A stretch of DNA of 64,000 bases from Catellatospora sp. IY07-71 (GTDB lineage Bacteria; Actinomycetota; Actinomycetes; Mycobacteriales; Micromonosporaceae). Positions within the stretch are counted from its first letter, which is position 1, and every line of letters begins with the position of its first letter. Below are positions 1-64,000 of the stretch, piece by piece. The translations under genes and the position numbers were made by a program. The notes beneath the pieces were generated by a model. The model was not told the DNA's origin and made no database searches. It saw only the letters and a list, made by a program, of their open reading frames with translations. The DNA is taken from positions 1,479,501-1,543,500 of the forward strand of contig NZ_AP023360.1 of the NCBI RefSeq assembly GCF_018326265.1. Reading direction: 5' to 3'.

Positions 1-1
1 G

Positions 2-391
2 CCGCTGCTGGTGCTGGCCCGGCCCAAGTGGGGCGCGTTCCTGGCCTGGCAGCTCGCGGAGATCTGCTATTTCGTCGCGTTCTACGGCGAGCTGATGGGC
101 GCGTCCGGCAAGTCGGTGTTCCCGGAGGGCGTGTTCGTCTTCGCCTCGCTGCTGCGCCTCGGCACCGTGATCGCGCTGGTCGTGCTGGTGATCCGGGACA
201 TCCTGCGGCCCGGGCAGGACGCGGTGCGCCAGGCCTATCCCGAGGTCAGCGACCCGGACGGCGGCCCGTTCAGCCGCCTGCTGCCCAGCGGGCCGCTGCC
301 CGTGCACAAGACGGACGGCCCGCTCCTCGATGGGAACGGGCCGTCCACGGAGTTCACCCCGGATCGTCCGGCAGCGGTCAGTTCAGTGTGA
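2..391 (+). CDS. Membrane protein, C-terminal part (GT87-like), 5' truncated by window
   Basis: This is the 3' end of an open frame that runs in from the left edge with no start inside the window; about 129 residues are visible. The visible part has two hydrophobic segments, the first starting near WGAFLAWQLAEICYFVAF and the second near RLGTVIALVVLVIRDI, then a polar tail. The RDILRPGQD sequence after the last membrane segment resembles the end of actinobacterial GT87/DUF2029 polyprenyl-phosphate-dependent mannosyltransferases, which often sit upstream of rpsF. The stop overlaps the end of the convergent gene at 378-2255 by 14 bases. The membrane nature is seen; the glycosyltransferase assignment is inferred from context and weak similarity. 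Confidence 0.6.
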   Translation, partial: PLLVLARPKWGAFLAWQLAEICYFVAFYGELMGASGKSVFPEGVFVFASLLRLGTVIALVVLVIRDILRPGQDAVRQAYPEVSDPDGGPFSRLLPSGPLPVHKTDGPLLDGNGPSTEFTPDRPAAVSSV

Positions 392-2255
392 ACACCACGG
401 CGTCCTGGGCCTCGGTGCGCTGCAGGCCCAGGCCGTCGGCGGGCGCGGTCAGCGCCGCCTCGTACGGCGTGCCCTTGACCTCCTCGCGGAGCACCAGCAC
501 CGTCTTCACGCCCAGCGTGCGCAGCCGGTCCACGCTCGCCTGATCCGGGAACGTCTTGCACAACTCCCGGATCTCGCCGAGCGTGGCCGGCGTGAAGCCG
601 CTGTTGCCGTTGACGATCGGGGTCATCCGGTCCGTCGACCAGACCATGACCTTCATATCCATCAGCGGGTCGCTGGGCAGCACCAGCATGGGCCCCTGGG
701 CGGTCGCCATCGAGGCGGGCTGCAGCGGCACCACCGGGTGCTCGGTGACGTTCAGGCCCTCCATCAGCACCAGCACCACCGGGATGAGGGTGGCCAGCCG
801 GAGCAGCGGGTGCGGCCGGGAGGGCACCCGGTCCACCGAGACCGTCCGGGCCTGCTCCACGAACGCGGTCACCGCGCCCGCGGCCAGGATCGCCAGCAGC
901 AGCGTGGTCCAGATGACCAGGCGGCCCGGGGTCCGGATGCCGCTCCAGCCGGGCAGGATGTCGTACAGCGTCATGTAGCCGGGGCGGCCGCCGAAGAACT
1001 TGGTGCCCATGGCCAGCACGATGGTCAGCACCACGCCGCCGAACAGCAGCAGGCGCGGGCGCAGCTTCCACACCGACATGACCAGGCCGGCGAAGGCCAG
1101 GCCGTAGAGCACGAAGCCCGGCAGTAGGCTGGTCTCGCCCGCCGCCCAGCCCAGCGACTCGCGGGCGCCGGTGTGCGCCTCGCCCCACGGCATCGACTGG
1201 GCCGGGCTGGTGAAGAAGCCGAGCAGCGGCGGCGAGTACCAGCCCACCTCGACGTCCGAGCGCTCCGCGTACGGGTGCAGCTCGATGACCTTGAAGTAGG
1301 CCAGCGCCATCAGCCCGCCGACCGCCGCGAAGATCAGGCCGCCGACGGCGTCGAAGGACAGCAGCTTCCAGCCGAACGGCTTGGGCTCGCTCCAGATCCA
1401 CTTCCGGTGGATCAGGTACGACACCAGGCACACCAGCACGATGGTGGCCAGCACGTACGCGAACGGCAGGCCGATGCCGAAGCCGAGGCTGATCTGCCAG
1501 CCCGCCACCAGCCAGCCGGCCAGCGCCCAGCCGGGCCTGCGCTTGTCCGGCTGGTAGCCGTGGCGCAGCGAGTAGCCGTGACCACGCGCGAGCATGGCCA
1601 GCGCGAGCGCGATGCCGCCGACCGACATCACGTGCATGTGCCCGGCCTGCGCCAGCCGCCACGGCGCGTACGCGAACGCGGCGCCCGCCACGGCCGCGCC
1701 GGTCTTGCCCGAGCCGAGCTGGCGGACCAGCACGTACGCGCCGAAGAAGGCGAGCGCGTGCAGCAGGACGTACATCACGTTGTAGCGGATCAGCGCCGCT
1801 TCCAGGCCGGTGCCGAACAGGCCGGCCGGGGCGTACCCGAGCAGGGTGTCGGAGAAGGCGAAGCTGTACTTCTCCGGGTAGAAGCTGTTCGAGTGCCACA
1901 GCTGGGACCAGTCGGTCTTCAGCACGTGCCCCGACCACGCCATCTGCCATGCCTGCAGCGTCGGGTCGCCGGTGTCCTGCGGGATGGTGTAGGCCGGGTA
2001 ACGCATGGTCGGCCAGGTCATCAGGACGGCCAGCACCACCGAGGCGTACGCGGCCAGCGCCCACTCGTGCACCAGCGCGCGCCGGGTCCCGCGCAGCACC
2101 CGGCGGAACCCGGTCGGGTTCTCCTCGGGCGCCGGGCTGAACCGGGCGAAGGCGTCCTCCGCGGCCGGCTCCGGTTCGGGCGCGGCGTGGCGAGGGGCGC
2201 CCGGTTCCTTCACGGTGGTCGGCTCCTTGGCGGGCGCGGCGTCGGTCCCGTTCAC
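378..2255 (-). CDS. Large polytopic membrane protein, GT-C glycosyltransferase-like
   Basis: A 625-residue protein with an acidic, Pro/Ala-rich cytoplasmic N-terminus of about 60 residues followed by roughly ten hydrophobic segments and a soluble C-terminal domain. After the first membrane helix there is a long loop with acidic residues (PQDTGDP) and an H-S-N-S-F-Y-P motif. This layout is typical of GT-C fold enzymes (YfhO/PMT-like) that use lipid-linked sugars on the outer face of the membrane. The GTG start is chosen because AGAGGGGA lies about six bases upstream; longer in-frame extensions would run into the upstream nfo gene. It begins 10 bases after nfo and probably shares its transcript. 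No substrate can be assigned. Confidence 0.7.
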   Translation of the reverse strand: MNGTDAAPAKEPTTVKEPGAPRHAAPEPEPAAEDAFARFSPAPEENPTGFRRVLRGTRRALVHEWALAAYASVVLAVLMTWPTMRYPAYTIPQDTGDPTLQAWQMAWSGHVLKTDWSQLWHSNSFYPEKYSFAFSDTLLGYAPAGLFGTGLEAALIRYNVMYVLLHALAFFGAYVLVRQLGSGKTGAAVAGAAFAYAPWRLAQAGHMHVMSVGGIALALAMLARGHGYSLRHGYQPDKRRPGWALAGWLVAGWQISLGFGIGLPFAYVLATIVLVCLVSYLIHRKWIWSEPKPFGWKLLSFDAVGGLIFAAVGGLMALAYFKVIELHPYAERSDVEVGWYSPPLLGFFTSPAQSMPWGEAHTGARESLGWAAGETSLLPGFVLYGLAFAGLVMSVWKLRPRLLLFGGVVLTIVLAMGTKFFGGRPGYMTLYDILPGWSGIRTPGRLVIWTTLLLAILAAGAVTAFVEQARTVSVDRVPSRPHPLLRLATLIPVVLVLMEGLNVTEHPVVPLQPASMATAQGPMLVLPSDPLMDMKVMVWSTDRMTPIVNGNSGFTPATLGEIRELCKTFPDQASVDRLRTLGVKTVLVLREEVKGTPYEAALTAPADGLGLQRTEAQDAVVFTLN

Positions 2256-2265
2256 AGGTTCCCCT

Positions 2266-3051
2266 CTACTGGTGTGCGCGCAGGTACGCGATGTCGGCGG
2301 ACTGCCCCTGCGCGCCACCTGGCGTCTCCACCACGGCGGGCGCACCGGCGGCCCGTACCACTGCGGCCACCAGCTCGGGGTCGATCATTCCGGGCTCTGA
2401 GTTCTTGACCGTCAGATTGTCGTGCCGATCGCGGCCCGAGTCGAATCCATCTCGCGATCCGTTCGCATGCACGAGGTCGATGCGGCCGGTGATGCCCTTC
2501 ACCCGGTCCACGATGTCGAGCAGCTCCTCGCCGCCCGCGTGGGCGTGGCAGGTGTCGAGGCAGAAGCCGACCCCGAACTCGCCGACCGCGTCCCAGAGCC
2601 GGGCCAGCTCGTCGAAGCGGCGGGCGCAGGCGTTGTCGCCGCCGGCGGTGTTCTCGATGAGCACCTGGACCGGCAGGCCGCCGTTGTCCTTCGCCTGCTG
2701 CAGCGCCTTGCGCCAGTTCTCGATGCCGGTCGCCACGTCCTCGCCCTTGTTGACGTGGCCGCCGTGCACGATCAGACCGCTCGCGCCCACCGTGGCCGCC
2801 GCCGCGGCGTGCTGGCCGAGCAGCTTGCGGCTGGGGATGCGGATCCGGTTGTTGGTCGAGGCGAGATTGATCACGTACGGCGCGTGGATGAAGATCTGCA
2901 CCGCGCTGTCGCGCAGCGCGGCCGCGTCCGGGCGCGCCTCCGGCGCCTTCCAGCCCTGCGGGTCGGCCAGGAAGAACTGGACGACATCGGCGTTTCGCGC
3001 CGTCGCCTCGGCTAGTGGATCTTCAAAATCGACGTGGGCCCCGATAAGCAT
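2266..3051 (-). CDS. nfo: Endonuclease IV (AP endonuclease, TIM barrel)
   Basis: A 261-residue member of the endonuclease IV family, which nicks DNA 5' to abasic sites in base excision repair. It starts MLIGAHVDF, the usual family beginning. The expected three-zinc site ligands can be followed in order: [41 protein letters not shown] and VVETPGG. The length fits actinobacterial members (about 250-260 residues; the E. coli enzyme is about 285). No clear Shine-Dalgarno sequence precedes the ATG, but a TAATACT sequence lies close upstream, so the message may be leaderless. It is followed after 10 bases by the membrane protein gene and is divergent from the surface protein at 3235. A second repair nuclease, the EndoQ-UvrD fusion, lies at 31.4 kb. 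Confidence 0.95.
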
Positions 3052-3165
3052 TCGACCAGTATTACCGCTCCGCGCGCCGACTTGCGCGCCGTGCATCCCG
3101 CAACCGGAGCGAACTTCTCGCGTTGATTCCAATGCCGCACCGTGCTGCCCCGGCCGGGGACCCGC

Positions 3166-3217
3166 GGGCGTGCCTCCTCGCCCCCCGCGAGGCGACCGGA
3201 TTCCGGGGCGCACGCCC
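3166..3217 (+). promoter_or_regulatory. Structured 5' leader, candidate three-way junction before the SD
   Basis: GGGCGTGC at 3166-3173 pairs perfectly with GCACGCCC at 3210-3217. Inside lie two further hairpins: CCTCGC/GCGAGG (3176-3181 with 3187-3192, five-C loop) and CCGG/CCGG (3196-3199 with 3203-3206). The right arm ends a few bases before the Shine-Dalgarno run GGGGGAG of the gene at 3235, so folding could control translation. No known riboswitch consensus was recognised. Confidence 0.4.
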
Positions 3218-3234
3218 CAGGGGGAGACAGTGCT

Positions 3235-4041
3235 ATGTCGTACGCCATCCGTCGGCGAGCCGCCGCCTTCGCGGCGGCCGGCCTGCTCGCGGGCCTGCCG
3301 CTGCTGGGCGCGCACCCGGCCGCGGCCGCGGAGCCCGAGGCCGCGCCAGGGGTGAGCTTCAGCGGCGGTGGGCTGGGTCTGCTGCTCTGCGGCTCGAAGC
3401 CGGCCACCGCGAAGATCACCGTGGCCGCCGAGGCCAAGGTCCGGCTCACCAACGGGCTCGGCCAGGGCGCGACGCTGCAGATCGACGGCAAGGACAGCGC
3501 CGCGGTCCCCGACGGGGAGACGGTGGAGGTCCAGTTCCACCGGGGGCCGGTCAAGGTCGCGATGGTGCCCGAGTGCCTGCTGAACCTCAACCCGACGTTC
3601 GAGCCGCTGACCGTCGAGGTGGTGAACAAGGCGACCGCCGCGCCGTCCGGAGGCGGTCAGTCGCCCACCGCCTCGCCGAGCAAGAAGCCGACGACCAAGC
3701 CCAGCCCGAAGCCGGCCAGCCAGCCCGGCCGCCAGCCGCAGTCGTCGGCCAACCCCGGCACGCCGGACAGCACCACGGTCCCGGAGGTGCCGGAGCCGTC
3801 GGAGTCGCTGTTCACCGAGCCCACCGACGGCGAGAGCGAGCCCGGCGTGGCCCAGTCGCCCGCGGTCTCGCTGGTCGGCGCCGACGGCGCGAAGATGGAC
3901 CCGGTGGCCGGCACCTCGTCGCCCGACAAGGGACCAATCGGACTTCTGGCAATTATCGCCACAGTGTGTGTCGTTGGCGTGTCAGCCGGGGCAATCCGCG
4001 CTATTATCGCTCAGCGGGCAACTCGGCCAGAGTTCGCGTAA
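3235..4041 (+). CDS. Secreted, C-terminally membrane-anchored surface protein
   Basis: A 268-residue protein of unknown function. It has a clear Sec signal peptide (MSYAIRRR, a hydrophobic core, then HPAAAAE). A folded domain of about 100 residues containing two cysteines follows. Next come a Pro/Ser/Lys-rich spacer ([19 protein letters not shown]) and an acidic stretch, and finally a C-terminal transmembrane segment beginning [16 protein letters not shown] with a short basic tail. No LPXTG sorting motif is present, so anchoring is by the membrane helix. The ATG is preceded by GGGGGAG at good spacing. It is divergent from nfo and preceded by a strongly structured leader. It is probably an envelope protein spanning the peptidoglycan; no enzymatic motif is visible. 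Confidence 0.75.
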
Positions 4042-4372
4042 ACTCAATAGTCTCCGCGGGGCGCTTCTCTCCAACATCGTCGGTGTGGTCGTTCCTCCCC
4101 AGGTCCCACCCAGCAGTCGGACAGAGCGTCCCGCGGTCCTCCTCGCAGGCGGGGTCACCGGAAACGGTGACCCCGCCCTGCTGTGTCCGCATGCCGACTG
4201 TGGGCGGGCACACCACGCCATCGAGGACCGCGATGCCGAGCCCACGCGGCCGAGCAGGTAACATGACCGGGTTCCGTGTGCCGCGGGCCTATCCCGCGGC
4301 ATTCGCACGGACGACGCAGACCTCCTGCTACGGACAGTCCGTAGCCGTCAGCCCATAGGAGGTGAGTACGTC
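4042..4372. other. Intergenic region between surface protein and rpsF
   Basis: A 331-base gap. It contains the terminator hairpin at 4148-4177 and, towards the right, the promoter and leader of the ribosomal-protein operon. No convincing coding frame was found: the frames crossing it lack start signals and run through the hairpin. A good AGGAGGTGA Shine-Dalgarno sequence at 4357-4365 closes the region. Confidence 0.6.
4148..4177 (+). terminator. Perfect 13-bp hairpin with GAAA tetraloop
   Basis: GGCGGGGTCACCG at 4148-4160 pairs perfectly with 4165-4177 around a GAAA loop. It lies about 105 bases after the stop of the surface protein and ahead of rpsF. There is no T-tract, which is common for actinobacterial terminators. 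Confidence 0.7.
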
Positions 4373-4663
4373 TTGCGTCACTACGAAGTCATGGTGATCC
4401 TCGACCCCAGTCTCGAGGAGCGCACCGTCGCCCCGTCGCTCGACACGTACCTCAACGTGATCCGTACGTCGGGTGGCTCGGTCGAGAAGCTCGACGTGTG
4501 GGGCCGTCGCCGGCTCTCCTTCGAGATCAACAAGAAGGCCGAGGGGATCTACGCCGTCATCGACCTGCAGGCCACGCCTGCGGCCGTGGCCGAGCTGGAC
4601 CGGCAGCTGCGACTCAACGAGTCCGTGCTGCGCACCAAGGTCATCCGTCCGGAAGTTCGCTGA
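4373..4663 (+). CDS. rpsF: 30S ribosomal protein bS6
   Basis: A 96-residue bS6 protein of the small ribosomal subunit, where it binds next to bS18. The sequence [16 protein letters not shown], the central [18 protein letters not shown] and the end RTKVIRPEV are diagnostic. The start is a TTG at 4373, set by a near-consensus AGGAGGTGA at 4357-4365 with seven bases of spacing and by the conserved RHYE start; no ATG or GTG fits. First gene of the rpsF-ssb-rpsR-rplI operon. The usual acidic C-terminal tail of longer bS6 proteins is absent, as in other actinobacteria. Confidence 0.98.
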
Positions 4664-4762
4664 GCTTCCCGCGGTAATCCGCAACTCGGACCGCTTCACG
4701 TGTGCTGTCGCATCCCTGTGGGAACCTTTGCGGCAGAACAAATGTGATTCGAGGAGAAGGTC

Positions 4763-5281
4763 ATGGCTGGAGAAACCACCATCACGGTCATCGGCAACCT
4801 GACCGGTGACCCGGAGCTGCGCTTCACCCCGTCGGGTGCGGCCGTGGCGAAGTTCAGCGTCGCGTCGACGCCGCGCACCCTGGACCGCGCGACCAACGAG
4901 TGGAAGGACGGCGAGACGCTGTTCCTGAACTGCTCGGTGTGGCGCCAGGCCGCGGAGAACGTCGCCGAGTCGCTGACCCGGGGCACCCGCGTCATCGTCT
5001 CGGGCCGGCTGCGCCAGCGCTCGTACGAGACGCGCGAGGGTGAGAAGCGCACCGTCTACGAGCTCGAGGTCGACGAGATCGGCCCCTCGCTCCGTAACGC
5101 CACGGCGAAGGTGCAGCGGATGACTCGTTCCGGTGGTGGCGGCGGTTTCGGCGCCAGCTCCGGTGGTGGCGGCGGTGGCAACTCGGGTGGCGGCGGCGGT
5201 TACGCGGCCGACGACCCGTGGGCCACGGCAGCCCCGGCCGGCGGTTCGGGTGGCAATTTCGACGACGAGCCACCGTTCTGA
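4763..5281 (+). CDS. ssb: Single-stranded DNA-binding protein
   Basis: A 172-residue SSB that coats single-stranded DNA in replication and repair. The N-terminal OB fold (about 1-115) starts [20 protein letters not shown] and contains the [14 protein letters not shown] strand. A glycine-rich linker with GGGG repeats follows (about 120-155), and the protein ends in DDEPPF, the conserved acidic tip that recruits partner proteins. The ATG has the strong site GAGGAGAAGG upstream. It sits 99 bases after rpsF and 59 before rpsR, the standard position. Confidence 0.98.
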
Positions 5282-5340
5282 CGGAAACACGGCGGCCGGC
5301 AGGCCGTCCCGTCAGTGGACAAAAACTGAGGTAGAGGATC

Positions 5341-5580
5341 ATGGCGAAGGCTGCGGCCCTGCGCAAGCCCAAGAAGAAGGTGAACCCGCTCGACAAGGAG
5401 GGGATCACCTACATCGACTACAAGGACACCGCGCTGCTGCGCAAGTTCATCTCCGACCGCGGCAAGATCCGCGCTCGGCGGGTGACCGGCGTGACCACGC
5501 AGCAGCAGCGGCAGATCGCGCGCGCCGTCAAGAACGCGCGCGAGATGGCGCTCCTGCCGTACACCACCACCGGTCGCTGA
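5341..5580 (+). CDS. rpsR: 30S ribosomal protein bS18
   Basis: A 79-residue bS18 protein. The core [20 protein letters not shown] and the end [20 protein letters not shown] are typical. The N-terminus is basic and has none of the CXXC zinc-binding cysteines seen in the C+ form of bS18, so this is a zinc-independent (C-) paralogue; actinobacteria often keep both forms and switch between them under Zur control. No Zur box was recognised upstream. It lies between ssb and rplI in the ribosomal operon. Confidence 0.97.
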
Positions 5581-5594
5581 GAGGAGGACACCTG

Positions 5595-6044
5595 ATGAAG
5601 ATCATTCTGACCCACGAGGTGTCCGGCCTCGGCGGCCCCGGTGACATCGTTGAGGTGAAGGACGGCTTCGGCCGCAACTACCTGCTGCCCCAGGGTTTCG
5701 CGATCCTGTGGACCAAGGGCGCCGAGAAGCAGGTCTCCTCGATCAAGCGGGCCCGCGCGGCTCGTGAGGTCCGGGACCTGGGCCACGCCAACGAGATCAA
5801 GGCGCAGCTCGAGGGCCTGAAGGTCACCCTGTCGGCGCGTGCCGGCCAGGGCGGCCGACTGTTCGGCTCGGTCACCGCCAACGAGGTCGCCGACGCGGTC
5901 AAGACCGCCGGCGGTCCGGTGCTCGACAAGCGCAAGATCGAGCTGCCGGCCCACATCAAGTCGACGGGTGGTTACACGGTGCAGATCAAGCTGCACCCCG
6001 ACGTGACCGCCAAGTTCAACCTGAACGTGGTCGCCGCCAAGTAA
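5595..6044 (+). CDS. rplI: 50S ribosomal protein bL9
   Basis: A 149-residue bL9 protein. The N-terminal domain MKIILTHEVSGLGGPGDIVE and the motif VKDGFGRNYLLPQGFA are diagnostic. A long connecting helix follows, then a C-terminal domain containing GRLFGSVTANEVADAV. The ATG lies 14 bases after rpsR with GAGGAGGACAC as ribosome site. It is the last gene of the operon and is followed at once by a strong hairpin terminator. Confidence 0.98.
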   Translation: MKIILTHEVSGLGGPGDIVEVKDGFGRNYLLPQGFAILWTKGAEKQVSSIKRARAAREVRDLGHANEIKAQLEGLKVTLSARAGQGGRLFGSVTANEVADAVKTAGGPVLDKRKIELPAHIKSTGGYTVQIKLHPDVTAKFNLNVVAAK

Positions 6045-6053
6045 CACCAAAGC

Positions 6054-6093
6054 CCGAGGCCCCCGGACCGCTGCAGCGATCCGGGGGCCTCGG
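6054..6093 (+). terminator. Intrinsic terminator of the rpsF-rplI operon
   Basis: A perfect 14-bp stem: CCGAGGCCCCCGGA (6054-6067) pairs with 6080-6093 around a 12-base loop, followed by CCTTTCT. It begins about ten bases after the rplI stop. Confidence 0.9.
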
Positions 6094-6120
6094 CCTTTCT
6101 GCGCCACCCCCGGCCGCGCC

Positions 6121-6187
6121 GATCTTGCGCGAACTGTGGGTGCGACACGGGCGAACCGGTCATATCCCTAACACTTCGTGCAAGATC
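6121..6187. repeat. Imperfect palindromic element, GATC ends
   Basis: GATCTTGCGCGAA at 6121-6133 is the inverted copy, with one mismatch, of the sequence at 6175-6187; the interior shows weaker dyad symmetry. It lies between convergent genes (rplI and the vWA lipoprotein). It resembles the 75-base element at 12544-12618 in its GATC ends, in flanking bases that extend the symmetry, and in containing an ATCTTGCGCG string. Confidence 0.55.
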
Positions 6188-6221
6188 GACGTGATCTTGG
6201 CGCGGCGAGCGCGGGGCGGGG

Positions 6222-7673
6222 TCAGGTCAGGCGGGTGGCTTTGTGGATCAGGTCGGCCAGGTCGTCGGTTTGGCGGTCGTTGAGGCGGGCTGCGGCGTCG
6301 TCGGCGATGCGGGCGAGGTCGGGAAGGTTCACGTCGCGGGAGCCCTCGCCGCCGCGTAGGGAGACGGCGAAGAACGCGGCGGCGTAGCAGACGCGCAGCC
6401 GCGGGTCGGCCGCGGCGAAGTCGCCGGACAGGTCGGCCGCGGCGATCGACTCGTACGTCTCCGACGCCTGCCGGGTCTTCGGGTCCAGCCAGCGCACCCG
6501 CACCTCGGCGACCCGGCCGCTCGCCTCGGGCGCGAGCCGCACCAGGTAGAGCGCGGTCACCGAGTGCCCGGGACCGATCTCGCCGCCGTCGACCCGGTCG
6601 TTGCGGAAGTCGCTGTCCTCGACCTGGCGGTTCTCGTACCCGATGAGCTGGTACGACGCCACGGTCTTCGGGTCGAACTGCACCTGCGCCTTGGCGTCCA
6701 GCGCGCGCAGCGACAGCGTCGCGGGCAGCCGGCGGACGAAGATGTCACGCGCCTGCCGCCGCTCGGAGACGTACACGACGAACCCGTCGCCGCGGTCGGC
6801 CAGCCGCTCCATCAGCGCGTCGCCGTAGTCGCTGCCGACGCCCACGCCCAGCAGCGCGATCTCCTTGTCCGCCTCCTCGCGGACCTGGCGCAGCATACGG
6901 TCGGCGTCGGTGTTGCCCGTGTTCGCCAGACCGTCCGAGAGCAGGATGACCCGGTTGCTGGCGCCCTTGCGGAATCCGTCCCGCGCGACCTCATACCCGG
7001 TGACCAGGCCGTCACCCAGGTTGGTGCTGCCACCGGCGCGCAGCGAGTCGATCGCGTCGCGCAGCACCGCCTTCTCCGACACCCGGGTCATCTCGCGTAC
7101 CACCTTGGCCCGGTCGTTGAAGGTCACGATCGCCACCGCGTCGGTCGGGCGCAGCTGGTCCACGAGGTAGTGCAGGGCGTCCTGAACCAGGCCGAGCCGG
7201 TCCGGGTCGTCCATGGAGCCGGACACGTCGATGACGAAGGTCAGCGCGGCGTCGCGGCGCTGCTCGTTCTCCTCCGCCCGGGTCTGCAGGCCGACGCGCA
7301 GCAGGCGGGTCTCGCGCGACGCCTCGTGCGAGGCGGGCAGCCGCGAACCGTCGACGTGCACGGCGAAGCCGTCGCCGCGAGGCTGTGGATAGTGCTGGTC
7401 GAAGGAGTTCACGAACTCCTCGGGGCGGACCGTGTCCGGGTCGGGCCGGCGCCCGTCGTTGATGCGGCCGGCCGCGTAGCCGTACGAGGCGGTGTCGATG
7501 TCGAGGGCGAAGGTGGACAGGTCGTCGCGCTCGGGACGCTGCGGGCGGCCCTCGTTCTGGCTGAACCCGTTGTCACCGGCCGGGGCGGTGGTGGGCTCGC
7601 CGCTGTCGCTCGAACCGCAGGCGGTGAGCGCGAGCACGGCGAGCAGTGCCACCGCGGGAATGCTGAGTCTCAT
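6222..7673 (-). CDS. vWA-domain lipoprotein (YfbK-like)
   Basis: A 483-residue lipoprotein with signal peptide and lipobox LTAC (Cys19). After a Pro-rich stretch comes a region with the sequence FALDIDTASYGYAAGRIN, characteristic of YfbK-type proteins that carry an extra N-terminal vWF-A-associated domain. The vWA domain has an intact metal-ion-dependent adhesion site, DVSGSMD at about 149-155, with the downstream T and D of the MIDAS (GGSTNLGDGL, LLSDGLANTG). A C-terminal DUF3520-like domain follows. It is probably attached to the outer face of the membrane and binds a protein ligand. Its partner is unknown and its neighbours give no clue. Oriented against the ribosomal operon. Confidence 0.88.
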   Translation of the reverse strand: MRLSIPAVALLAVLALTACGSSDSGEPTTAPAGDNGFSQNEGRPQRPERDDLSTFALDIDTASYGYAAGRINDGRRPDPDTVRPEEFVNSFDQHYPQPRGDGFAVHVDGSRLPASHEASRETRLLRVGLQTRAEENEQRRDAALTFVIDVSGSMDDPDRLGLVQDALHYLVDQLRPTDAVAIVTFNDRAKVVREMTRVSEKAVLRDAIDSLRAGGSTNLGDGLVTGYEVARDGFRKGASNRVILLSDGLANTGNTDADRMLRQVREEADKEIALLGVGVGSDYGDALMERLADRGDGFVVYVSERRQARDIFVRRLPATLSLRALDAKAQVQFDPKTVASYQLIGYENRQVEDSDFRNDRVDGGEIGPGHSVTALYLVRLAPEASGRVAEVRVRWLDPKTRQASETYESIAAADLSGDFAAADPRLRVCYAAAFFAVSLRGGEGSRDVNLPDLARIADDAAARLNDRQTDDLADLIHKATRLT

Positions 7674-7850
7674 CAGGACCTCCCGTGAAGCCGTCCGCGC
7701 CGCCGTGGCGGCCCGGGACGGGACTGGTCTTCATGGGACGCAAGATGATGATCGTTTACCGCATCCGTGGCACAGCTGAGACGAAAGCGGAATCAAACGT
7801 GACCGATCCGTGCATCAGCCGTGATGTGGCCGCTCCGGCCGGGAGCCGCG

Positions 7851-8483
7851 TCAGATGATGCTGAGCAGCACCGTCGTGCCCGCTCCGGCGACCACCGCGG
7901 CGCAGAAGCCGATGGTGGCCGCGCGCCAGGTGTCGCTGGCCCAGCGCAGCACCGCGGCCATGCCCAGCGCGCCGGCCAGCGCCAGCGCCCAGCGCGGGGA
8001 AGCGCTGATGAGGTCTGCCAGCGCGGCCGAGCGTGCCGAGTCGCAGCCGCCGAGCCCGGCGGCCACGCAGGCGGCGTCCGGCTCGCCGGACAGCACCAGT
8101 GCCCGGACGATCAGGACGAGCAGCGGCACGGCGTAGAAGCCCGCCGCCCACAGCAGCGCGGCGCCGTAGTCGCGGTCGCCGCGTCCCGCCTCGTCGTACG
8201 GCACGGGCAGCCCGGCGTAGCTCTCCTGCGGATGGTGGTCGGCGAGGTTGTCGGGCCAGCGGTCGTCGTAGCCGTCGTAGCCGTCGCTGTTGACGTACGT
8301 GTGGAATCCGGCGTCGGCGGGGGTGCCGTAGTCGTCGGGCACGCCGTAGCGGTCGGCGGCGGAGCGCTGACGGGGCACGGCGGGGTCCGCCGGGTGCGGC
8401 CAGCCGCCCGCCCGGGTGTTGGGCGTCGTGTGCTGCGGCGTCCCCCGGCCGTCGCCGGTCGCCGGCCAATCCGGATATCCCAC
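7851..8483 (-). CDS. Small membrane protein of unknown function
   Basis: About 210 residues. The N-terminal half is rich in Gly, Asp, Tyr and Pro (for example NSDGYDGYDDRWPDN) and looks disordered. The C-terminal half has three hydrophobic segments (near ALLWAAGFYAVPLLVLIVRA, WALALAGALGMAAVL and ATIGFCAAVVAGAGTTVLL). The start is uncertain: the GTG at 8483 is the first one safely inside the gene. Frames can be read further up, to 8606, but would run into the DnaA-box region. A TATTCT sequence at 8540-8535 on this strand could be its -10. No family recognised; actinobacterial genomes often carry such an unnamed protein next to dnaB. Confidence 0.6.
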   Translation of the reverse strand: MGYPDWPATGDGRGTPQHTTPNTRAGGWPHPADPAVPRQRSAADRYGVPDDYGTPADAGFHTYVNSDGYDGYDDRWPDNLADHHPQESYAGLPVPYDEAGRGDRDYGAALLWAAGFYAVPLLVLIVRALVLSGEPDAACVAAGLGGCDSARSAALADLISASPRWALALAGALGMAAVLRWASDTWRAATIGFCAAVVAGAGTTVLLSII

Positions 8484-8598
8484 GGATGGGAGCGTCGCCG
8501 AGACCGATATCCCAGGCAATCCCCCGAACCGGCGAGAATAGGCAAGTAGCGATCTTATGACGTACGCCACGCCGTCGGAAAATCTTGGCAAGATTCTT

Positions 8599-8740
8599 CT
8601 GTGCACACCCTGTGCATCACAAAATCGCAGGTCAGAAGGTTATCCACAGGCTGTGGGGTTGGGTTGTCCACACCCTGTGCACAGGCTCCCCCACAGCCTG
8701 TACCGGGTTGTCCACAGGTTGCCCCCAACCCTGTCCACGC
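8599..8740. promoter_or_regulatory. DnaA-box cluster upstream of dnaB
   Basis: Three exact DnaA boxes lie in one orientation: TTATCCACA at 8640-8648, TTGTCCACA at 8664-8672 and TTGTCCACA at 8708-8716. Degenerate copies (CTGTGCACA at 8599-8607, an inverted one at 8676-8684, CTGTCCACG at 8731-8739) and a 13-base direct repeat CACACCCTGTGCA (8604-8616 and 8669-8681) fill the rest. It lies directly in front of the dnaB promoter. Confidence 0.75.
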
Positions 8741-8769
8741 GGGTGTTTGTGCAGCGTTCACCCCGCGCC

Positions 8770-8775
8770 TAGGGT
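8770..8775 (+). promoter_or_regulatory. Putative -10 box of dnaB (TAGGGT)
   Basis: TAGGGT fits the actinobacterial TANNNT -10 pattern and lies 32 bases before the dnaB GTG, leaving room for a short leader containing GAGGGGGG. No good -35 was found. DnaA bound to the boxes just upstream could act on this promoter. Confidence 0.4.
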
Positions 8776-8807
8776 CAATCGAATCGGTTCGTGAGGGGGG
8801 TGGCGCC

Positions 8808-10211
8808 GTGACGTCAGTCGGTGACGGCGTGCGGGGACAGTTCACCGCTGTCCAGCCGGCGACCCCTGCCGCGGAGCAGGTGCCCTTCGAGAAGACCCCG
8901 CCGCAGGACGTCGCGGCCGAGCAGTGCGTGCTCGGCGGCATGATGCTCTCGAAGGACGCGATCGCGGACGTCGTCGAGATCCTGCGCGCGAACGACTTCT
9001 ACAAGCCCGCGCACTCCACGGTCTTCGAGGCGATCCTCGGCCTCTACGGCCGCGGCGAGCCCGCCGACGCGATCACCGTTGCGGCGACCCTGGAGAGCGC
9101 AGGCGACCTGGGCCGTATCGGCGGCGCGCCGTACCTGCACACGCTCATCTCGGCGGTGCCGACCGCGGCCAACGCCTCCTACTACGCCCGGATCGTCGGC
9201 GAGCGCGCGGTGCTGCGCCGCCTGGTCGAGGCAGGCACGAAGATCGTGCAGCTCGGCTACGGCTCCGCCGCCGGGTCCGGCCGCGACGTGGACGACGTCG
9301 TCGACATGGCCCAGCAGGCCATCTACGACGTCACCGAGCGCCGCGCCAGCGAGGACTTCGCGATCCTGGCCGACATGATCCAGCCGACGCTCGACGAGAT
9401 CGAGGCGGTCGGCGCCGCCGACGGCAGCATGCGTGGCGTGCCCACCGGCTTCAGCGACCTGGACCGCCTGCTCAGCGGCCTCCAGCCGGGCCAATTGATC
9501 ATCGTGGCCGGCCGACCTGGTCTTGGAAAGTCAACGGCGTCAATGGACTTTGCCCGCCACGCTGCGGTTCGCGCCAACATGGCCAGCGCCATCTTCTCGC
9601 TGGAAATGTCGAAGACCGAGATCGTGATGCGTCTGCTGTCCGCCGAGGCCCGCGTGCCGCTGCACGTGCTGCGCTCCGGCCAGCTGTCCGACGACGACTG
9701 GACCAAGCTCGCCCGCTGCATGGGCGAGATCTCCGAGGCGCCGGTCTTCGTCGACGACACGCCCAACATGAACCTGATGGAGATCCGGGCCAAGGCCCGG
9801 CGGCTCAAGCAGCGCCACGACCTGAAGCTCATCGTGGTCGACTACCTCCAGCTGATGAGCTCGCCGAAGAAGACGGAGAGCCGCCAGCAGGAGGTCTCCG
9901 AGCTGTCCCGTGGCCTCAAGCTGCTGGCCAAGGAGGTCGAGTGCCCGGTGATCGCGGTCAGCCAGCTGAACCGTGGTCCCGAGCAGCGCACCGACAAGCG
10001 GCCGCAGCTCTCCGACCTGCGTGAGTCCGGCTCGATCGAGCAGGACGCCGACGTCGTGATCCTGCTGCACCGCGACGACTACTACGACAAGGAGTCGCCG
10101 CGCGCGGGCGAGGCGGACTTCATCGTGGCCAAGCACCGTAACGGCCCGACGGACACCATCACCGTCGCCGCGCAGCTGCACTTCTCACGCTTCGTCGACA
10201 TGGCCCTGTGA
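8808..10211 (+). CDS. dnaB: Replicative DNA helicase DnaB
   Basis: A 467-residue hexameric 5'-3' helicase of the replication fork. The N-terminal primase-interaction domain starts at PPQDVAAEQCVLGGMM. The RecA-like motor has Walker A GRPGLGKS (about 235-242), a Walker B with IVVDYLQLM, and the end motif QDADVVILLHRDDYY. There is no intein, although DnaB is a frequent intein host in actinobacteria. The GTG start is preceded by GAGGGGGG at suitable spacing; a GTG 17 bases upstream is an alternative. It follows the DnaA-box cluster and is the last conserved gene of the rpsF-dnaB neighbourhood. Confidence 0.97.
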   Translation: MTSVGDGVRGQFTAVQPATPAAEQVPFEKTPPQDVAAEQCVLGGMMLSKDAIADVVEILRANDFYKPAHSTVFEAILGLYGRGEPADAITVAATLESAGDLGRIGGAPYLHTLISAVPTAANASYYARIVGERAVLRRLVEAGTKIVQLGYGSAAGSGRDVDDVVDMAQQAIYDVTERRASEDFAILADMIQPTLDEIEAVGAADGSMRGVPTGFSDLDRLLSGLQPGQLIIVAGRPGLGKSTASMDFARHAAVRANMASAIFSLEMSKTEIVMRLLSAEARVPLHVLRSGQLSDDDWTKLARCMGEISEAPVFVDDTPNMNLMEIRAKARRLKQRHDLKLIVVDYLQLMSSPKKTESRQQEVSELSRGLKLLAKEVECPVIAVSQLNRGPEQRTDKRPQLSDLRESGSIEQDADVVILLHRDDYYDKESPRAGEADFIVAKHRNGPTDTITVAAQLHFSRFVDMAL

Positions 10212-10247
10212 CCGGTCCGGGTCAACGGGACCGATAGGTTCGGCGGC

Positions 10248-10640
10248 ATGCGCCGGCAGTGGGACGTGCTCGCGGTGATCTCCGCGGGCGGGGTGCTGGG
10301 CGCGCTGGGCCGCTACACGCTGAGCCTGGCGGTGCCGGGCTCGCCCACCGGGTTCCCGTGGGGGATCTTCTGGGTCAACGTGACCGGCTGCGCGCTCATC
10401 GGCGTGCTGATGGTGCTGGTCAACGAGGTGTGGCCGGGGCGCCGGCTGCTGCGGCCGTTTCTGGGCACCGGCGTGCTTGGCGGGTTTACCACCTTCTCCA
10501 CCTATACCGTCGACATCGTGCGGTTGATCGATTCCGGTGCGCCCGCGGTCGCGGTGGCGTATCTGGTGAGCACGGTGCCGGCGGCGCTGGCGGCGGTGTA
10601 CTGCGGGACGGTGGTGACCCGGTGGCTGGTGCGGCGGTGA
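10248..10640 (+). CDS. crcB: Fluoride channel subunit CrcB/Fluc, copy 1
   Basis: A 130-residue membrane protein of the Fluc family, four-helix subunits that dimerise in antiparallel fashion to export fluoride. Diagnostic strings are [13 protein letters not shown], the pore Asn in FWVNVTGC, and [11 protein letters not shown], where the two Phe and the Ser/Thr track line the ion path. It overlaps the following DUF190 gene (GTGA) and belongs to a three-gene cassette with a second crcB copy, so the channel is probably a heterodimer. No fluoride riboswitch can be placed in the 36 bases after dnaB. Confidence 0.95.
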
Positions 10641-10945
10641 AGGGCCTGCGGCTGACGATCCTGGTCGGCGAGGACGACCGGTGGCGGCACCGGCCGATGT
10701 ACACCGAACTCGTGCACCGGGCGCACGCGGCCGGGCTGGCCGGGGCCACGGTGCTGCGCGGGGTGGAGGGCTTCGGCACGCACTCGCGCATCCATACCGA
10801 CCGGCTGCTGTCGCTGGCCGAGGAACTGCCGATGATGGTGCTCATCGTGGACGCGGAGGAGCGCATCCGCGCGTTCCTGCCGCAGCTCGCCGAGCTGGGC
10901 CTGGAGGGGCTGGTCATGCTCGACCCGGTCGAGGTGATCCGGTGA
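10637..10945 (+). CDS. DUF190 protein of the crcB cassette
   Basis: A 102-residue cytosolic protein of the DUF190 family, which has a small ferredoxin-like, PII-like fold. Typical strings are [33 protein letters not shown] and [11 protein letters not shown]. Its GTG overlaps the crcB stop and its stop overlaps the next crcB start (GTGA), so the three proteins are made in coupled fashion. DUF190 genes often accompany crcB and are presumed to modulate the channel, but no biochemical role is established. Confidence 0.9.
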
Positions 10946-11304
10946 CGGTGCTGCTGGTGGCGCTCGGCGCGGCGGTGGGTGCACCGCTGCGCTACCTCGT
11001 CGACCGGGCGGTGCAGTCCCGGCACGACTCGGTGTTCCCGTGGGGGACCCTGGTCGTGAACGTGGCGGGCTCGTTCGTGCTGGGCCTGCTGGCGGGGGGT
11101 ACGGTCGCCGGGGCGGTGCCCGGGTCGCTGATGTTCCTGCTGGGCACCGGCTTCTGCGGCGCGCTCACCACGTACTCGACCTTCGGCTACGAGACGCTAC
11201 GGCTGGCCGAGACCGGTGCGACGGGCCTCGCCGTCCTCAACGTCGCGGTCAGCGCCACCCTCGGACTGGGCGCCGCCGCAGCCGGCTATCTGCTCGCCTC
11301 CTGA
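10942..11304 (+). CDS. crcB: Fluoride channel subunit CrcB/Fluc, copy 2
   Basis: A 120-residue Fluc subunit with four hydrophobic segments. Diagnostic residues are [22 protein letters not shown] with the pore Asn, and [15 protein letters not shown]. It differs clearly from copy 1 in its loops and charge pattern, as expected for paired subunits that insert in opposite orientation. The GTG overlaps the DUF190 stop. Last gene of the cassette; it converges on the GT87-like gene. Confidence 0.95.
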
Positions 11305-11499
11305 TCACCCCGGGCCCACCGCCTGCCCGCCGCTCCCCTCGCGCCACGCTCCGCTCGCGGCGGCTTGCCCGGCCAGCGTGCCTCGCCCGGCCATCACGGC
11401 TCGCGCGGCTCGCCCGGCTTGCGCGGTTGGAGCGGCGGGCTGCGGTGATCACGGTGGCAGGGTGGTGACACGCCGTCGAACACGTCCATAAGTTCATGA

Positions 11500-12900
11500 T
11501 CAACGCGAAGGGGGTGGCCGGAGGGGGAGGGCCCACAGGGCCAGCGCCACGGGGTAGAGGAGGTAGCCGAAGCGGGTGGAGGGCATGAGGACGATGGCGG
11601 TGAGCAGGCCGGTGGCGCTGATGAGGGCGGCGGTGCCGGCGTCGCGGGGCGGGTGGCGCAGCAGCCAGAGGCCGATGGCCAGGCCCGCGAGCAGCAGCAG
11701 GAGCAGCGCGACGGTGCGTCCGCCGGGCACGTGCCGGGCGATCAGCCAGCCCAGCAGCGGTGAGGCGGCGGGGCTGGTGACCAGGCCGTGGCCGGTCGGG
11801 AAGCGGATCACGTTCTCCACGAACGCGGCGCTGTCCACCAGCAGCGCGGGGATCAGGGCCAGCACGGGCAGCCCGGCCGCGCCCGCGGCGTAACGGCCGC
11901 CGGAGCGGCGGACCAGGGCGTACGCCCCGAGGACCAGCGCGATCGGCCAGGCCAGCAGCTTCATCGCGGCGGCGGCGCCCATGGCGATCCCGGACCAGCC
12001 GAAGCGGCCGCGCGCGGCGAGCGCGAAGGCGAGCAGGCACAGCGCGAGCACGGGCAGGTCGTCGCCGCCGGTGGCGAGGGTCAGCGCGCACAGTGGCAGC
12101 ACGGTGGCGGCCTGCAGAGCGCGTACCAGCAGCGCGTCGCGGGCCGCGGTGCCGTCGCGCAGCAGCCGCGCGGCGAGCAGCAGGGCCACCGCGGTCGCCA
12201 CGGCGAACCAGACCCGCGCGTCGGTCCACCAGGCCGGGCCGAACACCGCCCGGGGCAGCCCGAACACCGCCATGCCCGGCTGGTACGGCGTGTACCCGAG
12301 CAGCGGCTCCGGCAGCGCGGCGATGCCGTCGCGCCCGAGGTATGGCGTGCCGGTGTCGAGCAGCCGCCGCGCCGACTCCTCGACGACGAGCACCTCCTCC
12401 TGCGCCCGCCCGAGCACCCCGCCGGCCCGCTGCACCGCCTGCATGACCAGCGGCACCACCGCCACCGCGACCCATACCCCCGCGGTCGTCCACGCCCGGC
12501 CGGCCACCCCGGCGACGGCTCCGATCCCGCCGGACCCGCCCGTGATCGTTCGACTTGCCTGGCAATCGGGCGTATCTTGCGCGCACTTTCGCCCATGTGC
12601 CAGGCAAGTCGAACGATCTTGGCGGGCGGGGCGGCGGCGGTGGAGGACGAGGTGGGCCACCGTGAGGAGGGTGGCGGCGAGGTAGCCCCAGAGGGCGACG
12701 GCGCCCCAGGCGCGGTGCGCGGCGAGGGTGGAGCCGCTCGCGGTGGACCAGGCGAACAGGGCCGACAGGGCGTACAGGCCGAGATCGGCGGCGAGGCCAC
12801 CGGCGGCGTGGTCGACGCGGCGCCAGAGCCGGCCGGCGGCACCTGGGCGGGGCAGGTCGGACGAGGGTGCGTCCTGGGTGGTGTCGGCGGGTCGGCTCAC
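11500..12900 (-). CDS. GT87/DUF2029-like membrane glycosyltransferase with in-frame palindromic insertion
   Basis: A 466-residue protein with about eleven hydrophobic segments. The loop GYTPYQPGMAVFGLPR and the pattern AMGAAAAMKLLAWPIAL fit GT87-type polyprenyl-phosphate mannose transferases of the actinobacterial envelope. The GTG at 12900 overlaps the stop of the GGDEF-EAL gene (GTGA), so the two are translationally coupled. Residues 95-119 are encoded entirely by a 75-base palindromic element (12544-12618) and read DRSTCLAHGRKCAQD and onwards, a Cys-rich hydrophilic insertion unlike the rest of the protein. It falls in a loop between membrane helices, which may be why it is tolerated. Confidence is good for the membrane protein and moderate for the enzyme class. 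Confidence 0.75.
   Translation of the reverse strand: MSRPADTTQDAPSSDLPRPGAAGRLWRRVDHAAGGLAADLGLYALSALFAWSTASGSTLAAHRAWGAVALWGYLAATLLTVAHLVLHRRRPARQDRSTCLAHGRKCAQDTPDCQASRTITGGSGGIGAVAGVAGRAWTTAGVWVAVAVVPLVMQAVQRAGGVLGRAQEEVLVVEESARRLLDTGTPYLGRDGIAALPEPLLGYTPYQPGMAVFGLPRAVFGPAWWTDARVWFAVATAVALLLAARLLRDGTAARDALLVRALQAATVLPLCALTLATGGDDLPVLALCLLAFALAARGRFGWSGIAMGAAAAMKLLAWPIALVLGAYALVRRSGGRYAAGAAGLPVLALIPALLVDSAAFVENVIRFPTGHGLVTSPAASPLLGWLIARHVPGGRTVALLLLLLAGLAIGLWLLRHPPRDAGTAALISATGLLTAIVLMPSTRFGYLLYPVALALWALPLRPPPSR
12544..12618. repeat. 75-bp palindromic element inserted in a coding sequence
   Basis: A perfect 21-bp inverted repeat (12544-12564 and 12598-12618, beginning GATCGTTCGACTTGCC) flanks a 33-base centre that itself contains CGGGCG/CGCCC symmetry. 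The length is a multiple of three and the frame of the host gene stays open through it. Flanking CCCGCC and GGCGGG extend the symmetry outwards. Related in style to the element at 6121-6187. Confidence 0.85.
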
Positions 12901-15446
12901 GCCGTGGAGTCTGACACCCGCCCGCCGCCGGCGGCACCCGTGGGGCCGGACTGCCGGGCGGCGCGGCCGGGGCTGCGCTTGGCGGGCAGCCGCACCACGG
13001 CCTTGGGGTCGTGCAGCGGCTCGGCGAGCCGGACCGTGCCGTCGCCCGCGCCGACCAGGTCCAGGATCTCGGCCAGCGGCATCGGCTTGGCGAACAGGTG
13101 ACCCTGCCCGGCGGTGCAGCCCAGGTCCCACAGCAGGCGGCGCTGGCTGTCGCGCTCCACGCCCTCGGCGACGACGAGCAGGTCGAGGTGGCGGCCGAGT
13201 TCGACGGTGGACCGGACGACCGCGGCGGAGCTGGGCGTGTTCTCCATCTGCATGACGAACGAGCGGTCGATCTTCAGCTCGGTGGCGGGCACCCGGGGCA
13301 GCACGGACAGGGAGGAGTAGCCGGTGCCGAAGTCGTCGAGGGCGATCGCGCAGCCCAGCTCCATCAGCTCGGCCAGCACCTTGTCCACGATGTCCAGCTG
13401 GCTCACGGTGTGCGACTCGGTCAGCTCCAGCACCAGGGCGTCGCCGGGCAGGCCGTGGTCGTCCAGGCGGCGGGTGACCAGGGCGGGCAGGCGGCGGTCG
13501 AGCAGGCTGCGCGGGGAGATGTTGACCGCGACCGGCCACCGGCAGCCCAGCTCGCGCCAGCGGGCGGCCCCGGCCAGGGCCTGGTCCAGCACCGCGTCGG
13601 TGAACGCGGTGAGCAGCCCCGAGCGCTCGATGGGTTCGAGGAAGCTGCGCGGGTCGACCATGCCCTTGTCGGGGTGCTGCCAGCGGGCCAGGGCCTCGGC
13701 GCCGATCACCTCGCCCCCGGCGAGGTCGACGATGGGCTGGAACTGGAGGGTGAACTCCTTCTCGGCCACCGCGCGGGGCAGCATGCCGCCGACGACGAGC
13801 CGGCCGCGGTCGGCGGTGTCGTCCTCGCGGGCGTAGACCGCGACCACGCGGCCGGTGCGCTTGGCCTGGTACATGGCGATGTCGGCGCGGCGCAGCAGCT
13901 CGACGAAGCCGCCGCGCGACGGGGCGACTGCCACGCCCGCGCCCGCGCTGACGACCAGGGGCATGCCGTCGACGTCGACCGGCTCATGCAGGACGGCCAG
14001 CAGGTTCTCCGCGCGGTGCTGGGCCAGCGCGGGGGCGGGCAGGCCGCGGTAGAGGACCGCGAACTCGTCGCCGCCGAGCCGGGTGACCAGAGCCTCGGAT
14101 CCGGCGGCCTCCTCGAGCCGGCGGGCCACGGTGATCAGGACCTGGTCGCCGGCGGTGTGGCCGAGCGCGTCGTTGACGTCTTTGAAGTGGTTGAGGTCCA
14201 GCACCAGCAGCGCGGTGACGCCGCGGCCGCGCTGCCGCCGGTCGAGCGCGTCCTCGGCCTCCAGCTGCAGCCGGCGCCGGTTGGGCAGGCCGGTGAGCAG
14301 GTCGTGGGTGGCGTCGTGCTGGTGCTGCCCAGCCAGCTGCTCCAGCTGGGCGTACGAGGTCGCGTTGCGGATCGCGGTGCACAGCGCCCCGGCGAACGCC
14401 CGCAGCGTGAACTGCTCCCGCTCGGACAGCGCGACCGGCACGTGGAAGCACAGCCGCAGCTCGCCGACGCGCTCCCCGTCCGGCTCGCCGATCAGCGGCA
14501 CGACCGCCGTGGTGCGCGCGTCGACGGCGGCCTCGTCGGGCGCGCCGTGGTAGGTGATCCCCTGATGCGTGCCGCGCACGAGCTGCTGTGCGCCGTCGAG
14601 GGATACGTCGATCTCGACCGTCTCGGCGGAGAACAGCCGGGCCCCGTTGCGGACGGCGGTGTGCAGCACCGTCTCCATCTGCACCACGTTCATGGCGTCG
14701 GTCGCCTCGGCCAGCTGCTGCCAGGCCAGCCGCTCCGCGCGGGCGCGCAGCTTGCCGCGGTAAGTCAGCTGGAGGCTGAGCACGATCAGCGGGATCGCCA
14801 CCAGCAGGCCGGGCTCCTCGGCCAGCACCGCGAGGGCGAGCACCGCGACGGCGAAGCGCACGAACGCCGACGCCCAGGTGAGGTCGAGGTTCGACAGGAA
14901 GCGGTCCTTGACGCTGGTGCCGGTGGCCAGGGCGAGCACCGGGATCGCGATCAGGTCGTCGGCCAGCACGAGCCCGGCGTACGCGAGCGCCAGCGGGCCG
15001 AGGCTGTCCAGCGGCCGGTCGGCGACTCCCCCGGCCGCGGTGAGGATCAGCCCGGCGAGTCCGCAGGTGATCGACTCCTTGGCCACGCCGAACACGAACT
15101 TGATGCCGCGCAGCTTGTGGATCGACTTGGCGATGGTGACGGCGACGGCGGTGGCCAGCACGGCCCACGGCAGGGGCAGCATCACCACGGCGACCAGCAT
15201 CGCCGAGTCGGTCCAGGAGATGTCGTGGTTGGTGGACCTGATCCGGACCCGGACGTAGGTCACGCCGGCGATCGCGATGATCAGCGCCAGGGCGCCGACC
15301 CGCACCGCGAGGCCGGAGCTGAACTCCGTGTACGCCACGCCGACGAGGGCGGCGACCAGGACACCGAGGGCCACACACGCAACTAGACCGACGAGCAGCC
15401 GGAGCTGCCGATCGGTCTGCTGCGAGGGTGCGGTCTGGGCGGCCAC
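12897..15446 (-). CDS. Membrane-bound GGDEF-EAL cyclic-di-GMP enzyme
   Basis: An 849-residue protein. About 1-230 form seven or eight transmembrane segments (MASE-like sensor). About 255-370 resemble a GAF domain. GGDEF follows with an intact signature LGGDEFAVLYRG (458-462), then EAL with EALARW (584-586) and the further catalytic residues in NISPRS, ELTES, DDFGTGYSS, KIDRSF and AEGVER. Both cyclase and phosphodiesterase sites therefore look active, so the protein could make and break cyclic-di-GMP, with the membrane part as sensor. GTG start with GGAAGAGG upstream. Its stop overlaps the GT87-like gene, suggesting coupled expression; the Tad pilus locus lies about 6 kb away. Confidence 0.95.
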   Translation of the reverse strand: MAAQTAPSQQTDRQLRLLVGLVACVALGVLVAALVGVAYTEFSSGLAVRVGALALIIAIAGVTYVRVRIRSTNHDISWTDSAMLVAVVMLPLPWAVLATAVAVTIAKSIHKLRGIKFVFGVAKESITCGLAGLILTAAGGVADRPLDSLGPLALAYAGLVLADDLIAIPVLALATGTSVKDRFLSNLDLTWASAFVRFAVAVLALAVLAEEPGLLVAIPLIVLSLQLTYRGKLRARAERLAWQQLAEATDAMNVVQMETVLHTAVRNGARLFSAETVEIDVSLDGAQQLVRGTHQGITYHGAPDEAAVDARTTAVVPLIGEPDGERVGELRLCFHVPVALSEREQFTLRAFAGALCTAIRNATSYAQLEQLAGQHQHDATHDLLTGLPNRRRLQLEAEDALDRRQRGRGVTALLVLDLNHFKDVNDALGHTAGDQVLITVARRLEEAAGSEALVTRLGGDEFAVLYRGLPAPALAQHRAENLLAVLHEPVDVDGMPLVVSAGAGVAVAPSRGGFVELLRRADIAMYQAKRTGRVVAVYAREDDTADRGRLVVGGMLPRAVAEKEFTLQFQPIVDLAGGEVIGAEALARWQHPDKGMVDPRSFLEPIERSGLLTAFTDAVLDQALAGAARWRELGCRWPVAVNISPRSLLDRRLPALVTRRLDDHGLPGDALVLELTESHTVSQLDIVDKVLAELMELGCAIALDDFGTGYSSLSVLPRVPATELKIDRSFVMQMENTPSSAAVVRSTVELGRHLDLLVVAEGVERDSQRRLLWDLGCTAGQGHLFAKPMPLAEILDLVGAGDGTVRLAEPLHDPKAVVRLPAKRSPGRAARQSGPTGAAGGGRVSDSTA

Positions 15447-15702
15447 GTCGGACCTCTTCCGTCAGAGACAGATGGTCGTGAGTCGCCAACAGCCTAAGCG
15501 ATTCTCAGTGCCAGTCGTGGGTTCGCATCTGCCAGTCCTCCGTCTCGCCCGCTGCTTGTCAAGCTCTGCTGCAGAGCGTAGTTTCTTGACGGTCGAATTC
15601 TAGGGATGCATTCACATTTCAAATATTCAAGGCGATTTATCACGGTTGGTGGTGGATCGCCTACGCGCTGTGTTCGCCTCCCATCGTCTCCCGCGAAGCA
15701 AC

Positions 15703-15708
15703 TAGGCT
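15703..15708 (+). promoter_or_regulatory. -10 box of a leaderless promoter (moaC-mogA)
   Basis: TAGGCT fits TANNNT and ends six bases before the GTG, so transcription would begin at or next to the start codon. No Shine-Dalgarno sequence is present. The stretch from 15593 to 15650 upstream is unusually AT-rich for this genome. Confidence 0.55.
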
Positions 15709-15714
15709 CATGTC

Positions 15715-16746
15715 GTGACAGAAGGAACAGCTCCTACCTCACCTCACCTGACGCATGTGGACGAACGTGGGCAAGCGCGGATGGTCGACGTGGCGGGCAA
15801 AGAGATCACGCTGCGTACAGCGGTGGCTGCCGGACGCGTGGTCACCACGCGTGAGGTCCTGGACCTGCTGGTCGGCGAGGGCGTGCCGAAGGGCGACGCG
15901 CTCGGGGTGGCCCGGCTCGCCGGCATCATGGCCGCCAAGCGCACCCCCGAACTCGTTCCGCTGTGCCACCCCATCGCCATCCATGGCGTCACCGTCGACC
16001 TGACCGTCACCGGCGACGGCGTCGAGATCGCCGCGACCGTGCGCACCGCCGACCGCACCGGCGTCGAGATGGAGGCGCTGACCTGCGTCGCGGCGGCCGG
16101 GCTCGCGCTCATCGACATGATCAAGGCGGTGGATCCCGCGGCGTCCATCCAGGACGTGCGGGTGCTGCGCAAGGAGGGCGGCAAGACCGGCCTCTGGGAG
16201 CGCGGAGCCATGAGCGCCATTTCCCAGGAGAAGCCGCGGCCAAACAGCGGGGCGCCCAAGGTCCGCGTCATCGTCGCGTCGACCCGCGCCGCCACCGGGG
16301 TGTACGCCGACACCGGCGGCCCGCTGCTCGCCGGCGGCCTGCGGGAGTTCGGCTGCGAGGTGGGCGAGGTCGTCGTGGTGCCCGACGGCGAGCCGGTGCG
16401 GCGGGCGCTGCGCGACGCGCTGGCCGAGCGGCCGGACGCGATCGTCACCACCGGCGGCACCGGCATCAGCCCGACCGACCGCACTCCCGACGTGACCAGG
16501 TCACTGCTCGACTACGAGGTGCCCGGCATCGCCGACGCGGTGCGCGCCGCCGGGGCCACTCCCCTGGCCGCGCTGTCCCGCGGCGTCGCGGGCGTGGCCG
16601 GGCGCACCCTCATCGTCAACCTGCCCGGCTCCACCGGCGGCGTACGCGACGGCCTGGCCGTGCTCGCGAAGGTGCTCCCGCACGCGGTGGAGCAGCTGCG
16701 CGGCGCGGACCATCCGGCGTCATCCGGTGGAAACGCCCACGACTAG
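15715..16746 (+). CDS. moaC: MoaC-MogA fusion, molybdopterin biosynthesis
   Basis: A 343-residue bifunctional protein. Residues 1-165 are MoaC (cyclic pyranopterin monophosphate synthase accessory protein), with LVPLCHPI, GVEMEALTCVAAAGLALIDM and the end KEGGKTGLW. Residues 181-330 are MogA/MoaB, the molybdopterin adenylyltransferase, with TTGGTGISPTDRTPD and LPGSTGGVRDG. The enzymes act at the first and third stages of cofactor synthesis, so the fusion is organisational rather than channelling consecutive steps. It appears to be read from a leaderless GTG. Followed by a small frame and moeA. Confidence 0.95.
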   Translation: MTEGTAPTSPHLTHVDERGQARMVDVAGKEITLRTAVAAGRVVTTREVLDLLVGEGVPKGDALGVARLAGIMAAKRTPELVPLCHPIAIHGVTVDLTVTGDGVEIAATVRTADRTGVEMEALTCVAAAGLALIDMIKAVDPAASIQDVRVLRKEGGKTGLWERGAMSAISQEKPRPNSGAPKVRVIVASTRAATGVYADTGGPLLAGGLREFGCEVGEVVVVPDGEPVRRALRDALAERPDAIVTTGGTGISPTDRTPDVTRSLLDYEVPGIADAVRAAGATPLAALSRGVAGVAGRTLIVNLPGSTGGVRDGLAVLAKVLPHAVEQLRGADHPASSGGNAHD

Positions 16747-16749
16747 GGT
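16744..16749 (+). promoter_or_regulatory. -10 box of a possible leaderless promoter before moeA
   Basis: TAGGGT overlaps the stop of the moaC-mogA gene and ends six bases before an ATG at 16756. It would allow moeA-moaE to be transcribed separately from the fusion gene. Confidence 0.4.
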
Positions 16750-16755
16750 CGAACC

Positions 16756-16878
16756 ATGAGCGGGCACGGCGTGCGCACCGCGGCCGCGCCGGGCACCGCA
16801 CCGTCCGCGGGCGCGGCGGCGCGCCGCCGTGACGGCCGCGCCGGAGCCGCCGACCAGAGTTTCGAGGAGGACGTGTGA
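16756..16878 (+). CDS. Possible 40-residue leader peptide coupled to moeA
   Basis: A short frame starting at the ATG placed by the leaderless -10 at 16744. It is rich in Ala, Gly and Arg and ends QSFEEDV. Its TGA overlaps the moeA GTG (GTGTGA), so translation of it would deliver ribosomes to moeA. The GAGGAGGA near its end also serves as the moeA ribosome site, so part of the frame may be accidental. No similarity recognised; coding status unproven. Confidence 0.35.
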   Translation: MSGHGVRTAAAPGTAPSAGAAARRRDGRAGAADQSFEEDV

Positions 16879-18062
16879 GCGCACCCGAGGACTGGGCGTC
16901 CGCGCGGCGCACGGTGCACGCGGCGGGCCGGCGGGCGCAGCTCCCGCCGGTCGCCGTGCCGCTCGCCGACGCAGACGGGCTGACCCTGGCCGCCCCGCTG
17001 GCGCCGGTCACCGACCTGCCCGCCTTCCCCACCGCGAGCGTGGACGGCTTCGCGCTGCGCGGCCGGGGGCCGTGGCGGGTGCACGGGCAGGTGCTGGCGG
17101 GCAGCGTGCCCGCCCCGCTGGCCGCCGACGGCACCGGCGTCGAGATCGCCACCGGCGCGATGGTGCCCGAGGGCACCGAGGCCATCCTGCGTATCGAGCA
17201 TGCGACCCGCAGCGGCGACCTGGTGGACGGCACGCCCAAGAGCGAGCGCGAGTGGCGGGTGCCGGGCGAGGAGGCCCACGCGGGCGAGCCGCTGCTGCCG
17301 GTCGGCACGCCGGTCACGCCGGGCGTGATCGGGCTGGCCGCCTCGTGCGGGCTGGACACGCTGCAGGTCCGGCCCGCGCCCCGGGCGGCCATGCTGATCT
17401 TCGGTGACGAGCTGCTGACCGCCGGGCCGCCCGCCGAGGGCCGTATCCGCGACTCGCTCGGGCCGTCCATCCCGGCGTACCTGCGCCGGCTCGGCGTGAC
17501 GTGCGAGAACCCGGTCGCGCCGATCCAGGACACGCTGGGCGCGCACGTGGCGGCGCTGCGGGCCGCGCTCGACGGCGGGGCCGACCTGGTCTGCACCACC
17601 GGCGGCACCATGCACGGGCCGGTCGACCACCTGCACCCGGCGCTGGCCGAACTGGGCGCCGAGTACGTCGTCAACACCGTGGCCGTGCGGCCCGGCTTCC
17701 CGATGCTGGTCGCGGCGGTGCCGCACGGCGGGCGTACCCGGTTCGTGGCCGGGCTGCCCGGCAACCCCCAGTCGGCCGTCGTCGCCCTGGTGTCGCTGGT
17801 GATCCCGCTGCTCGCGGGCCTGACCGGGCGACCCGAGCCGGTGCTGCCCCGGGTCACCCTGGGCGAGCCGGTGCCGGGACGCGGCGACTACACCCACCTG
17901 GCCCTGGTGCGCGTCGACCCGGTGGACGGCCTGGCCCGCCCGGTCTCGCACGTGGGCTCGGCGATGCTGCGCGGCCTCGCGGGCGCGCGCGGGTTCGCCG
18001 TCATCCCCCCGGGCGGCACCGGCCGCGCCGGGGACGCCGTCGAGCTGGTGGAGGTGCCGTGA
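16875..18062 (+). CDS. moeA: Molybdopterin molybdotransferase MoeA
   Basis: A 395-residue MoeA, which inserts molybdate into adenylated molybdopterin. The N-terminal part has LPAFPTASVDGFALRG, equivalent to the common ASAMDGYA motif, and IATGAMVPEGTEAI. The central MoaB-like domain has TTGGTMHGPVDH, where many homologues read GGTSVG, and GLPGNPQSA. The GTG at 16875 has GAGGAGGA upstream. Its stop overlaps the moaE start. The divergent central motif means a specialised or less typical MoeA cannot be excluded, but the operon supports the assignment. Confidence 0.92.
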   Translation: MSAPEDWASARRTVHAAGRRAQLPPVAVPLADADGLTLAAPLAPVTDLPAFPTASVDGFALRGRGPWRVHGQVLAGSVPAPLAADGTGVEIATGAMVPEGTEAILRIEHATRSGDLVDGTPKSEREWRVPGEEAHAGEPLLPVGTPVTPGVIGLAASCGLDTLQVRPAPRAAMLIFGDELLTAGPPAEGRIRDSLGPSIPAYLRRLGVTCENPVAPIQDTLGAHVAALRAALDGGADLVCTTGGTMHGPVDHLHPALAELGAEYVVNTVAVRPGFPMLVAAVPHGGRTRFVAGLPGNPQSAVVALVSLVIPLLAGLTGRPEPVLPRVTLGEPVPGRGDYTHLALVRVDPVDGLARPVSHVGSAMLRGLAGARGFAVIPPGGTGRAGDAVELVEVP

Positions 18063-18481
18063 ACCGCGTCGTGCTGGCCGAGGTGACCGTCGAGCCGCTG
18101 GACGTGGCGGCGCACGAGCGGGCCGTCGCCGACCCCCGGGCGGGCGCGGTGGTGAGCTTCGCCGGGGTGGTCCGCGACCACGACCACGGCCGCTCGGTGG
18201 ACGCCCTCACCTACGAGGCGCACCCGAACGCGGCCGAGGTGCTGCGGGAGGTGGCGGCCGAGCTGGCAGCCGACCCGGACGTGTACGCCGTGGCGGTCTC
18301 CCACCGCTACGGCCCGCTCGCCATCGGCGACGTGGCGCTGGCCTGCGCGGTCTCCACCGCACACCGCGCCGCCGCCTTCACCGTGTGCGCCCGCCTCGTC
18401 GACCGCGTCAAGGAGCGCCTGCCCATCTGGAAACACCAGGTCTTCGCCGACGGCACCGACGAGTGGGTCAACTGCCCCTGA
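18059..18481 (+). CDS. moaE: Molybdopterin synthase catalytic subunit MoaE
   Basis: A 140-residue MoaE, the large subunit that transfers sulfur from MoaD thiocarboxylate to the pterin precursor. Diagnostic strings: VVSFAGVVRDHDHGR, LTYEAHP, VSHRYGPLAIGD and the end VKERLPIWKHQVF with the catalytic lysines. The GTG overlaps the moeA stop by three bases. Its partner MoaD is encoded far away at 35.9 kb. Followed by a bidirectional hairpin. Confidence 0.97.
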   Translation: MNRVVLAEVTVEPLDVAAHERAVADPRAGAVVSFAGVVRDHDHGRSVDALTYEAHPNAAEVLREVAAELAADPDVYAVAVSHRYGPLAIGDVALACAVSTAHRAAAFTVCARLVDRVKERLPIWKHQVFADGTDEWVNCP

Positions 18482-18507
18482 GCGCTGCTGCTTTGGGCGC
18501 AGAAACA

Positions 18508-18549
18508 GGGAAACTGCTGTCTCGGCGTACCCGATGACAGCAGTTTCCC
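18508..18549. terminator. Bidirectional hairpin between convergent genes
   Basis: GGGAAACTGCTGTC at 18508-18521 pairs perfectly with 18536-18549; the stem continues inside as TCGG/CCGA with one bulged T. It lies between the ends of moaE and the GT87 gene. The core GGGAAACTGC also occurs in the hairpin at 37276-37335, pointing to a dispersed repeat family. Confidence 0.75.
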
Positions 18550-18580
18550 GGAAAGTGCGGGGCAGGCCCGCGGGCGGAGG

Positions 18581-19999
18581 TCAGCGGTCGGCGTTGGCGG
18601 CGACCGGGGTGTCGCGGCGCGGGGCCGCGGCGGTGGGGCGGGCCAGCGGGATGCGGGCCGTGGTGAGGTTGCCGAACGCGGGCTCCGCGCCGGGCCGCGA
18701 CGGCAGCGCCGCCACCAGGGCGATCAGGGCGATCGCGAGCGAGTTCTCGGCCAGCATGCCGAAGAGGCCGTCGGCGTAGTGCGAGACGCCCGGCAGCTGG
18801 TGCTCGTACGGCCAGATCGGGGAGATCAGGAACAGCAGGTAGAGGGCCACCGCCGCGCCGCCGTGCCGGGTGCCGACGAGCGCCGGGAACCAGATCGGCT
18901 CGCGCAGGCCCGGGGTGGACCTGCCCCGGGCGGCCAGGCCGCGGCCGGCCGCGCGGCGGCGCAGCGCCTGGTCGCCCAGCGCGATGACGGCCGGCACGAC
19001 CCAGACCAGGTGGTGCGTCCAGGAGATCGGGCTGACCACGTTCGCGGTGAGGCCGACCAGGGTGAACGCGATCAGCTCGTCGCCCTCGGCGTGTGCCGCG
19101 GCGGCGCGGGTCAGCCCGACCGCGAGCAGCACCAGCGTGAACGCGATCCACAGCAGGCTGGGCGCGGTCGTGGTGTCGTACAGCCGGGACAGCAGGCCCG
19201 CCAGCGACTGGTTCGGGGTCATGTCGGCGGCACCGACGCGCTCGGTCTGCCAGAGCACACTGCCGAAGTAGGCCGTGGACTCGTGCGGGACGATCAGGTA
19301 CGCCGCGGCCGTGGCGGCCAGCGTCGCGCCGACCGCGGTGAGCGCGGCCCGCCACTGGCGGCTGACCAGGAAGTACACGATGAACAGCGCGGGCGTGAGC
19401 TTGATCGCGGTGGCGATGCCGATGCCCACGCCAGCCCAGCGCCAGCCCCGGCGCAGCGCCACCATGTCCGCCATGATCAGTGCGAACAGGAGCAGGTTGA
19501 CCTGCCCGAAGCCGAGCGTCTCGCGCACCGGCTCGATCGCGGCGAACAGCGGCAGCGCGACGGCGACCGTCATCCAGCGCGGCCAGCCGCAGCGGTCGGC
19601 GACCGGCACCAGCAGCGCGGTCAGCACGAAGCCCAGCGCGGTCAGCCCGAACAGGAGGTTGAACAACCCGGCGGCCGAGGGAGTGAGCGCGGCCATGGGC
19701 AGCATCAGCAACGCGGCGAACGGGGGGTAGGTGAACCCGAGCGTCGTGTCAGGTGCGATGTACTCGTACAGCTCTCCGCCGCCGCTCCACCACACCACAG
19801 CGCCGTGATAGATCTTCATGTCGAAGAAGTCGTACCACCGTCCGAAGTTCTGCTCCGTCACCCAGGCGACGTAGCAGACGGCGGCGACGATGCCGAACCG
19901 GACGAAGGTGCGACGATCCCAGCTGAGGGATCTCAGATCACGGAGAATGCGGTGGCTCTGCGACAGGCGGGGCAGACGGCGCACGCCGAGTGCCGGCAT
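18581..19999 (-). CDS. GT87-type polyprenol-phosphate mannosyltransferase
   Basis: A 472-residue membrane protein with about ten hydrophobic segments. The first outer loop has the acidic motif FFDMKIYH with the catalytic-type Asp, followed by TYPPFAALLMLPMA; further on are the PNQSLAGLL motif and SWTHHLVW. These are hallmarks of GT87/DUF2029 mannosyltransferases (PimE, MptC and similar), which add mannose from polyprenyl phosphate to envelope glycolipids at the outer face. The ATG at 19999 is chosen for the AAGGAGGTG upstream. Acceptor unknown. Stands alone; transcribed towards moaE. Confidence 0.85.
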   Translation of the reverse strand: MPALGVRRLPRLSQSHRILRDLRSLSWDRRTFVRFGIVAAVCYVAWVTEQNFGRWYDFFDMKIYHGAVVWWSGGGELYEYIAPDTTLGFTYPPFAALLMLPMAALTPSAAGLFNLLFGLTALGFVLTALLVPVADRCGWPRWMTVAVALPLFAAIEPVRETLGFGQVNLLLFALIMADMVALRRGWRWAGVGIGIATAIKLTPALFIVYFLVSRQWRAALTAVGATLAATAAAYLIVPHESTAYFGSVLWQTERVGAADMTPNQSLAGLLSRLYDTTTAPSLLWIAFTLVLLAVGLTRAAAAHAEGDELIAFTLVGLTANVVSPISWTHHLVWVVPAVIALGDQALRRRAAGRGLAARGRSTPGLREPIWFPALVGTRHGGAAVALYLLFLISPIWPYEHQLPGVSHYADGLFGMLAENSLAIALIALVAALPSRPGAEPAFGNLTTARIPLARPTAAAPRRDTPVAANADR

Positions 20000-20307
20000 G
20001 GCGTCGCCACCTCCTTCAGGGTTCGGGGTTTCGGTCTCCCGTTCGTGTCTGCCGAGCAGCCTAGAACGGCGCACCACTCCAGTACCTCCCGTGTTACCCG
20101 ACCGTGTCCGATCCCACACGCCTTTGCGACATTTCTAGCTGGTTAACGCAGCCTGCGAAGATAGCGTGATTGGCGTCACACCAGCCCGCCAGGCTGGGAG
20201 AACGCCACTCTCCGTATGTCGCAACGGCACCGACCGGAACGAAGAAACGGGCCCGCGGAGGGCTCTGCCCGGAGGTACCCGGTGACGGCGTAGTTATGCC
20301 CGGGCGC
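20000..20307. other. Intergenic region, promoter side of the GT87 gene
   Basis: A 308-base gap on the minus-strand route from DoxX to the GT87 gene. It must hold the GT87 promoter and any DoxX terminator. The only symmetry seen is a six-bp stem CCAGCC/GGCTGG at 20181-20197. No coding frame is supported. Confidence 0.5.
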
Positions 20308-20829
20308 TCAGTCCAGATGGAGCTGAGCCGATGCCTTCTGCTGCGCCTTGCGAATGGACTTGTGGGCGGACTTCTGCGCGTCATGGATGGCCCGGTTGGC
20401 CCGCCAGCCGAGGCTCGGTGAGCCGGCGGTGTCGGCCGCGGCCAGCAGCAGGCCGGCCAGCAGGCCCAGGTTCTTGGCGAAGTGCACCAGCTCGTTGTTG
20501 CGCACCGCCGGGTTCTGGATCCGCCAGAACGGGTGGCCCACGATCGTGGCGGGGATCAGCGTGCCGGCCAGCACGGCGGCGGCGGGGCGCGGCGCGGTGC
20601 CCGTGGCCAGCATGGCCCCCGCGATCACCTGGACTCCGGCGTTCACCCGGACGAGGGTGCGCGGCTCGGTGGGCAGCCGCGGGTCGACCGACTCCAGCAG
20701 CGGCGCGACCTGCTCCGCGAGGGGCTCGGCCTGCACGGCGTACCGGTCGGGTTTCAGCAGCGCCTTCGCGCCGGCGGCGACGAACAGTCCTCCGAGCAGG
20801 GCGCGAGCGACCCCCCGTACTGGTCTCAT
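20308..20829 (-). CDS. DoxX family membrane protein
   Basis: A 173-residue protein with four hydrophobic segments. The start RALLGGLFVAAGAKALLKP and the loop HPFWRIQNPAVRNNELVHFAKNLGLL are characteristic of DoxX/DUF417-like four-helix proteins. The C-terminus adds a basic, helical tail (DAQKSAHKSIRKAQQKASAQ) that could bind the membrane surface or DNA. In mycobacteria a DoxX protein works with superoxide dismutase and a thiosulfate sulfurtransferase; no such partner is adjacent here. It lies 10 bases after the LppU-like gene and is probably cotranscribed. Confidence 0.88.
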   Translation of the reverse strand: MRPVRGVARALLGGLFVAAGAKALLKPDRYAVQAEPLAEQVAPLLESVDPRLPTEPRTLVRVNAGVQVIAGAMLATGTAPRPAAAVLAGTLIPATIVGHPFWRIQNPAVRNNELVHFAKNLGLLAGLLLAAADTAGSPSLGWRANRAIHDAQKSAHKSIRKAQQKASAQLHLD

Positions 20830-20839
20830 ACCGCCATTA

Positions 20840-21361
20840 TCAAGGACGTTCCCCCATGCAAAGGACGAAATCCAAACCCGTCAGCTCGCTGTCGTAGAAG
20901 TAGTGGTAGCGGTAGCCCTGCACGCCGGCGCACTCGCCGGTGTCGTTGGTCGCGTCGAACCGGGCCAGCACCTCCAGCGCACCCGGCGCGCACTCGGTGA
21001 GCACCAGGTCCGGGTCCTGCTCGGTGCCGTGGTTGGCGACGCAGTCGCCCGGCTGCGCGAACCGCGCCGTACGCGGCGGGCCGGACGGCGACGCCGTGGT
21101 CACCGGGATGGGCGGCGCCTCCTCGGCGAACGGGTTGGGCACCAGCTTCAGCGCGATCAGCACACCGGCGAAGATCACGAGTGAGGCGGCGAGCAGGCCG
21201 ATGCCGATGACGGCGGGTCCGCGTCCGCCCATCCGGGGCCGGGGTGGGGCCTGCACGATGGGCAGCAGCTCGGTCTTCTGCTCCAGGGGGTCGGCAGGGG
21301 GGCGGTCGTCGGGGGTGTGCAAAACCGTGCTCCGCGGGGACGAGATCGGGGTGCCAGCCAA
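20840..21361 (-). CDS. LppU/SCO3897-like membrane-anchored protein
   Basis: A 173-residue protein with a Pro-rich cytoplasmic N-terminus of about 50 residues, one membrane helix (starting near GPAVIGIGLLAASLVIFAGV), and an extracytoplasmic C-terminal domain with four cysteines (GDCVAN, TECAPG, GECAGV, LCMG). The YRYHYFYDSE sequence near the end resembles the actinobacterial LppU/SCO3897 group. Function unknown. Divergent from the prepilin peptidase and upstream of doxX. Confidence 0.65.
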   Translation of the reverse strand: MAGTPISSPRSTVLHTPDDRPPADPLEQKTELLPIVQAPPRPRMGGRGPAVIGIGLLAASLVIFAGVLIALKLVPNPFAEEAPPIPVTTASPSGPPRTARFAQPGDCVANHGTEQDPDLVLTECAPGALEVLARFDATNDTGECAGVQGYRYHYFYDSELTGLDFVLCMGERP

Positions 21362-21363
21362 GG

Positions 21364-21369
21364 TACCGT
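21364..21369 (+). promoter_or_regulatory. -10 box of a leaderless promoter (prepilin peptidase)
   Basis: TACCGT fits TANNNT and lies seven bases before the ATG at 21377, with no Shine-Dalgarno sequence between. It overlaps the 5' end of the divergent LppU-like gene, so the two promoters are interlocked. Confidence 0.45.
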
Positions 21370-21376
21370 GCGCGCC

Positions 21377-22138
21377 ATGTCCCTCGACTCCTCCGTAACG
21401 ATGTTGTCACCTGCCGTGGGTGCCATCTTCGGCGCGCTGACCCCGCTGGTGGCGTACCGCCTGTCGGTGCCGTGGGGCGAGCCCGCCCGGACCGGCTGCG
21501 CGGCCTGCGAAGCGCCGCTGCCCGCCGGGCCGGCCGGCTGGCTGCGGTTCTCCGCCCGGTGCGCTTCCTGTGGGGTACGCCCGGGGCCGAGTCCATGGTG
21601 GACGGTCCCCGTGGGGGCGGTGTCGGCGGGGCTCACCGCGGCGGCGCTGTCCGGGCAGAGCTGGGTGCTGGCCGCCGGGCTGCTGCTGAGCGTGGCCGGG
21701 GTGCTGCTGGCCGCGATCGACCTCGCCGTGCGGCGGCTGCCCGACCCGATCACGTGGCGGCTGGCCGTGGCCGTCGCGGCGCTGCTGGCGCTGGCGGCCG
21801 CGACCGGCGGCGGCTGGTCGGCGTACGGCCGCGCCCTGGGCGCCGGAGCGGCGCTGCTCGGCGTGTTCGGGTTGATGTCGCTGCTGACCGGCGGGCAGCT
21901 CGGGCTCGGGGACGCCAAGCTGGCCGGGGTGCTGGGCATGCTGCTGGGCTGGTTCGGCTGGCCGGTCGTGGTGCTCGGGGGGCTGCTCGCGGTGCTGCTG
22001 AACGGGGTCGTGGCCGTGGTGTTGCTGGCGCTGCGCCGGGTCGGCTGGCGCGGGTCGCTGCCGATGGGCCCGTCGCTGCTGGCCGGAGCGCTGCTCGCGC
22101 TGGTCGTGGTGGGATTGCTGCTGCCCGCGTCCCGGTGA
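21377..22138 (+). CDS. Prepilin peptidase (A24 family)
   Basis: A 253-residue membrane aspartic peptidase that removes the leader of type IV-like prepilins. The two catalytic aspartates are visible: one in AAIDLAVRRLPDPIT, the other in GLGDAKL. The N-terminal loop has two CxxC pairs (CAACEAPLP and CASCGVRP), the zinc-ribbon arrangement of PilD-type enzymes. About seven membrane helices. It opens the Tad pilus locus, 391 bases ahead of the pilin gene, and probably processes the Flp pilin and the TadE-like pseudopilins. Confidence 0.93.
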   Translation: MSLDSSVTMLSPAVGAIFGALTPLVAYRLSVPWGEPARTGCAACEAPLPAGPAGWLRFSARCASCGVRPGPSPWWTVPVGAVSAGLTAAALSGQSWVLAAGLLLSVAGVLLAAIDLAVRRLPDPITWRLAVAVAALLALAAATGGGWSAYGRALGAGAALLGVFGLMSLLTGGQLGLGDAKLAGVLGMLLGWFGWPVVVLGGLLAVLLNGVVAVVLLALRRVGWRGSLPMGPSLLAGALLALVVVGLLLPASR

Positions 22139-22529
22139 GCCGGGTCACCCCCAGGAGTGATGCTCGCAGAAATTTGTCGGCTAGACGACAGGCGGCCGCC
22201 CGTGACACCGGCGGCGCCCGGACCGGCACCGGGATCGTGGACATCCTGCCCGATTTGCCCCTTACCGAAGCCCTATGGCATCGGCCGAACGTCCCAGTCG
22301 CGTCACAGTGCGTACGTCACCGCCGGGTGGACTCGATACGCGCCGATCACGTTGAGTGTTCAACTGAAAGCATCCCGGGGCCGCCTCGATCGCGGTGTGA
22401 CCGTGCCGTGACAACGGAGTGACGGGTTGTGGCTGACTGGGCAGGCTGCCTCCTGGCGGCCGCTCGGTCGTCATCTGTCGTGGACCGGCCGCCTGATGCG
22501 GTTCGGCCGTTGTTGGGGGTGCTTTGCAC
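22139..22529. promoter_or_regulatory. Regulatory region upstream of the Flp pilin gene
   Basis: A 391-base gap that must hold the pilin promoter. GTTGA at 22351-22355 and TCAAC at 22360-22364 form a small dyad in a relatively AT-rich stretch, and repeated GTGAC/CGTGAC strings occur at 22395-22425. No cyclic-di-GMP riboswitch consensus could be recognised and no coding frame is supported. Confidence 0.4.
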
Positions 22530-22721
22530 ATGCTCAAGCTCATCACCAAGGCTCAGGCCGCCTGGGCGAACCGTGACCGTGGTGCCACCGCCGTCGAGTA
22601 CGGCCTGATGGTCGCGCTGATCGCCATGGTCATCGTGGTGGTCGTCGTGACCCTCGGCGACAACCTCGCCGCCATGTTCCAGGACGCCTCGGACTGTGTC
22701 GCCGACGCGGGCACCTGCTGA
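22530..22721 (+). CDS. flp: Flp-type pilin subunit
   Basis: A 63-residue Flp/Fap pilin. A short basic leader ends in DRG, followed by ATAVEYGLM with the conserved Glu at position +5 of the mature protein, then a hydrophobic helix (VALIAMVIVVVVVTL) and a short tail with two cysteines. The peptidase encoded upstream would cut after the Gly. The ATG is preferred over an in-frame TTG six bases upstream because of its spacing to GGGGGTG. It is the major structural subunit of the Tad pilus. Confidence 0.95.
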   Translation: MLKLITKAQAAWANRDRGATAVEYGLMVALIAMVIVVVVVTLGDNLAAMFQDASDCVADAGTC

Positions 22722-22749
22722 TCGAGTCCTGAATCGCTGAGGTCTCGTG

Positions 22750-23154
22750 ATGAATGAGAGAGCCGACCGCGGGGCGGCCGCAGTGGAGATGGCGTTCGTT
22801 CTCCCGCTGCTCCTGCTGCTCGTGCTCGGCATCATCGACTTCGGCCGGATGCTGAACGCTCAGATCAGCGTCACGGAGGCGGCCCGGGAAGGTGCCCGGG
22901 CCGCCACCATCAGCTCGGTGGCCGGCGCGGCGCAGACGCGCGTCAACAAGGTCAACACCGATTACACCGTCGACACCGGCGCGAGCACGTTCTGCCCGGC
23001 GAGCCCGACCGCGGGCTCGGACGCCACGGTGGTCGTCACCTACACGTTCGAATGGATCACGCCGGTCGGCGGCATCGCCAGCATGTTCGGCGGCGCCTCG
23101 TTCGGCGACGACATCACCATCACGGGCAAGGGAGTCATGCCGTGTCGCGCCTGA
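22750..23154 (+). CDS. tadE: TadE-like minor pilin
   Basis: A 134-residue protein with a short leader ending DRG, then AAAVEMAFVLPLLLLLVLGIID, the TadE pseudopilin signature with Glu5, followed by FGRMLNAQISVTEAAREGAR and a secreted C-terminal domain with a Cys pair. The start is either the GTG at 22747 or the adjacent ATG at 22750; spacing to the AGG site favours the ATG. Processed by the prepilin peptidase and thought to sit at the tip or base of the pilus. Overlaps the next gene by 13 bases. Confidence 0.92.
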   Translation: MNERADRGAAAVEMAFVLPLLLLLVLGIIDFGRMLNAQISVTEAAREGARAATISSVAGAAQTRVNKVNTDYTVDTGASTFCPASPTAGSDATVVVTYTFEWITPVGGIASMFGGASFGDDITITGKGVMPCRA

Positions 23155-24284
23155 GGATCCTCGGCCGCCGCAGGGATGCCGGCGCGGTCGCCACCATCGT
23201 CGCCATCCTGCTCGCCGGCGGCGTGCTGCTCGGCATGACCGCGCTGGTCGTCGACATCGGGCAGCTCTACGCCGAGCGCGAAGAGCTGCAGTCCGGCGCG
23301 GACGCGGCGGCGATGGCCGTCGCCCTCGACTGCGCCCAGCGCGGCGACGTGACCCGCGGCAACGAGTGCCTCGCCGCGGCGAGCACGGTGCCGGGCTACG
23401 CCGACCGCAACGCGCGGGACGGCGACTCGGCGATCGTGCGGGTCTGCGGCTCGGACAGCCGCCTCACGCCCTGCTCGACCGTCCCGGGCGGCAACCTCGC
23501 CGACTGCATCGGCACGGTCCCGTCCGGTGCCACGTACGTCGAGGTGCGCACCAAGACCGAGACGAACGGCGGCAGCTACATCTACCCGGCGTCGTTCGCG
23601 CAGACCCTGGTCGACGGCTACAGCGGCACCACGGTGGGCGCCTGCTCCCGGGTGGGCTGGGGCTCGCCCGGCGTCGGCGTCGCGCTGACGTTCTGCCTGA
23701 CGGAGTGGAACGACGCCACCGGCAGCGGCACCGACCTGGCGCCCCCGCCCCCGGCCGTCCCGGCCGGCTCCTACGAGGTCGTGCTCAGGACGAGGTCCCC
23801 CGGCGGCGGCAAGCCCGGCGGCAGCCCGGCGGATCCGTGCGAGAAGAAGAAGTCCGGTGCCGATCTGCCCGGCGACTTCGGCTGGACCGACACCCCGGAC
23901 GCGGCGACCTGCCAGACGCTCATCTCGTCGGCCGGCATGTACGGCGTCGATCCCGGCAGCGACGTGGTCAAGTCCTGCGAGGCCGTCTTCGTGGCGGCGC
24001 GCGACGACCGCACCCCGGTCATCGTGCCGATCTACAACGAGGCCACGGGCACCGGCAGCGGGGGCGTCTACCGGCTCGAAGGCTTCGCCGCCTTCGTGAT
24101 CACCGGCTGGGGCAACCTGTTCCCCGGCGTCAAGGACGTCCCCTCCTGGCTGAACCCCGCCACGAAGTGCTCTCCGGGCGACGTGTGCATCTTCGGCTAC
24201 TTCACCAACGCGCTCCTGCCGTGGAGCGGCGGGTTCAGCAGCACGACGAACTACGGCGCGACCGTCATCAAGACCATCGGCTGA
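23142..24284 (+). CDS. tadG: TadG-like pilus-assembly protein
   Basis: A 380-residue protein. A basic N-terminus (RILGRRRDAGAVAT) precedes one membrane helix (IVAILLAGGVLLGMTALVVD), then GQLYAEREELQSGADAAAMA, the Tad/TadG N-terminal motif. The long extracytoplasmic part has about twelve cysteines and a Gly/Pro/Lys-rich linker around PGGGKPGGSPADP. The usual vWA domain of proteobacterial TadG is missing here; a vWA domain instead occurs fused to TadB in the same locus. The GTG lies inside the tadE gene. Confidence 0.88.
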   Translation: MSRLRILGRRRDAGAVATIVAILLAGGVLLGMTALVVDIGQLYAEREELQSGADAAAMAVALDCAQRGDVTRGNECLAAASTVPGYADRNARDGDSAIVRVCGSDSRLTPCSTVPGGNLADCIGTVPSGATYVEVRTKTETNGGSYIYPASFAQTLVDGYSGTTVGACSRVGWGSPGVGVALTFCLTEWNDATGSGTDLAPPPPAVPAGSYEVVLRTRSPGGGKPGGSPADPCEKKKSGADLPGDFGWTDTPDAATCQTLISSAGMYGVDPGSDVVKSCEAVFVAARDDRTPVIVPIYNEATGTGSGGVYRLEGFAAFVITGWGNLFPGVKDVPSWLNPATKCSPGDVCIFGYFTNALLPWSGGFSSTTNYGATVIKTIG

Positions 24285-24309
24285 CCGCGTACCAAAGAAG
24301 GAATCAGAC

Positions 24310-25074
24310 ATGACCCGGCGCATTCTCGGCGTGGTGCTCGCCATCGTCCTGGCGGTGGTCGGCACGGCCGCCGTCCTGCTCTACGTGAGCAAGACCCGCA
24401 ACTCGGTCGCCGCGGGGCAGACCGCGGTGACGGTGCTCGTCGCGAAGCAGCGGATCCCCGCCGGCACCACGGGCGCGTCGGTCCGGTCACGCGAGCTGTT
24501 CGAGACGATCGTCATGCCGGCCGGCGCGCTGCCGGCCGACAGCCTGATCGAGATCCCGGCCGAGCTGGACGAGCTGGTGCTCACGCACGATGTACAGGCA
24601 CGCCAGCTCCTGCTCAAGGGCATGTTCGGGGCCGCGACCAAGCTGTCCGGCGGCGTCGCCGTGCCGGAGAAGATGATGGCGGTCAGCCTGAAGCTCGCGG
24701 CCGAGGAGGAGGTGGGCGGGTTCGTCCGGCCCGGCTCCCAGATCGCCGTCTTCGGCACCTTCAAGATGGCGGACAAGGCCTTCAAGGAGGCCACCGGCGA
24801 GTCCAACTTCAGCACCCGGCTGCTGCTGCCGCGGGTCGAGGTGCTGGCCGTCGGCGCGTACGGCGCGGACGGCGTGACGTCGGCGCAGCAGGCCAGCGGC
24901 GAGGTGGAGGAGACCGGGAAGGTCACGCTGCTGGTCACCATCTCGGTCACCCAGGCCGACGCGGAGAAGGTCATCCACGCGCTGCGCATCGGCGAGCTCT
25001 ACCTGTCCCTGCTCACCGACACCTCCGAGGCGCGCCTCGGGCCCGGTGTGGACAACCGCACCCTGCTGCGCTGA
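24310..25074 (+). CDS. cpaB: CpaB/RcpC-like pilus-assembly protein
   Basis: A 254-residue protein with one N-terminal membrane helix (ILGVVLAIVLAVVGTAAVLLY), a SAF domain (TVLVAKQRIPAGTTG) and an RcpC-type C-terminal domain (MMAVSLKLAAEEEVGGFVRPG). In diderms RcpC supports the outer-membrane secretin; in a monoderm it probably interacts with the wall. The ATG has AAGGA upstream. Between tadG and cpaE. Confidence 0.9.
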   Translation: MTRRILGVVLAIVLAVVGTAAVLLYVSKTRNSVAAGQTAVTVLVAKQRIPAGTTGASVRSRELFETIVMPAGALPADSLIEIPAELDELVLTHDVQARQLLLKGMFGAATKLSGGVAVPEKMMAVSLKLAAEEEVGGFVRPGSQIAVFGTFKMADKAFKEATGESNFSTRLLLPRVEVLAVGAYGADGVTSAQQASGEVEETGKVTLLVTISVTQADAEKVIHALRIGELYLSLLTDTSEARLGPGVDNRTLLR

Positions 25075-25083
25075 GGCAACGAC

Positions 25084-26310
25084 ATGACGATCATCTACGA
25101 GGCCGACCGCCGCTACGCCCATCACCTGGCCACCCTGCTGGGTGAGGCGGTGGTGGTGGAGTCGGCGCAGGCGCTGGTCGAGCAGGTGAACACCGACCGG
25201 GACGAGCAGCTGGTGCTGTTCGGCCCGGGTGCGCCGCTCGCCGACGCGGTGGAGTTCGCCGGCCAGTGCCGCCTGCGCCGTCCGGAACTCGGGGTGATCC
25301 TGCTCCGGCCGGAGCTCGACGTGCAGGTGCTGGCCGACGCGCTCAAGGCGGGCGTGCGCGAGGTGGTGGACCCGTCCGACCACGCCGCGCTGCTCGCCGC
25401 GAGCGCCCGATCCCGGGACCTGTCCCGGCAGCTCGTGCAGAAGCAGGCCCGGCCCACCGGCCGGGCCGCGGTGCCGGGCGGCCCGGCGCCGTCCCCCGCC
25501 GGCTTCGAGGAGGCGGCGGAGGCCCAGGTCATCACGGTCTTCTCGGCCAAGGGCGGCTGCGGGAAGAGCACCGTCGCCACCAACCTGGCGATCACCCTGG
25601 CGCAGGGCAACAAGGCGACGGGGGGCCGCCGGGTCTGCCTGATCGACCTGGACCTGGCCTTCGGCGACGTCGCCATCATGCTGCAGCTCTCGCCGCAGCG
25701 GACCATCGTCGACGCCGTCCCGGTCGCCGACCGGATCGACGAGACCGGCCTGCGCACCCTGCTGACCCGCTACGAGCCGGGCCCCGGGGTGTCGGTGGAC
25801 GTGCTGCTGGCCCCGGTGCAGCCGGCCCAGGCCGAGGAGGTGACCCGGGACCTGATCACCGAGGTCATCCATCTCGCCCGCGGCATGTACGACTTCGTGG
25901 TGATCGACACCGCGAGCGCGTTCACCGAGCAGATGCTGGCCGCGCTGGACGCCACCCACCACTACGTCCTGGTGGCCACGCCGGAGCTGCCGTCCCTCAA
26001 GAACCTGCGGGTCACGCTCGACATGTTCGACCTGCTCGACTACCGGCGCGAAGCCCGCACCGTCGTGCTGAACCGTGCGGACTCCAAGGTCGGGCTGTCG
26101 ATGACCGAGATCGAGAAGGTCATCCGGGTGCCGATCGTCGGCTTCGTGCCGAGCAGCCGCGACGTGCCGCTGTCGGCCAACCGGGGCGTGCCGCTCGCCG
26201 CCGGGCAGCCGCAGCACCCGGTCAGCGGCGCGATCCGCGAGCTGGCCGAGAAGCGGTTCCTGGGCACCGCCCCCGTCAAGCGCGGGATCTTCGCACGGAA
26301 GAAGGGCTGA
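25084..26310 (+). CDS. cpaE: CpaE/TadZ-like ParA-type ATPase
   Basis: A 408-residue protein with an N-terminal receiver-like region (about 1-110) lacking a clear phosphorylation site, a Pro/Ala-rich linker, and a MinD/ParA ATPase domain. Deviant Walker A KGGCGKST is at about 156-163, with CLIDLDLAFGDVAIML and VVIDTASAF following. TadZ proteins localise the secretion machine to sites in the cell. It lies 9 bases after cpaB and 5 before tadA, in one operon. Confidence 0.93.
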   Translation: MTIIYEADRRYAHHLATLLGEAVVVESAQALVEQVNTDRDEQLVLFGPGAPLADAVEFAGQCRLRRPELGVILLRPELDVQVLADALKAGVREVVDPSDHAALLAASARSRDLSRQLVQKQARPTGRAAVPGGPAPSPAGFEEAAEAQVITVFSAKGGCGKSTVATNLAITLAQGNKATGGRRVCLIDLDLAFGDVAIMLQLSPQRTIVDAVPVADRIDETGLRTLLTRYEPGPGVSVDVLLAPVQPAQAEEVTRDLITEVIHLARGMYDFVVIDTASAFTEQMLAALDATHHYVLVATPELPSLKNLRVTLDMFDLLDYRREARTVVLNRADSKVGLSMTEIEKVIRVPIVGFVPSSRDVPLSANRGVPLAAGQPQHPVSGAIRELAEKRFLGTAPVKRGIFARKKG

Positions 26311-26315
26311 CACCG

Positions 26316-27782
26316 ATGTCACTGCAGGACCGACTCGGCCGGCGCACCCCCGCCCCGGCGAGCCCGGGTGTGCTCAGCGAGCGCCTCGGCAGCGTGAACG
26401 AGGCCTCCGGCGCGGCCGCAGGCATGCCCGTCGCGGGCTCCCACACCATGCCCGTCTCCGCGGTGCCGGTCAGCGCGATCCAGTTCGGCCGGCGCAACAC
26501 CCGGCGGGCGTACGACCCGCTCGCGGCCGTACGCAAGCGCGCGCACCAGGCGCTGCTGGAGCTGCTCGGGCCGCAGCTCTACGACACCGTCTCGGACGAC
26601 GCCGAGCTGGAGCGCCGGGTGCGCGAGAGCCTGCCCGAGGTGCTCTCGCGCGAGGAGGCCAACCTCACCGCCGGTGACCGGACCACGGCCTACCGCCAGA
26701 TCCTCGACGAGATCCTGGGGCACGGTCCGATCGAGCCGCTGCTGCGCGACCCCGAGGTCACCGAGATCATGGTGAACGCCTGGGACCGCATCTACGTCGA
26801 GCGGTTCGGCCACATCCACGCCGTGGACGCGGCGTTCATGGACGAGACGCACCTGCGCCGGGTCATCGACAAGATCGTTTCCCGGGTCGGGCGCCGCATC
26901 GACGAGTCGTCCCCCATGGTCGACGCCCGCCTGCCCGACGGCAGCCGGGTCAACGCGGTGGTGCCCCCGATCGCGCTCGACGGCGCCGCGCTGACCGTGC
27001 GCAAGTTCGCCGCCGACCCGTTCACCGTCGAGGACCTGATCAGCTTCGGCACCATGTCGCAGCGCGTCGCCGACCTGCTGCGCGCCTGCGTGCAGGGCCG
27101 GCTGGACATCCTGATCTCCGGCGGCACCGGCACCGGCAAGACCACGCTGCTCAACGTGGTCTCCTCGTTCCTGCCCGGGGACGAGCGCATCATCACCATC
27201 GAGGACTCCGCTGAGCTGCGGCTGGCCCAGGAGCACGTGCTGCGCCTGGAGTACCGCCCGCCGAACGTCGAGGGCCGGGGCGAGGTGACCATCCGCGACC
27301 TGGTGCGCAACGCGCTGCGCATGCGCCCGGACCGCATCGTGGTCGGCGAGGTCCGCGACGGTGCCGCGCTCGACATGCTCCAGGCGATGAACACCGGCCA
27401 CGACGGCTCGCTGACCACCGTGCACGCCAACTCGCCGCGCGACTCGGTCGCCCGGCTCGAGACGATGGTGCTGATGGCGGGCATGGACCTGCCGATACGC
27501 GCGGTCCGTGAGCAGATCGCGAGCGCGGTGGACATCATCGTCCAGCTGTCCCGGCTGCGCGACGGCTCGCGCCGGATCACACACATCACCGAGGTCACCG
27601 GGATGGAGGGCGACGTGCTCACCATGCAGGACCTGTACACCTTCGACTTCCGCGCGGGCCAGGACCAGTTCGGCCGTCACCAGGGCGCGCTGGTCAGCAC
27701 CGGGCTGCGGCCGCGTTTCGTGGACCAGCTCGCCGACCACGGCATCACCATCGCCCCCGAGCTCTACGGCAGGGGCATCTGA
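26316..27782 (+). CDS. tadA: Tad secretion ATPase TadA/CpaF
   Basis: A 488-residue hexameric secretion ATPase that powers pilus extension. The disordered N-terminus (1-65) is followed by the N-terminal domain with EILGHGPIEPLLRDPEVTEI, and by the motor with Walker A GGTGTGKTT (about 269-277), the Asp box IITIEDSAEL, Walker B region RPDRIVVGEVRDG and His box TGHDGSLTTVHAN. The TGATG junction overlaps its stop with the start of the next gene. Confidence 0.96.
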   Translation: MSLQDRLGRRTPAPASPGVLSERLGSVNEASGAAAGMPVAGSHTMPVSAVPVSAIQFGRRNTRRAYDPLAAVRKRAHQALLELLGPQLYDTVSDDAELERRVRESLPEVLSREEANLTAGDRTTAYRQILDEILGHGPIEPLLRDPEVTEIMVNAWDRIYVERFGHIHAVDAAFMDETHLRRVIDKIVSRVGRRIDESSPMVDARLPDGSRVNAVVPPIALDGAALTVRKFAADPFTVEDLISFGTMSQRVADLLRACVQGRLDILISGGTGTGKTTLLNVVSSFLPGDERIITIEDSAELRLAQEHVLRLEYRPPNVEGRGEVTIRDLVRNALRMRPDRIVVGEVRDGAALDMLQAMNTGHDGSLTTVHANSPRDSVARLETMVLMAGMDLPIRAVREQIASAVDIIVQLSRLRDGSRRITHITEVTGMEGDVLTMQDLYTFDFRAGQDQFGRHQGALVSTGLRPRFVDQLADHGITIAPELYGRGI

Positions 27783-29677
27783 TGCGCCGGATGCTGACCG
27801 TGCTGCCCGCCGCGGCAGCCGCCCTGCTGCTGGGCGTGGGCGCCCCGGCCGTCGCGGCCGAGCCCGCGCTGACCGTGTCCGGGCTGCGCCGGGAGGCCGG
27901 CCTGGTGGAGTTCTACCTGTCCGCGATCGACCTGCCGGCGGGCCGGTCCCTGGGCCAGGTGAGCGTGTCCGCGGACGGCCAGGACCTGCGGGTCGCCGCG
28001 CAGCAGGTGGTCGCGACGGCCACCGCCGCGACGCCACGCCGCGGGGTGGTGCTGGTCCTCGACACGTCGGGATCCATGGCCGGCGAGCCGATCAAGGCGG
28101 CCCAGGAGGCCGCCCGCGGTTTCCTGCGCACCGTGCCCGCCGACGTGGAGATCGGCGTGATCACCGCCGGCGCCCCGGCTGCCGTGCTCCAGAAGGCGAC
28201 CAAGGACCGTGCCGCCGCGCTGCGAGCGGTGGACGGGCTGGCGACCAAGGGAGAGACCGCCCTCTACGACGGCGTCCGGCTGGCCTCGGTGATGCTCGGC
28301 GGCGGAAAGTGGGGGCAGCGCCGGATCGTCGCGCTGTCCGACGGCGCCGACACCGCGTCCACCTCGAACCTGGCCGCGGTGCAGAAGGCCGTTGGCACGA
28401 TCCCCGTCGACACCATCGCCTTCAAGACCCCGGACACGACCGCGAACGTGCTGGCCGGACTGGCCACGGGCACCGGCGGCACGGCGCGTACGGCCGCCGA
28501 CGCGGCCGCGCTCAGCGCTGCGTTCGCCGAGGCATCCGGCTCGTTCAGTGCCAACCTGCTGGTGCGCGTCGACGTCCCGGCGGCGATGTCGGGCCGTCAG
28601 ACGCGGCTCGCGGTGACCGCCGGGGGCGTGACCACGGAGGTGCCGGTCACCTTCGCGGTCGACACCAGGGCGGCCGGCCCGCTGGTGGGCACGCCCGCCG
28701 CACCGCCCGCTCCGTGGTGGCTGTGGGCGGTGGCCGGACTCGTGTTCCTGGCGCTGCTCGGGGTGGCCCTGGTGGTGGTGACCCCGGTCATGTCCGCGTC
28801 GGAGCGGCGCCGCCGGCTGGCGCAGGTGGAGCAGTTCACCATGCCGGTCCGCCGCGGCACACCGGCCGACGCCAACAGCCAGGTCACTGCCGCCGCACTG
28901 GCGCTGTCGGAGCAGGTCGTCAAGTCGGCCAACGCCGAGGGGCGGCTGGCGCTGCAGCTGGACCGGGCGGGTATGCGGCTGCGCCCGCACGAGTGGCTGC
29001 TGCTGCGCGCCGCGGTGTGCCTGGCCGTCGCGCTGCTGTGCGGCCTGCTGCTGGGACCCGTGCCTGGAGTGCTGCTGGGGCCGGTGTTCGGCTGGGCGCT
29101 GACCGCCCTCTACCACCGCAATCGGGCGGCGAGGCGGGTCTCGGCGTTCCGTGACCTGCTGCCCGACGCCCTGCAGTTGGTGGTCGGCTCGCTGCGGTCC
29201 GGCTTCTCGCTGACGCAGGCCGTGGAGGCGATGTCCCGGGAGCTGCCGAACCCGATCGCCGCGGAGTTCGGCCGGGCGCTCGGCGAGACCCGGCTGGGTG
29301 TCGACATCGAGGACGCCCTGGACCGTGTCGCCGTGCGGATGCGCAGCCGGGAGCTCGCCTGGGCGGTCGTGGCGGTCCGGGTGCAGCGCGAGGTCGGCGG
29401 CAATCTCGCCGAGGTGCTGACCACCACGGTCGAGTCCATGCGGGAGCGTGAGGCGCTCTACCGCGAGGTCCGGTCGCTTTCGGCCGAGGGGCGGCTCAGC
29501 GCGTGGGTGCTGCTGGGGCTGCCGATCGGGCTGGCGCTGTTCATGATCATTCTGCGTGGGGACTACATCCGCCCGCTGTACACCCATCCGCTCGGCATCC
29601 TGATGAGCATCGTCGGGGTCGTCCTGGTCTCGGTCGGCGGCTTCTGGCTGTCCCGGATGATCCGAATCGAGGTGTGA
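27782..29677 (+). CDS. tadB: vWA domain fused to TadB-type inner-membrane platform protein
   Basis: A 631-residue fusion. It starts with a Sec signal (about 1-26, ending AVAAEP), followed by an extracytoplasmic vWA domain with MIDAS motif DTSGSM at about 94-99 and ALSDGAD later. A membrane helix (from about 311, WWLWAVAGLVFLALLGVALV) leads to the TadB/T2SSF platform (about 400-631) with further helices and LPDALQLVVGSLRSGFSLTQA. TadB normally lacks a vWA domain, which in other systems is on TadG; here TadG lacks it. The fusion places a ligand-binding domain on the outside, joined directly to the assembly platform. Confidence 0.9.
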   Translation: MRRMLTVLPAAAAALLLGVGAPAVAAEPALTVSGLRREAGLVEFYLSAIDLPAGRSLGQVSVSADGQDLRVAAQQVVATATAATPRRGVVLVLDTSGSMAGEPIKAAQEAARGFLRTVPADVEIGVITAGAPAAVLQKATKDRAAALRAVDGLATKGETALYDGVRLASVMLGGGKWGQRRIVALSDGADTASTSNLAAVQKAVGTIPVDTIAFKTPDTTANVLAGLATGTGGTARTAADAAALSAAFAEASGSFSANLLVRVDVPAAMSGRQTRLAVTAGGVTTEVPVTFAVDTRAAGPLVGTPAAPPAPWWLWAVAGLVFLALLGVALVVVTPVMSASERRRRLAQVEQFTMPVRRGTPADANSQVTAAALALSEQVVKSANAEGRLALQLDRAGMRLRPHEWLLLRAAVCLAVALLCGLLLGPVPGVLLGPVFGWALTALYHRNRAARRVSAFRDLLPDALQLVVGSLRSGFSLTQAVEAMSRELPNPIAAEFGRALGETRLGVDIEDALDRVAVRMRSRELAWAVVAVRVQREVGGNLAEVLTTTVESMREREALYREVRSLSAEGRLSAWVLLGLPIGLALFMIILRGDYIRPLYTHPLGILMSIVGVVLVSVGGFWLSRMIRIEV

Positions 29678-29679
29678 CC

Positions 29680-30609
29680 GTGAACCAGCAGATCCTCCTC
29701 AACGTCGGGGTCGGCGCGATCTTCCTGGCAATCCTGGTCGCCGTGGTCACGCTGGCCTCGGCGAGCGTGGGCCGCTCCGGCGTGGCCAGGGCCCTGGAGA
29801 CCATCGACACCGTGTACGCCCCCGGCAGCGCGGCGGTCGCCGAGGAGAGCCTCGGCGACCGGCTCAAGCCCGCCGCGCGGCAGGTCTCCGCGCTCGGCCG
29901 GCTGCTGACCCCTCGGGGCGCGGCGGCGCGGCTGCAGGTCTGGCTCGACCTGGCGGGCAACCCGGTGGCGTGGCCGCCGGAGCGGATCATGGAAATGCAG
30001 GGTCTCTCGCTGCTGCTCTTCGCCTTCGTGGGCGGCGCGTTCGGCTTCGCCTTCGACTTCGGCGGGGCGAACCTCGCGCTCACCGTGGTGCTGGCCGGCG
30101 CGGTCGGGTTCTGGGTGCCGTTCATCGTGGTCTATGACCAGGCCCTGCGCCGCCAGCAGGAGATCCGCCGCCAGCTGCCGGACGCGCTCGACCTGCTCAC
30201 GCTCTCCGTGGAGGCGGGTCTGGGCTTCGACTCGGCGCTCGTGCAGGTGGCCCAGACGATGCCGGGTGCGCTCTCCCGGGAGTTCGCGCGGGTGCTGCAG
30301 GAGATGCAGATGGGACGGCGCCGCGCCGAGGCGCTGCGCGACCTGGCCGCGCGGACCAGCGTGCCCGAGCTGAAGACCATTGCGACCTCGCTGGTGCAGG
30401 CCGGTGAGCTGGGTATCCCGATCGCGGGCGTGCTGCGCGAGCAGGCCCGGCAGATGCGGATCAAGCGTCGCCAGCGCGCCGAGGAGCAGGCCCGCAAGCT
30501 TCCCGTGAAGATCATTTTCCCGCTGATCCTCTGCCTGTTCCCGGCGGTGTTCATCGTGGTGATCGGACCGGGCGCCGTGAAGATCGTCGAGAACTTCGCA
30601 GCCCGCTGA
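29680..30609 (+). CDS. tadC: Tad inner-membrane platform protein TadC
   Basis: A 309-residue T2SSF-family protein with N-terminal helix (LLNVGVGAIFLAILVAVVTL), a middle helix pair and a C-terminal helix (LILCLFPAVFIVVIGPG). The domain core is RRQLPDALDLLTLSVEAGLGF and LREQARQMRIKRRQRAEE. It partners TadB in the platform driven by TadA. The GTG at 29680 is preferred because GAGG lies seven bases upstream; a GTG at 29674 overlapping the tadB stop is the alternative. Last gene of the locus. Confidence 0.93.
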   Translation: MNQQILLNVGVGAIFLAILVAVVTLASASVGRSGVARALETIDTVYAPGSAAVAEESLGDRLKPAARQVSALGRLLTPRGAAARLQVWLDLAGNPVAWPPERIMEMQGLSLLLFAFVGGAFGFAFDFGGANLALTVVLAGAVGFWVPFIVVYDQALRRQQEIRRQLPDALDLLTLSVEAGLGFDSALVQVAQTMPGALSREFARVLQEMQMGRRRAEALRDLAARTSVPELKTIATSLVQAGELGIPIAGVLREQARQMRIKRRQRAEEQARKLPVKIIFPLILCLFPAVFIVVIGPGAVKIVENFAAR

Positions 30610-30619
30610 CACGGCTGAG

Positions 30620-30665
30620 CGAAGCTCCGTTCGCGCTGCTCTCCGGCAACGTGAACGGAGCTTCG
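30620..30665. terminator. Bidirectional hairpin after the Tad operon
   Basis: CGAAGCTCCGTTC at 30620-30632 pairs perfectly with 30653-30665 across a 20-base loop, between the convergent ends of tadC and the response regulator. The CGAAGCTC/GAGCTTCG arms recur in the hairpin at 41496-41547. Confidence 0.8.
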
Positions 30666-30682
30666 GCGTATCCGGGCCGAAG

Positions 30683-31297
30683 TCAGATCAGGTACAGCCG
30701 GGCCGCGGCCTGCAGGGCCTGGGTCCGGTTGTGCACGCCGAGCTTGTCGTAGAGCCGGGCGACGTACGTGCGCACCGTCGACTCGGTCAGCCGCATGCGC
30801 GACGCGATCGCGGCCAGGCTGCCGCCGTCGTGCAACTGCCGCAGGATCTGCTCCTCCCGCGGGCTCAGCGTGGTGGAGCGGGTGCGCCGGCGGGCCATCG
30901 CCTCGGCCAGGTTCGGCGCGGTGAACGAAGCCGGGGCCACCGCCGCATGCCGCACCGCGGACAGCAGCAGCTCGACCGGCGCGGTGCGCGGCAGGTATGC
31001 CGAGAGCCCGGCCTGCAATGCCTGCAGCAGCAGGCCGTCCTCGGCGGGACCGGTCAGCACCAGCCCCAGCTGCGGGCGCTGCGTGCGCAGCTCGGCCGCG
31101 AGCTGGAGGCCACCCTGGCCCGGAATGGACGCGTCGATGGTGACCACGTCCGGATCCAGGTCGCTGATGAGGTTGATCGTCTCCTCGCCGGTCGCGGCCT
31201 GGCCCACCAGGTCGATATCGGGATGGGACGCGCAGGCGGCGCTATACCCGAGGCGCACCAGCGTGACGGGGTCGACCGCGACAAGCTTGACCGACAA
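30683..31297 (-). CDS. Orphan NarL/LuxR-type response regulator, atypical receiver
   Basis: A 204-residue protein with a receiver domain (about 1-120) and a LuxR helix-turn-helix (LTESTVRTYVARLYDKLGVHNRTQA). The acceptor Asp is present (VVTIDASIPG), and so is the Thr (LVLTG). The acidic pocket, however, reads AVDP instead of the usual DD, and the conserved Lys of the last strand is Arg (YLPRTAP). Phosphorylation may therefore be weak or absent. The TTG start follows AGGAG at good spacing. No histidine kinase is adjacent; its position next to the Tad locus suggests, but does not show, control of the pilus genes. Confidence 0.88.
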   Translation of the reverse strand: MSVKLVAVDPVTLVRLGYSAACASHPDIDLVGQAATGEETINLISDLDPDVVTIDASIPGQGGLQLAAELRTQRPQLGLVLTGPAEDGLLLQALQAGLSAYLPRTAPVELLLSAVRHAAVAPASFTAPNLAEAMARRRTRSTTLSPREEQILRQLHDGGSLAAIASRMRLTESTVRTYVARLYDKLGVHNRTQALQAAARLYLI

Positions 31298-31405
31298 GGG
31301 ACGCTCCTTGTGACGCTGGGGACACTCTTGTCCTACACAGCGCCGCCGCCCCCGTCGGTGTCACTGTCATGTCACCGAACTCAGCCGTTCGGGTTCCATG
31401 ATTCG

Positions 31406-34400
31406 TCAGATCAGGCGTAGTTGCTGGTCACGGGGTCGGCGTGGAGCCTGGTCGCCGAGCTGCTCGAGCAGGCCCGCGTCGACCGGCGCCAGGAACGGCG
31501 TGGGGCGGCAGTCGCGCTCGCTGCCATAGCGGACGCGCCGCGCGGCGTGGCTCAGGTAGAGCCGCCGCTGCGCCCGGGTCAGCCCGACGAAGAACAGCCG
31601 CCGCTCCTCGGCGACCTCGGCCTCGGTCGGCGCCGAGCCGGGCAGCCGCAGCGGCAGCAGCCCGTCCTCGCACCCGGCCAGGAACACGACCGGGAACTCC
31701 AGGCCCTTCGCGGCATGCAGGGTGAGCAGGGTGACCGCCTCGGCCCGCGGGTCGAGCGCGTCGACCTCCGCGCCGGTGGCCACCTCGCCCAGGAACCGCT
31801 GCAGGTCCTGCCCGCAGCGCAGGGCCAGCGGGGTGAGCAGGTCGACCGCGGCCCAGACCTCGTCCGGCTCGGGCGAGCCGCCGCCCAGCGCCGGGCGCTC
31901 GATGAGCACCTTCGCGGTCAGCTTCAGCCGGGCCGCGACCGAGCCGGTCAGCCCGTTCGCCAGGCGCAGCTCCGCGAGCAGCGTGTTCACCCCGGCCCGG
32001 CTGCGCAGCCGGTCGTGCGAGCGCTTCTGCACCGGCACCCCGGCCCGGGACAGCGCGTCCACGATCGCTGCGGCCTGCGCGTCGGTGCGGTAGAGCACCG
32101 CGATGTCGGAGAAGGACACCGTCGTGCCGGTCACCCCGCGTACGTCCGCGCGGGTGCGGTGGGACACGCCGCCGACCAGCTCGTCGACCTTGCGGGCGAT
32201 GAACGCCGCCTCGTCGGCCGGGCTGCTCGCCGGGTAGACGCCGATCAGCGGCGCCTCCAGGTCCACCTTGGCCGGGTCGAGCCGCCGCCCCGGCACCAGC
32301 GAGCTGGGCGCGATGGCCTGCGTCGCGGCGGCCAGGATCGGCGCCGACGAGCGGTAGTTGCGGGTCAGGCGCACCACCCGGGCGTCGACGAAGTCGCGGG
32401 AGAACTGCAGGAAGAACGAGACGTCGGCGCCCCGGAACGAGTAGATCGCCTGGTCCGGGTCGCCGATCGCGCACAGGTTGCCGTCGCTGGGCACCAGCAG
32501 CCGCAGCAGCGCGTACTGGTCGGCGTCCACGTCCTGGTATTCGTCGACGAACACCCACGGCCAGCGCGAGCGCAGCTTGTCCGCCAGCGACGGCTGCGCC
32601 TTGAGCAGCGCGACCAGGCGCGGGATCAGCTCGTCCAGCGCGACCCCCTCGCCGCCCGGCTCGTCGGTCACCACCAGGTCGGGCTCCTGCTCGCGCAGCA
32701 CCGACAGCGCCAGCGAGTGGAACGTGGCCACGGTGACGTCCTCGGCGACCGGACCGAGCAGCCCGCCCAGCCGGTGCCGCAGCTCCTCGGCGGCCCGCCG
32801 GGTGAACGTGATGGCCAGGCAGTCCTCGGGGTAGACGTTCATCTCGGCGCACAGGTACGCCAGGCGGTGGGTCAGCGTGCGGGTCTTGCCCGTGCCCGGC
32901 CCGGCCACGATCAGCAGCGGGCCGCCCGGCGCGGACGCGGCCACCCGCTGCATCGCGTCGAGGCGGTCCAGCAGGCCGGTGCCGACCTCCTCCATCCCGG
33001 CGAGCATCGGCTCGAACGGCTCGTGCGGCGAGGGCGGCGGCGGCAGCGGCGGCGCGGAGACCGGCTTGGTACGGCGTACCGCCGGCTTGCTCGGAGCTGC
33101 CTTCGGCGCACGCGGCTTGCGCGGTGCGGCGGGCGCGACCGGCGCGGGCAGGTCGAACAGGGTGTCCGCGGCGGCGGCGGGGCGCAGCTCCGCCGGCTCG
33201 AACAGGCGGATCACGCCGTACTCGCCGTCGTAGCCGGGCACCCGGGTCACCCGGCCCGCGCGCAGGCGGCGCAGGGCCTCGCCCAGCAGCTCGCCGCCGG
33301 CGGCGGTCACCTCGTCCAGCGGGGCGTCCATGAGGATGTCCAGCTCCGAGCCCAGCGCCGCGACCAGGGCGTTCACCCTGCCCTCGACGGTGCGGGTCTT
33401 CGGGCCGACGCCCTCCAGCTCGCCGACGATCTCCGGCAGCTGCACCAGGTGGGTGACCGGGCGGGCGTTCGGCGCGGTAGCGCCCTCGGGCCGGTCGGCC
33501 AGCGCCTCGACCCGGGCCAGCACGCCGATGGTCAGCGGCCGGTGGCACACCGGGCAGATCCCGCCGGTGGCCTTCGACTGGGCCGGGGTCCAGTTCACGC
33601 CGCAGTCGCGGTGCCCGTCCCCGTGGTACTTGCCCTCCTCCGGGAAGAACTCGATCGTTCCGGCCAGGCCCGGCGCGCCCGCCAGCGCGGCCTTGAGCGC
33701 GTGGTAGTCCAGCGCGCAGTCGAAGCGGGTGGCCTCCCTGGCCAGCGCCTGCGGCGAGTGGGCGTCGGAGTTCGAGACCAGGGCGTATCCGTCCAGGCTG
33801 GACACCCGGTGGTTCATCGCCGGGTCGCTGGACAGGCCGGTCTCCACGGCCGTGATGTGCCCGGCCAGGTCGGCGTAGCAGTCGGCGATCGCGTCGAAGC
33901 CCGACTTGGAGCCCAGCGCCGAGAACCACGGCGTCCAGATGTGCGCCGGGACCAGGTACGCGTCCGGGCTCGCGTCCAGGGTGATCTCCAGCAGGTCCCG
34001 CGAGTCCAGGCCGAGGATCGGCCGGCCGTCGCCGGCCAGGTTGCCGACCCGGCCCAGCCGGTCGCGGAAGCGCTGCGCGGCCTCCAGGTCGGGCAGGTAG
34101 ATCAGGTGGTGCACCTTGCGCGTGCGGTCGCCGCGCTTGTAGATCGTGGAGATCTCCGCGCTGAGCATGAACCGGGCGGGCTCGCCCGCGGCCAGCCGGG
34201 CGGGCAGCCGCTGCGCCACATCCCGCTCCGCCTCGGGGGACAGCCGGTACAGGCCCGGCTCGGCCTCGCGCAGCTGCTCGCGCAGGTGCTCGTACCAGGC
34301 CGGGTGGGTGACGTCGCCGGTGCCGAGCAGTGCCACGCCCTTGCGCCGTGCCCACCACGCCAGCGTGGGCAGTTCGAGGTCCTTGCTGCACGCACGCGAA

Positions 34401-34444
34401 TACCGCGAGTGGATATGCAGATCAGCGGTCCAGACGGGGGGCAC
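31406..34444 (-). CDS. Endonuclease Q-like PHP nuclease fused to UvrD-type helicase
   Basis: About 1012 residues. Residues 1 to about 420 match the EndoQ group of PHP phosphoesterases. They contain ADLHIHSRYSRACSK at the start, LLGTGDVTHPAW, SAEISTIYK, VPAHIWTPWF, SNSDAHSP, and a zinc-finger-like part (HRDCGV and CPVCHRPLTIGVLARVEALA at about 278-310). EndoQ nicks DNA 5' to deaminated bases and abasic sites. A Pro/Lys linker (about 428-480) leads to a UvrD/Rep superfamily 1 helicase with GPGTGKT (about 515), FVDEYQD, GDPDQAIYSFRGAD, LTRNYRSS, LTLHAAKGLEF and VGLTRAQRRL. The GTG at 34444 has AGGA six bases upstream and starts just before the PHP domain; an ATG at 34474 is possible. Single protein combining lesion nicking and strand unwinding. 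Confidence 0.9.
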   Translation of the reverse strand: MPPVWTADLHIHSRYSRACSKDLELPTLAWWARRKGVALLGTGDVTHPAWYEHLREQLREAEPGLYRLSPEAERDVAQRLPARLAAGEPARFMLSAEISTIYKRGDRTRKVHHLIYLPDLEAAQRFRDRLGRVGNLAGDGRPILGLDSRDLLEITLDASPDAYLVPAHIWTPWFSALGSKSGFDAIADCYADLAGHITAVETGLSSDPAMNHRVSSLDGYALVSNSDAHSPQALAREATRFDCALDYHALKAALAGAPGLAGTIEFFPEEGKYHGDGHRDCGVNWTPAQSKATGGICPVCHRPLTIGVLARVEALADRPEGATAPNARPVTHLVQLPEIVGELEGVGPKTRTVEGRVNALVAALGSELDILMDAPLDEVTAAGGELLGEALRRLRAGRVTRVPGYDGEYGVIRLFEPAELRPAAAADTLFDLPAPVAPAAPRKPRAPKAAPSKPAVRRTKPVSAPPLPPPPSPHEPFEPMLAGMEEVGTGLLDRLDAMQRVAASAPGGPLLIVAGPGTGKTRTLTHRLAYLCAEMNVYPEDCLAITFTRRAAEELRHRLGGLLGPVAEDVTVATFHSLALSVLREQEPDLVVTDEPGGEGVALDELIPRLVALLKAQPSLADKLRSRWPWVFVDEYQDVDADQYALLRLLVPSDGNLCAIGDPDQAIYSFRGADVSFFLQFSRDFVDARVVRLTRNYRSSAPILAAATQAIAPSSLVPGRRLDPAKVDLEAPLIGVYPASSPADEAAFIARKVDELVGGVSHRTRADVRGVTGTTVSFSDIAVLYRTDAQAAAIVDALSRAGVPVQKRSHDRLRSRAGVNTLLAELRLANGLTGSVAARLKLTAKVLIERPALGGGSPEPDEVWAAVDLLTPLALRCGQDLQRFLGEVATGAEVDALDPRAEAVTLLTLHAAKGLEFPVVFLAGCEDGLLPLRLPGSAPTEAEVAEERRLFFVGLTRAQRRLYLSHAARRVRYGSERDCRPTPFLAPVDAGLLEQLGDQAPRRPRDQQLRLI

Positions 34445-34545
34445 GTCGCATCCTGACACGCGTAGCGGGTCCATTGGCAACCGCCACGCGCTTCAGTGAG
34501 AGTTCTTACCTCACCCGGCACCGCGCCCGCACGAGGCCGCGCAGG

Positions 34546-35925
34546 TCAGGCCTCGGAACGCAGCTCGATCAGGGTGATGTCCGGCGGCGCCCCGACCCGC
34601 ACCGGCGGGCCCCAGAAGCCGGCCCCGTTGGTGACGTACACCTGCGTGCCGTCCACCTCGCCGAGCCCGGAGATCACCGGCTGCTGCAGCCCGGCGAGCA
34701 GGTTGAACGGCACCATCTGCCCGCCGTGCGTGTGTCCCGACAGTTGCAGGTCGACGCCGTGCTTCGCCGCCTCGAACGCCTGGATCGGCTGGTGCGCGAG
34801 CAGCACCACGGGCTTGGCCGGGTCGCGGCCGTCCAGCGCCTTGCCGAAGTCCGGCCCGCCCTCGCCCAGGTCACCGCCGCTGAGGTCGTTGACGCCGGCC
34901 AGGGTCAGGCCGCGGATCTCCAGCCGCTCGTTCTGCAGCGGCCGCATGCCGAGCCGGTCCACCTCGACCAGCCACTCCTCGGCACCGGAGAAGTACTCGT
35001 GGTTGCCGGTGACGAAGTAGGCCCCGTCGCGGGAGCTCAGCTCACGCAGCGGCGCCGCCTCGTCGGCCAGCTCGGCGACGCTGCCGTCGACCAGGTCGCC
35101 GACCACCGCGATGAGGTCGGCGTTCATGCCGTTGATCGAGCGCACGATGCGGCGGCTGTGCTCGACGCCGGTCAGCGGGCCCAGATGGATGTCGCTGACC
35201 AGGGCGATCTTGTAGCCGTCCAGGCTGCGTGGCAGCTTCGCGAGCGGGATCTGCACCCGCTTGAGCACCGGGTCGCCGAGCGCGGTCTTGACGCCGTAGC
35301 CGGTGATGCCGGTGGCGGTCAGCCCGGCGAAGATCGCCGCACTCCGCGCGAGCAGCAGCCGCCGCGAGGGGTCCACCGGCCCGGTGCCCTGCCTCGGTGC
35401 GCCGGTGCTTGATCCGCCGACCGGCCCGGCGTCGGGGCCGTCCGAGGCCCCGTCATCGCTCGTAGGCCCGGCGGGTTCGGTGCTCCCGGCCGCCGGTTGC
35501 GCGGCCGCTCCGGGCAGGCCCGGCTCGGCCAGCGCGGTGCGCACGGCCCCGACCGGGGCAGGCGCGGGCTCAGAGGTGGCCAGGCCCGCCTCGTCGACCG
35601 CCACCCGCGCCGGGCGGCGGGCCCAGGTGCGGTTGGCGATCAGCCGGGGGATCTCCAGCACCAGCAGGATGACCAGCAGGTAGAACAGCACGGCCAGCCA
35701 CATGTAGCCGACCAGGGGGATGATCCAGGAGGCCTTCGCGCCGATCACCCGGGGCACGATGAACGCCGCCAGCAGCGCCACCGCCAGCGCGATGATCGCG
35801 GCCGTGCCGATCCGGCGCCCGCGCCGCGTGGTGGTGGTGTCCTTGACCAGCCGCTTCCACAGGTACCAGTGGATCGGGCCGACCACGACCAGCACCATGC
35901 TGAGGAACAGCACTGCTTGCAGCAC
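34546..35925 (-). CDS. Membrane-anchored calcineurin-like metallophosphoesterase
   Basis: A 459-residue protein with four N-terminal membrane helices (the first three before residue 100), a Pro/Ala/Gly-rich linker of about 90 residues, another hydrophobic segment (LLLARSAAIFAGLTATGITG, a twin-Arg-like environment), and a metallophosphoesterase domain. Metal ligands are seen in VSDIHLG, VVGDLVDG, VTGNHEYF, LLAHQP and LSGHTHGG. The family includes YkuE-like enzymes acting on lipids or nucleotides at the envelope; the substrate is unknown. The GTG at 35925 has AAAGGA upstream; a GTG at 35940 overlapping the moaD stop is also possible. Follows moaA-moaD on the same strand. Confidence 0.88.
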   Translation of the reverse strand: MLQAVLFLSMVLVVVGPIHWYLWKRLVKDTTTTRRGRRIGTAAIIALAVALLAAFIVPRVIGAKASWIIPLVGYMWLAVLFYLLVILLVLEIPRLIANRTWARRPARVAVDEAGLATSEPAPAPVGAVRTALAEPGLPGAAAQPAAGSTEPAGPTSDDGASDGPDAGPVGGSSTGAPRQGTGPVDPSRRLLLARSAAIFAGLTATGITGYGVKTALGDPVLKRVQIPLAKLPRSLDGYKIALVSDIHLGPLTGVEHSRRIVRSINGMNADLIAVVGDLVDGSVAELADEAAPLRELSSRDGAYFVTGNHEYFSGAEEWLVEVDRLGMRPLQNERLEIRGLTLAGVNDLSGGDLGEGGPDFGKALDGRDPAKPVVLLAHQPIQAFEAAKHGVDLQLSGHTHGGQMVPFNLLAGLQQPVISGLGEVDGTQVYVTNGAGFWGPPVRVGAPPDITLIELRSEA

Positions 35926-35936
35926 GGGGTGTCCTT

Positions 35937-36185
35937 TCACCCGCCGGCGAAGGGCGGAAGCACGTCCACGGTCGCGCCGGACGGAATGGGCGCGCGGCGG
36001 TCGTGCCAGGCTAGCCCGTCAACCAGAAAGCTGGCTGAAAGGAGCACCCGCCCCAGCCGGTCCCCGTGCGCCGTGCTCAGCTCCTTGACCAACTGAGTGA
36101 GGTCGAGCCCCGCGGGCAGCCGCTCCTCGCCGACCCCGGCGGCGGCGCGCGCGCCCGCGTAGTAGCGGATCGTGATCACGTTCAT
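35937..36185 (-). CDS. moaD: Molybdopterin synthase sulfur carrier MoaD
   Basis: An 82-residue ubiquitin-like protein that carries sulfur as a C-terminal thiocarboxylate for MoaE. It starts MNVITIRYYAGARAAAGVGE and ends VLPPFAGG, the di-glycine tail that is adenylated and thiolated. The ATG overlaps the moaA stop (ATGA). MoaE is encoded at 18.1 kb, so the two synthase subunits come from separate operons. ThiS is the main alternative, but moaA next to it decides. Confidence 0.93.
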   Translation of the reverse strand: MNVITIRYYAGARAAAGVGEERLPAGLDLTQLVKELSTAHGDRLGRVLLSASFLVDGLAWHDRRAPIPSGATVDVLPPFAGG

Positions 36186-37186
36186 CCCCCGATGGCGGAC
36201 ATGGGCCGGGTGGGCTGCAGGAAGCGCGGGTTGTCGATGCCGTGGCCGGGCATCTTGCCCCACATCGCCTCGCGCCAGCGCTGCGCGATCTCCTCGTCGC
36301 CGGCACCGCCGCGCAGCAGCCCGCGCAGGTCGGTCTCGCCCCGGGCGAACAGGCAGTTGCGCACCTGGCCGTCGGCGGTCAGCCGGGTCCGGTCGCAGTC
36401 GCCGCAGAACGGCCGGGTGACCGACGCGATCACGCCGACCTTCGCCGGACCGCCGTCGACCAGCCACGTCTCGGCTGGTGCGCCGCCCCGCTCGGCGGGG
36501 TCGGGGGTGAGGTCGAATTCGGTGGTCAGCGAGGCCAGGATCTCGTCCGCGGTGACCATGCGGTCACGGCTCCACCCGTGCTGGGCGTCGAGCGGCATCT
36601 GCTCGATGAAACGCAGCTCGTACCCGTGCTTGAGGGCGAAGCGCAGCAGCGCGGGGGCCTCGTCGTCGTTCACGTCGCGCAGCAGCACCGCGTTGAGCTT
36701 CACCGGGGTCAGCCCGGCCGCGGCCGCGCCGGACAGCCCGTCGATCACGTCCTGGAAGCGGCGGCGCAGCGCGATCGCGGCGAAGCGCTCCGGGTCGATG
36801 GTGTCCAGCGAGACGTTGACCCGGTCCAGCCCGGCGTCGCGCAGCGGCACGGCGAGGCGGGCCAGCCCGATGCCGTTGGTGGTGATCGAGAGCCGGGGCC
36901 GGGGCGACAGCGCCGCCGAGCCGGCCACGATGTCCACGATGCCGGGGCGCAGCAGCGGCTCGCCGCCGGTGAAGCGCACCTCCTCGACCCCGAGCCGGGT
37001 CACCGCGATGGTGATCAGCCGGAGCACCTCGCCGTCGGTGAGGATCTCGGCCTTGGGCAGCCAGGGCAGGCCTTCGGGGGGCATACAGTACGAACAGCGC
37101 AGGTTGCACCGATCCGTCAGCGAGACCCGCAGATCGACGGCGCGACGGCCGTAGCGGTCGATCAGTCCAGGGTGCGCGGAGGTCAC
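36182..37186 (-). CDS. moaA: GTP 3',8-cyclase MoaA
   Basis: A 334-residue radical-SAM enzyme that starts molybdenum-cofactor synthesis from GTP. The SAM cluster is CNLRCSYC (Cys27, 31, 34), and the second cluster is in the C-terminal CGDCDRTR plus the Cys of VRNCLF. FTGGEPLLRPG and the terminal Gly-Gly, needed for activity, are present. The GTG is six bases from the -10-like TAGGTT and has no Shine-Dalgarno sequence, so it is probably leaderless. First gene of moaA-moaD-phosphoesterase. Confidence 0.97.
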   Translation of the reverse strand: MTSAHPGLIDRYGRRAVDLRVSLTDRCNLRCSYCMPPEGLPWLPKAEILTDGEVLRLITIAVTRLGVEEVRFTGGEPLLRPGIVDIVAGSAALSPRPRLSITTNGIGLARLAVPLRDAGLDRVNVSLDTIDPERFAAIALRRRFQDVIDGLSGAAAAGLTPVKLNAVLLRDVNDDEAPALLRFALKHGYELRFIEQMPLDAQHGWSRDRMVTADEILASLTTEFDLTPDPAERGGAPAETWLVDGGPAKVGVIASVTRPFCGDCDRTRLTADGQVRNCLFARGETDLRGLLRGGAGDEEIAQRWREAMWGKMPGHGIDNPRFLQPTRPMSAIGG

Positions 37187-37192
37187 CTGACG

Positions 37193-37198
37193 AACCTA
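37193..37198 (-). promoter_or_regulatory. -10 box of a leaderless promoter (moaA)
   Basis: Read on the minus strand, TAGGTT ends six bases before the moaA GTG. This is the same arrangement as at moaC-mogA (TAGGCT at 15703), so two separate cofactor operons seem to use leaderless starts. Confidence 0.55.
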
Positions 37199-37275
37199 CC
37201 GCGCCGTCAAGGGCATGCGCGCTCCCTGGTCACCTGGCAGGATCCCGGCCGTGTTGCCGACCCTCCTGCGGCTCG

Positions 37276-37335
37276 GCAGTTTCGGGGAAACTGCACCCAC
37301 CGGGCCTCCGGAAGCCGCACTTTCCCTGAAACTGC
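37276..37335. terminator. Palindromic repeat/terminator after the fructosamine kinase-like gene
   Basis: GCAGTTTCGGGGAAACTGC at 37276-37294 is the inverted copy, with two mismatches, of 37317-37335. Each arm is itself nearly palindromic. It lies 34 bases past the stop of the gene ending at 37369 and shares GGGAAACTGC with the hairpin at 18508. Confidence 0.65.
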
Positions 37336-37368
37336 GGCCCGCACGGGCATCGGGACGGGGTGGGCGGG

Positions 37369-38271
37369 TCAGGCGGTGAGGGGGAGGCAGGCGCTGGTGG
37401 TGTCGCGGACGCCGGGGGCGAAGGCGGCGCCGAACAGGGCCGTGTGCAGCAGGTACATGGAGAGCTGGTGCAGCGGGACGCGGTTGTGCCAGCCGTCGGC
37501 GGGCGGCCACGCCTCGGCGTAAGCCGACAGGATCCGCTCCAGGTGCGGCGCCCCGCCCCACAGGCGCAGGTACGCCAGGTCGGTCTCGCGGTGGCCGCCG
37601 TGCGCGGCCGGGTCAACCAGCCAGCAGCGCCCATCGGCACCCCACAGCAGGTTGCCGGTCCACAGGTCGCCGTGGATGCGCGCGGGCCCCTCGTCGCCGC
37701 CCACCCGGTCCAGGCCCGCGATGACCCGCTCGACGCGAGCGACGTCGTCCCGCTCCAGCGCGCCCCGGTCCATGGAGAGCCGCAGGTACGCGGTCAGCCG
37801 CCGCTCGGCGTACCACTCGTGCCACGGCCCCGGACCGGGCGTGTTGTCCATCTGCGCGGAGCCGTGGAACCCGGCCCAGTCCGCCCCGAACGCGGGCGCC
37901 CCGGCCCGGTGCAGGCCGGCGAGGGCGCGGCCGAACTCCTCGGCGGCCCGGGCCGACGGCTGTCCGTGCTCGATCCAGGCCATGCCGAGCAGGTCCGGCG
38001 TGTCGACCAGCACCTCGGGCACGGCGACGGTGCCGGTCTCGGCGAGCCAGCGCAGCCCGTGCGCCTCGGCGGCGAAGAACCCGTCAGGGGCCCGCCCACC
38101 GGTCTCGGGCCACGACTTCGTGAAGATCGACTCGCCGTCGTCGAAGGTCAGCCGGCTGGTGTGGCAGATCGACCCGCCGTCGACCGGCGTCTCCCGGATG
38201 CGCTGGTGGTGCAGGAACGTCGGCAGCAGGTGCGGGTGCGCACGCAGGTAGGCCAGATCCACGGCTCCCAT
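37369..38271 (-). CDS. Fructosamine kinase family protein
   Basis: A 300-residue protein of the fructosamine/ketosamine-3-kinase family, a protein-kinase-like fold that phosphorylates sugar adducts on amines and so initiates deglycation. The early GGSICHTSRL, the Lys of FTKSWPE, the catalytic loop RIHGDLWTGNLLWG and the metal loop VDPAAHGGHRETDLA are present. The ATG at 38271 or a GTG three codons later may be used. Downstream of the DUF4192 gene on the same strand, separated by a hairpin, so probably transcribed separately. Confidence 0.88.
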   Translation of the reverse strand: MGAVDLAYLRAHPHLLPTFLHHQRIRETPVDGGSICHTSRLTFDDGESIFTKSWPETGGRAPDGFFAAEAHGLRWLAETGTVAVPEVLVDTPDLLGMAWIEHGQPSARAAEEFGRALAGLHRAGAPAFGADWAGFHGSAQMDNTPGPGPWHEWYAERRLTAYLRLSMDRGALERDDVARVERVIAGLDRVGGDEGPARIHGDLWTGNLLWGADGRCWLVDPAAHGGHRETDLAYLRLWGGAPHLERILSAYAEAWPPADGWHNRVPLHQLSMYLLHTALFGAAFAPGVRDTTSACLPLTA

Positions 38272-38299
38272 TCTGAGCCGCGCGGGCCGCAGAGGTTAA

Positions 38300-38343
38300 G
38301 AAGGGCACCTTCTACTACGAAAAACGATAAGAAGGTGCCCTTC
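38300..38343 (-). terminator. Hairpin after the DUF4192 gene
   Basis: GAAGGGCACCTTCT at 38300-38313 pairs perfectly with 38330-38343 around a 16-base AT-rich loop (contains GAAAAACGA). Each arm is also self-complementary (AAGG-GCA-CCTT). It begins four bases past the DUF4192 stop. Its form suggests a dispersed repeat used as a terminator. Confidence 0.8.
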
Positions 38344-38346
38344 CTT

Positions 38347-39315
38347 TCAGGGCCAGGGGTGGATGGAGTGGGGTGGGACGGCGCGGTCCAGGGCGTCGGT
38401 GAGCAGGTGGGCCAGGGAGTATGCCGGGTCGGCGTGCAGGGCGCGGTCGAGGGCGGCGCGGGCGAGCACGCCGTTGCCGGCACGCCAGGCGGACCAGGCC
38501 AGCAGGCTGGCAGGCGGGGCGGCGAGGGCCGGCTCGGCGCGGCGGGTGAGGTCCAGCCACAGGTCGTGCTGCCAGCCGGCGGCGTCGGTGCGCTGCCAGG
38601 CGTGGTCACGGCAGCGCAGGTCGTGCAGCAGCACGGTGAGCCAGGCGGCGGCGTCGTCGTCCAGGCGGCCGCCGGTCTCGGCCAGGTCCAGCGCCGTCTC
38701 GACGGCGGCCTCCCCGGCGGTGACCAGGGCCGCGTCGCCGCCGTCGGCGAGCAGGGCGGCCAGGCGCTGCTCGGCGCGGTCGACGGCCTGGGTCATGGCG
38801 GCCGCGGCGAGGCCGCCGACCGGCTCCACCTGGCGCTCGACGGCGTCCCGGTCCGGCAGGGCGACCAGGCCCTCGTACGTGGCCATCGCCGCCGCGGCGG
38901 TGGCGCTCGGGTCGAACCGGGCGCCCTCCGGCGGGGTGCACCGGTCGCACTGCAGGCAGTGGTAACGGTCGCCGTCCTGCAGCAGCACCTCGCGGACGTG
39001 GTAGCCCCGCGCGTCGAGCGCGTCGGCGGCGTGCCTGGTCGCGGCGCCCGCCCCGGGGTCGGGCCCGTAGCCGAGGAGCACGACCGAGCCGACCGCGTCC
39101 GGGCCCCGGCCCGCCGCGCGCAGCACCTGCGCGAAGCGGCGTACCGTCTCGGTGCGGGGCCCGGCGACGTCGGCGCGGGCCGCGACGACGATGCGGTCGC
39201 CGCGCAGTCCCATCACGACGATGCTGTCGGCTGGATGGAAACCGAGCAGGTAGGGCGCGTATCCGAGCAGGTCGGCCCGCTCGGTGAGGCTGTAGGCGGG
39301 GGTGTCCGTGGTCAT
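38347..39315 (-). CDS. DUF4192 domain protein
   Basis: A 322-residue cytosolic protein of the actinobacterial DUF4192 group. The start SLTERADLLGYAPYLLGFHPADSIV is diagnostic. A small cysteine cluster (HCLQCDRCTPPEG) lies near the middle and may bind a metal. The C-terminal half is helical and repeat-like (ALLAWSAWRAGNGVLA and so on). Function unknown. Divergent from mobA with about 95 bases between starts. Confidence 0.88.
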   Translation of the reverse strand: MTTDTPAYSLTERADLLGYAPYLLGFHPADSIVVMGLRGDRIVVAARADVAGPRTETVRRFAQVLRAAGRGPDAVGSVVLLGYGPDPGAGAATRHAADALDARGYHVREVLLQDGDRYHCLQCDRCTPPEGARFDPSATAAAAMATYEGLVALPDRDAVERQVEPVGGLAAAAMTQAVDRAEQRLAALLADGGDAALVTAGEAAVETALDLAETGGRLDDDAAAWLTVLLHDLRCRDHAWQRTDAAGWQHDLWLDLTRRAEPALAAPPASLLAWSAWRAGNGVLARAALDRALHADPAYSLAHLLTDALDRAVPPHSIHPWP

Positions 39316-39410
39316 GCGGGCAGCCTCGCCGCCGCGGCCGCCCGAGAACAGCGATGATCGTTTACCTGTGGACGACACGCCGGTCCGTCCACAGGGTCGG
39401 GGGAGGTGCG

Positions 39411-40043
39411 ATGAGCGCGTACGCCGCGCTGGTGCTGGCCGGAGGCGCGGGCCGCCGGATGGGCGATCCCGCCAAACCGCTGCTGCCCGTGGGCGGGGTG
39501 CCGATGCTGCGGCGCGTGCTCGCCGCAGTCGCCGCCGCCCGTCCGCTGATCGTGGTGGGCCCGCCGGAACTGGCCTCCGAGCTGCCCGTACACGCGGTGC
39601 TGACGCGCGAGGAGCCGCCGGGCGGCGGCCCGGTCGCCGCCCTCGCCGCAGGCGTCGCACACCTGCCCGCACAGGGTTTGGTCCTGGTCACCGCAGCGGA
39701 CCTGCCCTTCCTCACCGCGTCCGCGATCGACGCCCTCGCCGCCCGCCTCACCTCGCCCGGCGTGGCGCTGTTCGTCGACCGTGAGGGGAGGCGCCAGCAC
39801 CTGTGTGCGCTGTGGCGCGTCAGCGCGCTGCGGGCCGCGCTGCCGGCCGACCCGCGCGGGGCGTCGATGCGGAGGCTGCTGGACGGCGTGGAAGTGGCGC
39901 AGGTCGCCTGGGCCGGGGACGGCCCGCCGCCGTGGTACGACTGCGACACCCCGGACGAGCTGGCGCGGGCCGAACGCGCCGGGCGCGAGTATCGAAGCGT
40001 CGCCGGTCGCGGCGACGACGAGGACGAGGAGGCACGGCCGTGA
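39411..40043 (+). CDS. mobA: Molybdenum cofactor guanylyltransferase-like MobA
   Basis: A 210-residue nucleotidyltransferase. The start ALVLAGGAGRRMGDPAKPLLPVGG is the MobA/NTP-transferase signature; later come GGGPVAALAAG and VTAADLPFLT with the metal-binding Asp. It links GMP to the cofactor for DMSO-reductase-type enzymes. The ATG follows GGGGGAGG. It overlaps the DUF6457 gene, a combination found fused in other actinobacteria. Together with the loci at 15.7 and 36 kb it completes most of the pathway. Confidence 0.88.
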   Translation: MSAYAALVLAGGAGRRMGDPAKPLLPVGGVPMLRRVLAAVAAARPLIVVGPPELASELPVHAVLTREEPPGGGPVAALAAGVAHLPAQGLVLVTAADLPFLTASAIDALAARLTSPGVALFVDREGRRQHLCALWRVSALRAALPADPRGASMRRLLDGVEVAQVAWAGDGPPPWYDCDTPDELARAERAGREYRSVAGRGDDEDEEARP

Positions 40044-40285
40044 GCGTCGACCTGCATGACTTCACCGAGGCGGCATGCGCGGAGCTGGGAGTGCCCCGCG
40101 CCGACGTGGACGTCACGCTGATCCTGGACCTGGCCCGTGACGTCGCGCACAACACCGTACGGCCGGGCGCCCCGGTCGGGGCGTTCCTGCTCGGCCTGGC
40201 GGTCGGCCGGGGTGGTGACCCGGCCGAGCTGGCCGCCCGACTGAGCGCGCTCGCGCAGCGTATGGGCACCGCCGAACCGTCCTGA
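40040..40285 (+). CDS. DUF6457 small protein paired with MobA
   Basis: An 81-residue acidic, helical protein with DVTLILDLARDVAHNTVRPG and GAFLLGLAVGRGG, typical of the DUF6457 group found next to or fused to MobA and formate-dehydrogenase-associated proteins. The GTG overlaps the mobA stop (GTGA). Presumed accessory factor in cofactor guanylylation; no catalytic residues seen. Confidence 0.8.
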   Translation: MSVDLHDFTEAACAELGVPRADVDVTLILDLARDVAHNTVRPGAPVGAFLLGLAVGRGGDPAELAARLSALAQRMGTAEPS

Positions 40286-40449
40286 CCGGTCGCCCGCCAT
40301 CGACGCTGATCGGCGCGTAACCGGCTTCTCGCGTCAAAAGGCCGACTACGCGAACAGTATTCCGGTCGGTAATGTCTCGGTGACGGAGGAACGTGGTTTG
40401 TCCACAGGCATCCCGGGGGATGAGCCAGGTTCGACGAGGAGGCGTGCCG

Positions 40450-41481
40450 ATGTCGGAACTGTCGAACCCGGGCCTGGCGGAAGCCGGGCTGCTGGACGAG
40501 CCCACCACCGCGGACCTGCATGCGAAGGTCGCCGAGGCGTGGCGTGACTTCGCGCGGGCGCTGGCCGGGGTGCTGCCCGCGCTGCCCGTCGGCGCCGAGC
40601 TGGAGCTGGCGCTCGACCCGACCGCCTCCGGCACCGGCTCGGCGGTGTACGGGGTGAGCGTGGAGCACCTCGCCGACGGCACCCTGCAGGCGCGCGCGGT
40701 CAGCAACGCGAATCTGCCCGAGGGCTTCCGGCTGGAGCGGCCCGCGATCGCCGCGATGGTCGCGCTGGGCTGGTCGCCGCCCGGCGTGGTGGCCGGCTCG
40801 CGGGAGAACTTCGGCATGACCGGCGCGCCGGACGCGCTGGCCGGGATCATCACCCGCACGCTGCGCGACGTGTACGGCGCGCCGCACCCGGCGTTCCTCG
40901 TCTACGAGGCGCACGACCAGGAGGAGGAGCCGGTCGCCGTCGAGCCGCTGGCCACCGCCCGGCACGAGTCCATGGTGGACGCGTTCCTGCCGTCCATCGA
41001 CTCCCTGGACGCCAGCGGGCTGGACCTGGCCGACCGGGTGCGCATCGTGGTGTCCGCGATGCTGAAGACCGACCCGGACGCGCTGCAGGTGGACGGCGAC
41101 GGCGACATCGGCATCCGGGCCGGGTCGGCGATGGTGTTCGTCCGGGTGCGCGACGAGCCGCCGCTGATCGACGTGTTCTCGCCGGTGCTGACCGACATCG
41201 AGCCGGGCGAGAAGCTGTTCGTGAAGCTGTCCGAGCTGACCAACCGGATGCCGATCGGCCGGCTCTACTGCACCTCGGGCACCGTGTGGGCCTCGATCCC
41301 GGTGTTCGGCCGCGACTTCCAGGCCAGCCACCTGGCGCTGGCGATCCAGGTGATGACCGGCCTGGCCGACGAGCTGGACGACCGGCTGCACGGCGAGTTC
41401 GGCGGCAAGCGCTTCTTCGGCGAGGGCGACAAGCCCGCGATCACCCCGCCGTCCGAGACCCGCATCGGCCAGTACCTCTGA
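40450..41481 (+). CDS. YbjN/type III chaperone-like protein ending in the proteasome motif GQYL
   Basis: A 343-residue protein with two alpha/beta parts of the YbjN/CesT chaperone-like fold, the second clearest around IDVFSPVLTDIEPGEKLF and LYCTSGTVWASIPVFG. The first 40 residues are helical. The last ten residues, PSETRIGQYL, end in GQYL, the C-terminal motif with which actinobacterial proteasome activators such as Bpa/PafE and Mpa dock onto the 20S core. Bpa itself is encoded 4 kb downstream and ends TGQYL. The ATG follows GAGGAGG. It may be a second adaptor or activator that feeds proteins to the proteasome; this role is inferred from the tail only. Confidence 0.72.
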   Translation: MSELSNPGLAEAGLLDEPTTADLHAKVAEAWRDFARALAGVLPALPVGAELELALDPTASGTGSAVYGVSVEHLADGTLQARAVSNANLPEGFRLERPAIAAMVALGWSPPGVVAGSRENFGMTGAPDALAGIITRTLRDVYGAPHPAFLVYEAHDQEEEPVAVEPLATARHESMVDAFLPSIDSLDASGLDLADRVRIVVSAMLKTDPDALQVDGDGDIGIRAGSAMVFVRVRDEPPLIDVFSPVLTDIEPGEKLFVKLSELTNRMPIGRLYCTSGTVWASIPVFGRDFQASHLALAIQVMTGLADELDDRLHGEFGGKRFFGEGDKPAITPPSETRIGQYL

Positions 41482-41495
41482 CCTCTGCCTTGTTG

Positions 41496-41547
41496 TGAAC
41501 GAAGCTCTCGCCGCGTTGTCCCAACAGCGTGGCGGGAGCTTCGTTCA
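41496..41547. terminator. Bidirectional hairpin after the YbjN-like gene
   Basis: TGAACGAAGCTC at 41496-41507 pairs with the sequence ending at 41547, and the stem continues inwards with a few mismatches to TTG/CAA. It lies between convergent genes (stops at 41481 and 41556). Its arms share CGAAGCTC with the hairpin at 30620-30665. Confidence 0.8.
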
Positions 41548-41555
41548 TGGGTTGA

Positions 41556-43385
41556 TTAGAGCAGCACCCGCGCCAGGGCCGGGCCGGGGGCCGCCAGCGG
41601 GGTCGCCACGGCGACCGTGTCGCCGACGACCCAGAGGGTGTCGCCGACCACCAGGGAACGCCGCGGATAGCTGAGCTCGGCCCGGCTCACCTCGCCGATC
41701 TTCTCCAGGCGGTCGTCGCCCACCCGGTAGACCAGCGCGCCCGCCCGCTGCCCGCCGTCGTACGCCATGTACGGCACGACCAGCATCCGGGTGTCCGGCC
41801 AGTACAGGAACGCGTGCGGGTCCTGCTCGGCCTCGCTCCAGCCGTGCGGGATCTTCTGCTGGTCGAGGCGCCTAGGGTCGGCCCCGCCGACGTCGAACAG
41901 CGACACCTGCAGGCCGGTGGTCCTGCCCTGCTCGGTGGCGTCCTGCCCGACGCCGAGCAGCCGCCCGCCGTCCAGCGGGTGCAGGTAGCTGCTGAAACCC
42001 GGGATCTTCAGCTCACCGGTGAGGCGTGGGTGTGCCGGGTCGCGCAGGTCCACCGCGTAGAGCGGGTCGGTCTGCCGGAAGGTCACCACGTAGCCGGTGG
42101 GCCCGAGGAAGCGCACCGCGTAGATGCGCTCGCCCTTGCCCAGCCCGCCCAGCTTGCCGAGCTGCCGCAGCTGCCCGCCGTCGCGGCGCAGCGTGTACAC
42201 GGTGGACTCGCTGCTCGGCTGGCCGCCCCACGGCTGACCCGTGGTGGTGGCGGCCCGCAGCACCCCGTCGTGCTCGCTGAGCGAGTACTGGTTGAGCAGC
42301 CAGCCCGGCACGCTGCCGGAGGCGGCGAAGACCGGCCGCGGCCCGGTCACGTCGAACATGTACAGCTCGGTGCGGCCGAGTGCCTGGTCGCCGCGCCAGC
42401 GCTCGTCGTGGGCCAGGTAGAGGTGCGGGCCGCTGCCGTAGACGGTGTTCGCGTCGGCCAGCACGCCCACCGGCGCGCCGTCGCCGAGCGACCGCCCGGC
42501 CGCGAGGTCGAAGCTGAGCACGGTCACCGTGGCGGTGCCGCTGAACCGGTCCGGCCGGCTGACGTCGCCGCAGTCCAGCCGCCCGGCGACCCCTTCACTG
42601 GTGTACGCGGGCAGCCACTTCTCCAGCGGCGCCTGGTCGATCAGCTTCCGGTTGGCGGCGATGCGCTCGGAGTCGGTGAGCTTGTCGCGCCACGGGAAGT
42701 CGATGAGCGGGTGCGAGGTCACCACGACCCGCGCGACCCCGCCGACCATCCGCGCGTCGGTCAGCTCGGCGCCGATCTCGTAGGAGCCGGTGACCTTCGG
42801 CACGCCGGTCAGGTCCACCTGGCGCACCCGGGTGGCGGACATGCCGGGCCGCATGCGGGCGCTGTCGACCAGCCCTCGCGTCGCCGGGAGACCCCAGCTC
42901 GCGGTCAGCACCAGCGCCCGGTCACCCTGCAGGAGGAGCTGGTGCGAGCCGGGTCCCAGGTGCAGCGAGCCGGTCGCCTGCCGGGAGGCCGCGTCGATGA
43001 CCCGCAGCGTCTCACCGAGCACGGTCACGATGCGGCGGCCGTCGGTCTTGACGATGTCCGGCTCGTCGACCCCGGCCTCGTGGGTGTTCGTGCCGGAGTA
43101 CGCGGGAGCGGCCTTGTCGTACAGCGCTTGCGGGCCCCCTGCCGCCCGCATCGCGCTGTCCGCGGCCAAGAAGCGGCCGCCCTGATAGAAGCCCCAGGGC
43201 TGCACCGCCTGCTTGGCGGCGGCGCGGACCGACTTGAGCAGCTCCTCGCACGAGTCATAGGCCACCAGCCGGAACTCGGGGGCGGGCACTGGAGCCGGGT
43301 CCTTGGCCGATTGCGGCGGCTCGTCGGTCACCGTGCAGCCCGCCAGGAGCAGCAGCGCCGCCAGACACAGCACAGTTCGTCTCAT
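41556..43385 (-). CDS. Beta-propeller lipoprotein
   Basis: A 609-residue lipoprotein with signal peptide and lipobox LAGC. The conserved block YSGTNTHEAGVDEPDIVKTDG and the repeated strands that follow (for example MFDVTGPRPVFAASGSVPG and AVDLRDPAHPRLTGELKI) identify the secreted family with a C-terminal beta-propeller distantly related to WD40. These proteins occur across actinobacteria and archaea; no function is established. Stands alone between hairpin-bounded genes. Confidence 0.88.
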   Translation of the reverse strand: MRRTVLCLAALLLLAGCTVTDEPPQSAKDPAPVPAPEFRLVAYDSCEELLKSVRAAAKQAVQPWGFYQGGRFLAADSAMRAAGGPQALYDKAAPAYSGTNTHEAGVDEPDIVKTDGRRIVTVLGETLRVIDAASRQATGSLHLGPGSHQLLLQGDRALVLTASWGLPATRGLVDSARMRPGMSATRVRQVDLTGVPKVTGSYEIGAELTDARMVGGVARVVVTSHPLIDFPWRDKLTDSERIAANRKLIDQAPLEKWLPAYTSEGVAGRLDCGDVSRPDRFSGTATVTVLSFDLAAGRSLGDGAPVGVLADANTVYGSGPHLYLAHDERWRGDQALGRTELYMFDVTGPRPVFAASGSVPGWLLNQYSLSEHDGVLRAATTTGQPWGGQPSSESTVYTLRRDGGQLRQLGKLGGLGKGERIYAVRFLGPTGYVVTFRQTDPLYAVDLRDPAHPRLTGELKIPGFSSYLHPLDGGRLLGVGQDATEQGRTTGLQVSLFDVGGADPRRLDQQKIPHGWSEAEQDPHAFLYWPDTRMLVVPYMAYDGGQRAGALVYRVGDDRLEKIGEVSRAELSYPRRSLVVGDTLWVVGDTVAVATPLAAPGPALARVLL

Positions 43386-43450
43386 GCCCGTCTTCGACGC
43401 GCTGGCGGGCGGTCCGGCTCCCGCCGCGCCCGTTCGCTCGTGGGACGGGC

Positions 43451-43882
43451 TCAGTCGACCAGCCGGGAGAGCACGATCATGCTGCGGGTGCTGGTGATGA
43501 AGGGCTCCGCGCGCAGCCGCTCCAGCGCCTGCTCCAGGTGGGCGATGTCGGCCGCGCGCAGGTGCACCAGCGCGTCGGCCTCCCCGGAGACGGTGTACGC
43601 CCCGACCACCTCCGGGTGGCGGCGGGTGGCCTGCGTGATCTGCGCCGGAGTGGTGCGGCCGGTGCAGAACAGCTCGACGAAGGCCTCGGTGCCGCCGCCC
43701 ACCGCCGCCGGGTCCACGACGGCGGTGAAGCCCTTGATGACGCCGCCGGAACGCAGCCGGTCGACCCGCCGCTTGACCGCCGGAGCGGACAGCGACACCA
43801 CCGAGCCGATCTCGGCGTACGTGGTGCGCGCGTCGCTCAGGAGCGCGGCGATGATCCGCTGGTCAACGTCGTCCAACTGCAC
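43451..43882 (-). CDS. Lrp/AsnC family regulator
   Basis: A 143-residue regulator with N-terminal winged helix (LDDVDQRIIAALLSDARTTYAEIG, then VSLSAPAVKRRVDRL) and a C-terminal RAM/ligand domain (EVVGAYTVSGEADALVHL). Such proteins sense amino acids as octamers. The GTG shares one base with the TAG of the substrate-binding protein gene (TAGTG), so the two are coupled; this suggests that it controls amino-acid uptake by that protein. Confidence 0.93.
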   Translation of the reverse strand: MQLDDVDQRIIAALLSDARTTYAEIGSVVSLSAPAVKRRVDRLRSGGVIKGFTAVVDPAAVGGGTEAFVELFCTGRTTPAQITQATRRHPEVVGAYTVSGEADALVHLRAADIAHLEQALERLRAEPFITSTRSMIVLSRLVD

Positions 43883-45072
43883 TACCCGAGGGTAGCGAGG
43901 TCGCTGATCAGCACGTTCGACAGGATGGGGCCGTCCTTCTCGACCTTGCGCAGGTACCACTTCTGCTGCGGCGAGCGGTTCTGGTTGAACTGCCAGTTGC
44001 CGCGCGGGCTGATCACCTGGCCGACGCTGGACAGCAGCGAGTTGATCCGCTGCGCGGTGATGGTGCCGTCCCCGGCCAGGGTGAGCGCCTGGTCCAGCAC
44101 CGCCGCCGCGTCGTAGGCGGCGACCGCGAACGCCGTGGGCGTGCGCTGGTACTTCGCCTGGAACAGCGACGAGAAGGAGTGGTTGGCCACGTTGTTCAGG
44201 TCCGCGGAGTACTGCATCGCGGTGTAGAGGCCGCGGCCGCCGTCGCCGAGCGCGTCCAGGGCGACGCCCTCGGCCACCACGCCGGGGGCGTACAGCGGCA
44301 GGCCGGCGAGGGCGCTGCCGCCGGCGTTCCGGAGCGCGTCCTTGAAGGCGTCGAGGTGCGTGCTGGGCAGGTTGCAGAAGATCGCCCGCGGGTTCTGGTT
44401 CTTGATCTGGCCGGCGGCCGCGGCGAACTCGGCCGCGGTCGGCTTGATGCCGGCGCGCACCGTGATCGGCTCCTGGAAGCCGGTGCCGTAGACCTGCTGG
44501 AAGCCGTTGAACAGCTCGGCGGTCGAGCTGCTGCTGACGCCGATCAGGCTGACCCGGCTGCCGCCCATCCGGCGGCGCAGGTAGAGCGCGATGGCGCGGG
44601 CGGGCTCGTCGCTGAGGAAGGCGGTGCGCCAGATGAAGTTGGAGCTGGGCATGCCGGCCGGGGTCGCGTGCGCGGCCAGCAGCGGGACCTTCGACTCCTC
44701 GACCTTGTCGCGGACGGCGGGCAGCAGGTCGGGGTTGGCCACCCCGGCGACGGCGAGCACGTGCTGGTCGAGCAGCCGGCCCAGGGCGTCGCCGCCGGAC
44801 TTGGGGGTCTCGCCCTCGTCCTCGACGATCACCTGCACCGGGCGGGAGCCGAGCATGCCGCCGTGCAGGTCGAGGTAGAGCCGGAAGCCGAGCTCGAGGT
44901 CGGCGCCGATGGCCTTGTTGGCTCCGGTGGCGGGGACGAGCAGACCGATGCTGACGCCGCTCCGGCTGGTCGGCGTCGAGGTGCTGCCGCAGGCAGCGAG
45001 CCCGCCGGTCGCGCCGGCGACACCGACACCGGTCAGCAGACGAAGCAGCCTGCGACGGTCAAGGCCGTCCAA
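43882..45072 (-). CDS. Branched-chain-amino-acid-type substrate-binding lipoprotein
   Basis: A 396-residue periplasmic-binding-type protein (type I, LivJ/Leu-Ile-Val fold) with SIGLLVPATGANKAIG at the start of the mature part and AAYDAAAVLDQAL near the end. The start is taken as the TTG at 45072 because GGAGG lies five bases upstream and it gives a compact signal peptide with DRRRLLRLL and lipobox LAAC, a Tat-type lipoprotein signal. Longer reading from 45168 would bury this signal. No permease or ATPase genes follow; the next gene is an Lrp regulator, so it may be a sensor component rather than part of a dedicated transporter. Confidence 0.85.
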   Translation of the reverse strand: MDGLDRRRLLRLLTGVGVAGATGGLAACGSTSTPTSRSGVSIGLLVPATGANKAIGADLELGFRLYLDLHGGMLGSRPVQVIVEDEGETPKSGGDALGRLLDQHVLAVAGVANPDLLPAVRDKVEESKVPLLAAHATPAGMPSSNFIWRTAFLSDEPARAIALYLRRRMGGSRVSLIGVSSSSTAELFNGFQQVYGTGFQEPITVRAGIKPTAAEFAAAAGQIKNQNPRAIFCNLPSTHLDAFKDALRNAGGSALAGLPLYAPGVVAEGVALDALGDGGRGLYTAMQYSADLNNVANHSFSSLFQAKYQRTPTAFAVAAYDAAAVLDQALTLAGDGTITAQRINSLLSSVGQVISPRGNWQFNQNRSPQQKWYLRKVEKDGPILSNVLISDLATLG

Positions 45073-45232
45073 TGTGTCCTCCAGAGTGGCATCGGCCGGA
45101 CGCGAATTTCGCGACCCGTCCGTCAGGGGTGACGCCGAACGATGTGGGCACGTGCTCCTTTGACCCACTGTGGCGTTCTACCGTGTCCTGGGACTCTCGT
45201 CAATGATCAACATTGTCGCTTGTCTCGGGATC

Positions 45233-45238
45233 TAGGAT
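45233..45238 (+). promoter_or_regulatory. Putative -10 box of bpa (TAGGAT)
   Basis: TAGGAT fits TANNNT and lies about 30 bases ahead of the bpa GTG, which has its own TGAGGAGG ribosome site. No certain -35 was found. Confidence 0.4.
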
Positions 45239-45268
45239 GGGTGGGTTCGCCGCCTGAGGAGGTCCGCC

Positions 45269-45799
45269 GTGAGCCAGCAGCAGCCCGACGAGAAGAGCGT
45301 AGTGGTCGTCGGCCCGGACGGCCGTCCCATCGGCACCGTTGAGGTGACCGCGGACGGCGCCACCGGTCGCGAGGACGACCCGAGCCGCCTCATCGAGCAG
45401 CCCGCCAAGGTGATGCGCATCGGCAGCATGATCAAGCAGCTGCTGGAGGAGGTGCGGGCCGCGCCCCTGGACGAAGCGGGCCGGCAGCGCCTCGTGGAGA
45501 TCCACCGCCGCTCCGTGGACGAGCTGGAGGACGGCCTCTCCCCCGAGCTGCGCGACGAGCTGGAGCGCATCTCCGTGCGGTTCACCGAGGGCACCACCCC
45601 GTCGGAGGCCGAGCTGCGGATCGCGCAGGCCCAGCTGGTCGGCTGGCTGGAGGGCCTGTTCCACGGCATCCAGGCCGCGCTGGTCGCGCAGCAGATGGCC
45701 GCGCGCATGCAGCTGGAGCAGATGCGCAACATGCCCGCCCTGCCGCCGGGCGCGCACCCGGAGCCGGGCAAGACCACCAGCACCGGCCAGTACCTCTGA
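45269..45799 (+). CDS. bpa: Bacterial proteasome activator Bpa/PafE
   Basis: A 176-residue ATP-independent activator that forms dodecameric rings, docks on the 20S proteasome and lets unfolded proteins in. The helical core has IEQPAKVMRIGSMIKQLLEE, ISVRFTEG and QAQLVGWLEGLFHGIQAALV. The protein ends TGQYL, the docking motif that opens the proteasome gate. GTG start with TGAGGAGG. The proteasome genes themselves are not in the window. It is divergent from the substrate-binding gene. Confidence 0.96.
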   Translation: MSQQQPDEKSVVVVGPDGRPIGTVEVTADGATGREDDPSRLIEQPAKVMRIGSMIKQLLEEVRAAPLDEAGRQRLVEIHRRSVDELEDGLSPELRDELERISVRFTEGTTPSEAELRIAQAQLVGWLEGLFHGIQAALVAQQMAARMQLEQMRNMPALPPGAHPEPGKTTSTGQYL

Positions 45800-45810
45800 C
45801 GTCACGCGAG

Positions 45811-45843
45811 GCGCCCTTCCCGCCCACCGGGCAGGAAGGGCGC
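45811..45843. terminator. Bidirectional hairpin between bpa and the HAD gene
   Basis: GCGCCCTTCC (45811-45820) pairs perfectly with GGAAGGGCGC (45834-45843); the stem goes on inside as GCCC/GGGC. It lies between the convergent stops of bpa and the phosphatase gene. Confidence 0.8.
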
Positions 45844-45850
45844 GTCCGTC

Positions 45851-46756
45851 TCAGCCCTCGCGTTTGAGCAGGCTGTCCAGGTAGACGGCGACGCCGTCGC
45901 GGTCGTTGGATAGGGTGACCTCGTCGGCCAGGGCGAGCACCTCGGGGTGGGCGTTGGCCACCGCGACCCGGTGCCCCGCCCAGAGGAACATCGGGATGTC
46001 GTTCGGCATGTCCCCGAAGACCAGCACGTCCGCGGGGTCGATGCCCAGCTCCGCCGCGACCACGGACAGGCCGGTGGCCTTGTCCACGCCGGGCGGGGTC
46101 ACCTCCACCCAGCCCAGACCCGAATGGGTGAACGCGGCCGTCTCCGGCGGCACCAGCTCACGCGCGGTACGCAGCAGCGTGTCCGCGTCGGTGTCGTCGG
46201 TCTTCACGAACGCCTTGATCACGTCGTAGCAGAGCGACTCCTCGCGCGGCCGGGTCACCAGGTCGTCCGGGTACGGCCAGTCGGTGACGTCGTCGCCCCA
46301 CAGCGGCGCCCGCTGCGCGTCGAGCACCTCGACCAGCAGCTTCACCCGTCCCAGCCGGGCCTCCAGCGCCGCGACCAGGCCGGCGACCACCGTGCCGGGC
46401 AGCCGCGCGTCGCGCAGCACCCGGGGCGCGGACGGGTCGCGCAGGTCCATCACCCGCCCGCCGCCGCCGAGCACCAGCAGATCGGCGTGCGGCAGGTCGA
46501 TCCGGCTCAGCTCCTCCAGCCGCGGGCCGCGGCCGGTCGCCCCCACGATCGGGATGCCCGCCGCGCGCACCCGGTCGAAGACCGCGTGGGTGAACCCGCT
46601 GACGGTCTCGTCGGACCGGACGACCGTGCCGTCCAGGTCCGTCGCGACCAGCTTGGGCAGGCGGAGCGGCCGCAGCTCGTCGCTGCGCGGCTCCGCCTGC
46701 CGTACGACGTCCCGCTCCGGCACCTCGGTGTGCCCCGAACCCCCGTGGTCGGGCAC
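45851..46756 (-). CDS. HAD-type (Cof-like) phosphatase
   Basis: A 301-residue HAD hydrolase of the IIB (Cof) type: the DxD nucleophile motif in VATDLDGTVV, the Thr of VGATGRG, and the late FGDMPNDIPMF metal motif with a Lys (VDKATGLSV) before it. A cap domain fills about 110-220. Substrates of this group are sugar phosphates or FMN-like compounds. The start is uncertain: the GTG at 46756 begins six bases past serS; a GTG at 46723 is possible. Cotranscribed with serS. Confidence 0.88.
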   Translation of the reverse strand: MPDHGGSGHTEVPERDVVRQAEPRSDELRPLRLPKLVATDLDGTVVRSDETVSGFTHAVFDRVRAAGIPIVGATGRGPRLEELSRIDLPHADLLVLGGGGRVMDLRDPSAPRVLRDARLPGTVVAGLVAALEARLGRVKLLVEVLDAQRAPLWGDDVTDWPYPDDLVTRPREESLCYDVIKAFVKTDDTDADTLLRTARELVPPETAAFTHSGLGWVEVTPPGVDKATGLSVVAAELGIDPADVLVFGDMPNDIPMFLWAGHRVAVANAHPEVLALADEVTLSNDRDGVAVYLDSLLKREG

Positions 46757-46761
46757 GCCGG

Positions 46762-48033
46762 TCAGGCTCCGGCCTTGACGGGCTCCAGCACGTCGCGGCC
46801 GCCCACGAAGGGCTGCAGCGCCTTGGGCACCCGGACCGAGCCGTCCGCCTGCTGGTGCTGCTCCAGGAGCGCGACCATCATGCGGGTGGTGGCCAGGGTG
46901 CCGTTGAGCGTCGCGGCGATGTGGGTCCGGCCCTCGCCGTCGCGGTGCCGGGTGTTCAGCCGCCGGGCCTGGAACGTGGTGCAGTTCGAGGTCGAGGTGA
47001 CCTCCATGTACCGGTTCTGGGTGGGCAGCCAGGCCTCGCAGTCGAACTTGCGCGCCGCCGACGAGCCGAGGTCGCCCGCGGCCACGTCGATCACCCGGTA
47101 CGCCAGCTCCAGCTTGCCGAGCATCTCCTCCTCCCACGCCAGCAGGCGCAGGTGCTCCTCGGCGGCCTGCTCGGCGGGGCAGTACGAGAACATCTCGACC
47201 TTGTCGAACTGGTGCACCCGGATGATGCCGCGGGTGTCCTTGCCGTACGAGCCCGCCTCCCGGCGGAAGCAGCTCGACCACCCGGCGTAGCGCAGCGGCC
47301 CGGCGTTCAGATTGAGGATCTCGTCCTTGTGGTACGCCGCGAGCGGCACCTCGCTCGTGCCGACCAGGTAGAGGTCGTCGGCGGGCAGGTGGTAGACCTC
47401 GGCGGCGTGCGAGCCCAGGAAACCGGTGCCCTCCATCGACTCCGGCTTGACCAGCACCGGCGGGATGACCGGGGTGAACCCGGCCTCGACCGCCTGCCAC
47501 AGGCCCATCTGGAGCAGGCCGAGCTGGAGCAGCGCGCCCACGCCGGTGAGGTAGTAGAAGCGGGCGCCCGACACCTTCGCGCCGCGCTCGGTGTCGATCG
47601 CCCCGAGCAGCTCGCCCAGCTCCAGGTGATCGCGCGGCGAGTCCAGCACGGGGCGCTCGCCGACCTCGCGCAGCACGACGTAGTCGTCCTCGCCGCCGCC
47701 GGGCGCGCCCTCCTGCACCACGTTCGCGATGGCGAACTGCGCGTTGCGCAGGGCCGTCTCGGCCTCGTTCACCGCGGCCTCGGCCGCCTTCACCGCGGCC
47801 GACAGGTCCTTGGTGCGGGCCAGCAGCGCGGCCTTCTCGTCCCCGGCCGCCTTGGGCATCAGCTTGCCGAGCTGCTTCTGCTCCGCGCGCAGCGCCTCGA
47901 AGGACGCCACCGCCGACCGCCGGGACTCGTCGGCGCGCAGCAGGTCGTCGACGGCGTCGACGGAATCGCCGCGCAGCCGCTGGCTTGCTCGTACGGTGTC
48001 GGGGTCCTCACGGAGCAGACGCAGATCAATCAC
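46762..48033 (-). CDS. serS: Seryl-tRNA synthetase
   Basis: A 423-residue class II synthetase that charges tRNA-Ser. The N-terminal coiled-coil arm spans about 30-110. Motif 2 is in [22 protein letters not shown] and motif 3 in [18 protein letters not shown]. It starts MIDLRLLRE, the family start, read from a GTG. It is first of the serS-HAD pair. No tRNA gene lies nearby. Confidence 0.97.
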
Positions 48034-48138
48034 GTCGAAAAGCGTACCGGCCCGCGTTCGGAGCTTCGCGTCAGTATTGCCGTCGGGTTCTGCGCGTGGT
48101 GTCGTCGTGCGGCTCCGGTGCGCCGGGCAGTCTGTCGA

Positions 48139-48750
48139 TCAACGGTTGCGCCACTTGAGCGGCGAGATGGTGAGAGCCGCCTCGGCGATCGACTTCGCCG
48201 TCTCCGTGCGTAGCGCATTCCGCGACGAGATGATCCACCCCTCGACCGCGGCGTTTCCGGCCATCCGATACTCCACGGCCTGCAGGAGGCATTCGAGCTT
48301 GTCGGCATCATGCGCGCAGACGGCTTCGGCTGTCTCCTGAGACTCGTACTCGGCCACCGCCTCGCGAACGGTCTTGGCGGCACGGTCCGGCAAAGCTGCG
48401 GTCTGATCAGCGGTGATCTTCTGGGGATCCGGCTTACTGAGGTATGCCCGCGCCGTATGCGGCAGATCCCCGGTCCGGGTCTCTTGCGAGTCGTGCCAGA
48501 TCGCCATCATCGCCGCTCGCGCGGGATCGGCACCCTCCTCAGCGGCGATCAGTGAGGCAAGCTGCGCGACCCGGAGGCTGTGCTCGGCGACCGACTCCGG
48601 GTCGCGGATGCCCGCGTGCCACCATCCTGCGCGACGCATGGATTTGAGCACCCCCAGCTCGAAGGCAAGTTGCGCCAAACCCGCCGCCTTCGCTTCGTCA
48701 GCCGCATGTGCCGGGGCAGCGTCGTCCACGTTTCCGCTCCTTGCTGTCAC
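48139..48750 (-). CDS. HD-domain hydrolase, YfbR-like
   Basis: A 203-residue metal-dependent phosphohydrolase. The HD-site residues appear in AEHSLRVAQLASLIA, MAIWHDSQETRTGDLP and HDADKLECLLQAVEY, the pattern of YfbR 5'-deoxynucleotidases and related HD proteins. The GTG overlaps the stop of the XRE regulator (GTGA). Lower GC than the surroundings. It may remove nucleotide phosphates; its link to the regulator suggests a conditional, perhaps defensive, role, which is inference only. Confidence 0.85.
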   Translation of the reverse strand: MTARSGNVDDAAPAHAADEAKAAGLAQLAFELGVLKSMRRAGWWHAGIRDPESVAEHSLRVAQLASLIAAEEGADPARAAMMAIWHDSQETRTGDLPHTARAYLSKPDPQKITADQTAALPDRAAKTVREAVAEYESQETAEAVCAHDADKLECLLQAVEYRMAGNAAVEGWIISSRNALRTETAKSIAEAALTISPLKWRNR

Positions 48751-49868
48751 GAGAGTCGCAGACCGTAGGCTACGTCAGACAGCTTCTGCCTGGCGGCGCC
48801 TGTGAGCGGTGCGGCGCTCAGCTCTTCGATCTTGCGTTGGGCGGCGGCCCGCATCGCCGGAGCGCCGGCGACGACTCTCGGATTGACCAGCAAAAGCTGC
48901 CACAGGGTGTGCACGTAAAGCTCTACTTGCTCAGAGTCGTCGGCTAGGCGCTCGACCAGGTGGCCGAAGAGCACGCTCCCGATCCCTCGCCGAGGGTCAT
49001 TCGAGATCATGAAGGTGTCGTCGGTATAGGTATGTGCACCTTCGCCGACCCAGTACGTCCAGTAGTTGAGGTTGGCGGTTGCATGAAGCTCATCCCTCAG
49101 GCCGGTCGTCACGAAGTCGATGAGCGGCTCCTGCTGCCCGTACCGCGCCAGAGCGACCGACGCGGACCGAACCGAGACCCATGACGGCACGTCATTGGTC
49201 GCCCGCGCCTGCTTGAGCGAGCGGCGGTGCTCACCGAGCAGCCAGTCTGCTGTTGCGGGATTCGTGTCGAACGCCAGGAGGTATATCGCCTGCCTCCGCA
49301 TGAGGGAGTCGGCCTCACCACGGCATTCGTCGGCGATCCGTAACAGGTGAGCGAAGAAAAGTGAACGCTCTTCTGCCCCGAACTCCGGCCATGAGCTGGT
49401 TGGTCCTCGCCGACGTGGACTGGGCTTCACCAGGTCGGCAAGCTGTGAGGGGAGGGAGCCGGTCAACGTCCACGTGATCAGATTTGTCAGGTTTCGTCGA
49501 TGGACGGTGGCGGCCAGGGGATGCCCGGCAGGCACGATCGGCTCACCGCCGCCGTGCTGGATCGCAGAGTCCATCACGAGATCCGCTTCTATCGCATCGC
49601 GCAGCACGTCGAAGAGCTGAGGGCTTGCACCTCGGTGGATGAGGCGTGCACGAAGGGCCGCCAGATCGGAAACCCGGAGCGATGTGACGGGTCGGCGTCC
49701 CGATTCCCAGCCCTGGACCGTCGCAAGATCAATATTCAGCACTTCGGCAAGCTGGGCCTGCGTCAGGTCGAGCGACTCTCTGATCAGCTTCATGGTGTAG
49801 CCGCTTGTCAGCCCGCGCCTACCGGGCAAACCTCGACTGCCGTGCAGTCTTCCCGCTGATGATCGCAT
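48747..49868 (-). CDS. XRE-family regulator with long helical C-terminal domain
   Basis: A 373-residue protein. The helix-turn-helix is near the N-terminus (MKLIRESLDLTQAQLAEVLNIDLATVQGWESGRRP read in parts). The remaining 300 residues are helical, without a recognised domain, and may be TPR-like (WLLGEHRRSLKQARA, LFFAHLLRIADECRGEADS). The start is not certain: the ATG at 49868 keeps helix 1 whole; an ATG at 49793 is the alternative. It is coupled to the HD gene and divergent from three small genes. Confidence 0.75.
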   Translation of the reverse strand: MRSSAGRLHGSRGLPGRRGLTSGYTMKLIRESLDLTQAQLAEVLNIDLATVQGWESGRRPVTSLRVSDLAALRARLIHRGASPQLFDVLRDAIEADLVMDSAIQHGGGEPIVPAGHPLAATVHRRNLTNLITWTLTGSLPSQLADLVKPSPRRRGPTSSWPEFGAEERSLFFAHLLRIADECRGEADSLMRRQAIYLLAFDTNPATADWLLGEHRRSLKQARATNDVPSWVSVRSASVALARYGQQEPLIDFVTTGLRDELHATANLNYWTYWVGEGAHTYTDDTFMISNDPRRGIGSVLFGHLVERLADDSEQVELYVHTLWQLLLVNPRVVAGAPAMRAAAQRKIEELSAAPLTGAARQKLSDVAYGLRLS

Positions 49869-50100
49869 AGAAGAAAGCCTGATTCTGTGCGACGAAGCTA
49901 TGACTACCCGTACCACTCGTCAGTCTACATGCGCCGATGTCATCGATACCGTCCTGGTAGTCGCCATTTGCGCACCGTAAGTGGCGGTCGAGGGAGGTCC
50001 CTGCCGCCGGTGGTCATGAGACGGCGACGGTAGGAGACCCGGACTGACGGGCGCGCCCACTCGCACCGTGGGCGCGTCCGTCTCGGACATCGGGAGACTC

Positions 50101-50286
50101 ATGAACGAGAGCCGTGACTCGCTGGTCGAGCTGGTTGAGGAAGTGCTCATGAGCCACACGCCCAGCGCCATGGGCATGTGCCGCGCCTGCAAGCAGCACT
50201 GGAGCCGCCTCGTGTGGCACCCATGCACCCAGGCCGAATGGGCGCGAAGGTTCGCGGCCAACCTGCTGAACGGAGCAGAGGCATGA
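50101..50286 (+). CDS. Small zinc-ribbon-like protein, accessory islet
   Basis: A 61-residue protein with MCRACKQHW and a later WHPCTQAEWA, a possible CxxC...C metal site of a kind seen in small actinobacterial proteins next to XRE regulators. The ATG has GGGAGA upstream. It overlaps the next gene (ATGA). Function unknown. Confidence 0.6.
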   Translation: MNESRDSLVELVEEVLMSHTPSAMGMCRACKQHWSRLVWHPCTQAEWARRFAANLLNGAEA

Positions 50287-50471
50287 TCGAACAGCCCCCC
50301 ACGGAGCAGTTGCCGGTCCGCGTGCCGAGCTGGGCGAGCGAACCGACGAGCCTGCTTCAGACCGTCCAGGCCGAGCAGGCGGAGTGGCGGAGGAGTGCAT
50401 GGAACGGTCCGACTCGGCTCCTAGTGTCGATCATCGCTCACTTGAGGTCCGGTGACCGTGACAGCCGGTAG
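50283..50471 (+). CDS. Small protein of unknown function, accessory islet
   Basis: A 62-residue, mostly polar, probably helical protein (SLLQTVQAEQAEWRRSAW). Its ATG overlaps the stop of the previous gene, and its own end overlaps the next gene by 20 bases, the packing expected of a real operon. No family recognised. Confidence 0.5.
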   Translation: MIEQPPTEQLPVRVPSWASEPTSLLQTVQAEQAEWRRSAWNGPTRLLVSIIAHLRSGDRDSR

Positions 50472-50685
50472 TACGGCCCGCTGGATCATCGCCAGCGGCG
50501 AGGAGGTATTCCTCGGTGATCATGTCGCGCTAGCCCGGCATCCTGACTCGGTAGGTCGGATCGTTGGCGTCGACAAGAGTCACCTGGGGTGGCCCGCTGT
50601 CGAGCTGACCGAGGGCCCTCAGGCCGGGAAGGTGGTGCCGGTCCTGCCGAGCGACATTCTCGTGAGAGTGCGAACCGGGCGGTGA
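50452..50685 (+). CDS. Small SH3-like protein, accessory islet
   Basis: A 77-residue, beta-rich protein (EEVFLGDHVALARHPDSVGR, VPVLPSDILVRV) with a KOW/SH3-like look. GTG start at 50452, with another GTG two codons on. Last of three overlapping small genes. Function unknown. Confidence 0.55.
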   Translation: MTVTAGSTARWIIASGEEVFLGDHVALARHPDSVGRIVGVDKSHLGWPAVELTEGPQAGKVVPVLPSDILVRVRTGR

Positions 50686-50690
50686 GGACA

Positions 50691-51359
50691 TCAGGGACGG
50701 CGGATGAAAGGGGTGGCGGTGGATACCGTCAGCTCCATGTCGCGGTCCTCTTGGTCGTCGGGCTCCTCGCCGACGCCGCCGGCTGGTCTGGCCACCGGGC
50801 TGGCCGGATCTCGCCGGTGCGCCGTCAGCAGCGCGAGCCCTAGCAGCGAGATGCCCACGAGCGCCGCCCACAACCCGCGTCCGAGCTGGACCGTGAAGCG
50901 TTCGAGCAGCTCAGGTTCGATGGCCCACAGCTGAGGGGTCTGCCGAAGGTCGCCCATCGAACCGGCCGCCGCCGCAAGGACGGTGAACAGCGCGGCGGCG
51001 CCGCTCATCCCGGCCACCCGGGCGGCGGCCCGGGACACCGGTGGCCCGAGCAGGGCCAGTGCGATCGTCGGAGCGAGCAGCAGCAGCCCGCCCAGATAGA
51101 CCGGGCCGACCGGCACGTTCCATACCGAGCTGACGAGATCGGGGATGCCCAGGAAGTACGAGTCACTGGGGGTGCTGCCGGGGGTGTCGATCCGCTGCCA
51201 CTCGCTGAGCAGCGAAGCGAGCGCGGCGGCACCCCCGAGCACGGTGAGGGCGGTGGTCAGGCGAGGACTCGTCGCGACCGTGTGCCATCGCGGCGAGGCA
51301 CGTCGCGGGGCGGGTGCGCTCGCCGGGCCGAACTCCACCACGTCCGGTTCGGAGGACAT
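50691..51359 (-). CDS. Four-helix membrane protein of unknown function
   Basis: A 222-residue protein with a Pro/Ala-rich N-terminus, four hydrophobic segments (ALTVLGGAAALASLL, VYLGGLLLLAPTIALALLG, AALFTVLAAAAG, GLWAALVGISLLGLALL) and a polar tail ending in EEPDDQED. No motif recognised. Convergent with the small-gene operon, and downstream of AIM24 but separated from it by a strong terminator. Confidence 0.65.
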   Translation of the reverse strand: MSSEPDVVEFGPASAPAPRRASPRWHTVATSPRLTTALTVLGGAAALASLLSEWQRIDTPGSTPSDSYFLGIPDLVSSVWNVPVGPVYLGGLLLLAPTIALALLGPPVSRAAARVAGMSGAAALFTVLAAAAGSMGDLRQTPQLWAIEPELLERFTVQLGRGLWAALVGISLLGLALLTAHRRDPASPVARPAGGVGEEPDDQEDRDMELTVSTATPFIRRP

Positions 51360-51384
51360 GGCCGCATCATCCCACGTACACCTG

Positions 51385-51417
51385 AAAAAGCAGGCCCCTC
51401 CGCGAGGAGGAGCCTGC
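51385..51417 (-). terminator. Intrinsic terminator of the AIM24 gene
   Basis: On the minus strand, a 12-bp stem (51417-51406 with 51401-51390, one G-U pair) with a four-base loop is followed by TTTTT (51389-51385). A classic rho-independent terminator, rare in this GC-rich window. Confidence 0.92.
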
Positions 51418-51438
51418 CTGGTCGCCGCCGCCGCGGGG

Positions 51439-52176
51439 TCAGCCGTTGAGCAGGCCGCCCAGCAGGCCGCCGCCCTGCTGCTGGCCGCCGCCGGTGCCGC
51501 CGGCGATGCCCGCCGGGGGCTCTTCGGACGGCTGCACCACGACGAAGCCCTGGCCCTGGAAGCTCATGGTGAACGCCTCGCCGGTGGAGCGGCCCAGCAG
51601 CGTGCCGATGCCCAGCTGCTCGGCGCGGTGGTAGCCGGTCTGCAGGTTGGCCGACCAGCAGATCGCGGCCTGCGGGTCGGCGTAGGTGGGCTGGTCCACC
51701 GTCAGCACCACCGGGGTGCCCTTGGTGGTGATGGCGATCCGGCCCTGACCGCTGAAGACGCAGTTGAACAGGCCGGCCGCGGAGAACATGCCCATGCCCT
51801 GGACCATCTTGATGTCGTAGTTCAGGGTCGACTCGAAGGCCAGCACGTTGGTGCCGTTGACGCTGAGGTGGTCACCGGGGCCCAGGTCGATCAGGTGCAC
51901 GTCGGCGGCCCGGTCGGCGAGGAACACGTCGCCGCGGCCGGACAGCTTCATCAGCGGGATGCCCTCGCCGGTGAGCTTGCTCTTGAGCCACTTGGCCGCG
52001 CCGCCGGAGCCGAGCGCCTGGAACTGCACCTGCCCCTGGTAGGCAACCATCGCGCCGGTCCGTGCCATGACCTCGCCGTTGAGCTCGATCTTCAGCATCT
52101 TCGAGTTCTGCAGCGTCAGACCGGGAGTGGAGGACTCCTTCTCCAGGTTCTCGGCAGCGAAGAGTGCGCTCTGCAT
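51439..52176 (-). CDS. AIM24 family protein
   Basis: A 245-residue beta-rich protein of the AIM24/TIGR00266 family, which form TRAP-like trimers. Diagnostic are GEVMARTGAMVAYQGQVQF, GSGGAAKWLKSKLTGEGIPLMKLSGRG read in parts, and LNYDIKMVQGMGMFSAAGLF. The C-terminus is a Gly/Gln-rich tail ending LLGGLLNG. The ATG has GGAGGAT at good spacing. Function in bacteria unknown; mitochondrial AIM24 affects inner-membrane organisation. Confidence 0.92.
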   Translation of the reverse strand: MQSALFAAENLEKESSTPGLTLQNSKMLKIELNGEVMARTGAMVAYQGQVQFQALGSGGAAKWLKSKLTGEGIPLMKLSGRGDVFLADRAADVHLIDLGPGDHLSVNGTNVLAFESTLNYDIKMVQGMGMFSAAGLFNCVFSGQGRIAITTKGTPVVLTVDQPTYADPQAAICWSANLQTGYHRAEQLGIGTLLGRSTGEAFTMSFQGQGFVVVQPSEEPPAGIAGGTGGGQQQGGGLLGGLLNG

Positions 52177-52304
52177 GTCGTCATCCTCCATAGAACGGGG
52201 GTGGAGAAACGCACCGAGCGTAGATGACCTGCACAAGAAACAACGTCGCCTTAACGACTCAGCCGCCGAAGGTCAGGGTGAAGATCAGGGTAAGCCGGGG
52301 TGTC

Positions 52305-52658
52305 TCAACCCCAGCCCAGCTCGTGCAGGCGGTCGTCGTCGATGCCGAAGTGGTGCGCGATCTCGTGCACCACGGTGACCGCGACCTCCTCGACGACGTC
52401 GTCGTCGGTGTCGCAGATCCGCAGGATCGGGTGCCGGTAGATGGTGATCCGGTCGGGCAGCACGCCCGCGTAGTCCCAGCCCCGGGTCGTGAGCGCGTGC
52501 CCCTCGTAGAGCCCGAGCAGCTCCGGCTCACCGGGCGGCGACTCGTCCTCGACCAGGATCACGACGTTGCGCATGAGGTCGAGCAGCTCCTGCGGCACCT
52601 CGTCGAGGGCGTCGGCGACCAGCTCCTCGAAGCGCTCGCGGCTCATCTCCACCGGCAT
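52305..52658 (-). CDS. Small zincin metallopeptidase
   Basis: A 117-residue protein of the minimal zincin family (PF06262-type) with the HExxH site HEIAHHFGIDDDRLHELGW; His and Glu further on complete the zinc ligands. The acidic N-terminal helix is family-typical. It overlaps closely with pheA (stop at 52661, start at 52658). Substrate unknown. Confidence 0.92.
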   Translation of the reverse strand: MPVEMSRERFEELVADALDEVPQELLDLMRNVVILVEDESPPGEPELLGLYEGHALTTRGWDYAGVLPDRITIYRHPILRICDTDDDVVEEVAVTVVHEIAHHFGIDDDRLHELGWG

Positions 52659-52660
52659 GG

Positions 52661-53614
52661 TCAGGACAGCTCACCGCGGCGCAGCCGGCCCAGCCAGGCG
52701 GCCGCGTCGGCGTAGTCCGGGTCGGACAGGCCGGGCGGCGGCGGCACCGGCTGCTCCGGTGTGCCGCCCAGACCCGCCCGGGGGTACGAGCCGAGGAAGC
52801 GCACCGCCGCGCAGATGCGCCGCAGGCCCTGCAGCGCCTCGCCGACCCGGCCCTCGGCGACGTGCCCGGTGCAGTCGAGGAAGAAGACGTAGCGGCCGAG
52901 GCGCTCGCCGGTGGGGCGCGATTCGATGCGGGTCAGGTTCACCCCACGCACGGCCAGCTCGGTCAGCACGGCGAGCAGCGCGCCGACCCGGTCGTGCGAG
53001 ATCCACACGGCCAGCGAGGTGACGTCGTTGCCGGTCGGCTCGGGCGGCGGCCCAGGGCGCGACAGCAGCACGAAGCGCGTCGCGGCGTCCGGGTGGTCGG
53101 AGATCTTGTCGGCGAGCTGGTGCAGGCCGAAGCGCTGGATCGCGATCGGGGCGCAGATCGCGGCGTCGTACTCCCCGGCGGACGCCCCGGCCGCGGCGGC
53201 GCCGTTGGAGAGCACGTCGACCACGATCGCGTCCGGCAGGTATGCCCGCAGCCAGGCGCGGCACTGGATGGACGCCTGCGGGTGCGCCGCGATCGAGCGG
53301 ATCCCGGCCAGCGTGGTGGACGGCCGAGCGGCCAGCACGAACTCCACCGGGATGACCACCTCGCGGGTGATCACCAGCGGCTCGCCGTCGACCAGCTCGT
53401 CGAAGGTGACCCCGACCGCGCCGCCGATCGAGTTCTCCCACGGCACCAGCGCCGCGTCGGCGTCGCCGTGGCGCACCGACTCCAGCGCCTCGGGCACGCT
53501 GCGGGCCGGCGTGCGGATGCCCCGCTCGGCGGCCGGGATGGTGAGCAGCGCCTGCTCGGCGAAGGTGCTCTCGGGGCCGAGGTAGACGAAGCGCGTCGGC
53601 GGGACTCCAGGCAT
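52661..53614 (-). CDS. pheA: Prephenate dehydratase
   Basis: A 317-residue enzyme that makes phenylpyruvate in phenylalanine synthesis. The catalytic part starts FVYLGPESTFAEQALL and contains NGAAAAG and the catalytic DAATRFVLLSR. The C-terminal ACT domain, with NLTRIESRPTGERLGRYVF, gives feedback control by phenylalanine. Followed by the zincin gene. Confidence 0.96.
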   Translation of the reverse strand: MPGVPPTRFVYLGPESTFAEQALLTIPAAERGIRTPARSVPEALESVRHGDADAALVPWENSIGGAVGVTFDELVDGEPLVITREVVIPVEFVLAARPSTTLAGIRSIAAHPQASIQCRAWLRAYLPDAIVVDVLSNGAAAAGASAGEYDAAICAPIAIQRFGLHQLADKISDHPDAATRFVLLSRPGPPPEPTGNDVTSLAVWISHDRVGALLAVLTELAVRGVNLTRIESRPTGERLGRYVFFLDCTGHVAEGRVGEALQGLRRICAAVRFLGSYPRAGLGGTPEQPVPPPPGLSDPDYADAAAWLGRLRRGELS

Positions 53615-53657
53615 GGGGCCAGCCTAGTACCGCGTCCGGCGCCCGGCCCGCTCCACG

Positions 53658-54176
53658 TCAGCAGCTGGCCGCGATGCGGATGCCGGGCGGGGCGAAGTTG
53701 CGGACCTCGATGGTGCAGATGTCGGTGCCCGCGGTGACCACCTCCAGCGCGGCCGGGGCGCCCTTGGTGACGACCTGCAGCGGCTCCCGGTCCGGGATGG
53801 AGACGACGGTGTACTGCCACGTTCCCGCGCACACCGGCTGCTGCACCACGGTGACCGAGCCGCTGCCGGGCAGGATCGAGGTCTTCCGGCGCACCGCGGC
53901 GACGATCTGGTCGGCGCTCGGCTTGCCGAGGCAGGGGGTGGCCACGGCCTCCGGGAAGCCGGACGCCGTGGCGCTCGGCGGCGCCGACAGCGAGGGCAGG
54001 GTGAAGCTGGGCGGAAGGCTGGCGGGCACGGGCGAGATGGTCGGCTGCGGGACGACACCGCCGGGCGTGGGCTGCAGCTCCGGGGGCACTCCGCAGCCGC
54101 TGAGCAGGGCCGACCCGAGCAGGCACGCGGCGGCCGCGGCCGCCGGACGGGACGGTCGATTCGGACGGAGGGGCAT
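53658..54176 (-). CDS. Lipoprotein of unknown function
   Basis: A 172-residue lipoprotein (lipobox LSGC after ACLLGSALL). It has a long Pro/Ser-rich spacer and then a small domain with four cysteines (TPCLGK, QPVCAG, DICTIE and the terminal C). The ATG has a -10-like TAATCT eight bases upstream and no Shine-Dalgarno sequence. No family recognised; divergence from neighbours gives no clue. Confidence 0.72.
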   Translation of the reverse strand: MPLRPNRPSRPAAAAAACLLGSALLSGCGVPPELQPTPGGVVPQPTISPVPASLPPSFTLPSLSAPPSATASGFPEAVATPCLGKPSADQIVAAVRRKTSILPGSGSVTVVQQPVCAGTWQYTVVSIPDREPLQVVTKGAPAALEVVTAGTDICTIEVRNFAPPGIRIAASC

Positions 54177-54214
54177 GGGAGACGAGATTAGCGCGCCCGC
54201 GCTCCTACCGGCGG

Positions 54215-54643
54215 TCACACCGCCGCGAAGAAGCTCAGCGAGCCCACGACCTGACCGCTCTGCCACAGCGGGGTGGCCACGGCGTCCAGCGTACGGCTGC
54301 CGGCGCCCTCGGGGCCGCGCACGCGGAGCAGGCCGCGGGCGGGCCGCTTGGAGGTGAGCGCGAGCAGCGGGGGGATCTGCTCGCGCTCTGCTTCACCCAG
54401 CTCGTTGCCGGCGGCGGTGAAGTCGATCAGGCACAGGACGTCGAGGACGTGGCTGCCGGTCAGCTCGCTGGGCGGCTCCAGGACCAGCAGCCTCGTCCAG
54501 GCGGTGGAGGCGGCGATGATGATCCCGCCGGCGTCGATGACCAAACACGACTCCTCAGCCGTGGTAACCGGGGCGGACCAGCTGTGCAGCGGGTCGGCGG
54601 CGATCGGCTCCAGCGGGGAGAGGGAGAGCTCGATGTGGGTCAT
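54215..54643 (-). CDS. PAS-domain protein
   Basis: A 142-residue single PAS-like domain with SCLVIDAGGIIIAASTAWTR and a C-terminal SQVVGSL-type strand (SGQVVGSLSFF). No output domain. It may sense a small ligand for a partner protein. Lies 12 bases downstream of the NERD-like gene on the same strand and is probably cotranscribed with it. Confidence 0.75.
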   Translation of the reverse strand: MTHIELSLSPLEPIAADPLHSWSAPVTTAEESCLVIDAGGIIIAASTAWTRLLVLEPPSELTGSHVLDVLCLIDFTAAGNELGEAEREQIPPLLALTSKRPARGLLRVRGPEGAGSRTLDAVATPLWQSGQVVGSLSFFAAV

Positions 54644-54654
54644 CGCTGCTCACG

Positions 54655-55386
54655 TTACCCGCGTGCAGTGCCCTTGTCACCGGGGGCGGTGCCCTCTGGA
54701 TGCCACGTGTAGCCCGACGCTCCCGGGTAGGGCCGGTTGACCCAGATCGCGGGATTGCGGGCCACCTGTGACAGCTTCTCCGCGGTCGAGCCGGACAGCC
54801 GCCGCCCGGTGGAGTCGAGGACCTTGTCCAGCTCCCGGTATGACGTGACGATGCACTCCTTCGGCAGGCCGTTTACGCTGATCGGTCCACTGCCGACGAA
54901 GGCCAGCACGGCGAAGACCTTGATGTCCTGGCCGATCGCCGCGGAGATCGCCTTGGCCACGCGCTTGGCGTCCCGGCGTGCCTGGGAGATGTACGGCGGG
55001 CGGCGCCCGCTGATCTGCACCACGTCTCCGGCGATGAGCACCCGGCTGCGCCCGTGCTGAGCGAGCGAGACGCTGAACAGGCCGCCGGGGCCGATGACGA
55101 GGAACCCGGCGCCGTCCGGCTGCTTGGGCCTGCCCGGCAGCGGGGGCTGCGCGGCGAGCGGGGCGCTGGGCCACTCGATGACGTGCCAGTCCCGGCCGAG
55201 GCGGTGCACCGCGCGGTCCTCGGCGGCCGACATGCGGCGCAGGCCGCGTTCGGCACGGCGGCGGCGGGCCCAGTCCAGCGGGGAGGCGGACGGCGGGGCG
55301 GTGTCTGGTCCTGACGGCACCGGCAGGCTGGGGGAGCGTCCGACAGTCGGGCGCAGGAAGGGCGCGCGCTCGGGGTAGACGGTCAT
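54655..55386 (-). CDS. NERD-like nuclease-related protein
   Basis: A 243-residue protein with a basic N-terminus (DWARRRRAERGLRR) and a NERD/restriction-endonuclease-like core: DWHVIEWP, DGAGFLVIGPGGLFSVSL, and a region with RRDAKRVAKAISAAIGQDIKVFAVLAFVG read in parts. NERD domains are thought to cut or bind DNA. The ATG follows GGAGG. The gene is preceded by an unusual inverted repeat at 55471. Followed by the PAS gene. Confidence 0.75.
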   Translation of the reverse strand: MTVYPERAPFLRPTVGRSPSLPVPSGPDTAPPSASPLDWARRRRAERGLRRMSAAEDRAVHRLGRDWHVIEWPSAPLAAQPPLPGRPKQPDGAGFLVIGPGGLFSVSLAQHGRSRVLIAGDVVQISGRRPPYISQARRDAKRVAKAISAAIGQDIKVFAVLAFVGSGPISVNGLPKECIVTSYRELDKVLDSTGRRLSGSTAEKLSQVARNPAIWVNRPYPGASGYTWHPEGTAPGDKGTARG

Positions 55387-55470
55387 GGGGTGCCTCCGGG
55401 GTGGAACGACACGCATTGAGTTAGGTGTCCCTTACCGTACGTGACGGGTTGGGCGGGTGTCAGGGGGCGA

Positions 55471-55510
55471 AATCGGACATCATCGCGAATGAATCGATGA
55501 ATGTCCGATT
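55471..55510. repeat. Near-perfect inverted repeat upstream of the NERD-like gene
   Basis: AATCGGACATCATCG at 55471-55485 is the inverted copy, apart from one inserted A, of the sequence ending at 55510. It is AT-rich for this genome and lies about 85 bases from the NERD-like ATG, so it could be an operator. Confidence 0.5.
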
Positions 55511-55548
55511 CAACTTCATTCTCCGAGTGTTCACGCGGGAGATCTACC

Positions 55549-55585
55549 GTGATGAGGGGACGTGATTCTCACGCCCCCTCATCAC
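55549..55585 (-). terminator. Long hairpin after the DUF5926 gene
   Basis: GTGATGAGGGG at 55549-55559 pairs with 55575-55585, and the stem continues inside as CGTGA/TCACG after one mismatch, leaving a three-base loop. Outer TCACGCG/CGCGTGA strings extend the symmetry. It lies 17 bases past the DUF5926 stop. Confidence 0.8.
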
Positions 55586-55601
55586 CGCGTGAAAGCGCCG
55601 G

Positions 55602-56477
55602 TCAGCGCAGCGTCAGCTGGCGTCCCAGCAGGCCCTGGCGGGCCCGGCGCTGCTCCGGCGTGAGCGGCTCGTCCACCGCCTTCGCCGCGGCGTACCGGGC
55701 GGCGACCGCGGCCAGCGACTCCTCCCAGGCCCCGGCCTCGGGCGCCGACGGCAGATCCCACACCGGGACCAGCAGGCCGTGCGCCCGGAACATGCCGGCG
55801 AACTTGGTCTCGTCGGTCAGCTTCAGCTCGCCCGCCGCCGACAGCCGGGACAGCGCGTTCAGCGCCACGTCCTCGCCGTCCGGCAGCACCCAGCGCACGT
55901 GCGACTTCTCCGGCACCCGGCACCAGTACGCGGAGTCCGCAGAGGTCATCCGGACCGTCGGGTACACCGATGCGTTGGCCGCCTCCAGCGAGGCGGTCAC
56001 CTCGGCGTCGCGCTCCTGGTCGGCGTCCAGCCAGAAGTCGAACCCGTCGTGCACGGTGACCTCCAGCGGCGCGTCGACCAGGATGTCGCCCAGCCGCGGG
56101 CCCTCACCGGGCAGCGGCGGCACGTCCACCGGCGCGCCCGGCTCGCCCTCCAGCGCGGCCAGCAGCGCCACCGCGAGGTCCCGGTTGACGTCGCCGGAGC
56201 GCTCGTGGCGCTGCAGGCCGAGCAGCACCCGGCCGTCCGGCTTGGTCAGCGCGGGCCAGGCCATCGGCAGGATGGTGGCCAGTGTGACCGAGCGGTCGCC
56301 GTACTTCTCGGCGTACTCCGGGGACAGCTTCAGCGGCGCGGTGGCCGCGGGCACCAGCTCGCGCAGGGCCACGTACTCCGTCTCGGCGGCAAGGCCCTCG
56401 AACGGCCGGGCCACGAACACGTCGCGGACCTTCGGCTGCTTCGGCTGCTTCTTGTCGAGCCGGTTCTTCTTGCTCAC
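55602..56477 (-). CDS. DUF5926 family protein
   Basis: A 291-residue actinobacterial protein that starts with a very basic tail (MSKKNRLDKKQPKQPKVRD), which could bind nucleic acid, followed by the conserved block VFVARPFEGLAAETEYVALR and many acidic stretches. The end is EQRRARQGLLGRQLTLR. Function unknown; conserved as DUF5926. Transcribed from upstream of the HATPase/kinase pair's end. Confidence 0.85.
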   Translation of the reverse strand: MSKKNRLDKKQPKQPKVRDVFVARPFEGLAAETEYVALRELVPAATAPLKLSPEYAEKYGDRSVTLATILPMAWPALTKPDGRVLLGLQRHERSGDVNRDLAVALLAALEGEPGAPVDVPPLPGEGPRLGDILVDAPLEVTVHDGFDFWLDADQERDAEVTASLEAANASVYPTVRMTSADSAYWCRVPEKSHVRWVLPDGEDVALNALSRLSAAGELKLTDETKFAGMFRAHGLLVPVWDLPSAPEAGAWEESLAAVAARYAAAKAVDEPLTPEQRRARQGLLGRQLTLR

Positions 56478-56554
56478 GAAAACTCCTCGCTACGCCCGCA
56501 GCGGCCCCGGGGCGCGGGGCCCCGCGGGGCACTCGCCGCGCTCGGTGACGCGGG

Positions 56555-56971
56555 TCAGCTTAGTTCCGCCCAGACGCTCTGCCCGAGACCGTCCCGCTCG
56601 ACACCCCAGCGGACGGCGAGCGCGTCGACGATGGTGAGGCCACGGCCGTCCGGGTCCTCGGCGCCGGCGGTGCGCGGCCGGGGCAGCCCGTTGGCCCCGC
56701 CGTCGGTCACCCGCACCTCGATGACGTGCCGGGAGTCGACCGTACGCAGCCGCCAGGCCAGCCGGACCACCCCGCCGGGCAGCGGCTCCGCGTGCCGCAC
56801 CGCGTTGCCGACCAGCTCGGCGGCGACGGAGACCACGTCGGAGAGGAGGGCGGCGTCGACCGCGTCCGCGAGGGCGGCGGCGAGCCGGTGCCGAGCCTGC
56901 TGGGCGCCACGGGCGTGATGGGGCACCACCACGCACCAGGCCCGCTCAGCGACAGCCATCGACACGATCAT
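56555..56971 (-). CDS. HATPase_c protein, anti-sigma-factor-like
   Basis: A 138-residue ATPase-domain protein of the RsbW/SpoIIAB-like group common in actinobacteria. The N-box is in SVAAELVGNAVRHAEPL and the G box in DPDGRGLTIVDALAVRWGV. Such proteins bind sigma or anti-anti-sigma factors. The ATG overlaps the stop of the histidine kinase (ATGA), so both are made together. Confidence 0.88.
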   Translation of the reverse strand: MIVSMAVAERAWCVVVPHHARGAQQARHRLAAALADAVDAALLSDVVSVAAELVGNAVRHAEPLPGGVVRLAWRLRTVDSRHVIEVRVTDGGANGLPRPRTAGAEDPDGRGLTIVDALAVRWGVERDGLGQSVWAELS

Positions 56972-58221
56972 GCCTCCCCGGATGCGGGCGCATCCCTTTT
57001 CACGTCACCTCGCGGCAGGCGTACCTCTGCGACCGTACCTCCCCCATCCCGGGGACGTAAGGACACCCAACCGTTTTGTCGCTCAATAGTCTTTCGGACG
57101 AGATAAAGACCCAGACCGGCACCACCGTACCGCCGTCCGTCGCCGCTGTCCGCCTGCCAGAACCGCTCGAACACGCGATGCACCTGCTCAGGGGCGATGC
57201 CGATCCCCCGATCGAGTACCTGGAACAGCACGGTGCGGCGATCGTGCGCCGCGCTGAGCACCACCGGCTCGTCGCGGCCCGAGTACTTGTCCGCGTTGGT
57301 GGCCAGCTCGGTCAGCACGTTCGGGATGGTGGTCCGGTCGCCGTACGCCAGCGGCATCCGCTCCGGCAGCTCCAGCCGGATCCGGCGGCGCAGGTCGGCG
57401 GGCAGGTTCGCGGCCGCCTGCCGCAGCGCCTCCACCAGGTCGAACGGGCCGAGCGAGAGGGTGCCGGCGGCGCTGTCGGTGCTCGCCGCGAGCAGCCGGT
57501 CGACCAGGCGCGCCAGCTCGTCGCTGCGCTGGCCGATCACCCGGGCCGCGTCGCGGCGGGCCTTCTCGTCGAGCTGGCTCCAGTGGTCGCGCAGCGTGTC
57601 GGCGTACCCCTTGATGACCGTCACCGGCGTGCGCAGCTCATGGCTGGTCACCGCGATGAACAGCTCGCGGTCGGCCAGCTCGCCCAGGTTGCCGTGGCTC
57701 TGCACGGGCAGGCCGGCCTGCTCCGCGTAGAGCCGCCCGACGGTCGCCCCCAGCAGCGCCATGACGGCCAGCTCGTCGGGGTCGGCGGCGCGGTCCTCGG
57801 CGACGAACGCGCCGAGCAGCGCCACCGGGGCGCCGTCGACGTCGACCCGGTGCAGCATGATCCAGCGGCTGCCCAGGGAGGTCATCTGCTCGGAGGACTC
57901 GTCGTCGATGGCGCCCAGCTCGATGCGGTAGGTGGGCGGGCCGGGACGGCAGGCGGCGGCCACCACGTAGGGCTGCACCGGGCGGCCGAGCGCCCAGGCG
58001 GCGGTGCCCGAGGCCGCGATGACCCGGCCGGAGCCGGCCTCGTTCAGCTCGGCGATCGCCATGCCGGGCGCGCCCAGCGCGTACTGCCCCAGGTGCAGCA
58101 GCCGGTCCAGCGCGGGCAGGCCGCCGTGAGCCGTCTCGGGGTCGCTGAACAGTGCCGCGATCCCCAGCGTCAGCTCCCGGTAGGCCACCTCCACAAGCAG
58201 GATCCTGCCCGCCGGAAGCAT
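56968..58221 (-). CDS. Soluble sensor histidine kinase
   Basis: A 417-residue kinase without membrane helices. A GAF-like sensor (about 30-165) comes first, then the phosphoacceptor His194 in SHELRTPVTVIKGY, and an ATPase domain with NVLTELATNADKYSG, GIGIAPEQVHRVFERFWQAD and GGAGLGLYLVRKTIE. Its C-terminus overlaps a HATPase protein. No response regulator adjoins; the orphan regulator at 30.7 kb is an unlikely but possible partner. Confidence 0.9.
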   Translation of the reverse strand: MLPAGRILLVEVAYRELTLGIAALFSDPETAHGGLPALDRLLHLGQYALGAPGMAIAELNEAGSGRVIAASGTAAWALGRPVQPYVVAAACRPGPPTYRIELGAIDDESSEQMTSLGSRWIMLHRVDVDGAPVALLGAFVAEDRAADPDELAVMALLGATVGRLYAEQAGLPVQSHGNLGELADRELFIAVTSHELRTPVTVIKGYADTLRDHWSQLDEKARRDAARVIGQRSDELARLVDRLLAASTDSAAGTLSLGPFDLVEALRQAAANLPADLRRRIRLELPERMPLAYGDRTTIPNVLTELATNADKYSGRDEPVVLSAAHDRRTVLFQVLDRGIGIAPEQVHRVFERFWQADSGDGRRYGGAGLGLYLVRKTIERQNGWVSLRPRDGGGTVAEVRLPRGDVKRDAPASGEA

Positions 58222-58255
58222 TCCGCGCCAGGCTTTGTGACCACTCGGTGATGAT

Positions 58256-59029
58256 TCAACGACCGAGGTGTGCGAGCACCTCAGCCGGACGGTCCGTGAT
58301 GATGCCGTCGATGCCGAGCTTCAGCATCAGATCGACGTCGTCGGTGGAGTTGACCGTCCAGACATAGACCTGCTGGCCCCCCGCCTTGAGCCGGCGCACC
58401 AGCTCGGGCCGGCGGCGCACCAGGTCCAGCCCCGGGCCGGCGATCCGGGTGCCGAACGGCAGCCGGCGCACCCGCAGGCCCGGCGGCAGCAGGTCCATCA
58501 GCTGCACCGTGGGCACTGCGGGCAGCAGCTCACGCGAGCGGCGCACGGCCAGCGGCGAGAACGACATCACCGTCACCCGCACGGGCGCGGTGGGCGACGC
58601 CGAGCTGAGGCCGTGCCGGTTCAGCAGCGCGCGCAGCCGGTACTCCACCGCCTTGCCGTACCGGTTGGGGTGTTTGGTCTCGATCAGCATCCGCACCGGG
58701 CGCCCGGCCTGCCGCGCGGTGTCGATCAGCTCGTCCAGCGTCAGCACGCCGCACGGCGCACCGCCGGGGTGCCACGAGCCGAAGTCGAAGCCGCGCAGCT
58801 GCGCCAGCGTGTAGGAGGCGACCGGCCCGCGCGCGTCGCTGACCCGGTTCACCCGCCGATCGTGCACGCAGACCAGGTGGCCGTCGCGGGTCAGCCGCAC
58901 GTCGCACTCGATCCCGTCCGCGCCCTCGCGCAGCGCGCGGGCGTACGCCGCCAGCGTGTGCTCGGGGAGCGCGGCGGAGGAGCCGCGATGGGCGAACACC
59001 AGCGGCGACGGGTCGGGGGTGCGGGTCAT
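58256..59029 (-). CDS. Glycerophosphodiester phosphodiesterase
   Basis: A 257-residue GDPD-fold enzyme: AHRGSSAALPEHTLAAY with the catalytic His, GIECDVRLTRDGHLVCVHDR with the metal ligands, and MLIETKH. It splits glycerophosphodiesters from phospholipid turnover. The C-terminus has VYVWTVNSTDDVD. The ATG at 59029 follows a GTG at 59032 that overlaps the rhodanese stop; either may be used. Confidence 0.93.
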   Translation of the reverse strand: MTRTPDPSPLVFAHRGSSAALPEHTLAAYARALREGADGIECDVRLTRDGHLVCVHDRRVNRVSDARGPVASYTLAQLRGFDFGSWHPGGAPCGVLTLDELIDTARQAGRPVRMLIETKHPNRYGKAVEYRLRALLNRHGLSSASPTAPVRVTVMSFSPLAVRRSRELLPAVPTVQLMDLLPPGLRVRRLPFGTRIAGPGLDLVRRRPELVRRLKAGGQQVYVWTVNSTDDVDLMLKLGIDGIITDRPAEVLAHLGR

Positions 59030-59031
59030 CA

Positions 59032-59367
59032 CTAGATGATCTGGGGCTGGCGGCCCTCGTCGGCGACCACGGGCCGGCCGGCCGCGGCCCACCCGGTCAT
59101 GCCGCCGTCGACGTTGGTGACGTTGTCCCAGCCCTGCTGGCGCAGGTAGGCCACGACCTGGCCGGAACGGCCGCCCACGCGGCAGACCACGTACACGTCG
59201 CGGTCCTGCGGCACCTCGGCCATGCGGACCGGGATCTGCATCATGGGCAGGTGCACGGCCTGCGGGGCGTGACCGGCCGTCCACTCGTCGTCCTCCCGGA
59301 CGTCGAGCAGGTAGGCGTCGGCCGGCACCTCGGCGACCGTGGCGGTGGGGATCTGCGCAGCGAACAC
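59032..59367 (-). CDS. Single-domain rhodanese
   Basis: A 111-residue sulfurtransferase. LLDVREDDEWTAGHAP and the active loop VVCRVGGRS with the catalytic Cys are present, followed by GGMTGWAAAG. The GTG is seven bases from the -10-like TACACT with no Shine-Dalgarno sequence, so the message may be leaderless. Followed by the GDPD gene, with which it overlaps. Confidence 0.92.
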   Translation of the reverse strand: MFAAQIPTATVAEVPADAYLLDVREDDEWTAGHAPQAVHLPMMQIPVRMAEVPQDRDVYVVCRVGGRSGQVVAYLRQQGWDNVTNVDGGMTGWAAAGRPVVADEGRQPQII

Positions 59368-59374
59368 GCCTGCA

Positions 59375-59380
59375 AGTGTA
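59375..59380 (-). promoter_or_regulatory. -10 box of a leaderless promoter (rhodanese)
   Basis: On the minus strand TACACT lies seven bases before the GTG at 59367. It is a further example of the leaderless arrangement seen at moaC, moaA and the prepilin peptidase gene. Confidence 0.45.
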
Positions 59381-59384
59381 GAGG

Positions 59385-60584
59385 TCAGATCGAGTTGACC
59401 CACTCCGGATGCGCCCGCACCCAGGCGGCCAGATCCGCGTCGCGCATGGCCTGGAACAGGCTGTCGGCCTCGGGATCCAGCAGCACGTACGACACGCCGC
59501 CGATGCTCTGCGGGTGGGACGGCACCCGGATGCCGGTGAGCGAGTCCGGCCTGATGTTGCGCAGCGCCACGACCAGGTCGGTGAGCGTCGCCTCGCCGGT
59601 GTCCACGGTCAGCGACTGCCCGATGCCGCGGATGAACTGATCCAGCCGGAGCGGGTTGCGGGTGACCCCGCTCTCCATCGCCTTGGTCAGGATCGCCTTG
59701 AGCAGCTGCTGCTGATGGCGCTGCCGGTCGTAGTCGCCGCCGGGCAGGCCGTAGCGCTGCCGCGAGTAGTCCAGCGCCTCGGCCCCGTTCATCTGCCGGC
59801 AGCCGACGGGGAACAGCCGCTTGGTGTGGATGGACCGCACCTCGGTGTCCACGCACATGGTGACCCCGCCGAGCGAGTCGATGACCTGCTTGAACCCGCC
59901 GAAGTCGATCACCGCCGCGCCGTCGAAGCGCATCCCGGTGAGCGCGCTCAGCGTCGCCGAGAGCAGTTGCACGCCCCCGCTGCCGCCCCCGCCGAACTCG
60001 AACGCCGCGTTGATGCGCTGCCGCGCCCCGCCGAACGACGTGCCGCCGAACTCGGGGATGTCCACCCGCAGGTCGCGCGGGATGGAGATGACATACGCGT
60101 GGTTGAGGTCGCGGTCCACCTGTACCACCAGGATGCTGTCCGAGCGCTGTCCCGCGCCCGGGTTCGCGGCGCGCAGGTCCGAGCCGATGAGCAGGTAGTT
60201 GAGCGGGCCGGTGAGGCGGCGCCAGCCCACGTAGGAGTCGGTCAGGTCCCGGGCGCTCGGGTCGAGCAGCACCTCCCGCCCGACGCTGGACTCGTACCGG
60301 TCGACCAGCGCGCGCCCGGCCACCAGGCCGCCCCCGACGAGCAGGGCCAGGCAGACCGCGAGCGCGGCGACGACCTGGGGCCAGCGCCGCGCGCGCCGAG
60401 CCGCCGGGGCGCCGGCCGGCGCCCGGACCACCCGGATCAGCCGCTGCGCCTCCGGCCAGCCGAGACCGGAGCGGGGCATCGCCCTGCCGCGGGACGCCGC
60501 GTACGGGGGCCACCCGATACCGGAGGCCCGCGTCCTGCCCCCGGACGCCCTGCCACTGCCGGGGCGCCATGCGGTGCTGCCCAC
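59385..60584 (-). CDS. LCP (LytR-CpsA-Psr) cell-wall ligase, copy 1
   Basis: A 399-residue type II membrane protein that transfers lipid-linked glycopolymers to peptidoglycan. Basic N-terminus, one helix (VVAALAVCLALLVGGGLVAG), then the LCP domain with SDSILVVQVD, SIPRDLRVDIP, RINAAFEFGG, VIDFGGFKQVID and YSRQRYGLPGGDYDRQRHQQ. Cysteines MCVD and VGCRQM form the usual pair. The GTG at 60584 has GGGAGG upstream; a GTG at 60614 is the alternative. It is the most divergent of the four tandem copies. Confidence 0.92.
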   Translation of the reverse strand: MGSTAWRPGSGRASGGRTRASGIGWPPYAASRGRAMPRSGLGWPEAQRLIRVVRAPAGAPAARRARRWPQVVAALAVCLALLVGGGLVAGRALVDRYESSVGREVLLDPSARDLTDSYVGWRRLTGPLNYLLIGSDLRAANPGAGQRSDSILVVQVDRDLNHAYVISIPRDLRVDIPEFGGTSFGGARQRINAAFEFGGGGSGGVQLLSATLSALTGMRFDGAAVIDFGGFKQVIDSLGGVTMCVDTEVRSIHTKRLFPVGCRQMNGAEALDYSRQRYGLPGGDYDRQRHQQQLLKAILTKAMESGVTRNPLRLDQFIRGIGQSLTVDTGEATLTDLVVALRNIRPDSLTGIRVPSHPQSIGGVSYVLLDPEADSLFQAMRDADLAAWVRAHPEWVNSI

Positions 60585-60660
60585 GCCGCCTCCCGGGAGG
60601 TGAGAGATCCTCACCCTTCAGGGTATGGACCGCCCACCCCGGGAACCGGCGATTCGGAAA

Positions 60661-61899
60661 CTACTTCTCGTTGTTGACGACCTGTGGGTTGAGAAGCACG
60701 AAGTTGCCCAGTTTGTCACTCGAGGCGGCGCGGAACATCTCCTCGGTCGTCTTGTCGAGCTTCTCGCCCTTGTAGTCCCCGTTGACGATGATGCTCTGGT
60801 AGTAGCCCGCGTTCGTCTTCAGCAGCACGAGGTCGGCCGAGGCCAGATCCTTCATGGTGAACAGGAAGTCGGTCACGTCCATCCCGGCCGGGAGGCTGAG
60901 CAGCATCGACTTGCCGACGGCCTGGATCAGCTCGCGCACCTTGCCGAAGTCGGTCAGCACGCCCGCCGACCCGGCCTTCTTGGCCATCGCCTTGATCAGC
61001 TGCTGCTGGTGGCGCTGGCGGCCGTAGTCACCCGCGTTGTCCGCGACGGTGTAACGCTGCCGGGCGAAGTCCAGGGCCTCCCAGCCCTCCATCTCCCGGC
61101 AGCCCTTCTTGTGCACGTACTGCTTGTTGCCGGTGCGGGAGGCGTAGTTGGCCGCCTCGGCGCCGTCGCTCATCTTGGGCACGTACGTCGGCTTGCCGTC
61201 GATGACGAAGGTGTGGATCGACTTGGTGTCCGCCTCCACGCACATGTACACCGAGCCGAGCGCGTCGATCACGGTCCGGAAGCCGCCGAAGTCGATCACC
61301 GCGGCGGACTTGAACTTCAGGCCGGTCAGCTTGCCGACGGTCTTCGCGGCCAGCTCCAGCCCGCCCGACCAGCCGCCGCCGTGCTGCGCGCCGTGGAAGA
61401 AGGCCGCGTTGACCAGGTCCTCGTTGTCGCCCGGGTACTTCGCCTTCTTGAACTCGGGGATCTCCACCAGCAGGTCCCGCGGCAGCGACATCAGGTACGC
61501 CTGGTCGTGCGCCGCGTTCACGTGCAGCACCATGATGGTGTCCGACCGGGCGTCGTTGAGGTCCTGGCCCTTGCGCGTGTCGATGCCGAGCAGCAGCACG
61601 TTGAACGCGCCGTCGAGGGCCTTGCCCGCCGGTTCGGCCGGGGCGCCGGGCTCGGCCTCCAGGATGCCGGGCTCCGCGACCTGGATGCTGCCCTCCAGGT
61701 CGCCGATCACGGTGCGCAGCCCGATCAGCGCGCCGCCCGCGACCATCATCAGCACCGCGCCGAACGTCACGGTGAGCTTCGCCCACAGCGGCGCCCCGCG
61801 TTTGCGCTTCTTCTTGCGCGCGCCGGGACCACCGGCGCCCCGCTGGCGCGGCACTGCGCCGTGCTGCTCGTCTCTGTCCAGCGTCGATGACTGCGCCAC
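60661..61899 (-). CDS. LCP cell-wall ligase, copy 2
   Basis: A 412-residue LCP protein: basic tail (RKKKRKRGAPLW), one helix (KLTVTFGAVLMMVAGGALIG), and the LCP domain with SDTIMVLHVNA, SLPRDLLVEIPEF, VNAAFFHGA, VIDFGGFRTVIDALG and FARQRYTVADNAGDYGRQRH. Cysteine pair MCVE and KKGCREM. It ends LLNPQVVNNEK, nearly the same as copy 3 (LLNPQFVNREK), so copies 2 and 3 are recent duplicates. Confidence 0.95.
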   Translation of the reverse strand: MAQSSTLDRDEQHGAVPRQRGAGGPGARKKKRKRGAPLWAKLTVTFGAVLMMVAGGALIGLRTVIGDLEGSIQVAEPGILEAEPGAPAEPAGKALDGAFNVLLLGIDTRKGQDLNDARSDTIMVLHVNAAHDQAYLMSLPRDLLVEIPEFKKAKYPGDNEDLVNAAFFHGAQHGGGWSGGLELAAKTVGKLTGLKFKSAAVIDFGGFRTVIDALGSVYMCVEADTKSIHTFVIDGKPTYVPKMSDGAEAANYASRTGNKQYVHKKGCREMEGWEALDFARQRYTVADNAGDYGRQRHQQQLIKAMAKKAGSAGVLTDFGKVRELIQAVGKSMLLSLPAGMDVTDFLFTMKDLASADLVLLKTNAGYYQSIIVNGDYKGEKLDKTTEEMFRAASSDKLGNFVLLNPQVVNNEK

Positions 61900-61950
61900 G
61901 TGACTCCCCAGGTCCGCGCGTTGAGTGAGAGGCGGTGCGTGGTGCCGGTG

Positions 61951-63213
61951 TTACTTCTCCCGGTTGACGAACTGCGGGTTGAGCAGCGTGAACTGGCCGA
62001 GGGTGTCGTTCTTGGCGGCCCGGAACATGTCCATGGTCCCCTCGCTGAGCTGCTCGCCGCCGCCTCCGGTGCTGTTGAACCAGCCCGCGTTCGTCTTGAG
62101 CAGGACCAGGTCGGCGCCGGCCAGATCCTTGAGGGTGAACAGGAAGTCGATCAGCTGGGTGCCGTGGGTGTCCAGGATCATGGACTCGCCGACGGCCTTG
62201 AGCACACCGTTGATCTTGCCGATGTCGGTGAGCACGCCGCTGGAGCCGGCCTTCTTGGCCATCGCCTTGATCAGCTGCTGCTGGTGGCGCTGGCGGCCGT
62301 AGTCGCCGTCGTCCAGCGACTTGCGGATGCGCGAGTAGTCCAGGGCCTCCCAGCCCGGCATCTCGCGGCAGCCCTTCTTGTGCATGTACGCCTTGAGCCC
62401 GCGGCGGTGCGCCTCGTTCTCGTTGACGTACTTCACCTTGCCGTCGACGTGGTAGTAGTGCAGCGACTCGGTGTTGCTCTCCACGCAGATGTTGACCGTG
62501 CCCAGCGCGTCGATGACCTTCTTGAAGCCGCCGAAGTCGATCACCGCGGCGCCGTTGAACTCGATCCCGGTCAGGTTGCTCACCGTCTTCGCGGTGAGGG
62601 ACAGGCCGCCGGCCCAGCCGCCGCCGTTCTGCGCGCCGAAGTAGAAGGCCGCGTTGATGCGGTCGGTCCCGCCGTTGTAGCGGGTCTTGGTGTTCTTCGG
62701 GATCTCGACCATCGTGTCGCGCGGGATCGACATCAGGTACGCCTGGTCGTGCGTGGCCGGGATGTGCAGCAGGATCACCGTGTCGGCACGGGCGTTGTTC
62801 TTCTCCTGCGTCGCGCGCACGTCGATGCCGAGCAGCAGCATGTTGATCGGGCCGTCGAGGTTGTTGCCCTGCGGGCCGCCCTCCTTGCCGTCGTCCAGCA
62901 CGTTGACCACCTGCACGGTGTCCTCGACGTTGCCGACCAGTGACCGGATGCCGACGATCGCGCCGCCGGCCGCCATCATCAGCAGCGCGCCGAGAGTCAC
63001 GGTCAGCTTGGCCCAGAGCGGGGCCGAGGTCTTCCTGCCCGACGACTTCTTCTTGCCCTTGCCGCCGCCCTTCTTCAGGGAGTGGCCGGCCTTGCGGGGA
63101 GCGGGCTCGTCGTAGGCGTCGTACTCGTCGCCGTAGGGGTCGGCGGCAGGCCGACGGCTCCGCTGGCTGGGCACGGTGTTCCTGGCACCGCCTCGCCGCG
63201 ACTTGTTGGCCAC
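61951..63213 (-). CDS. LCP cell-wall ligase, copy 3
   Basis: A 420-residue LCP protein with a Lys-rich tail (KKGGGKGKKKSSGRKT), one helix (KLTVTLGALLMMAAGGAIVG) and the full set of motifs: ADTVILLHIPA, SIPRDTMVEIPK, RINAAFYFGAQNGGGWAGG, VIDFGGFKKVIDALG, YSRIRKSLDDGDYGRQRHQQ. Cysteine pair ICVE and KKGCREM. Very similar to copy 2 in length, tail and end. Confidence 0.95.
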   Translation of the reverse strand: MANKSRRGGARNTVPSQRSRRPAADPYGDEYDAYDEPAPRKAGHSLKKGGGKGKKKSSGRKTSAPLWAKLTVTLGALLMMAAGGAIVGIRSLVGNVEDTVQVVNVLDDGKEGGPQGNNLDGPINMLLLGIDVRATQEKNNARADTVILLHIPATHDQAYLMSIPRDTMVEIPKNTKTRYNGGTDRINAAFYFGAQNGGGWAGGLSLTAKTVSNLTGIEFNGAAVIDFGGFKKVIDALGTVNICVESNTESLHYYHVDGKVKYVNENEAHRRGLKAYMHKKGCREMPGWEALDYSRIRKSLDDGDYGRQRHQQQLIKAMAKKAGSSGVLTDIGKINGVLKAVGESMILDTHGTQLIDFLFTLKDLAGADLVLLKTNAGWFNSTGGGGEQLSEGTMDMFRAAKNDTLGQFTLLNPQFVNREK

Positions 63214-63337
63214 GCTTGCCCCCGGGGGTCTGAGTCAGCAGTAGACCGAGCCACTCTAATGGCTCGGTCTACGTACCGGCGAGGAGGCATAGACCAGATC
63301 GGATGCATTTGACCCAATTTAGGAAATATCTTCGCTG

Positions 63338-64000
63338 TTAATTATTCGCCTTGGGTGATGGCGGCGGGCTGACGTTGATCTCGTACCACTGCTTCACGGT
63401 GTCCTTGTTGACCGCGTCGTACAGCGCGACCGCCTTCTCCCGGTCCGACACCACGACGCTCTCCCCGTTCACCATCTGACTGCCCAGGTGGGGGTTGGTC
63501 ATAAACGTCAGGTCCTCGCTGCGGATGCCCTTGAACTGGATCGCCATGTCCACCAGGCTGAAGTCCTGGTCGACGGTGACCGCGCCGGTGATCGCCTCCA
63601 GGAAGCCGTGCAGCTTGCTCGGGTTGGTCAGCGTGCCGCCGCTGGCGGCCTTGTCCAGCATCGCCTTGAGCAGCTGCTGCTGGTGGCGCATGCGGGCGAA
63701 GTCGCCGTCCGGGAACTGCTTGCGCTGGCGCGCGTAGTCCAGCGCCTCCTCCCCGCTGAGGTGCATGGTGCCCTTGGTGAAGGTGCGCTTCGGCTTGTGG
63801 ATCGAGGTGATGGTCCTCTCGATCTTCATGTCGACGCCGCCGAGGGCGTCGACCACCTCCTTGAAGCCGCCGAAGTCGATCAGCATCACGTGGTCCATGC
63901 GCACCGACGAGTAGCACTCGATCGTCTTCACCAGCAGCGGCAGGCCGCCGAACGCGTACGCCGCGTTCAGCTTCGCCTTGCGGGTGCCGCAGTCGGCCGC
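63338..64000 (-). CDS. LCP cell-wall ligase, copy 4, 5' cut by the window end
   Basis: The C-terminal 220 residues are present; the N-terminus lies beyond 64000. Motifs KLNAAYAFGG, LIDFGGFKEVVDALGG and YARQRKQFPDGDFARMRHQQ mark an LCP protein. Unlike copies 1-3 it lacks both cysteines of the usual pair (MKIERTITS and TKGTMHLSG at those places) but has two others (ADCGTRK and IECYSS) in the part just upstream, an exchange of the disulfide site. It ends VSPPPSPKANN, unlike the others. Confidence 0.9.
   Translation of the reverse strand, partial: AADCGTRKAKLNAAYAFGGLPLLVKTIECYSSVRMDHVMLIDFGGFKEVVDALGGVDMKIERTITSIHKPKRTFTKGTMHLSGEEALDYARQRKQFPDGDFARMRHQQQLLKAMLDKAASGGTLTNPSKLHGFLEAITGAVTVDQDFSLVDMAIQFKGIRSEDLTFMTNPHLGSQMVNGESVVVSDREKAVALYDAVNKDTVKQWYEINVSPPPSPKANN

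Follow-up and report, generated by a model that had tools for sequence, protein, structure and literature searches.

A chaperone-like protein with a C-terminal GQYL tail is a candidate partner of the actinobacterial 20S proteasome

The gene located at 40450..41481 (+) of a 64,000-nucleotide stretch of the genome of Catellatospora sp. IY07-71 (the window) encodes a protein that unites two TY-Chap domains with a C-terminal GQYL sequence and that we regard as a candidate proteasome-docking chaperone. On balance, its features point to an ATP-independent partner of the 20S proteasome, which docks via its G-x-Y-L tail and carries a peptide-binding chaperone. Docking on the 20S particle appears probable, and the binding and delivery of clients is a tentative part of this proposal, to which we attach a likelihood somewhat below even. 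The initial annotation had described the protein as a possible adaptor or activator of the proteasome, a view that holds in part, as it is supported by the tail, its conservation, the fold and the neighbourhood of bpa, but not with respect to a strictly preserved GQYL. As activators, a 2025 review names in its accessible part Mpa, Bpa/PafE and Cpa (PMC12288473), and no description of the TY-Chap proteins, or of the GroES-like and DUF5925-AAA families discussed below, as partners of the proteasome was found in the accessible parts of the open-licence literature in PubMed Central. A chaperone-fold protein with a docking tail would add a new kind to the proteasome partners of bacteria and open the pupylation-independent delivery of substrates to direct tests, and the common tail would provide a simple rule for locating further 20S partners outside mycobacteria.

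The open reading frame starts with an ATG behind the sequence GAGGAGG and terminates with a TGA at 41479-41481. It encodes 343 residues with the C-terminus ...ETRIGQYL, and both the DNA, with the codons GGC CAG TAC CTC at 41467-41478, and its translation confirm the RIGQYL end that had been noted for this frame. Within the protein, an N-terminal TY-Chap3 domain (aa 29-150; 40534..40899, +; PF22552, E 1.7e-24, 87.2 bits) is followed by a TY-Chap1 domain (aa 192-324; 41023..41421, +; PF22551, E 1.6e-42, 144.7 bits), both of which score above the curated cut-off of 27 bits. Further towards the C-terminus, a linker (aa 325-339; 41422..41466, +), variable as judged from its sequence entropy and predicted to be disordered from its low pLDDT, connects to the putative docking tail (aa 340-343; 41467..41478, +). 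The two TY-Chap models are the sole Pfam matches of the protein at E-values up to 1, at which PF10759, the family of Bpa, was not matched, and NCBIfam yielded no family for it. The best named relative is a protein of Catellatospora bangladeshensis with 99% identity.

The relationship to type III secretion chaperones and YbjN, which had been assigned from the sequence, is borne out by the Pfam matches, by a profile search and by structural comparison. The sequence profile recovers the YbjN-like protein Tll0839 (PDB 2plg, E 3.5e-8; alignment A1), to which the TY-Chap1 region is related. An AlphaFold2 model of the monomer, based on a 40-sequence alignment, contains two domains with a mean pLDDT of 65 and a pTM of 0.56, and its residues 324-343, encompassing linker and tail, show values below 50. 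In a Foldseek search with this model, the top match is ExsC (E 7.7e-5) followed by Tll0839 (8.7e-5), and the seven matches at E <= 0.001 are ExsC chains, Tll0839 and STM2138. Weaker matches include SycH, SycN/YscB and InvB (0.001-0.002), CesT (0.01) and YbjN (0.06), with unrelated entries being intermixed from E ~0.01 onward. Collectively, these comparisons support a type III chaperone/YbjN-like fold, as judged from a model of mediocre quality. Class I type III chaperones are dimers that hold extended segments of their clients, and by analogy the two TY-Chap domains of a single chain would equal one such dimer.

The tail is conserved among relatives of the protein. A protein search of 101 relatives returned matches in 58 genomes. 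All 56 full-length orthologues, one per genome with tails read from the DNA, end in G[QM]YL, and the same is found for all of the best 80 of 189 named loci that encode a relative, with GMYL in 70 and GQYL in 10 cases, the latter originating from Catellatospora (seven) and from Catelliglobosispora, Rhizocola and Allorhizocola (one each). The count of 56 leaves aside the window's own frame (L031), two partial relatives without YL (L063, L064), one relative whose end lies beyond the available sequence (L066) and a weak match in G003. It also excludes TY-Chap1 paralogues without a YL tail (L058-L062), which are found in genomes that in addition carry the tailed protein. A single-domain relative (G069; L065), which ends in GLYL, is equally not part of the 56 orthologues and was used in alignment A1. 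The two sets overlap and, when pooled, comprise 136 loci with 110 distinct C-terminal 150-mers. In these 110 sequences, the G, Y and L of the tail show zero entropy despite being encoded by four, two and four synonymous codons, respectively, and position -3 is occupied by M in 97 and by Q in 13 cases. The linker positions -8 to -16 display an entropy of 2.1-3.3 bits, a variation that is inflated by shifts in linker length since positions were counted ungapped from the C-terminus. The expectation that a terminal GQYL would be retained beyond a variable linker was thus correct with respect to G-x-Y-L and the linker but not to the Q, which outside of the Catellatospora group is usually replaced to give GMYL. 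An R at -6 (98/110) and a T at -5 (88/110) are also kept, and part of the conservation may therefore concern something beyond GxYL. In the 30-sequence alignment A1, which extends down to 23% identity, Y342 and L343 are among six invariant columns, in part by choice, since a YL end was the reason for including the five rows of lowest similarity, and we consequently place weight on the unselected sets of 56 genomes and 80 loci. Three rows of a further alignment, A2 (L202, L207, L230), stop ahead of the tail, and its Y and L counts do not enter this assessment.

A comparison of eight genes in the same loci revealed an invariant G..YL end preceded by a variable approach of about 2 bits only in the TY-Chap gene and in bpa. 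Other genes also have preferred ends, such as LLSR in the HAD gene (64/75) and ATLG in the substrate-binding gene (53/59), but there the upstream stretch is conserved too. From this pattern of sequence conservation we conclude that the tail is kept by selection. It is highly improbable that it would be fortuitous or a functionless legacy of common descent, an explanation that draws on the fact that most of the orthologues read belong to one family but that is difficult to reconcile with G, Y and L remaining invariant across synonymous codon change beside a hypervariable linker, with bpa as the only one of seven neighbouring genes to behave likewise and with the YL kept by some relatives in other actinobacterial families.

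The gene of the known proteasome activator Bpa/PafE is found at 45269..45799 (+) of the window. Its assignment is confirmed by a match to PF10759 (E 1.3e-72), and its product ends in STGQYL, in line with the TGQYL reported initially. Located between the TY-Chap gene and bpa are three genes of opposite orientation (41556..45168, -), which by their appearance encode a beta-propeller lipoprotein, an Lrp/AsnC-like regulator and an ABC-type substrate-binding protein. These opposite-strand genes rule out a TY-Chap/bpa operon in the window, and their homologues are present or absent depending on the locus and on the opposite strand wherever found. The proximity to bpa emphasized in the initial annotation is supported within the Micromonosporaceae. 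In 35 of 57 genomes bpa is found at most 8 kb from the TY-Chap gene, in 32 of these on the same strand and downstream, and in the other 22 genomes both genes are placed on different contigs (15) or far apart on one contig (7). Similarly, bpa is located downstream on the same strand at a distance of 0.2-6.6 kb in 75 of the best 80 of 189 named loci, and in the five loci where it was not seen the sequence covers just 1.2-6.0 kb downstream. Much of this linkage may simply reflect synteny inside a single family. With respect to the activators themselves, bpa was detected in 59 of 61 genomes, and its product ends in GQYL in 28 of 30 tails read, with GPYL in two, and in all 75 of the named loci, whereas the Mpa tails read end in GQYL throughout (28/28). 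The two GPYL ends were found in genomes G117 and G264 (L103, L109), where Mpa ends in GQYL and the TY-Chap relatives in GGYL.

Among more distant relatives, the tail is a property of a minority. Of 393 genomes sampled from the class, 54 contain matches to TY-Chap1, and of the 66 listed matches whose ends were read 12 end in YL, one each in 12 genomes, whereas the remaining 54 have other C-terminal sequences or a stop shortly past the domain. The YL ends comprise four in the window's own family (GQYL/GMYL), GGYL in five genomes of three families, SPYL in two genomes and GLYL in one. The proteins ending in SPYL (L093, L095; in G326 and G251) contain a single TY-Chap1 domain, and their genomes, which encode the 20S proteasome and Mpa, are the two without a match to bpa. 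Two further frames of the sample (L090, L092) carry an in-frame TGA within the match. As to the 20S proteasome, two matches to PF00227 are present in all 57 genomes that contain either one of the 56 orthologues or the single-domain relative of G069, and PF00227 is also found in all 12 genomes with a YL-tailed TY-Chap1 protein. Tailed proteins occur in 12 of the 48 20S-positive compared to none of the six 20S-negative TY-Chap1 genomes, a difference that is not significant (p = 0.32). The proteasome is common in this class (309/393 genomes), and its co-occurrence consequently discriminates little, so that the finding of no homologue in a proteasome-free genome among the 57, a case that had been named as evidence against the proposal, is a weak test of it.

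A G-x-Y-L end is a rare property in the host genome, which consists of a single contig of 8.6 Mb. When the entire genome was scanned for GQYL directly ahead of a TAA or TGA stop, three matches emerged, namely the TY-Chap frame, Bpa and the Mpa/ARC ATPase, compared to none for the reversed control pattern. A wider scan for GxYL, which included TAG, retrieved no additional GQYL in the genome and 23 places altogether, a count that is not comparable with the reversed control as the stop was coded as TRR, which also fits the Trp codon TGG. Only matches with true stops were thus used, of which there are six besides the three GQYL. Four of these are frames of 7-146 residues, and the other two match Pfam families, namely a GroES-like (Cpn10) protein of 113 residues ending in TGLYL (E 3.7e-16; L161:1504-1842, G000:C1:1021562-1021900, -) and a DUF5925-AAA ATPase ending in TGCYL (E 5e-66; L170:1504-2601, G000:C1:3962343-3963440, -), both located outside of the window. 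Five unrelated families of one genome hence end in G-x-Y-L, two of which are known ligands of the 20S proteasome.

Tails of this kind recur in both additional families. In case of the GroES-like protein, all 79 distinct loci read, mostly the best-scoring ones, end in G[LM]YL (78 GLYL, one GMYL). With E-values up to 1e-15, genomes containing PF00227 encode it in 228 of 309 cases compared to 2 of 84 for those without (Fisher 1e-35, uncorrected for relatedness), and tails were read in 35 of these 230 genomes. The two exceptions (L374, L375; G105, G108) are draft assemblies split into 230 and 480 contigs, which keep TGLYL and where no match to PF00227 was found. GroES forms a seven-fold ring and so does the alpha-ring of the proteasome. 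As judged from these sequences, the GroES-like protein is a possible class-wide partner of the proteasome. The DUF5925-AAA ATPase is present in 37 of 101 relatives, and among 33 frames read of 42 matches 30 end in GxYL, with C, Y, H, L, F, Q, A or M at position -3, one in GLYI and two lack such a tail. Its sequence looks like that of another tail-bearing AAA candidate.

It is conceivable that the tail of the TY-Chap protein would be recognized by a different receptor, for instance as C-degron or as self-interaction motif, and that its likeness to the tail of Mpa and Bpa would be coincidental. The GroES-like proteins that carry the same tail in the two drafts would be in line with such a scenario, which we nevertheless consider improbable, given that G-x-Y-L is common to five unrelated families of one genome including two known 20S ligands and that the fixation of G, Y and L with freedom at -3 is what the accessible parts of the literature report for docking to the 20S proteasome (PMC6017811, PMC12288473). 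We see an even chance that G-x-Y-L serves the actinobacterial proteasome as a docking code of general scope, which would be used by Mpa, Bpa and at least three unrelated undescribed families, comprising the TY-Chap proteins, the class-wide GroES-like protein and the DUF5925-AAA ATPase. If true, the bacterial 20S proteasome would employ interchangeable chaperone-type caps, some of them ATP-independent, akin to the eukaryotic set. When genes with HbYX ends were sought in the genome of M. tuberculosis, Bpa was among the four found, as described in the part of the source available (PMC4254994). In our sample, the family taken to hold Mycobacterium (f8) includes six genomes with a TY-Chap1 match, none of which ends in YL, and one genome with a GroES-like match. 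Among the relatives searched for the DUF5925-AAA ATPase, one f8 genome encodes such a protein ending in GMYL. The sampled Mycobacterium-like genomes thus mostly lack the tailed TY-Chap and GroES-like proteins, which would explain why these were missed in mycobacterial searches.

The site that would receive the tail is preserved in the host. Its PrcA (L378) contains Arg26 and Lys52 in a region that aligns without gaps to the PrcA of PDB 3h6f, and in the accessible account of the interaction with Bpa these alpha-subunit residues contact Tyr173 and Leu174 of the activator (PMC11953334). The Q of GQYL is described as dispensable for docking (PMC6017811, PMC12288473; as far as accessible), with which the free choice at -3, where Q, M, L, G and P are seen, is in agreement. 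We envisage that the last four residues of the TY-Chap protein, at the end of a flexible linker spanning some 15-22 residues, would enter the same inter-subunit pockets of the alpha-ring that are used by Mpa and Bpa, with the penultimate Tyr residing near Arg26 and the terminal Leu at Lys52 of the alpha subunit. The two TY-Chap domains, in their likeness to a dimer of type III secretion chaperones, could hold unfolded or disordered protein segments, and such clients would be kept tethered next to the gate once the protein is docked on the alpha-ring. If the protein oligomerizes, it might, akin to Bpa, achieve gate opening independently of ATP. With a single tail on each chain, a monomeric or dimeric form would bind more weakly than the hexameric Mpa or the dodecameric Bpa.

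A docked chaperone could also serve other purposes. It might act in assembly or quality control, with its tail holding immature alpha-rings or half-proteasomes and leaving upon completion of the 20S particle, as known for eukaryotic Pba1-Pba2. Such a role would suit a tail-bearing chaperone without ATPase domain, which contains two chaperone-like domains in one chain, and HbYX tails are reported for PAC1 and archaeal Pba proteins in the accessible part of the pertinent study (PMC3605417). We still regard it as unlikely in light of the absence of Pba/PAC-titled entries among 50 listed of 1257 Foldseek hits, obtained with a weak model and led by type III chaperones, and of the description, in the same source, of archaeal PbaB as binding the mature 20S and acting as an activator (PMC3605417). 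The lack of a match in 43 of the 101 relatives, counted regardless of their 20S status, indicates that the TY-Chap protein is not a core factor and renders a need for it in assembly doubtful. Alternatively, the protein might compete with the activators by filling the pockets of the alpha-ring while the gate stays shut, to tune the access of Mpa and Bpa. In favour of such a role, the tail is identical to those of both activators in one genome, and according to the accessible part of the 2025 review nothing is known on how the association of activators with the 20S proteasome is regulated (PMC12288473). However, a pure competitor would not require a two-domain peptide-binding chaperone, and we hold this possibility to be distinctly unlikely. 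ATP-independent delivery of clients remains our preferred reading because of the peptide-binding chaperone domain and since the nearest analogue, PbaB, combines the roles of chaperone and activator by means of an HbYX tail.

The TY-Chap protein shares features with several known systems without being equivalent to any of them. Bpa/PafE (the Rv3780 family, PF10759) resembles it by carrying GQYL on a flexible linker, by the absence of an ATPase and by the chromosomal linkage of both genes in the Micromonosporaceae, but Bpa is a dodecameric ring of four-helix subunits and its family is not matched by the TY-Chap protein. The proteasomal ATPase Mpa/ARC also ends in TGQYL, yet it is a Pup-recognizing AAA hexamer that has no domain in common with the TY-Chap protein. 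Cpa, the actinobacterial Cdc48-like protein, is comparable as a later-found interactor of the bacterial 20S proteasome but is, in the accessible descriptions, an AAA ATPase without GQYL tail (PMC6017811, PMC8223512). The same TY-Chap1 and TY-Chap3 domains occur in proteins of ADP-ribose-linked conflict systems, where they are predicted to be peptide-binding chaperones and where, in contrast, they are described as parts of these conflict systems with the proteasome being unmentioned in the accessible part of the source (PMC9503650). A parallel is finally provided by PbaB, a Pba/PAC homologue that is described, in the part of the study available, as an ATP-independent activator and chaperone docking via a C-terminal HbYX motif (PMC3605417), and which, unlike the TY-Chap protein, is archaeal.
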